33,177 nt of DNA from Candidatus Omnitrophota bacterium (GTDB lineage Bacteria > Ratteibacteria > UBA8468 > B48-G9 > JAFGKM01), in the NCBI GenBank assembly GCA_023819225.1, contig JAMWCZ010000005.1, forward strand, positions 1 through 33,177. The letters are read 5' to 3'. Below the pieces are notes generated by a model. That model had not been told where the DNA came from and searched no databases. It saw nothing but the letters and a program-made list of their open reading frames with translations. The position numbers and the translations under genes were made by a program. Of the stretch, positions 1 through 33,177 are shown piece by piece; position 1 is the stretch's first letter, and each line of letters starts with the position of its first letter.

Positions 1-1496
1 TTTTTGGCTTTCATGAGAAGTTCTGATGGTAGCGTATCTACATTATATCTATAAAGTTCTTTTTCCATATCAATAATTTCCTTTATGTTATGAAGAAACC
101 ACGGATCAACCGCTGAGTGTCTATATATCTCATCAGTAGTAAAGCCAGCAATGAATGCATATCTTAAATAAAATATCCTTTCATCATCAGGGATGGCTAT
201 TTTTCTTATTATAAGGTCCTTCTCTTCTTCAGTAAATTTATGATTGATATCCCATCTATCTTTTCTGTCAGAACCAAATCCATATCTACCTATCTCAAGT
301 GAACGAATTCCTTTTTGAAGTGCCTCACGGAAATTTCTCCCTATAGACATTGCCTCACCTACTGCCTTCATAGAAGTTGTAATTGTAGTATCGGCACCGG
401 GAAACTTTTCAAAAGTAAACCGTGGAATTTTAAAAACGCAGTAGTCAACTGTCGGCTCTGAAAAGCAGGTTGTCTTCCCTGTTATCTGATTTTTTATCTC
501 ATCAAGAGTATACCCAACCGCTAACTTTGTTGCTATCCTTGCTATGGGAAAACCAGTTGCTTTTGATGCAAGGGCTGAGCTTCTTGATACCCTTGGATTT
601 ACTTCTATAATAACGACATCTCCATTTTCTGGATTTACAGCATATTGTATATTAGCACCTCCATTCACCCCTATCTTTCTTATAACTCTTTTAGAAAGTT
701 CAACAAGATTTTCATATTCTCTTGTACTCAATGTCTGGGCAGGAGCAACTACAATACTATCCCCTGTGTGAAGTCCCATCGGGTCAACATTCTCCATTGA
801 TGTAACAATAATTGCATTATCTTCTATATCCCTCATTACCTCAAACTCTATTTCCTTCCATCCCAGGACGGACTGTTCTATCAAGACCTCATGGATAGGG
901 CTTGTATCAAGAGCAAATTCTAGTTTCTTTTCAAACTCTTCCATATTGTAAGCAACAGAACCTCCTGTACCACCAAGCGTATAGGCAGGCCTCAAGATAA
1001 GCGGGAACCCCATCTTTTCACCTATCTCAAGCCCTTCTTTAAAATTATAGGCGAGAGCACTATCTGGAACCTTAAGGCCAATCTCTATCATTGCTTTCTT
1101 GAAAAGTTCTCTGTCTTCTGCTCTGGCAATCGCTTCTATATTAGCACCTATTACCTCAACACCATATTTATCCAGCACACCTTCTTTTGCAAGGAATGTT
1201 GCAAGGTTAAGCCCTGTCTGGCCTCCGAGTGTTGGAAGTAAAGCATCAGGGCTTTCTTTTGCTATTATCTTTGCCAGGACATCTATTGTAAGGGGCTCCA
1301 GATAAATTGAATCAGCCATTTGAGGGTCTGTCATAATCGTAGCGGGGTTGCTGTTGACAAGAACTATATTATAACCTTCTTCCATCAGTGATTTACATGC
1401 CTGAGAGCCAGAATAGTCAAATTCACATGCCTGTCCTATTATAATAGGACCTGAACCAATTATCATAACCTTTTTGATATCCTTTCTTTTAGGCAT
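1..1496 (-). CDS. carB: Carbamoyl-phosphate synthase large subunit (partial; N-terminal part, runs off left edge)
   Basis: Absent from the ORF track because it has no stop inside the window. Reverse-strand translation starts [37 protein letters not shown] and contains [24 protein letters not shown] and [22 protein letters not shown], all CarB hallmarks. Confidence 0.96.
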
Positions 1497-1507
1497 CTAT
1501 TCCCCTT

Positions 1508-2503
1508 TCATAAAATTTCTTCTATAAACTCTTTTTGTAGTTGGAATGTTGTGGAAATTAACTTATTATCCCTGTCTACAATACCTTCTACAGAGGTATC
1601 ATTAATATTGATAAACCTTATTATATTTTTTATAGATTTGCTTTCCACTATTAAACTGTGTGCCTGTTCTGTAATATATTTCTTCCCTGTTTTTATATCA
1701 CATACAGGATGGTTCGTTCCGTAATGGTTAACCTTCCCCTCTGCTATCCTTCCACCCATAGCAAGGACAACTGCAAGGTGTCCTGCACCTACTCCCAAAA
1801 TAGGTATTTTACCTATAAATTCCTTTATTATCTCCGCTGTCCTTTTAATAGAATTTATATCTTCAAAAGAAGAAAGATAAATCACCTTTGCCATAGAAAG
1901 TGCATCTTTCACTTCAGGAAAGGTATCACTTAAAAAGATTATTTGTATTCCCAAACTCTCCAGAAGAGCCAATTCACTTTTTTTTATCTTATTTATAACC
2001 GCAACAAATGGAACTCCCTTCTTTATAAAAACATCCTCTTCTACAGGAATAGAAATTTCTATATCTTCCTTCATCATCCTGAATATCTCTTTTTCATCCA
2101 ATGAGAGAGGAGCAATTGTTCCTTTTATACCTTTATTATCTCTAATTATCTCGGTTATAAGTTGTGTGTCCAGACCTTCAATAACATTTATATCTTTTCC
2201 TTTTAAAAACTCTTTCAGTGAACACCTCGCCCTGAAGTTGCTGTATATCTGACTGTATTCAGATATGACAATACCTGATGGATATATAGTATCTGTTTCT
2301 ATATCCTCATAGTTTATCCCATAGTTCCCTATGAGAGGATAGGTAAAACACACTATCTTACCGCAGTATTCAGGGCTGGTTAATACCTTTTCATATCCTA
2401 CAACCCTTGTATCAAAAACCACCATTCCTGTTTTTGCTCCTCTTTCTATAAAAAGATTCCCTTCGAATCTCTCTCCATTTTCCAACACAAGTTTTCCTTT
2501 CAT
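1508..2503 (-). CDS. carA: Carbamoyl-phosphate synthase small subunit with degenerate glutaminase site
   Basis: N-terminal CarA domain is recognisable (GERFEGNLF, GYEKVLTSPEYCGKIVCFTYPLIGNYGIN, ASNFR-like SNFRARCSL). The GATase region aligns (GVGAGHLAVVLAMGG, NHPVCDIKTG, INDTSVEGI) but lacks the catalytic Cys, His and Glu. Next to carB. Confidence 0.9.
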   Translation of the reverse strand: MKGKLVLENGERFEGNLFIERGAKTGMVVFDTRVVGYEKVLTSPEYCGKIVCFTYPLIGNYGINYEDIETDTIYPSGIVISEYSQIYSNFRARCSLKEFLKGKDINVIEGLDTQLITEIIRDNKGIKGTIAPLSLDEKEIFRMMKEDIEISIPVEEDVFIKKGVPFVAVINKIKKSELALLESLGIQIIFLSDTFPEVKDALSMAKVIYLSSFEDINSIKRTAEIIKEFIGKIPILGVGAGHLAVVLAMGGRIAEGKVNHYGTNHPVCDIKTGKKYITEQAHSLIVESKSIKNIIRFININDTSVEGIVDRDNKLISTTFQLQKEFIEEIL

Positions 2504-3822
2504 CTTTCCTCCACTCGTTTTCCTGTAAAACAGGAAAGGCAGAGATGGTCTTTATGTAGTCCTATTGCATCTATGAAATCATCAAGAGTATTGTATTTCA
2601 AACTGTCTGCTCCTATTCGCTCTCTTATTCCATCAACAGAAAATTTCTTTGCTGCAAGTTCCCTGTAAGAACGGGTTGATATTCCGTAAAAACAGGGGGC
2701 CACAAGAGGAGGGCAGGCAATCCTTACATGGACTTCTTTTGCTCCGGCATTTTTCAGTTCCATAACCTTAAACTGTATCTGTGTACCTCTTACAATAGAA
2801 TCATCACAAAGGACTATTTTTTTACCCCTTACATTTTCCTTTATCACGGAGAGTTTTATCCGTGCCTCTTCGTCTCTACTCTCCTGAGTTAATGGAGTAT
2901 AACTTCTACTTGCAAACCTGTCTATAAGGAAGACCTCTTCATAGGGTATCCCTGAAGAATGATGATAACCGAGTGCACAGCCAATACCAGAAAATGGCAC
3001 AGGTGCTACTAAATCAGCAGACATATTCTTATCTTTCTCTGCTAACTTTTTACCAAAATTCTCCCTTGCCCTTATTACAGGAATACCCTCTATGACTGAA
3101 TCAATTGAGGCAGTATATGCCCATTCAAATGCACAGAAGGCCGGCTGGGAATTTTTAATCTTTGTAAGTGTATTCAGCCCTTTCTTACTTATAAATATTA
3201 TTTCTCCGGGCTCCACATCTCTGAGAATCTCCATACCGAGGATATCAAAAGCTCTGGATTCAGAAGATACCGCAAGAGAGCCATCTTTTTTCCCGAGTAT
3301 AAGCGGCTTAAATCCATAGGGGTCCCTTGCAGCATATATTCCATCTTTTGTAAGCATGACAATACTGTAAGCACCTTTAACTTTTTCACTCAATCTAATC
3401 ATTCCATTAAGAAAATCCTTCTCATAGGAGATAAGTTTTCCTAAAAGTTCTATATCTGTTTCGCTGCTGAATGAGTGCCCTTCATTTTTTAATTGATTCC
3501 TTAACTTTATACTGTTAAGTATATTACCACTGAAAGCAATTGCGAATTTTCCCATTCTAGAGATTAAGATAACTGGCTGACGGTCCTTCAAACTTACATG
3601 TCCTATACCAACTGCTCCTTTAAGCAAATGAAGATCCTCTTCTGTGAAGGTATGTCGCACAAATCCTTTGTGGGTTATAATATGGATATCAGCAGAAGAA
3701 TATGTTGCTATACCACAGTATCTCTGACCACGATGCTGTAGTTTAAATATACCATAATATATATCTTTTACTACCTGTTTATCAGCACTAAACAATCCAA
3801 AAACACCGCAGTTTTCTTCCAT
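2500..3822 (-). CDS. purF: Amidophosphoribosyltransferase-like protein (divergent PurF)
   Basis: MEENCGVFGLF...LQHRGQ, PRPP motif VLCDDSIVRGTQ, and four Cys at Fe-S ligand positions (CAFEWAY, PPLVAPCFYG, CLSCFTG). The glutamine loop RYxTxG is missing. Confidence 0.85.
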   Translation of the reverse strand: MEENCGVFGLFSADKQVVKDIYYGIFKLQHRGQRYCGIATYSSADIHIITHKGFVRHTFTEEDLHLLKGAVGIGHVSLKDRQPVILISRMGKFAIAFSGNILNSIKLRNQLKNEGHSFSSETDIELLGKLISYEKDFLNGMIRLSEKVKGAYSIVMLTKDGIYAARDPYGFKPLILGKKDGSLAVSSESRAFDILGMEILRDVEPGEIIFISKKGLNTLTKIKNSQPAFCAFEWAYTASIDSVIEGIPVIRARENFGKKLAEKDKNMSADLVAPVPFSGIGCALGYHHSSGIPYEEVFLIDRFASRSYTPLTQESRDEEARIKLSVIKENVRGKKIVLCDDSIVRGTQIQFKVMELKNAGAKEVHVRIACPPLVAPCFYGISTRSYRELAAKKFSVDGIRERIGADSLKYNTLDDFIDAIGLHKDHLCLSCFTGKRVEER

Positions 3823-3841
3823 TTTTTTGATTTTTGACTTA

Positions 3842-4777
3842 TTATATATACTCTATTGTACTGGGTGGCTTGGGTGTTATATCATACACTACCTTTACCA
3901 CACCAGGAACTTCCTTTAAAATTCTGTCCCTTACTTTGAAAAGTGTTGCCCATGGAATTTTACAGGGGCTGGCTGTAAGGGCATCCTTTGACTCAACGGC
4001 CCTTATTGCAATAATATCTCCTAACATCCTTTTCCCTTGAACCATACCTGTGGCTTTATCAGAAAGCAAAACTGCCATAACCTGAAATATACTGGCACCT
4101 GTTATACTCATCTCAACTATTTTTGTTGCCTTTCTTATCTTCTCTACCCTTTCAGGGACAACTTCTCCTATAATCCGCGTTGCCAGCCCTGGACCGGGAA
4201 AGGGCTTTCTTTCTGCAAATTTATTCGGTAGACCTAATTTTTTTGCAACCTCTCTTACCTGATGTTTATAAAGTTCCCTTAATGGTTCAACTACTTGTAG
4301 GCCAAAAGTGGCTGGATTAAGCCCTATCTGGGACAGAACATTATGCTGCGTTTTTATCCCTTTCTGTGTCTCTACAATATCTGCTGCTATAGTTCCCTGA
4401 ATAAGAAAATCTACAGAATAACTTTTCACTGCCTGTCCTAATGTTCTGTAAAAAGTATCTCTGAAAGCAATCCTTTTCTCTTCGGGGTCTACTTTTCCCT
4501 TCAGTGCTTCAAAAAAACTTTCTTTTACATCCCATATCTCAAGGTTTATCCCTACACTTTCAAAAAACTTCCTCACCTCTTCCGGTTCTCCCTCTCTCAT
4601 AAGGCCATCATCAAGAAAAAGCACAACAATGTTTTCGCCCAGCGATTTCCTTGCAAGCATAGCACAGGTCATACTGTCAACACCACCCGATGTTGCTATA
4701 ATTGCCCTGCTATTACCTATTTTTACCTTCAATTCTTTTGTCTTCTCGGATATAAATTTAATGGGAGAGAAAGCCAT
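3842..4777 (-). CDS. guaA: GMP synthase ATPPase/dimerisation subunit, no GATase domain (GuaAb-type)
   Basis: SGGVDS PP-loop, FPGPGLATRIIGEV, C-terminal VVYDITPKPPSTIEYI. Only 311 aa, begins directly at the ATPPase domain. Confidence 0.93.
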   Translation of the reverse strand: MAFSPIKFISEKTKELKVKIGNSRAIIATSGGVDSMTCAMLARKSLGENIVVLFLDDGLMREGEPEEVRKFFESVGINLEIWDVKESFFEALKGKVDPEEKRIAFRDTFYRTLGQAVKSYSVDFLIQGTIAADIVETQKGIKTQHNVLSQIGLNPATFGLQVVEPLRELYKHQVREVAKKLGLPNKFAERKPFPGPGLATRIIGEVVPERVEKIRKATKIVEMSITGASIFQVMAVLLSDKATGMVQGKRMLGDIIAIRAVESKDALTASPCKIPWATLFKVRDRILKEVPGVVKVVYDITPKPPSTIEYI

Positions 4778-4812
4778 TTTTCCGACCTCCTTTCTGATTT
4801 TTCTTAAATAAA

Positions 4813-5916
4813 TTATATTATATTAAATAGCAATGTGTCAAATTCTGTCACATTTACACTTTTCAAAGATGGTTTTATCTTCAAATAAAAAAGAGGGACC
4901 TTCCAATCATGCTTTATTAATTTTACATAGTCCTTTTCCGTTGTTATAAGATATTCTGCGCCCTTTTTTAAAAAAGTGCTTTCCAGTTCCCTTATGTCCT
5001 GCTTCTGATAATGAAAATGGTCAGGGTATATAATCCCATAAACTTTTGATGGTGATAGTGTGGATAGCAGAGAAAAAAAGTTAAAAGGGTTCCCTGTACC
5101 TGTAAATGCAATGACAACCCTGTTCTTTATAAAATCAGGAGATATATCCCCCTCATTACTTCTTACACTTTCTATCTCATAATCCATAATAAATATCGGT
5201 TTTTTAAACCTTAAAAGATAATCTATGAGGTTTTTGTACATTATACCATCCACCATATATGGATGGCTTAATATAAAAACATCTGCCCTTTTAAGTTCTC
5301 TCTTTGGCTCCCTTAAAAGTCCGGATGGTAACAACATATTGTTGTCAAATGGTTTTGCCATATCTATAACAAGGACCTCCATATCTTTATAGATATTGTG
5401 GCAGTGAAATCCATCATCAAGGATAATAACATCTTTTCTATCTCCTTTCATCCCTCTTGTAATTTCTTCTATAATCTTACCTGTAATTGTTATATCCGGA
5501 AAATTTTTTTTAACCATAACAGCTTCATCTCCAAGTTCTGTATTGAGATACATCCTTCTACCTTTTATTGCACCAGAAGAAGCAACAATGATATGCTTTC
5601 CATATCTCTGATAAAAACTCGCTATGTACATCACAAGAGGCGTCTTTCCTGTACCCCCTGCAGTTATATTTCCTACACTTATAACAGAAATATCTAGTTT
5701 TCTCTGTCTTGTAAGACACCTTTTCATATATATAACTGCCAGATAAAATAAACAGAAGGGTAGAAGATATATTGAAATGATTTTAAAAACCAACAAATCT
5801 TCCCGTAGGATAAATCTTCTATAGATTGAACTAAAAAAGGGTCTGCTCGTCCTCAATTTTAGAAGTTCTACAGGGTATCTCCACCTTTCCAAATTCTCCA
5901 TCATAGCCGGGAACAA
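4813..5916 (-). CDS. lpxK: Tetraacyldisaccharide 4'-kinase (lipid A biosynthesis)
   Basis: ISVGNITAGGTGKTPLVMYIA Walker A typical of LpxK, VIILDDGFHCHN, ADVFILSHP, VIAFTGTGNPFNFF. The annotated start overlaps the upstream gene by 86 nt, so the true start may be further in. Confidence 0.88.
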   Translation of the reverse strand: MFPAMMENLERWRYPVELLKLRTSRPFFSSIYRRFILREDLLVFKIISIYLLPFCLFYLAVIYMKRCLTRQRKLDISVISVGNITAGGTGKTPLVMYIASFYQRYGKHIIVASSGAIKGRRMYLNTELGDEAVMVKKNFPDITITGKIIEEITRGMKGDRKDVIILDDGFHCHNIYKDMEVLVIDMAKPFDNNMLLPSGLLREPKRELKRADVFILSHPYMVDGIMYKNLIDYLLRFKKPIFIMDYEIESVRSNEGDISPDFIKNRVVIAFTGTGNPFNFFSLLSTLSPSKVYGIIYPDHFHYQKQDIRELESTFLKKGAEYLITTEKDYVKLIKHDWKVPLFYLKIKPSLKSVNVTEFDTLLFNII

Positions 5917-7063
5917 TATTTATTCTCCCTTTTCTAACACTGCATATTCCATCAACAATATCATACTCTACTATTTTCCTTAAATCATTTTCAGGAAGTT
6001 CAAGAAGTATAGTAAATTCAGGTCCAATACGCTCAATAATTTCTATATACTTGTTCCTTACAGAAAGAGAATCTACATCTTTATGAAAGACACTTGCTAT
6101 AATCTGGTCAAGAGGCACCATCTTCCGGAATGGAACAAACTTAGAAGGTCTATCTCCGTATTTTCTATCAGATAACTCATAAACACGATTCATTACTCCT
6201 ATCGTCAGTTTTCTCCCACATACAGGACAGAGATTGTTATTCTTTTTTGTCTCTTCTGGAGACATACATACATTACAATTTCTGTGCCCATCAAAGTGAT
6301 ATTTTCCCTCTTCAGGAAAATACTCAACGGTTAAGACAAATTTTTCTGTATCCCTTTCTTTTAGTATCTTTTTCAGAGATGGGAAACTAAACTTTTCTGT
6401 AAAGATATTCACCTCTCTGCCTATCTTTGAAGGTGAGTGAGCATCTGAGTTTGAAATAAGGGAGCATTTATCAAGAGCAGATACCATCCAGTTCATCTCA
6501 GGGTCACTGCTTAACCCTGTCTCAAGGGCAAAAATCTCATCTGTGAAATCCCCAAAACACTCATACATTGAGTTAAAACCAGAATTGGAACCAAAAAGAG
6601 AAAAGTGAGGAGTCCATATATGGGCGGGTACTACAAAACCTTTATCATCACTATCTTTAAATATCTTCATAAACTCTATTACATCCATCTGTAATATAGG
6701 TCTGCCGTCTGAATTAAGGTCCGTATATCTTTCAAGAGTTTTGTTGAGTTTATCTGCCTTTGAAAAAGAAGACAAAAAGATAATGAGGTGAACCTTTTTT
6801 ACCTTTCCCTTTCTATCTTCAAAGATATTACATACCTCACCCGTGAGAATAAAATCAGTATTATTGTAGCGGTAGATACCATTTCTGTCTGTCTCTGTTA
6901 GACGACTTGAAAGTTCATGAAACCATAAGAAATGTGTAATATCTCCTGTTCCAAGAAGATTAATACCTTTGTATTTTGACCATTTTGTAAGTTCATCAAG
7001 ATTCATATTTTTACTTGTAGCACGGCTGTATTTAGAATGAATATGAAAGTCCGCTATATACAT
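5831..7063 (-). CDS. PHP-domain protein resembling endonuclease Q (EndoQ) family
   Basis: N-terminal PHP motif ADFHIHSKYSRA, GTGDITH, NSDAHSP. C4-type cysteine cluster GHRNCNVC...NNLCPVCGRKLTIGVMNRVYELSDR followed by FVPFRKMVPLDQIIA. This matches my recollection of EndoQ architecture. Confidence 0.75.
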   Translation of the reverse strand: MYIADFHIHSKYSRATSKNMNLDELTKWSKYKGINLLGTGDITHFLWFHELSSRLTETDRNGIYRYNNTDFILTGEVCNIFEDRKGKVKKVHLIIFLSSFSKADKLNKTLERYTDLNSDGRPILQMDVIEFMKIFKDSDDKGFVVPAHIWTPHFSLFGSNSGFNSMYECFGDFTDEIFALETGLSSDPEMNWMVSALDKCSLISNSDAHSPSKIGREVNIFTEKFSFPSLKKILKERDTEKFVLTVEYFPEEGKYHFDGHRNCNVCMSPEETKKNNNLCPVCGRKLTIGVMNRVYELSDRKYGDRPSKFVPFRKMVPLDQIIASVFHKDVDSLSVRNKYIEIIERIGPEFTILLELPENDLRKIVEYDIVDGICSVRKGRINIVPGYDGEFGKVEIPCRTSKIEDEQTLF

Positions 7064-7563
7064 TTTTTTAACTCCTTGAACTCGGGATATAGCAGGTCAT
7101 ACAGTTCTTTCAATGACTGACATATAACCTTTGAATTTGAAATAACCGGCATAAAGTTGGTATCACCCTTCCATCTGGGAACTATGTGGAAATGCAGATG
7201 TCCCGCAACACCTGCACCTGCAATTTCTCCGAGGTTAATTCCTATGTTAAATCCGGTGGGTCTAATAACTTTTTTTATTATTTTTACCGATGCTTTCAGA
7301 AGAAAAAATAATTCCCTTTCCTCTTCTTTTTTTATCCCTTCTATACTACCTGTGTGTCTGTTAGGGACAATCATAAGATGGCCATTATTATAGGGAAATA
7401 TATTGATAACCACAAAGGCATTTTTACCTCTATAGAGAATAAAATTTTTTTTATCATCCCTGCTTTTTATCGCTCTGCAAAGAAAACACTCCCTTTTTTT
7501 ATCGTTCTGCTTTATATACGCCATCCGCCAGGGTGCCCACAGAATATCTATACTTTTCTTCAT
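7054..7563 (-). CDS. HIT-domain nucleotide hydrolase/phosphorylase (Ap4A-type)
   Basis: LWAPWRMAYI, CFLC, NNGHLMIVPNRHTGS and HIT motif GHLHFHIVPRWKGDTNFMPV. Confidence 0.88.
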   Translation of the reverse strand: MKKSIDILWAPWRMAYIKQNDKKRECFLCRAIKSRDDKKNFILYRGKNAFVVINIFPYNNGHLMIVPNRHTGSIEGIKKEEERELFFLLKASVKIIKKVIRPTGFNIGINLGEIAGAGVAGHLHFHIVPRWKGDTNFMPVISNSKVICQSLKELYDLLYPEFKELKKCI

Positions 7564-8960
7564 TGTTCACCTTCTGTATTGGATAACAAAAGTGCCTTTT
7601 TATTTTCTTTTATATACCTTATAATATCTCTTTTTCTGTTTCTTATTACCCCATCCAGAACAAGGGACTCTATTTTCTGTTTTATCTCTCCAACCTTTCT
7701 ACTCTGAGGAATGTTGAACAATTCCATTATAACATATCCATCAACCGCAAGTTTAAAAGAACTTATTTTATCCTTTCTATTGATTTCTTTTATACGCTCC
7801 TCCAGTATTGTTAACCTTTCAAGTGCATTTTTCACTCTTCCTGGATTATGACTTGTAAGGTCTGCCTTAGCAAGTGTAAAAAGTGGCCTTATATCCTTTC
7901 CCATCTCTCTTATAAATCTTCTGAGTGCATTGTCCGTCGGGTTTTCTTTTGCAAGGAGATGCGGTCTAAGATGAAACCTTATCATCCTTCCGATAAATTT
8001 TCCTTTATCTTCTGGTATATTCAATCTTCTACATATCTTGTAAACCATCTTCTGTCCGATAAACTCATGTCTGTGGAAACTTACCTTCCCGTTAATTACC
8101 TGTAAGGTTGATGGCTTTCCAATATCATGAAGTAAGGCAGCTATCTTGAGGTATACATCTTTTGTGTGAACGCTGATATTATCAAGAACCTTTAATGTAT
8201 GAGGAAACAATTCCTTGCAGGGATGTTCTGTCCTTTTTTCTTTCAAAGCGGATACTTCAGGTAAAATAATATCCAGAGCACCTACATCATCCATTAGATA
8301 AAAACCTCTTGATGGTTCTTTTGCTTCCAGCATCTTCAGTATCTCTTCAGATATTCTTTCAATACTAACAATAGATAAACGTGCTACATTTTTTTTCATA
8401 CCTTCAAGTGTATGTTTTTCTATCTCAAATTTTAATCTTGTTGCAAATCTTATGCCTCTTAATATCCTTAACGGGTCATCATAAAATGTCCTTTCAGGAG
8501 ATACAGGGGTTCTTATAATCTTCTTTTTAATATCCTGCCTACCGTTAAAAAAATCAATAATCTCTCCAGTGATAAGATTCTGTGCTATTGCATTAATCGT
8601 AAAATCCCTTCTTGCACAGTCCTCCTCTATAGTTGCCTTCCGAATATATGGCTTCCTTGAGTCATCTGGATAACTCTCTTTTCTGGCTGTGGCAAACTCA
8701 ATCTTTACCCCTGAAACCTCTATCATCGCAGTCCCGAATCTACCGTAAAAGACAGGCATCGGAAGGTTATATTCAAGAGCAAAATCTTTTGCGAAAGTAA
8801 GTGCATCTACCTCCATTACTATATCAATATCATTGCTTTTCCTTCGGAGTAATCTATCCCTTATATATCCACCAACAAGATAGGTAACTATTCTCTTTTT
8901 CTTTGAAAACTCTCTGAGTTTTTCCAGAATATCTACAGAAGATATATATCTTTTTTTCAT
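7560..8960 (-). CDS. CCA tRNA nucleotidyltransferase / poly(A) polymerase family with HD domain
   Basis: VGGYIRDRLLRRKSNDIDIVM, RRDFTINAIA, DDPLRILRGIRFATRL, ALLHDIGKPST. Confidence 0.92.
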   Translation of the reverse strand: MKKRYISSVDILEKLREFSKKKRIVTYLVGGYIRDRLLRRKSNDIDIVMEVDALTFAKDFALEYNLPMPVFYGRFGTAMIEVSGVKIEFATARKESYPDDSRKPYIRKATIEEDCARRDFTINAIAQNLITGEIIDFFNGRQDIKKKIIRTPVSPERTFYDDPLRILRGIRFATRLKFEIEKHTLEGMKKNVARLSIVSIERISEEILKMLEAKEPSRGFYLMDDVGALDIILPEVSALKEKRTEHPCKELFPHTLKVLDNISVHTKDVYLKIAALLHDIGKPSTLQVINGKVSFHRHEFIGQKMVYKICRRLNIPEDKGKFIGRMIRFHLRPHLLAKENPTDNALRRFIREMGKDIRPLFTLAKADLTSHNPGRVKNALERLTILEERIKEINRKDKISSFKLAVDGYVIMELFNIPQSRKVGEIKQKIESLVLDGVIRNRKRDIIRYIKENKKALLLSNTEGEQ

Positions 8961-9322
8961 CTTTCTATACCCACAATAGTTCCATCTATTTCTGTTATTT
9001 CTATAGAGGTCCCTTTTAGAAGTTTTTTCAGTGGTTTTTTACTGAGGCAGTTTAAAGAAACAGAAATACATTGCTGAACAGTAAGGTCCTTTCCAACCTT
9101 CACATAACCACCATACTTCCCTGTAATAAGCACCCCTATATATCCTTTTTCTGACTTAAAAAGCTGTGCTTCAGCAGGAATTTTGGTAAACTTTGCCGAA
9201 GGTTCTCTGAGCGTGGAAATCCTAAACCTTCTAATCTGGCCATTATGGTCAGCAATTTTTACACTCCGTACCTCAACTACACTACCTCCTGTAAATCCAC
9301 CTCTTGTCTTTTTCCATTCCAT
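8957..9322 (-). CDS. Small conserved-looking hypothetical protein, 121 aa
   Basis: Open frame whose end overlaps the cca start by 4 nt (ATGA). Beta-rich sequence, no family recognised. Confidence 0.6.
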   Translation of the reverse strand: MEWKKTRGGFTGGSVVEVRSVKIADHNGQIRRFRISTLREPSAKFTKIPAEAQLFKSEKGYIGVLITGKYGGYVKVGKDLTVQQCISVSLNCLSKKPLKKLLKGTSIEITEIDGTIVGIER

Positions 9323-9358
9323 CTAAATCTTCATTTTTTTAGTTTTGGTTTATTATTA

Positions 9359-9397
9359 TACCATCTTACTTTCCTCTTCCATAATTTATAGATGGTA
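9359..9397. repeat. 8-bp inverted repeat TACCATCT/AGATGGTA in divergent intergenic region
   Basis: taccatct at 9359-9366 and agatggta at 9390-9397, 23-nt loop, between divergent operons. Confidence 0.3.
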
Positions 9398-9438
9398 AAT
9401 TAAAAAAATTTCCAATGAAAATGAACTTGTATAAGAGA

Positions 9439-9466
9439 TTGACAAATAGGACAGAGAGTATATAAT
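9439..9466 (+). promoter_or_regulatory. Sigma70-type promoter TTGACA-16 bp-TATAAT
   Basis: TTGACA at 9439-9444 and TATAAT at 9461-9466 with 16-bp spacer, followed by AAGGAG (9497-9502) and ATG (9510). Confidence 0.8.
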
Positions 9467-9509
9467 AATCTGAAGATTGTGTATTAGAAAGGTAGCAAGG
9501 AGTTTTGCA

Positions 9510-11192
9510 ATGAACACTGACACCCGGAAAATCACCCTGCAAGGTCTCCTGAAGGCAATCATAGGCGGATTGGTCCTGGCGTCTTGGGCAAGGACAGCAG
9601 GAGGATTGACGGAGGTTTCAGGGTTTTTAGGACCAACTCAGGAATACAAAGAAAGTGAGTACCGTTTTGCCATCGGTGTAGAGTATATAATTCCAGGGTT
9701 TGCAGAGGTGTACGCCAAGACAGGCGTTCGGTGGGCCAAACCTATGGGCATGGGGTTTAGTTGGGACGATATTGAACCTGAACCGCCTGTTGCTGGTAAA
9801 CATAAATATCATTGGGCAGAGACCGATCGGCTCATCATAGAATACCAACGGGCAGGTTTCCGCCATTTTCACATCTATGTCAAATCTATGAACCGTTGGG
9901 CTTCTAGTAAGCCGATAAAACCCATCGGCAGTGGTAGTTCCCTGCCAAAACCTGAATATATAGAGGACTACAAGGCATACCTGCAAGCATTAGTCCAGAG
10001 ATACGATACTAACCATCCAGATCATGCACCGGGGTTGGTTTATCCCATTGATTATTGGGAAATCGAGGCAGAATGGGGTACTGGGTTCTGGCAAGGTACA
10101 CTGGAAGAATACATAGACCTTCTCAAAATTGCCTATCCATCAATTAAACAAGCCAACCCCAGAGCCAAGGTGATTTTAATCGGGTTCTTTTTGGCTGGTG
10201 TGTTTGAGGGACATACTGACCCGAAGGAGATTCCTGCCACTTTAGCAGCAATGCCCTCGCAGCGTAGGCGAACCAGTGAGCGATACATAGCGGAAATCCG
10301 TCAACTATTGGCCCATCCGGAGCTATTTGACATAGTGGAATTCCACAGCTTAAGCGACTGGAGCGAGATTAGCGGAATGGCAAGATTTTTGCGTCAAACG
10401 ATGCAACAATATGGCTATGAAAAGCCGATATGGGTAGGCGATGTCAACTATACGGCTTCACCGATGATGTTTTGGGGTGTGCCTGTACCCCCTTATACAG
10501 AGGCACAGAAGCGGGCCATCACGACTACATTGAAAGTGCTGTCTCAACCCCGTCATCCCAAGCACGCTGAAACGATTGCATGGCTAAGGGCTGAACAATC
10601 CAAAGGTCTGGTCAAAAAGGTAGTGCTGGCTATGGCCGAGGGACTGGCAGGTATCAACATTGGCAACCTAAAAGATGAAGGAATGTTTTCCGTTGTACCG
10701 ACGATTACCGGAACCGCAGCGTTTCAGGGATTAATAGATACTGTGGGTATTCCACCTAAACCGTCCACACCCCGACCAGCATATTATGCACTCTGTCTGG
10801 TAGTTCAAAAATTAGGAGATTTCTCGGAAGTTAATCCGTTGAAATTAGGTCAAGGAGTATATGCATATAAGTTTATGGTTAGAGACCGACCGGTCTATGT
10901 ACTCTGGTATGACGACGGCCGACGGTATCTGGCAGATGAAAAAGAACCAGCCATCTCAGTACGTCTACCCCTTCTGCAAGGCGAATATATTCTTACAGAA
11001 ACGCCTGTTGATATCAGCGGCGGAATCTCGTTGAGAAAGTGGGATTCCAAATCCGGTTTGGTTTGTGACGAATCGGACGCAGATTCCGACGCCAGTCCAT
11101 TCCCCACTCACATTGTATCCCCATCCGCCGATGGTTATTTAAAACTTACGCTTACCTCCAAGCCGGTCTTTTTAGAACCGCACGGAAAGTAA
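9510..11192 (+). CDS. Secreted/anchored glycoside-hydrolase clan A-like TIM-barrel protein
   Basis: Start placed at ATG 9510 (RBS AAGGAG) rather than TTG 9477. N-terminal hydrophobic segment GLLKAIIGGLVLASW. Motifs SWDDIEPEPPVAGKHKYHWAETDRLIIEYQRAGF, DYWEIEAEWGTGFWQGTLEEYIDLLKIAYPSIKQANPRAKVILIG and KPIWVGDVNY resemble GH5/GH39-like barrels. Confidence 0.65.
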   Translation: MNTDTRKITLQGLLKAIIGGLVLASWARTAGGLTEVSGFLGPTQEYKESEYRFAIGVEYIIPGFAEVYAKTGVRWAKPMGMGFSWDDIEPEPPVAGKHKYHWAETDRLIIEYQRAGFRHFHIYVKSMNRWASSKPIKPIGSGSSLPKPEYIEDYKAYLQALVQRYDTNHPDHAPGLVYPIDYWEIEAEWGTGFWQGTLEEYIDLLKIAYPSIKQANPRAKVILIGFFLAGVFEGHTDPKEIPATLAAMPSQRRRTSERYIAEIRQLLAHPELFDIVEFHSLSDWSEISGMARFLRQTMQQYGYEKPIWVGDVNYTASPMMFWGVPVPPYTEAQKRAITTTLKVLSQPRHPKHAETIAWLRAEQSKGLVKKVVLAMAEGLAGINIGNLKDEGMFSVVPTITGTAAFQGLIDTVGIPPKPSTPRPAYYALCLVVQKLGDFSEVNPLKLGQGVYAYKFMVRDRPVYVLWYDDGRRYLADEKEPAISVRLPLLQGEYILTETPVDISGGISLRKWDSKSGLVCDESDADSDASPFPTHIVSPSADGYLKLTLTSKPVFLEPHGK

Positions 11193-11333
11193 GAAACTGA
11201 GAATTGTTTTAGAGAGTATAAAAAAAGAAAGATTCACTTATTTATAGGAATAGGTCAGAAATTTTAAAATTGAAGGAGGTTGATAGGCATTTTAATAGAT
11301 AACTATGTATCCTATCTGTACAACTACAACTTA

Positions 11334-11362
11334 TTGACTAATATCTGAAAAGTTCGTAAAAT
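11334..11362 (+). promoter_or_regulatory. Possible promoter TTGACT-17-TAAAAT upstream of nusA
   Basis: TTGACT 11334-11339, TAAAAT 11357-11362, 17-bp spacer. The predicted start site would fall in or at the RBS, so this is weak. Confidence 0.3.
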
Positions 11363-11381
11363 AAGATAGGAGGTGGAGTTA

Positions 11382-12569
11382 ATGAAGAAGGAGTTGATAG
11401 TTTTACTTGACTATTGGGAAAAGGAAAAGGGTATAGACAAAACATTTCTTCTTTCTGCCCTTGAGAGTGGATTGTTAACGGTCTATCGTAAAAAGGCGAA
11501 CTTGGATGAAAGTATCAGTATAAAAATAGACCCTGAGACAGGAGATATTAAATTTCTTAATGAAAAGGGCGAGATTATCCCACCACCTTCCTTTCCATGG
11601 GAACGTATAGCAGCGCAGACAGCAAAACATGTAATTATGCAGAGGTTAAGGGAGGCGGAAAAATCTACAGTATATAATGAATTCAAAAAACTGGAAGGCA
11701 CTGTAGTAAGCGGAAGGGTAGAAAGGTTTGAGGATGATAATATCGTGGTCTCCTTGGGAAAAGCCGAGGCACTTCTTCCACATCTCCATAAACTGGAAAA
11801 TGACCATTTCAGAGTAGGCGGTCCTATAACTGCCTATATCCTTGAAGTCAGGAAGCCAAATAAGGGGGTTTACCAGATAATTCTTTCCAGAACGCATCCT
11901 GATTTTGTAAGGTGCCTTTTAGAAAAAGAGGTTCCGGAGATATCAGAGGGAATTGTAAAAATTAAGGAAATAGCAAGATTTCCGGGAGACCTTGTGAAGA
12001 TTGCTGTTTTTTCAACTATCCCAAAGATTGACCCTGTTGGAACCTGTGTTGGAGAAAAAGCCAGCAGGATGAAGAACATAATGAAGGAATTAAGTGGTGA
12101 AAAAGTAGAAATTATTCTCTGGGATAAAGATATAAATAAATACATACTGAATTCTCTAAGCCCTGCAACAGGTAAAAAAGTTATTATAAATGAGAAAAAG
12201 AAAGAGGCAGTAGTAGTTGTTGAAGATAGCCAGATATTTCTTGCCGTTGGTAAAAGAGGACAGAATGTCCGTCTTGCCTCAAAACTCACTGGCTGGGATA
12301 TAAGAGTGGTAAGGGAAAGCGAGTATGAGTCAATGGGGAAACCTGCTATTGCTGTAATAGAAGGCGTTGATGAAAAAATTGCTACAGAACTGGCTAAATA
12401 TGGATACAGTTCAATAAAATCACTTGCAGAAGCAAGTGTTGAAGAGATTAAAAAAATACCATCTATTGATGAAGGTATGGCTGAACAGTTGATAATGAAA
12501 GCAAAAGAATACAGAGAAAAGATGGTAAAGGAAAACAATGAAAGTAAGGGACCTGGCGAAGAAGTTTAA
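11382..12569 (+). CDS. nusA: Transcription termination/antitermination factor NusA
   Basis: S1 region (LEGTVVSGRVERF), KH region DPVGTCVGEKASRMKNIMKELSGEKVEIILW, VGKRGQNVRLASKLTGWDIRV. RBS aggaggtgg; ATG 11382 preferred over GTG 11373. Confidence 0.95.
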   Translation: MKKELIVLLDYWEKEKGIDKTFLLSALESGLLTVYRKKANLDESISIKIDPETGDIKFLNEKGEIIPPPSFPWERIAAQTAKHVIMQRLREAEKSTVYNEFKKLEGTVVSGRVERFEDDNIVVSLGKAEALLPHLHKLENDHFRVGGPITAYILEVRKPNKGVYQIILSRTHPDFVRCLLEKEVPEISEGIVKIKEIARFPGDLVKIAVFSTIPKIDPVGTCVGEKASRMKNIMKELSGEKVEIILWDKDINKYILNSLSPATGKKVIINEKKKEAVVVVEDSQIFLAVGKRGQNVRLASKLTGWDIRVVRESEYESMGKPAIAVIEGVDEKIATELAKYGYSSIKSLAEASVEEIKKIPSIDEGMAEQLIMKAKEYREKMVKENNESKGPGEEV

Positions 12570-14742
12570 GATGCAGGGTAAAGATTTTATTGCCCTGCTG
12601 GAGAAAAATGTAGGAATCAAGGGTAAAAAAACTGTAAGTGCTTTATCTGACGAAGAAATAGAGAAGATTGATAGATATATTGAAAGTAAGTTAAAAGAGA
12701 TGAAAGAAAAGGAAACGAGAGAGAAGAAAGAGACAGAAAAAAAAGAAAGGAAAAGAAAAGTTCCTGAAAAACCTGAAAAGAAGGTTGTCTCTAAAGAAAA
12801 AAAGAAAGAGGCACCAGCCAGAAAAACCACAAAGACGAAAAAAGAGGAGATAGCCCAAAAAACGAAACCATCTCCTGTAAAAACCAAAGAAAAAATCACA
12901 GAAAGAGAAAAAGAAAAGATAATAAAAAAACCTGTGAAAGAACCAGTAGAAGTTTCCACCACTATAGCAGGAGTTAAAGAAGAAAATGTTACTCTACCTG
13001 TTAGAGAAAAGGTTTTTCTGGAAGGGACGGAAAATATAAAGCAACTTGCAGAAAAGTTAAAAACACCTGCAAATGAAATAGTAAAACATTTCCTTATCAG
13101 AGGCATAATGGTTAATATCAATCAGTGTCCGGGAAAAGAGAATATCAAAAATTTATGTGAATATCTTGGACTGGAAGCCGAGTTTTATATCCCTGCTGTA
13201 GAAGAAAAACCTGTTGAAGTAAAAGAAAAATTGCTTGTTCCTCGTGCCCCTGTTGTTACAATTATGGGGCATGTGGACCATGGAAAAACAACCATACTTG
13301 ATACTATCAGAAAAAGCCGTATAGCAGAAAAGGAATATGGGCAGATTACGCAGAAGATAGGGGCATATAAACTTGATACCCCTAAAGGTTCTATTGTCTT
13401 TCTGGATACACCAGGACATGAAGCATTCACAGCAATGCGAGCAAGGGGAGCAATGATTACGGATATTGTTATCCTTGTTGTCGCAGCCGATGAAGGGATA
13501 AAACCACAAACAATTGAAGCAATAAATCACGCAAGGTCTGCAAATGTGCCTATCATAGTAGCAATAAATAAAATAGATAAACCTAATCTAAATCTTGATA
13601 AAGTAAAAAAACAACTTGCAGAACATAAACTTACTCCTGAAGAATGGGGAGGAGACACCATATTTGTCAATGTTTCAGGGCTAACAGGACAGGGCATAGA
13701 GGAACTGATTGATATGATAATCCTTTTAGGGGAAATGCTTGAACTAAAAGCATCTCCTGAAGGAAAGGCGGAAGGAGTGGTAATTGAATCATACATAGAC
13801 AAAACAAAAGGACCAATTATAAACATCCTTATAAGGAACGGAACACTGAAAACAGGAGAGTATTTTGTCGCAGGAAATGTTAAAGGAAAGGTAAGGGCAA
13901 TTATAGATGACTGGGGAAGGCGACTTGAAAGCGCAGGTCCTTCAACCCCTGTTGAGATATTAGGAGGAGAGGGAGTGGCAACCCCCGGAGAAATTTTTAA
14001 GGTTGTGGAATCAGAAAAGGTAGCAAGGGAAATTATAGAAAAAATGAATAAAACAACTACTGGAAAAGAAGTGGTTGCGAGAAAAATAACCCTGGAAAAC
14101 CTCTATAAAGAAATTCAGGAGGGTGAATTAAAAGAATTAAAACTTATACTGAAGACGGACTATGTAGGAACAATTGAGGCAATAAAAAACATTATTGAAA
14201 AGATACCAACCAAAGAGGTTAAAATTGACATAATACATTCTGAAACAGGAGCGATATCAGAGTCAGATATTCTTCTTGCCTCTGCTTCAAATGCTATTGT
14301 CCTGGGCTTCAATGTCCCTTTATTGCAGAAAGCAGAGGAACTTGCTAAAAGTGAAGGAGTAGAAGTTAGAACTTACAGGATTATCTATGAACTTGCTGAT
14401 GAAATAAGAAAAGCCGTTGAAGGAATGTTAGAGCCGGAAGAGAAAGAGGTTCTTTCAGGTCAGGCACTGGTTAAAAAGGTCTTCCATCTTTCAGATAATA
14501 CATCAGTTGCAGGATGCCTTGTAGTTAACGGTGTGATAGTCCGAAACTCCATTGCAAAAATTGTAAGAAATGGGACTGTAATACATCAGGGGCTTATAAC
14601 CAGTTTAAAAAGGTTTAAAGAGAATGTAAAGGAAGTGAAACAGAATACTGAATGTGGAATTGGAATAGAAAAGTTTGTTGACTTTCAGGAAGGAGATATT
14701 ATCCAGTCGTATATAAAAACAAAGGTAGCAAGAAAGATTTAA
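12538..14742 (+). CDS. infB: Translation initiation factor IF-2
   Basis: [48 protein letters not shown]-terminal IF-2 domains. Lys/Glu-rich linker near the N-terminus. Confidence 0.97.
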
Positions 14743-14755
14743 AAAAAGAGTGGTT

Positions 14756-15100
14756 ATGGAAATGGAAGAATGTATCTTTTGTAAGATAGGAAGAGGAGAA
14801 ATAAATTGTAATAAGGTCTATGAAGATGATGAATTTCTTGCCTTTCGCGATATAAATCCTCAGGCACCTGTCCATATCCTTGTTATTCCTAAAAAACACA
14901 TTGCAAAACTTTACGATACAGAAGAGATATCACTTCTTGGCAGGTTGTTATATATCGCTTCAAAGATAGCGAAAGACGAAGGTACAGCAGAGAGTGGATA
15001 TAGGGTCGTTATAAACACCAACCGCAATGCAGGTCAGAGCGTTGAGCATCTGCATCTCCATCTTTTAGGGGGCAGAATTATGCACTGGCCCCCCGGATGA
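14756..15100 (+). CDS. HIT family protein (HinT-like)
   Basis: EECIFCKIGRGEI...DINPQAPVHILVIPKKHI...GQSVEHLHLHLLGGR. Confidence 0.92.
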   Translation: MEMEECIFCKIGRGEINCNKVYEDDEFLAFRDINPQAPVHILVIPKKHIAKLYDTEEISLLGRLLYIASKIAKDEGTAESGYRVVINTNRNAGQSVEHLHLHLLGGRIMHWPPG

Positions 15101-15147
15101 GAAAAGGTAAGGCAATAGGGGTTATGGCTTGCTTTTTGCATTCATCC

Positions 15148-15355
15148 TGTAGCGGTGTGATTTATCACACGATTTCCTCCCCATATAAGGGGGGAGGATA
15201 TAGGTTTACCCCTCACCCTACACCTCTCGCCGCTGTGCGGTGCGAGGGGGAAAGATAAAATGAAGAGGAGAGGGAAGAAAAAGGTGAAGGGTGAAGAGAA
15301 CATCTCTGGCGGGCAGGTTTATTGCACAATTCGTCGGATAAATCCGACCGCTACA
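15148..15355. repeat. 208-bp intergenic element with terminal inverted repeats TGTAGCGGT..GATTTATC..ACGA
   Basis: Left end tgtagcggtgtgatttatcacacga (15148-15172). Right end, reverse complemented, tgtagcggtcggatttatccgacga. Each end is itself a hairpin. Confidence 0.75.
15209..15250. repeat. CCCCTCACCCT-type repeat copy 1
   Basis: cccctcaccct at 15209-15219 followed by cctctcgccgctgtgcggtgcgaggggg, a hairpin-like segment. Confidence 0.6.
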
Positions 15356-15429
15356 AAATAAAAACCCAGGATTAAATACTTAAATACGAAAGACCCAACT
15401 TATATTCTGGCAAGATATTTAGCATTTGA

Positions 15430-15458
15430 TTGGATATTGTGTTAATATATTTTATAAT
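15430..15458 (+). promoter_or_regulatory. Possible promoter TTGGAT-17-TATAAT upstream of kdsA operon
   Basis: TTGGAT 15430-15435, TATAAT 15453-15458, spacer 17. Confidence 0.35.
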
Positions 15459-15459
15459 G

Positions 15460-15497
15460 CCCCTCACCCTGCCCTCTCCCCACCTATGAGGAGAGGG
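15460..15497. repeat. CCCCTCACCCT-type repeat copy 2 with hairpin CCCTCTCC/GGAGAGGG
   Basis: cccctcaccct 15460-15470; ccctctcc 15472-15479 pairs with ggagaggg 15490-15497. Confidence 0.7.
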
Positions 15498-15546
15498 ATA
15501 AAAAGAGAAGTTGGAGCAGAGCAGGAAAGAGAAGCAAGAAGAAAAA

Positions 15547-15568
15547 CTCTCCCCATATATGGGGAGAG
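15547..15568. repeat. Perfect 22-bp palindrome CTCTCCCCATATATGGGGAGAG
   Basis: Direct reading; perfect self-complementarity. Confidence 0.85.
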
Positions 15569-15659
15569 GGATAAGAAGAGAAGGGAGAGGAGAAAGGTAA
15601 GGAAATATAAGGGGTGAGAGGGAAAGGTGAATTTACGTTAAATCTCCTTAATCAAGATT

Positions 15660-16487
15660 ATGACAAGGGAAATAAAGATAGGAAAGCATAAAATAGGGAG
15701 GGACAACATCTTCTGTCTTATAGCGGGTCCCTGCGTTATAGAGAATGAAAAGATGGTTTTTTATACTGCGGAATATCTTAAAAAGATGTGCGAGAAAGAA
15801 AAAATCCCCTTCATCTTCAAGGCATCATTTGATAAAGCAAACAGGTCTTCTATTAAGTCGTTCAGGGGACCTGGAATGAATAAAGGGCTTGCAATACTTG
15901 CAAAGATTAAAGAAAAACTCGAAATTCCTGTTACAACTGATGTACACTGCTATAATCAGATAATACCGGTCGCTGATGTAGTTGATATTATCCAGATACC
16001 AGCCTTCTTGTGCAGGCAGACAGACCTTTTAGTGGCAGCAGGAAAAACAGGAAAGGTGGTAAATGTAAAAAAGGGACAATTTCTTTCTCCATGGGAAGTA
16101 AAAAACATAATAGAAAAAGTTGTTTCAACCGGTAATAAAAATGTCATTATTACTGAAAGGGGAACAAGTTTTGGGTATAACAACCTTGTCTCTGACTTTC
16201 GCGCTCTTCCTATAATGAGAAGTTTCGGCTATCCTGTAATATTTGATGCCACACATAGCGTTCAACAACCTGGCGGACTGGGGAAGTCCTCCGGTGGGAA
16301 TAAAGAATTTGTTCCATATCTTGCAAAGGCATCTATAGCGGTTGGCTGTGATGGGATATTTGCAGAGGTTCATCCTGACCCTGTTAGTGCATTATCAGAC
16401 AGTTTCAATATGCTCAACTTAAACGAAATGAAGAAACTATTATCAGAACTTAAAGATATATATCTTGCTGTATCTAAAGGGAGTTAA
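15660..16487 (+). CDS. kdsA: 3-deoxy-8-phosphooctulonate (KDO-8-P) synthase
   Basis: FCLIAGPCVIENEKM, FKASFDKANRSSIKSFRGPGMNKGL, DVHCYNQI, VIFDATHSVQQPGG. Confidence 0.97.
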   Translation: MTREIKIGKHKIGRDNIFCLIAGPCVIENEKMVFYTAEYLKKMCEKEKIPFIFKASFDKANRSSIKSFRGPGMNKGLAILAKIKEKLEIPVTTDVHCYNQIIPVADVVDIIQIPAFLCRQTDLLVAAGKTGKVVNVKKGQFLSPWEVKNIIEKVVSTGNKNVIITERGTSFGYNNLVSDFRALPIMRSFGYPVIFDATHSVQQPGGLGKSSGGNKEFVPYLAKASIAVGCDGIFAEVHPDPVSALSDSFNMLNLNEMKKLLSELKDIYLAVSKGS

Positions 16488-16496
16488 GAAATAATC

Positions 16497-17480
16497 ATGA
16501 ATAAAGAGACATTACTTAATTATGCTAAAAAGGTAATTGATACCGAATGTCATAATTTGAAAAATATACGCAACCGTTTAGGGAAAGAGTTTATAAAGGC
16601 ACTTGATATAATTTGCCATTGTAAAGGTAAGGTTATACTGACAGGGATGGGTAAAAGTGGTATTATATGCAGGAAGATAGCAGGCACATTTTCCAGTTTA
16701 GGGATACCATCCGTATTCTTGCATCCCGGAGATGCAGTCCATGGAGACCTCGGAACTGTTTCAAAGGATGATATAGTTATGGTAGTTTCCAATAGTGGAG
16801 AGACAGAAGAGATATTAAGAATCATACCTTCTATAAAAAAGATAGGGGCTTCTATTATATCTCTAACCTGTTCAAAGGACTCATCATTAGGAAGATACAG
16901 TAACATAGTAATAGAAATGGGGGATATAAAAGAGGCGGATGTCTTCGGTATGATACCATCTTCAAGCACAACCTGCGCATTGGTCTTAGGAGACGCAATA
17001 GCATTATCCCTGATGCGTATAAGAGGAGTTAAAAAACAGGACTTTGCATTCTTCCACCCAGCAGGAAACCTTGGAAAAAGGTTGATGCTGAAGGTCAAAG
17101 ATGTTATGCATACAGGGAAAGAGATTCCTTCTGTAAGGAAAGATGCTACAATACCTGAGGTCGTAAGAGAAATTACAGAAAAAAACCTTGGATTTACACT
17201 TGTAAGTGATAAAAACGGAAGGGTGGCTGGTATTATAACAGATGGTGATATAAGACGGCTTTTACATAAAAAAACTGATATTTACAAAGTAACAGCAGAA
17301 GATTGTATGACAGAAAATCCAAAAACAATAGATGGAGAATGTCTTGCAGTAGAGGCATTAAGTATAATGGAAAAGTTAGAGATTACCTGCCTGGTAGTCA
17401 TTGGAAAAAACAGAAAAGCAGAAGGAGTTGTCCATCTCCATGACCTACTTGGAAAGAAAGAGTTCAAAATTGAATACTGA
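16497..17480 (+). CDS. kdsD: Arabinose-5-phosphate isomerase (SIS + CBS domains)
   Basis: LTGMGKSGIICRKIAGTFSSLGIPSVFLHPGDAVHGDLG, SNSGETEE, CBS repeats near the C-terminus. Confidence 0.95.
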   Translation: MNKETLLNYAKKVIDTECHNLKNIRNRLGKEFIKALDIICHCKGKVILTGMGKSGIICRKIAGTFSSLGIPSVFLHPGDAVHGDLGTVSKDDIVMVVSNSGETEEILRIIPSIKKIGASIISLTCSKDSSLGRYSNIVIEMGDIKEADVFGMIPSSSTTCALVLGDAIALSLMRIRGVKKQDFAFFHPAGNLGKRLMLKVKDVMHTGKEIPSVRKDATIPEVVREITEKNLGFTLVSDKNGRVAGIITDGDIRRLLHKKTDIYKVTAEDCMTENPKTIDGECLAVEALSIMEKLEITCLVVIGKNRKAEGVVHLHDLLGKKEFKIEY

Positions 17481-17985
17481 AAAGATAAAAGTTGTAGCAA
17501 CTGATATTGATGGTGTTTTAACGGATGGGAAGATATTCTATTTCAACGGAAAGATATACCGTAATTTTAATATAAAAGATGGAACTGCTTTTAAACTCCT
17601 TTCAATAGCAGGGATAAAAACAGTTGTTATAAGCGCAAAGAAATCAGAGGAAACAAAAAAACGGTTCTCAGAACTTAAAGTTGATTGTTATATTGAAGGG
17701 ACGGAGAATAAACTCTCAGTGATAGAAAGATTTATTATAAGAAAAAAAGGTATAAAGTGGAATGAGATATGCTATATAGGGGATGACCTGCAGGATATTC
17801 CCGTAATGAGAAAGGCAGGACTTTCTTTTGCTCCTTCTAACGCCTGTCCAGAGGTTAAAGATATCGCTGACTATATATGTAAGAAAAATGGAGGAGAAGG
17901 TGCCTTCAGAGAAACAGTTGAAGTTATTTTAAAGGGGAAAGGTATATGGGAAGGTATTTTAAAAAAGTTCTTGGCATCATTATAG
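17440..17985 (+). CDS. kdsC: KDO-8-phosphate phosphatase (HAD family)
   Basis: VVATDIDGVLTDGKIFY, FNIKDGTAFKLL, CYIGDDLQDIPVMRKAGLSFAPSNA. Start moved to the internal ATG at 17440. Confidence 0.94.
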   Translation: MTYLERKSSKLNTEKIKVVATDIDGVLTDGKIFYFNGKIYRNFNIKDGTAFKLLSIAGIKTVVISAKKSEETKKRFSELKVDCYIEGTENKLSVIERFIIRKKGIKWNEICYIGDDLQDIPVMRKAGLSFAPSNACPEVKDIADYICKKNGGEGAFRETVEVILKGKGIWEGILKKFLASL

Positions 17986-18512
17986 TTTTAATTCTAATCT
18001 CGGGGTGTACTAAAAAAGAAGAAAATAAGATATCAGAAAAGCCAGAAGAAGAGATAAAACACTTTACATTAAAACAGTTTGCCGATAATAAAGGAGGTTT
18101 TGTTCTGGAAGGTGAAAGTGCTGAAATATCATCCGGTGGTGCATCAATGACGACCCCGCAGTTGTCTCTTTCCACAGGAACAGAAAGCATAGAGATAACA
18201 ACAGGAAAAGAGGGTTCCGGCGAAATAAAGATAGACCCTGATGAGAAAAAGGTGAAAACAATTACCATTACAGGCAACATAAAGATTGTTTACAGGGACT
18301 TAAAAACAAAGGATATAACAATGGAAGGCAGTTGTAAAAAACTCACTTATAACGAAATAGAAAAAATCATTATTATGGAGGTAAACCCCGTTATAAAACG
18401 CGGGAATAATTATTTTTCTGGAGATGTGATGTATTATAATATTGAGAAAAACTCTCTTGATATCAAAGGAAATGTAAATGCACAGATATATACAGAAAAA
18501 AATACTCATTAG
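17946..18512 (+). CDS. LptC/LptA-like LPS export lipoprotein
   Basis: Lipoprotein signal LILISGCTKK, repeated beta-strand OstA-like pattern (FVLEGESAEISSG, DITMEGSCKKLTYNE, NYFSGDVMYYNIEKNSLDIKGNV), located directly after kdsC. Confidence 0.75.
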   Translation: MGRYFKKVLGIIIVLILISGCTKKEENKISEKPEEEIKHFTLKQFADNKGGFVLEGESAEISSGGASMTTPQLSLSTGTESIEITTGKEGSGEIKIDPDEKKVKTITITGNIKIVYRDLKTKDITMEGSCKKLTYNEIEKIIIMEVNPVIKRGNNYFSGDVMYYNIEKNSLDIKGNVNAQIYTEKNTH

Positions 18513-19368
18513 TATCCTTTTGTTTTCAGGGATGGCTTTCTGTCAAGATATAAGGGTATGTGTTAACAAATACAGGAATAATTTTATTACCATTGATATA
18601 GAGAATTATCTTATAGGCGTTATTTCAAAAGAGATGGATTGCGGATGGCCTGAAGAAGCGTTAAAAGCACAGGCAGTGGTCTCACGCACATTTGCTGTAT
18701 ATATGGCAAATGAAAGCAGGAAGAAGGGTCTCCCATATGATATTGAAAACTCTATATTTCACCAGGTATATGAGACAAGTAATTGTGAAAAGATAGAAAG
18801 GGCAGTAAAAGAGACAGAAGGAGAAATACTTACCTATAAAGGAAATATCGTTCAGGTTTTTTTTCATGCGGCCTGTGGAGGAAAGACCGCAAAGACCTCG
18901 GATGTATGGGGCGGGTATTATAGACATATCTCTTCGGTAGAAGACCCTTATTGTATGGACACCCCCTACTCTTTATGGGAGAAGTCATTATCTCAGGACA
19001 AACTCTCAAAAATTTTTGGTGTCTCATCTATTGAAAAGATAGTTATTGAAGGGAAAGATAATACAGGAAGGGTAACTTCCTTGAAAATAACAGGAAAAGA
19101 TGATAAGATTATACATCTTACGGGTCACAGATTCAGGATGATGGTTAATCAGGGTAAAGATGTATATTTTAATAATCCTGAAATAATTCCAAGTACAAAT
19201 TTTATTGTACAGAAGAAGAATAACCTTTTTATCTTTAGAGGCAGCGGTTATGGACATGGAGTAGGAATGTGTCAGTGGGGTGCAAGAAGAATGGCAGAGC
19301 ATGGTTTTAACTACAAAGACATATTAAATCATTACTTCCCGGAGATGGAACTGTCAAAGACTGAATAA
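18478..19368 (+). CDS. SpoIID/LytB domain protein
   Basis: ENYLIGVISKEMDCGWPEEALKAQAVVSRTFAVY, FFHAACGGKTAKTSDVWGG, GSGYGHGVGMCQWGARRMAEHG. Confidence 0.93.
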   Translation: MHRYIQKKILISILLFSGMAFCQDIRVCVNKYRNNFITIDIENYLIGVISKEMDCGWPEEALKAQAVVSRTFAVYMANESRKKGLPYDIENSIFHQVYETSNCEKIERAVKETEGEILTYKGNIVQVFFHAACGGKTAKTSDVWGGYYRHISSVEDPYCMDTPYSLWEKSLSQDKLSKIFGVSSIEKIVIEGKDNTGRVTSLKITGKDDKIIHLTGHRFRMMVNQGKDVYFNNPEIIPSTNFIVQKKNNLFIFRGSGYGHGVGMCQWGARRMAEHGFNYKDILNHYFPEMELSKTE

Positions 19369-19381
19369 CCCGGAGGTTAAA

Positions 19382-19678
19382 ATGGAAATAAGAATCCACT
19401 CTGCAGTTCCTATAGATAAAGGTTTTGAAGAGTATATCAAGGATAAATTTGACCGTTTGAAAAAGTTTCTTTTTGATGAAGGAAGTGCTGAGTTTCATAT
19501 AAAAAAAGAGGGTTCTACATACATTAGTGAGATAAAAATTCATTCCAGGAGTTATAATATCTTTCTTAAAGAAGAAGACAATGATATAAATAAATGCCTT
19601 GAACAATTGTTTGATAGAGCAAAGGGACAGGCAAGAAAGATACATGACAAAGTAGTGGCAAAAAACCATAAAATATAA
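19382..19678 (+). CDS. hpf: Ribosome hibernation promoting factor / RaiA-like
   Basis: 98 aa; EYIKDKFDRLKKFLFD, DINKCLEQLFDRAKGQARKIHDK, in hpf-ptsN context. Confidence 0.85.
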   Translation: MEIRIHSAVPIDKGFEEYIKDKFDRLKKFLFDEGSAEFHIKKEGSTYISEIKIHSRSYNIFLKEEDNDINKCLEQLFDRAKGQARKIHDKVVAKNHKI

Positions 19679-19706
19679 CCAATATGACTAAGGAGGAGGG
19701 TAGAAA

Positions 19707-20180
19707 ATGAAAATAACGGACTTTTTGAAGGAGGAGTGTATATTGATAGGGCTTAAAAACAGAGAAAAAAAAGGAGCCATTTCAGAATTGCTGGAGTTAT
19801 TGAAAGAAAGAAAATATATCAAGGACAGTAAGGAGATACTTGACAGTATAATGGAAAGGGAAAAATTGGGTTCAACAGGGATAGGACAAGGAATAGCAGT
19901 ACCCCATACCAAAACAGACCAGATTGAAAACCTTGTTGGAGCAGTAGGCATCTCCGAAAACGGTGTTTCATTTGATGCCCTTGACGGTGAGCCCGTCTAT
20001 ATAATATTTCTTATTCTGGCACCTACCAAATCCATAGGACTTCATCTTAAAGCACTTGCAAAGATAGCACGGCTGCTTAAAGATAAAACATTCAGAAATG
20101 CCCTGAGGAAAGCATCTTCATCTACAGAAGCGTTTAATATTATAAAAGAAGATGAGGAAAAATTAACCCCCGTATCCTAA
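19707..20180 (+). CDS. ptsN: PTS EIIA (nitrogen/fructose type)
   Basis: MEREKLGSTGIGQGIAVPHTKTDQIENLVGAVGIS with phospho-acceptor His; LILAPTKSIGLHLKALAKIARLL. Confidence 0.92.
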   Translation: MKITDFLKEECILIGLKNREKKGAISELLELLKERKYIKDSKEILDSIMEREKLGSTGIGQGIAVPHTKTDQIENLVGAVGISENGVSFDALDGEPVYIIFLILAPTKSIGLHLKALAKIARLLKDKTFRNALRKASSSTEAFNIIKEDEEKLTPVS

Positions 20181-21908
20181 ATGATGAAAAAGATAAAAGG
20201 AATAGGAATTTCTTCCGGAATTGCGATTGGAAAAGCTTTTGTCCTTGAATTTCCTTCTTTACAGGAAACGGAATACACCATTGACAAACCAGCCATAGAG
20301 AAAGAAATAGAACGGTTCAATGATGCAATAAATATGACCGAATCCCAGATTGAAGAACTTCAACAGACATTTGAAAAAGAGGTGGGACCTAAATATGCGG
20401 ATATATTCTCATTCCATCTCGCAATTCTAAAAGATAAATGGTTTAAAAATGAAGTGGAGCGCATCATAAGAGAAGAAAGGATAAACAGCGAAAGTGCGGT
20501 CAAAAAAGTAATACATCACATAGGTAAGATATTCAAAAAAGAAGAGAAAGATTTCTTTCAGGACAGACGCAGAGATATTATAGATGTTATTGAGAGAATT
20601 ATCCATAATCTTAGTGGTTATTCCTATACAGGAATGAAATTGTTTTCCGACGAGATAATAGTTACAAGGGATTTATCTCCCAGTCAAACTGTATCAATTG
20701 ATAAAAACTATATTAGGGGATTTGTCACAGCAATAGGAAGTGAAACATCCCACGCAGCGATAATTGCAAAGGCACTGGAAATTCCTGCTGTGGTTGCAGG
20801 CGAAAAAGTAATAACAGAGATAAAGACAGGCGATACAGTAATCATAGATGGGCAGGAAGGAGAAGTTATAATAAAACCATCAGAAAAAATTATTACAGAG
20901 TATAAGAAAAAACAGGAACAATTATCAATACGAAAAAAACAACTTCTTTTTCTTAAGGATAAACCCTGCGAAACAATAGACGGCAGGAGAATATATCTAC
21001 ATGCCAATATAGAACTTCCTGAAGAGGTAGAGACAGCCAGAAAATATGGAGCGGATGGTATTGGGCTTTACAGAACAGAATATCTCTACCTTAACAGAAA
21101 GGACATTCCCACAGAAGATGAACACTTTCTTGCTTACAAAAAAGTCGCTGAAAAAATGGGTAGCGAAAAACCTGTTATTATAAGAACCATAGATATCGGT
21201 GGAGATAAATTCGTATCTGCCCTTTCTGTAAGGAAAGAACTGAATCCTTTCCTCGGATGGAGGGGAATAAGATTTTCTCTGGAAAGGAAAGATATATTTG
21301 AAACTCAGTTAAGGGCAATCCTCCGGGCAGCAATCTATGGAAACCTCAAGGTTATGTTTCCTATGGTTTCCACAATGGAAGAGGTAAAGATGTCTCACAG
21401 GATACTTCAGAAGGTAAAAGATGACCTTAAGAAAGAAAAAAAGAAGTTCAGAGAGGATATTGAAGTAGGAATAATGGTTGAAACTCCTTCCGCAGCACTT
21501 ATAACTGATAAACTTGCAGAAGAATCGGATTTCTTCAGTATCGGTTCAAACGACCTGATACAGTATACCCTCGCTGTGGATAGAAGTAATGAAAAGATAT
21601 CCCATCTTTATCAACCCTGCCACCCCGCTGTTATCAAACTTATAAGGCATACAATTGAAAACGGGAAGAAAAGAGGTATATGGACAGGGCTCTGTGGAGA
21701 AATGGCTTCTATACCTGAGATAGCATGTCTTCTTGTAGGTATGGGTATAGATGAATTAAGTATGGCACCATCTGCAATACCAGCAGTAAAAGAAAAGATA
21801 AGGTCTATAAAATACAGTAATATGGAAAAAATTTCACAGGAAGTGCTTTTATTTGAGACCCATGAAAAGGTTTATAAATACCTTGCAGATAGAATAAATG
21901 GAGGGTGA
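20181..21908 (+). CDS. ptsI: PTS enzyme I (phosphoenolpyruvate-protein phosphotransferase)
   Basis: GIGISSGIAIGKAF, GSETSHAAIIAKALEIPAVV, GADGIGLYRTEYLYL, FSIGSNDLIQYTLAVDRSN. Confidence 0.96.
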   Translation: MMKKIKGIGISSGIAIGKAFVLEFPSLQETEYTIDKPAIEKEIERFNDAINMTESQIEELQQTFEKEVGPKYADIFSFHLAILKDKWFKNEVERIIREERINSESAVKKVIHHIGKIFKKEEKDFFQDRRRDIIDVIERIIHNLSGYSYTGMKLFSDEIIVTRDLSPSQTVSIDKNYIRGFVTAIGSETSHAAIIAKALEIPAVVAGEKVITEIKTGDTVIIDGQEGEVIIKPSEKIITEYKKKQEQLSIRKKQLLFLKDKPCETIDGRRIYLHANIELPEEVETARKYGADGIGLYRTEYLYLNRKDIPTEDEHFLAYKKVAEKMGSEKPVIIRTIDIGGDKFVSALSVRKELNPFLGWRGIRFSLERKDIFETQLRAILRAAIYGNLKVMFPMVSTMEEVKMSHRILQKVKDDLKKEKKKFREDIEVGIMVETPSAALITDKLAEESDFFSIGSNDLIQYTLAVDRSNEKISHLYQPCHPAVIKLIRHTIENGKKRGIWTGLCGEMASIPEIACLLVGMGIDELSMAPSAIPAVKEKIRSIKYSNMEKISQEVLLFETHEKVYKYLADRINGG

Positions 21909-21909
21909 G

Positions 21910-22941
21910 ATGACAATGTCTATGGAAGATATAAAGATGCTTGATAAGCAGGATATGCTTGGAAAACTCAAAGGGTTTGCTTCTCAGTGTAAAGATGGTT
22001 ATTCTTTCACTATCCCTGTACTGCCCTTTAAATCCATAGAAAAGGTTATATTTGCAGGTATGGGGGGTTCTGCCATAAGCGGGGATATTATCGCAACTAT
22101 TGCATCTAAAAACTCTAAAATTCCATCATTTGTAAACAGAGATTATACACTTCCTTTATGGGCACATAATGAAAGAACATTAGTAGTTGCTATAAGTTAT
22201 TCAGGTAATACCGAAGAGACATTGAGTGTTCTGGAAGAAGCAAAGAAAAGAAAAAACTCAATAGTATGTATTTCAAGTGGTGGTAAGATAGAAAAAATTG
22301 CAAGAGAAGAGAATATTCCTTTTTTGAAGATACCCTCGGGATATCCACCGAGATGTGCATTAGGGTATCTTTTTTTCTCTTGTTATAAGATAATGGAAAA
22401 TATAGGGCTTGTTCCTCCCTTAGAGAATAAACTTTTTATAAAAATGGAAAAATGGATTGAGAGATTCCTTCCGGAAAGCAATAATAACCTTGCAAAAAAT
22501 ATTGCAGAGAAATTACATAACAAGGTTGGCATCTTCTATTCCAGCAATAAATTTATACCTGTAATCACAAGATGGAAGACACAGATTGCCGAAAACAGTA
22601 AAGCATTCGCCTTTATAAATGTATTCCCTGAAATGAACCACAATGAGATTATGTCATGGCGATATCCTGAATGGTTTATAGAAAGGTGCCTTCCTGTTTT
22701 TATAACTTCCCGAAAAGAACATCCTAGGATAGAACTTCGTTTTAAGATAACAAAAGATATTATTTTTAAGAAGCAACCAGAGATTATCAGTTTAGTCCCT
22801 GAAGGTGAGGACATAATTGAAGAACTATTTTATTTCATTATACTTGGTGACTGGGTAAGTTTCTATCTCGCTATAATGAATAATGAAAACCCGACAGAGA
22901 TAGCAGAGATAAATCTTCTTAAACAAAAATTAGGAGGTTAA
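21910..22941 (+). CDS. Bifunctional phosphoglucose/phosphomannose isomerase
   Basis: [58 protein letters not shown]. Start after RBS GGAGGG. Confidence 0.9.
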
Positions 22942-22943
22942 GC

Positions 22944-24083
22944 ATGAAAAACTCTTATCTATTCACTTCAGAGTCAGTTACAGAGGGCCATCCGGACAAA
23001 ATCTGCGACCAGATATCCGACTCCATACTTGATGAGGTACTCAAGCAGGATAAGAATGGAAGGGTTGCCTGTGAGTGTCTGACAACAAGAGGACTTATCT
23101 TTATTGCAGGAGAGATAACTACCGCCGGATATGTAGATATACCAGGCCTTGTAAGGAACCTGCTTAAGGAGATTGGATATACTGACCCTTCCTATGGATT
23201 TAATTGTGATGCCAGTGCCATCATTACATCTATTCAAAATCAGTCCCCTGATATTGCTCTCGGAGTAAATAAAGGAGGGGCAGGAGACCAGGGGATGATG
23301 TTCGGTTATGCTACTGATGAAACAGAAGAACTGATGCCAATGCCTATAGTCATTGCACATAAACTTGTAAGACGCCTTGCTGAGGTAAGGAAAAAAGGTG
23401 AACTTCCATATTTAAGGCCTGATGGGAAATCACAGGTAACTGTTCGTTATGAAGATGGTACCCCGAGGAGTGTTGAAAGTGTAGTACTCTCATCACAGCA
23501 TAATCCTGATGTGACTCATAAAAAAATTAGGGATGACCTTACAGAACTTGTAATAAAAAAGGTTATACCTGAAGAACTGAGAAGTAAAAAGATGAAAATT
23601 TTTGTCAACCCAACTGGAAGGTTTGTCATAGGAGGTCCTCAGGCAGATACAGGTGTAACAGGAAGGAAGATAATTGTTGATACCTATGGTGGTGTTGGTA
23701 GCCATGGGGGTGGATGCTTCTCCGGTAAGGACCCAACAAAGGTAGACAGGTCTGGCTCTTATATAGCCAGGTATTTAGCAAAGAATATAGTAGCATCTGG
23801 CCTTGCAAAAAGATGTGAGATACAGATTGCCTATGTAATAGGAATGAAACAACCTGTCTCTATAATGGTAAACACAGAAAGGACAGGGATTATTCCGGAT
23901 AATGAAATAGTAAAACTGATAAGGGATAATTTTGACCTTTCTCCTTGGGGCATAATCCAGAAACTTGACCTTTTCAAGCCCATATATAGGAAAACTGCCT
24001 GCTATGGACACTTCGGAAGAGAAGAAAAAGGGTTTACATGGGAAAAGACAAATGCTATCAAAATTTTCCAAAAGGGAATATAA
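22944..24083 (+). CDS. metK: S-adenosylmethionine synthetase
   Basis: [60 protein letters not shown]. Confidence 0.98.
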
Positions 24084-25331
24084 ATGGACTATTCAATAAA
24101 AGATATCAAACTGGCAGAAAATGGAAAGAATCGTGTTGAGTGGGCTTTCCGGCATATGCAAGTATTAGGTTTGCTCAGAGACAGATATAAAAATAATAAA
24201 CCTTTCAAAGGTATAAGAATAGGATGTTGCCTCCATATTACAACAGAAACAGCAAACCTTGTTATCAATCTTAAACAGGCAGGAGCAGATGTACACCTTT
24301 GTGCTTCAAATCCTTTAAGTACACAGGATGATGTAGCCGCATATCTTGTAAAATATGAAAAGATAGGTGTATTTGGAAGATATGGTGATGACAGAAAATC
24401 TTATTACCAGAATATTAAAAATGTTATGGAAATGAAACCACACCTTGTTGTGGATGACGGATGTGACCTTATTTCTTCACTGCATAAAAACCTGGAATAC
24501 ACAGAAAGTCTAATAGGTGCAACAGAAGAAACAACCACAGGAGTAGTTCGTTTAAAAAGTTTAGCAAAAAAAGGTATGTTGAAATTTCCTGTGATTGCAG
24601 TCAATGATGCTGATACAAAACATCTCTTTGACAATAGATATGGAACAGGACAGTCAACAGTGGACGGTATTCTTCGTGCTACCAACATTATGATAAGTGG
24701 AAAGGTAGCAGTTGTATGCGGATATGGATGGTGTGGTAAAGGTATAGCAAAACAACTGGCAGGAATGGGAGCAAGGGTTATTATTACAGAAATTGAGCCG
24801 GTAAAGGCACTTGAAGCAGTAATGGATGGATACTATGTATTGCCCATATCAGAAGCAGCAAAAATCGGGGATATTTTTATAACATCCACAGGGGATATTA
24901 AAGTTATAGACATCAAAAATATAAAAAAGATGAAAGATGGCGCAATCGTTGCCAATGCAGGACACTTTAATGTAGAGATTGATATTGCATCCCTTGAAAA
25001 AATAGCAGGAAAACGGAAGATAAAAGAATGCCTTGACGAATATACACTTCCAGGAGGTAAAAAGGTCTATCTCCTTGGAGAAGGACGGCTTGTAAATCTT
25101 GCCTGTGCGGAGGGGCATCCTTCCTGTGTAATGGATATGAGTTTTGCCAATCAATTTCTTTCCCTTGAATATCTTAAAAACAATCCTTCATTAAAACCTG
25201 ATGTTTATAAGGTTCCTTCTTACATAGATAGGAAAGTAGCAGAGATGAAACTTAAAACAATGGGTATAAAGATAGATAAACTAACTTATGAGCAGACAAA
25301 ATACATGAGTTCATGGGAAGCAGGAACATAA
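24084..25331 (+). CDS. ahcY: Adenosylhomocysteinase
   Basis: CLHITTETANLVINLKQAGADVHLCASNPLSTQDDVAAYL, NNRYGTGQSTVDGILRATN-type motif, GYGWCGKGIAKQL. Confidence 0.97.
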   Translation: MDYSIKDIKLAENGKNRVEWAFRHMQVLGLLRDRYKNNKPFKGIRIGCCLHITTETANLVINLKQAGADVHLCASNPLSTQDDVAAYLVKYEKIGVFGRYGDDRKSYYQNIKNVMEMKPHLVVDDGCDLISSLHKNLEYTESLIGATEETTTGVVRLKSLAKKGMLKFPVIAVNDADTKHLFDNRYGTGQSTVDGILRATNIMISGKVAVVCGYGWCGKGIAKQLAGMGARVIITEIEPVKALEAVMDGYYVLPISEAAKIGDIFITSTGDIKVIDIKNIKKMKDGAIVANAGHFNVEIDIASLEKIAGKRKIKECLDEYTLPGGKKVYLLGEGRLVNLACAEGHPSCVMDMSFANQFLSLEYLKNNPSLKPDVYKVPSYIDRKVAEMKLKTMGIKIDKLTYEQTKYMSSWEAGT

Positions 25332-25933
25332 AAAAACAGCGGAAATTAATTAAAATAGGGATAACAGGCATATTCGGTTCAGGGAAGACCACCGTAAGTT
25401 CAATGTTCAAGAAGTCGGGTATTTCTGTAATCTCCTGTGATGCCATAGTTCATCAACTTCTGAAAAAGGAAAAAATTATAAATAAGATAAAGAATATATT
25501 TGGAGAAGATGTTATAAGAAAAGGAAAGGTTGAGAGGAAGACCTTAAGTAATATGGTTTTTTCAGATAGATGTGCAAGAAGAAAACTTGAAGGAATTTTA
25601 CATCCTGAGGTTTTCAAGGAGATAAATAAAAAATTACTTGACTATCGCGATAAAAAGAGTATAATAGCAATAGAAATCCCTTTATTGTTTGAAACAAAAT
25701 CAGAGAAACTGGTTGATAAAATAGTTGTTGTCTCATCAACCCGCCAGAAAATCTTGCAACGGCTGGAAGGAAAATTTAAGAGAGAAGATATAATAAAGAG
25801 ATGGAAATCGCAAATCCCACTGAAAGAAAAAGAACAGAAAGCGGACTATGTTATTAATAATTCAGGTTCTTATTCTGAAACATTCCGTCAGGTGCAAACG
25901 CTTATAAAAAGATTAGAAACACTTATCGGATAG
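25313..25933 (+). CDS. coaE: Dephospho-CoA kinase
   Basis: KIGITGIFGSGKTTVSSMFKKSGISVISCDAIVHQLL, IEIPLLFE, QLPLKEKEQKADYVINNSG-like tail. Confidence 0.93.
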   Translation: MGSRNIKKQRKLIKIGITGIFGSGKTTVSSMFKKSGISVISCDAIVHQLLKKEKIINKIKNIFGEDVIRKGKVERKTLSNMVFSDRCARRKLEGILHPEVFKEINKKLLDYRDKKSIIAIEIPLLFETKSEKLVDKIVVVSSTRQKILQRLEGKFKREDIIKRWKSQIPLKEKEQKADYVINNSGSYSETFRQVQTLIKRLETLIG

Positions 25934-25973
25934 AGTGTTATCTGTTTTTTAACAATAATCAGGGAGGGATTGT

Positions 25974-27266
25974 ATGGAAACAGTTAATAACTTAGAAGTA
26001 ATTAAAAAGATGGATGTGGCTGCATTGAGAAAACTCACCATCCCTAAACTACAGACGATAGCAAAAACGCTAAAAGTAGAGGGTATAAGTAATCTCAGAA
26101 AAGAAGAACTCATATACAAGATAATGGAGTCACAAACAAAAAGAGAAGGACTTTTATTTGCCGAAGGAGTACTTGAAATACTACCTGATGGTTTTGGATT
26201 TTTGAGGTCTCCAAACTATAACTACCTGCCAGGACCTGATGATATATATGTCTCCCCATCTCAGATTAAAAAGTTTTCATTGAAGACAGGTGATACAGTT
26301 GCCGGTCAGGTAAGACCACCAAAGGACAATGAAAAGTACTTTGCTCTTTTAAAGGTTGAAAGTGTAAACGGTGAACCACCTGAAAGTATACAATCAAGGA
26401 TACCCTTTGAAGAACTTACACCTATACATCCTAACAAGCGGCTTTTACTTGAGACAACACCTGAAGAGATAACTACAAGAGTAATAGACCTTGTTACACC
26501 TATAGGTAAAGGACAGAGAGGACTAATTGTATCACCCCCAAGGGCAGGTAAAACTGTTATCCTCCAGAAACTTGCAAATGCAATAGCAAAAAATCATCCT
26601 GAGGTATATCTGATTGTACTTCTTGTAGCAGAAAGACCCGAAGAGGTTACGGAGATGAGAAGAATTGTCAAAGGTGAAGTAATAAGTGCTACATTTGATG
26701 AATCCCCTGAAAGGCACACACAGGTAGCAGAAGTAGTAATGGAAAAAGCAAAACGTCTTGTTGAACACAAAAAAGATGTTGTTATTCTCCTTGATAGTAT
26801 CACACGACTTGCAAGGGCTTATAATGTGCTTGTACCACATACGGGTAAGATTATGTCAGGTGGGCTTGAATCCACTGCGCTTGATAAACCAAAAAGGTTC
26901 TTTGGTGCAGCAAGAAATATTGAAGAAGGAGGAAGTTTAACAGTAATAGGCACAGCACTTATAGATACAGGGAGTAAGATGGATGATGTTATCTTTGAAG
27001 AGTTCAAGGGAACAGGAAATATGGAGATTAACCTTGAAAGGAAACTTGCTGACAGAAGAATCTTCCCTGCTATAGATATCAACAGGTCAGGAACACGAAG
27101 AGAAGAACTCCTTGTAAATCCTGATGAACTGCAACTTATGTGGCTTTTAAGAAAGGTTCTTGCCCCTTTAAATCCCATAGAGGCAATGGAACTTTTAATA
27201 GCAAGGATGCGAAGCACCAAGACAAATATAGAACTTCTCCTTAACATCAAAGCACAGACCCAGTAA
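25974..27266 (+). CDS. rho: Transcription termination factor Rho
   Basis: [76 protein letters not shown]. Confidence 0.98.
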
Positions 27267-27270
27267 GATT

Positions 27271-28368
27271 ATGTTTCAAACAATATATATCTCAAGTTTC
27301 TTAATGGCTTTTTGTGGATATCTTTTAAGTATATCTATTTCTTTCTTTCTTGCTCAGGTAAAACACAGCGGACCATTAATTATAGGACTGGCTGGCTTTA
27401 CAGGTAATTTTTTCTATACAATCATAACTTTTATTTTATCCCGTTATCCTAAAAATAAAAACAATACATTCTTTATTTATTCGCCTTTGGTTATAGGTAT
27501 TGCATCTTTCCTTATATTATTTTCCCCAGTCCCGCTTATATTTCTGTTTTTGATAGTATTAGGTTCTGCCTGTGCCTTCTACTGGCCATCTGCACAAAAG
27601 TGCCTCTCTGGTGCTGATGATTTGAAAATAGGAATCTATAACCTTTTCTGGGGTGGTGGAGTTATAGTAGGTTCTTTTTTAGCTGGATTTATATACTCAT
27701 TAAATCCAGCCATACCATTCTTCACAGTACTATATATTTATATCATAGTTTTTATACTACTTATATCCCAAAAAACGAATTTACTTTGTGTATATAATAT
27801 ACATCACCCTGAACAGCAGACAGAAAAACCATTACCTTCAGAGACAGTCCGCGATATCAGAACCATAAGTTTCATCCACTTCTTTGCAATGAGTTCTGTT
27901 TTTTATCTTTATCCTAAACTTGGGCTCTTAAAGGGTTTTACACCGCAGATTATTGGAAGTATGATAGGAATTCTTCTTATCAGCAGGTTTATCACATTCT
28001 TCCTTCTTATAGACAAACCACTCTTAATACATCCTGCAAGATTTGTTATATCCTGCACCTTATTTTGCATAAGTTGCATACTGGTGGGGTATGGAACAAA
28101 TCCGTTTGTTATAGTTATAGCAGTCATTATATTAGGCAGTACAGGTGCTGTTTCTTATCATAATAGTTTGTTGATGCATATAAAATACAACCTGAAAACA
28201 GAAATACATGAATGTATTGTAGGTGCAGGAATATTTTCTGGTTCTCTTGTTGCAGGATTATTAGGACAGATATTTAACCTTTCACTTGCCTATGTAATTA
28301 TCGGAACATTTATACTTCTTGTCGGTCTATGGCACAGCAGACAATATATTTTAAAACTGAAATACTAA
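27271..28368 (+). CDS. MFS-type membrane transporter
   Basis: About 12 hydrophobic segments across 365 aa with MFS-like glycine-rich helices. Substrate unknown. Confidence 0.75.
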   Translation: MFQTIYISSFLMAFCGYLLSISISFFLAQVKHSGPLIIGLAGFTGNFFYTIITFILSRYPKNKNNTFFIYSPLVIGIASFLILFSPVPLIFLFLIVLGSACAFYWPSAQKCLSGADDLKIGIYNLFWGGGVIVGSFLAGFIYSLNPAIPFFTVLYIYIIVFILLISQKTNLLCVYNIHHPEQQTEKPLPSETVRDIRTISFIHFFAMSSVFYLYPKLGLLKGFTPQIIGSMIGILLISRFITFFLLIDKPLLIHPARFVISCTLFCISCILVGYGTNPFVIVIAVIILGSTGAVSYHNSLLMHIKYNLKTEIHECIVGAGIFSGSLVAGLLGQIFNLSLAYVIIGTFILLVGLWHSRQYILKLKY

Positions 28369-28377
28369 TCCTTTACA

Positions 28378-28806
28378 CTAATACTTCTTCTCCCTTACAG
28401 AAACTTCACATACACCATTATTTTTATCTATAAACCTTATTCTATAGTCAAAGCCGTATTTTTCTATAATCTTTTTGTAAAGAATATCGCAATGTTCGCA
28501 GTAGTAAGGATATTTTTTTACTTTTCTTTGATTCATAATTCCCACTGAAGGGCATTTCTTCATATATATTCTAAAGTGTGTTTTCCCTACTTCCATACAG
28601 TACTCTGCCTTTTCCTCTGTCAATGTATGCGTCCAGTATTCAGCCATACCTGCTATACCTTTTTCTTTTACAAGGTTATCAAGATTTGTCAGGAAATTAT
28701 CAGATATATAAATCCAAAAGTCAATTACTGCTTTTTTACCATATCTTTTGTGCAGAAACTTGAAAAGTTCATTATAAGCAAGGATAAACTCGGTACAGGA
28801 AATCAT
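28378..28806 (-). CDS. Small Cys-rich protein A (paralog of 28803-29234)
   Basis: 142 aa; KCPSVGIMNQRKVKKYPYYCEHCD...NGVCE. Co-directional with and overlapping the upstream paralog by 4 nt. Confidence 0.7.
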   Translation of the reverse strand: MISCTEFILAYNELFKFLHKRYGKKAVIDFWIYISDNFLTNLDNLVKEKGIAGMAEYWTHTLTEEKAEYCMEVGKTHFRIYMKKCPSVGIMNQRKVKKYPYYCEHCDILYKKIIEKYGFDYRIRFIDKNNGVCEVSVREKKY

Positions 28807-29234
28807 TGTATCTCCTTTTTAAATTTCTGGATACATCTTCCTTTTTTCTGGTCAGAAGATATCTCTGATTTTAAACCTGTCTCTTCAGCAATCACCCTGT
28901 TAATTACACGGCATTGAATACAGAAATCATCATACACAGGATACCCAACTTTTACTATGTGGGATATTGCAGGACATTCTGTAATTTTTAATATTAACTC
29001 TCCTTTCTTTCTCTCTATTTTGAATTTCGCTCCTTCAAGAGAAAAAATTTCATTCCAGTATTTTTCAATTGCAATAAGCCCTTCTTTCTTAATTTTCTTT
29101 ATAAGTTCCTTGTAAATACTTCTGGCACAAACTCCCAAAAATTCCTCTAAACTTTTCTTACCAAACTTTTTTGCAAGATACTCAAAACCTACACTTAAAG
29201 CACCATGAAAGTCCTTATGTATTTTTTCTTCCAT
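28803..29234 (-). CDS. Small Cys-rich protein B (paralog of 28378-28806)
   Basis: 143 aa; ECPAISHIVKVGYPVYDDFCIQCR...KGRCI. Same Cys spacing as protein A. Confidence 0.7.
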   Translation of the reverse strand: MEEKIHKDFHGALSVGFEYLAKKFGKKSLEEFLGVCARSIYKELIKKIKKEGLIAIEKYWNEIFSLEGAKFKIERKKGELILKITECPAISHIVKVGYPVYDDFCIQCRVINRVIAEETGLKSEISSDQKKGRCIQKFKKEIQ

Positions 29235-29239
29235 AATTT

Positions 29240-30139
29240 TTAAATAATATATTCAGAAAACTCCTTTTTCCACTCTTTATAAAGTGCATTTTCCTCTTCT
29301 TTACTAAGTTTTTCTCTCATCGGGCTCCTTCCATATCCAGCATCTATACCCCTGAACTTTAATGCTACCTTCCAGGATGTAATGCCACCGTATTTCTTCA
29401 AAAGAGACACCGCAACTGTAATCCTTCTCTGTAATTCCATCGCCCTCTTTATATCTCCTTCCTTAAAACTCTTATATATCTCAATAAATATCTCAGGCAA
29501 CACATTCTGTGTGGAGCCAATACATCCAACAGCCCCCATTGTAAGAGCAGGAAGAAATAACTCATCAGGTCCTGAAAATGCAATCCACTTTCCTTTTGCT
29601 TTAATAATCAGGTCCTGAAGTAAATACATATCAGGGTGTGTATATTTAAGTCCTACAATGTTTTCTATATCAAGGAATTTCAGTATCTCATCATTTGAAA
29701 GAGTGATACCTGTCGTTGCAGGGATATAGTAGATAAAAAACGGAAGAGAAGTGCTTTCGGCTACTGCTTTGTAGTATTTATAAACCTCCTTAAAACCAAT
29801 TCTGTAATAGATAGGTGGGATTGATGAGATTGCATCAATTTTCATCTTTTCAGAATGCCTTGCAAGTTCAATTGCACTTTTAGTATTTAGGGAGCCACCT
29901 ATATGTACTATCAAACGGATATTATTACCTGCATCTTCTTTAACTGCTTCAACTACATACTTTCTCTCATCAACATCCATTGAAGGTCCTTCTCCTGTTC
30001 CACCACATATATAAAGTCCGTTTATATCCTTTGAGATAAGGAACCTTACAAGTCCTTTTAATCGCTTTTTACATACCTCGCCTTTCTCATTGAATGGTGT
30101 TAAAAGTGCTGCATATACTCCATAAAACTGTTTCTTCAT
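29240..30139 (-). CDS. DapA/NanA superfamily class I aldolase, N-acetylneuraminate lyase-like
   Basis: ALLTPFNEKGEV, GGTGEGPSMDVDERK, FFIYYIPATTGITLS (Tyr), VGLKYTHPDMYLLQ (Schiff-base Lys). Start at ATG 30139 with upstream AGGAGATAT. Confidence 0.9.
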   Translation of the reverse strand: MKKQFYGVYAALLTPFNEKGEVCKKRLKGLVRFLISKDINGLYICGGTGEGPSMDVDERKYVVEAVKEDAGNNIRLIVHIGGSLNTKSAIELARHSEKMKIDAISSIPPIYYRIGFKEVYKYYKAVAESTSLPFFIYYIPATTGITLSNDEILKFLDIENIVGLKYTHPDMYLLQDLIIKAKGKWIAFSGPDELFLPALTMGAVGCIGSTQNVLPEIFIEIYKSFKEGDIKRAMELQRRITVAVSLLKKYGGITSWKVALKFRGIDAGYGRSPMREKLSKEEENALYKEWKKEFSEYII

Positions 30140-30149
30140 ATATCTCCTT

Positions 30150-30935
30150 TCATTTTGCAGAAAGCCCACCATCCATCATAATATTTTCACCTGTAATATA
30201 TGAACTCGCATCAGAAGCAAGGAACACCACCACCCCTTTTATATCTTCAGTGTTTGCCATCCTTCCTAAAAATGTCTTTCTATTATATCTCTCAACAAAC
30301 TTCGGATGCTGGTTGGTAAAAAGCCCTCCAGGAGAGATACAGTTAACCCTTATGTTATATGGACCTAAAAGTGAAGCATAATATCTTGTAATATTTATAA
30401 TCCCAGCCCTGTGAAATGCATAGTCAGGTGCCCATAATCCCATATCGGTTCCCTCATAGAGATAAGGGTCAATTCCAAGCACACCATATATAGAAGAGAT
30501 GTTTATTATCACCCCTGACTTTTTTTTCTTCATCTCCTCTGCAATTATCCTTGTGATATTCACAACACCTGTGGCATTCACTTTCATTGAAAGTTCAAAA
30601 TCTTCTATAGGTCCGTCCGGCCCCTTCATAGGTCTTAAAACAGCATTATTTACAAGGATATCTATTTTGCCTTGCTCTGCAATAACCCTATCTTTAAGTC
30701 GTATAATACTTTCTGTATCTGTCTGGTCAAGTTCTGCACCTGATACACTATAACCTTTGTCTTTCAACTCCTCAGCCAATTTATTGCAGCTTTTAACATT
30801 CCTTGATGCAATATAGACATACGCACCTGCCTCTGCCAGCCCTTCAACTATACATCTACCATAAAGTCCTGCACCACCTGTAACTATCGCAATCTTACCT
30901 TTTAAGGAAAATTTTTCTAAAATCCCCATTTCCAT
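30150..30935 (-). CDS. Short-chain dehydrogenase/reductase with YxxxR active-site variant
   Basis: AIVTGGAGLYGR Rossmann motif, ILVNNAVLRP, INISSIYGVLG, DYAFHRAGIINITRYYA, VNCISPGGLFT, MMDGGLSAK. Confidence 0.9.
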   Translation of the reverse strand: MEMGILEKFSLKGKIAIVTGGAGLYGRCIVEGLAEAGAYVYIASRNVKSCNKLAEELKDKGYSVSGAELDQTDTESIIRLKDRVIAEQGKIDILVNNAVLRPMKGPDGPIEDFELSMKVNATGVVNITRIIAEEMKKKKSGVIINISSIYGVLGIDPYLYEGTDMGLWAPDYAFHRAGIINITRYYASLLGPYNIRVNCISPGGLFTNQHPKFVERYNRKTFLGRMANTEDIKGVVVFLASDASSYITGENIMMDGGLSAK

Positions 30936-30939
30936 CTCC

Positions 30940-32547
30940 TTACTTAATTTTTACTTCTGCTTCTAACTGGTATATGTAGATATATGGATCCCTTGCCTCA
31001 GGGAACCCTGGAATTTCAAAGGATATGCTGTTCTCTCCGCATACCAGTATACCATAAGGGACATTTATCTCTATCATATTATGCTTTCTTAAAAGGTAGC
31101 CGGAAAGAATTCTCCCTCTGGGTTGCTGCTTCCTCCTTATATATCTTTCATCAACCAACTTACCGTTTATAGCATATTTTATTCTTCCCGGGGGCACAAG
31201 TGGATTTTGATAATATCTACCTACTGCATGCGGGTTTCTCTCTGCTACCTCAGCAAAACGGATAATTACCTCCATTTCTCTCTTCTCCACATCAGGGTCA
31301 AGCAGAAGAAAATTTACTGTCTGGTGATACCTTGCAGGTCTCCCTGTCTCTATCTGTATAGGGCATTCTGTCCAGTATGTATAAAGTTTTGATGTTCCAT
31401 TAAGCGTTTCAGGGCTTCCTATCTCCCTTAATGGTTGTGTCAAAAACTTGAATGTTTTACTATCCTTATATCTGTTATTTCCCCTTTCATTCAACAAACA
31501 GGGATAATTAAATATATAAAGACCATCCGGCTTCTGTGCTAAAAAATTCTGTGCTATACCCCTTATCTTTTTAACTACTATCTCCGGCATCTTGGGGGAG
31601 TTATAACTGTGCCAGGGGGCAACAGGATTTGTAATAATATCATAGAAATTAGGATTGGTCTTGTCTGAATCCGCCTCTATGGAGGGATAAAAAAGCACAT
31701 TGTTTTTATGCGCCAGTGTAAGCCACTTATCTATCCTGCGGTTGTAATTATTGGCAAGGTCAGACATAACAAGGATATCAGGGAGTTTTTTACCTAACAG
31801 CGCCTCCAAATCAATCCCTGCCTTTTTTAACTTTTCTTCTCCAAAAGGAATTCTTACAATAAGAAGCAGTCCTTTCCCTTTATGTCTACTTCCTTCCATT
31901 AATAATTTTTTTACCTCTGACATAAAATCTGTAAAAATCCCCCTCTTCTCCCATGCCTCTGATGGTTGGAAAAAGTATGGATTTCTGCAACAGTCAAGTT
32001 CTATACCATCTATATTATATCTTTCAACAACCTCGCTTATCATTGTAAGGTAAAGATTTCGCACCTCAGGATATGAATAATCAAGAGCAGCATTATAATA
32101 GGTCTTCCCATCCGTTATTTCCCATAACCGATATTGCTGGTGTTCCTGCCAGAATCTGCTTGCAAGAACCCCTTGTGGGTCTGATTTCAAATGTGTGTCA
32201 TTCATTCTGAAACTTGCAATGAAGGAGAGTCCCGCCTTATGGGACTCTTTTATAAGTAAAGGGAGATAGTCAACCCCCTTTTTATATAAACTGTATATTA
32301 GGTCATTCTTACGGGGGAAATGTTTAGAATCAAGGATATCAAGTTTATCAAAATAACTCTCCACTTTTCTGGCAGGGTAAGAATATGCCTGTTGTTCTCC
32401 AACACACCAGCAAAGGCAGTCAACATATGTACCTTTAAGATAGTCCACAGCGAGAGCAACTTTATCTTCTGTATGAGGTGGTGGTATATACCTCAGTGTA
32501 TCGCTGTCATCATTCAAAATTATCCTGAATCTTTTTTTCTCTTCCAT
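30940..32547 (-). CDS. Glycoside hydrolase-like TIM-barrel protein (GHL10-type)
   Basis: 535 aa; HKAGLSFIASFRMND, YNAALDYSYPEVRNLYLTMISEVVERYNIDGIELDCCRNPYFFQ, C-terminal beta region. Confidence 0.65.
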   Translation of the reverse strand: MEEKKRFRIILNDDSDTLRYIPPPHTEDKVALAVDYLKGTYVDCLCWCVGEQQAYSYPARKVESYFDKLDILDSKHFPRKNDLIYSLYKKGVDYLPLLIKESHKAGLSFIASFRMNDTHLKSDPQGVLASRFWQEHQQYRLWEITDGKTYYNAALDYSYPEVRNLYLTMISEVVERYNIDGIELDCCRNPYFFQPSEAWEKRGIFTDFMSEVKKLLMEGSRHKGKGLLLIVRIPFGEEKLKKAGIDLEALLGKKLPDILVMSDLANNYNRRIDKWLTLAHKNNVLFYPSIEADSDKTNPNFYDIITNPVAPWHSYNSPKMPEIVVKKIRGIAQNFLAQKPDGLYIFNYPCLLNERGNNRYKDSKTFKFLTQPLREIGSPETLNGTSKLYTYWTECPIQIETGRPARYHQTVNFLLLDPDVEKREMEVIIRFAEVAERNPHAVGRYYQNPLVPPGRIKYAINGKLVDERYIRRKQQPRGRILSGYLLRKHNMIEINVPYGILVCGENSISFEIPGFPEARDPYIYIYQLEAEVKIK

Positions 32548-32562
32548 CTTTTTTCCCTTTTT

Positions 32563-33042
32563 TTAAATTTCTTTCAATTCCACCTTCCTTTGCTCTTCCC
32601 TTGATATTATCCCTGCTATGATAACCTTTGTTATCTCAATCGTCTCTTCATATGGATAAGGATAGATTCTTCCATCAATAAATCTGACAAATGTTTCCAT
32701 CTGTTTTTTAAACATGTAGAACCAATAAGTATCCTTTATCGTATAAGTGTTTTCCGGCGTGATGATGTCATATCCGAGAATTTTAGAATTATAAATGTTT
32801 TCAATAACCGCCTTCCTATCATCGTTATACTCAATATATACCACATTTATATTTTTATCCCCTAAGTTTGTAACACTTCTAATCCCCGGACCAAGAATTT
32901 TATCTTTGGAAAGATACTCAGGGATTACAGGATAGCCACAGTTTTTCATCCTTTCCCTGTCATATCTACCGTTTATAATAGCACTCCAGGAGAATATATG
33001 ACCGTTTCCCTCATTTGTCCCTATAAATGCTAATTTCTTCAT
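32563..33042 (-). pseudogene. Apparently internally deleted Gfo/Idh/MocA oxidoreductase
   Basis: N-terminus MKKLAFIGTNEGNGHIFSWSAIINGRYDRERMKNCGYPVIPEYLSKD looks like a Rossmann start. The remainder resembles an oxidoreductase C-terminal domain. Total about 159 aa versus roughly 300+ expected. Could still be a functional short protein. Confidence 0.5.
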
Positions 33043-33059
33043 TTCCTGCCTTTTCCCCA

Positions 33060-33177
33060 CCCCTCACCCTTCTTGCCCTTACGGGCTTCGGTCACCCGCC
33101 TCACCAACTCGGCGGGCGTGCCAGTAGAGGCTCTTTACTCCTCTACTCGGCACTCCTCTCCCCTCTGGGGCGAGGGT
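33060..33177. repeat. CCCCTCACCCT-type hairpin repeat cluster (copy 3, runs off right edge)
   Basis: cccctcaccct 33060-33070; GCCC/GGGC 33075-33086; CCCGCC 33095-33100 with GGCGGG 33111-33116; GTGCCAGTAGAGG 33118-33130 with CCTCTACTCGGCAC 33140-33153 (one bulge). Confidence 0.75.

Follow-up and report, generated by a model that had tools for sequence, protein, structure and literature searches.

In PMC3733652, GTAG-tagged REPs are described as occurring in subtypes with complementary stem changes and as head-to-head dimers, which in some families are unequal. For the E. coli transposase TnpA-REP, it has been shown that the upper stem can be swapped for its complement while cleavage is kept (PMC8266576). 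We analysed a stretch of 33,177 nucleotides from a Candidatus Omnitrophota bacterium (the window), which carries a repeat with these properties. The repeat is a GTAG-class REP/REPIN family; the kind is already known and the family is new. We consider it very likely that the window feature represents two copies of this one family, lying near each other in a repeat-filled intergenic gap, and that the family is spread by a REP-associated tyrosine transposase (RAYT), the spreading being predicted from analogy. In the literature searched, no description of REPs in the window's lineage was found, which does not prove that none exists.

Two hairpins of a dispersed REP family

The first hairpin is a REP singlet at positions 15148-15172 of the plus strand (TGTAGCGGTGTGATTTATCACACGA), with the GTAG tag at 15149-15152, a stem formed by 15155-15160 and 15165-15170, a TTTA loop and a GA tail. 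The second REP, of stem type CGG/CCG, lies at 15331-15355 of the minus strand (TGTAGCGGTCGGATTTATCCGACGA), with a stem formed by 15343-15348 and 15333-15338. Both are intergenic. A sequence-only reading of the window had reported the letters of both hairpins and described their differences as compensatory. The letters are as it gave them: two pairs of positions in the stem are changed between the hairpins, with pairing kept in both. Folded as DNA, each forms a stem of 6 bp and a TTTA loop, with computed energies of -4.6 and -5.5 kcal/mol; only 1 of 200 shuffled sequences folded equally well.

The family follows the pattern TGTAGCGGT-NNN-ATTTAT-NNN-ACGA, which can also be written as T-GTAG-CG-GT(NNN)AT-TT-AT(NNN)AC-GA, and is dispersed through the window's own genome. 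Counting copies by pattern search identified 40 sites with at most 3 mismatches in this 1.52-Mb genome, in both orientations (16 and 24), and none with the reversed control pattern. When the pattern did not fix the three inner stem pairs, the family was found in 9 of 35 phylum genomes, where the control gave no match in any, and it was missing from many close relatives. The further genome-wide copies that the sequence-only reading had called for thus exist. A genome of the window's own genus (G015) and one of the same class (G034) both contain matches. Among named records, exact matches were observed in Candidatus Ratteibacteria and several metagenome-assembled genomes labelled Omnitrophota, and also on a few contigs labelled Elusimicrobia, Planctomycetota, Bacillota, Clostridia and others. 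Of 30 REP sites, 20 lie outside open reading frames of at least 100 aa, which, some of them spurious, make up 60% of the same loci. The family has the features of a GTAG-class REP, a GTAG tag beside a short palindrome in many copies, and the window hairpins are genuine members of it, probably copied by a small single-strand transposase.

Covariation of the stem

The search pattern set no letters for the three inner stem pairs, so that pairing at these positions was not built into the result. Across 150 copies, 123 were fully Watson-Crick paired at the three free pairs, compared to a mean of 25.7 and a maximum of 44 in 5000 rounds of shuffling partners among copies, a comparison that is not a strict probability because the copies share descent. 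In the window's own genome, 19 of 31 copies were fully paired, compared to 4.3 after shuffling (maximum 13). Pairing was 92%, and shifting the partner by one base reduced this to 14-17%. Nine different complementary stem triplets were found. Covariation across copies, proposed by the sequence-only reading as a test of its hairpins, is therefore present.

The departures from pairing do not have a strand preference. Among the 28 wobble-type departures in the 150 copies, 14 were G-T and 14 were A-C, so that nothing shows selection on standing copies. In existing copies, decay seems to favour neither strand, and from this we infer that the pairing constraint acts when copies are made and not on each copy later. 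Paired stem changes can also arise by mutation, if template switching in the hairpin during replication (quasipalindrome correction) copies one arm from the other, which needs no function. The stem types often differ by G-C to C-G swaps, for which no wobble pair can serve as an intermediate; these swaps and the lack of strand preference among wobble departures speak for template switching. However, this process does not account for the constancy of the GTAG tag, the loop and the tail, for the REP-flanked RAYT gene or for the always-different doublet arms described below. We regard it as an unlikely explanation when taken alone, and it may act together with selection.

A REP-flanked transposase in a relative

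In the related genome G029, a 136-aa transposase reading frame (L148) starts 11 bp after a family REP and stops at a REP doublet; it represents a RAYT gene with the same REP on both sides, as in a REPtron. The protein matches the NF047646 model of REP-associated tyrosine transposases with an E-value of 1.7e-19 and 70 bits, which is under the cut-off of 80, and passes the cut-off of PF01797. Its sole convincing match in the PDB is E. coli TnpA-REP (4er8, E 1.3e-7), with which its PDHLH sequence (an HUH-type motif) and a tyrosine align. Judged by these residues, it combines the HUH motif and the putative catalytic tyrosine of a REPtron protein. The REP-associated transposase that the sequence-only reading had suggested looking for was thus found, in a relative. 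A closely related transposase (49% identity) is encoded in G034, with no family REP directly beside it.

In the window's own assembly, which is 92% complete and consists of 134 pieces, no RAYT flanked by TGTAGCGG was found. This assembly contains two Y1 transposases with the terminal repeats GGGGTCAG and ACCGCCCCCGCAGTGG. These were rejected as the cognate RAYT because their terminal repeats are unrelated to the REP.

Other RAYT-like genes of the phylum (L142, L146 and L147) are bordered by their own, different hairpin repeats, for example GTAGTGCGACCCTTTCAGGGTCGC and GGTAGCCGCAGGTCTTCAGCCTGCG. In a separate locus (L005, 1264-1990), a Y1 transposase with inverted ACCGCCCCCGCAGTGGAACA ends lies between two sugar-nucleotide epimerase-like genes, and its ends overlap or touch the adjoining reading frames.

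Doublets with unequal arms

Doublet pattern searches identified 35 head-to-head pairs in 7 genomes, mostly 51-56 bp long and with the GTAG tags on the outside, as well as 6 tail-to-tail pairs in 2 genomes. These 35 doublets are two inverted REPs at fixed short spacing, as in a REPIN; the two window REPs do not form such a pair. Not one of the 35 doublets has equal stems, compared to 8.6 expected when arms were reshuffled within genomes (P about 5e-5). When each stem combination was counted once per genome and doublets on contigs labelled as other phyla were added, 23 cases remained, with P values of 0.01 to 0.0005. In this family, stems that differ between REPs are the rule, and the unlike ends in the window are not the result of drift within one element.

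According to computed folds, a doublet with equal arms forms one hairpin of -26.9 kcal/mol. For a real pair with unequal arms the value is -14.9 kcal/mol, which is nearer to the approximately -10 kcal/mol of two separate hairpins (-4.6 and -5.5). Unequal stems might thus let each REP fold alone, which is a weak step since the computed fold of the unequal pair still favours a long hairpin with two internal loops. Alternatively, removal of long palindromes by the host could cause the inequality of the arms. We tentatively suggest an obligate unequal-stem REPIN type, in which many stems are allowed in either arm and never one stem twice, either as a requirement of the transposase for two independently folded hairpins or through removal of equal-arm palindromes by the host.

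Target-site duplications, which the sequence-only reading had listed among the things to look for, were not seen beyond chance. Duplications of 2-3 bp were found at 5 of 23 family REP doublets, compared to 3.5 expected when flanks were swapped; the 208-bp span between the outer ends of the two window hairpins was excluded from this test, as it exists in a single copy only. The result fits an HUH enzyme.

The intergenic gap and the 208-bp span

The two REPs lie in a gap of 560 bp (15101-15660) between a HIT-family gene and a kdsA-like gene on the same strand, and this gap consists mostly of repeats of several families. Within it, a solo terminal repeat is present at 15118-15141 of the plus strand; repeats of the same type stand on either side of a Y1 transposase on contig C52. 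The own genome contains 31 sites of this type at up to 3 mismatches (control 0), and a pair surrounds the gene in L004. The sequence of this terminal repeat is GGGGTCAGGTCTTGCTTTTTGCAT, and the solo copy in the window reads GGGGTTATGGCTTGCTTTTTGCAT.

Between the two REPs, a CCTCCCC-ATATAA-GGGGGAGG palindrome (15174-15205, no strand assigned) has many copies in the own genome, G017 and G016, and a repeat copy of the CCCTCACCCT.. type (15208-15274, no strand assigned) has many own-genome matches. The palindrome family also occurs at 15547-15570 of the window, and the sister genome G017 carries dozens of copies of it that are nearly identical.

The second REP belongs to a head-to-head doublet on the minus strand (15307-15355), whose other arm is a long-loop REP without its 5' part. 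G015 and other parts of the own genome contain such doublets in complete form (L193, L194 and L198), and five long-loop REPs with an intact 5' end were found in the own genome. Positions 15307-15361 have a perfect 55-bp copy in G015 (C36, 854-908); in that genome the doublet is complete and has, as its left arm, a long-loop REP that contains an inner hairpin. The left window hairpin is thus a lone REP, and the right one forms the 3' half of another doublet, whose 5' part is lost.

Only about 30-50 bp separate the same two genes in the relatives G016, G014 and G013, compared to 560 bp in the window. The gap is likewise short in G018 and G019, and in G017 it is filled by other repeats. Own-genome matches to 15148-15355 were fragments only, the longest of 67 bp, together with one weak match of 94 columns, and the fragments represent different repeat families. 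Because the gap is short in relatives and repeats of other families lie inside the span, the gap is a site where repeats gather, and the 208-bp span has arisen by chance from this gathering.

The location also bears on the possibility that the hairpins act as RNA elements, by terminating transcription, forming mRNA ends or regulating the adjoining genes. PMC3733652 places REPs of other bacteria mainly downstream of genes, many of them plausibly transcribed, and the window cluster sits between two genes of the same strand. On the other hand, no Rfam match was observed in the window at the gathering threshold, the own-genome copies occur in both orientations (16 and 24), G-T departures on the tagged strand are not in excess over A-C departures, and several relatives have the same gene pair without the repeats. 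An RNA function is therefore very unlikely.

The sequence-only reading described the 208 bp as one element with inverted ends. That they form a single MITE-like element, moved by a transposase which recognises both ends, is largely refuted and extremely improbable. In its favour, the inverted ends show 77% complementarity over 35 nt, and an end-to-end fold of the whole span is possible (z -4.1). Against it, the hairpins come from different insertions with at least two other repeat families inside, the right end is part of a doublet with its own left arm, the real doublet measures approximately 51-56 bp and has no target-site duplication, and a second copy of the arrangement is missing both from the own genome and from 15 family members, where only its pieces recur, in other settings. 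As a candidate mobile element, 15148-15355 was consequently rejected for its mosaic interior and lack of a second copy, and repetition of the whole unit with both ends, as in a MITE of a DDE transposase, was not observed.

Proposed mechanism and comparison with known systems

By analogy with studied RAYT/REP systems, the REP family would be propagated on single-stranded DNA, where the RAYT would bind the hairpin together with the GTAG tag and cut strand-specifically, and would spread REP doublets in trans. Copies that do not fold would not be recopied, which would maintain the complementarity of the stem, and inserted copies would then decay freely. In a doublet, unequal stems would allow each REP to fold alone without collapse into one long perfect hairpin, which would bury both GTAG tags. 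The conserved positions suggest that the transposase probably reads the GTAG tag, the CG, the loop and the GA tail, and ignores the letters of the stem as long as they are paired. Of the interpretation given by the sequence-only reading, a functional hairpin such as a REP/MITE-like substrate, the REP-like hairpin family is supported, with the covariation and the REP-flanked transposase in a relative, whereas the MITE-like unit is not.

These results extend REP/RAYT systems to uncultured and poorly studied Ratteibacteria/Omnitrophota-like bacteria. The matched stem variants represent a natural data set on what such a transposase probably reads, and the absence of equal arms gives a simple and directly testable prediction of which doublets move or survive.

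Compared to the GTAG-tagged REPs described in the available text of PMC3733652, the family has the same layout as GTAG-1, with a GTAG tag, two unpaired bases, a stem-loop and a short unpaired tail, and it shares the subtypes with complementary stem changes and the head-to-head dimers. It differs in stem and loop sequence, and the window's lineage is not listed in that text. The Y1 transposases of the own genome resemble the TIRYT genes described there. A closely similar REP of Pseudomonas entomophila, TGTAGGAGCGGATTCATCCGCGAT (Table 1, PMC2817692), also has this layout, and its ATTCAT centre equals the ATTCAT subtype of the window family; it carries GA after the tag instead of CG, and another stem. 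As in the REPINs of P. fluorescens SBW25 (PMC3116915), inverted REP doublets are the probable mobile unit and compensatory changes occur. However, the SBW25 doublet is one long hairpin, whereas the arms in the window family always differ and this hairpin is weaker. The combination of unequal REP types is shared with the y/z REP mosaics of E. coli TnpA-REP (4er8; PMC8266576). In E. coli REPs a mismatch bulge in the stem is required (PMC8266576), whereas the stem of the single REP in the window family is perfect, like that of the group 3 REPs in the same study.
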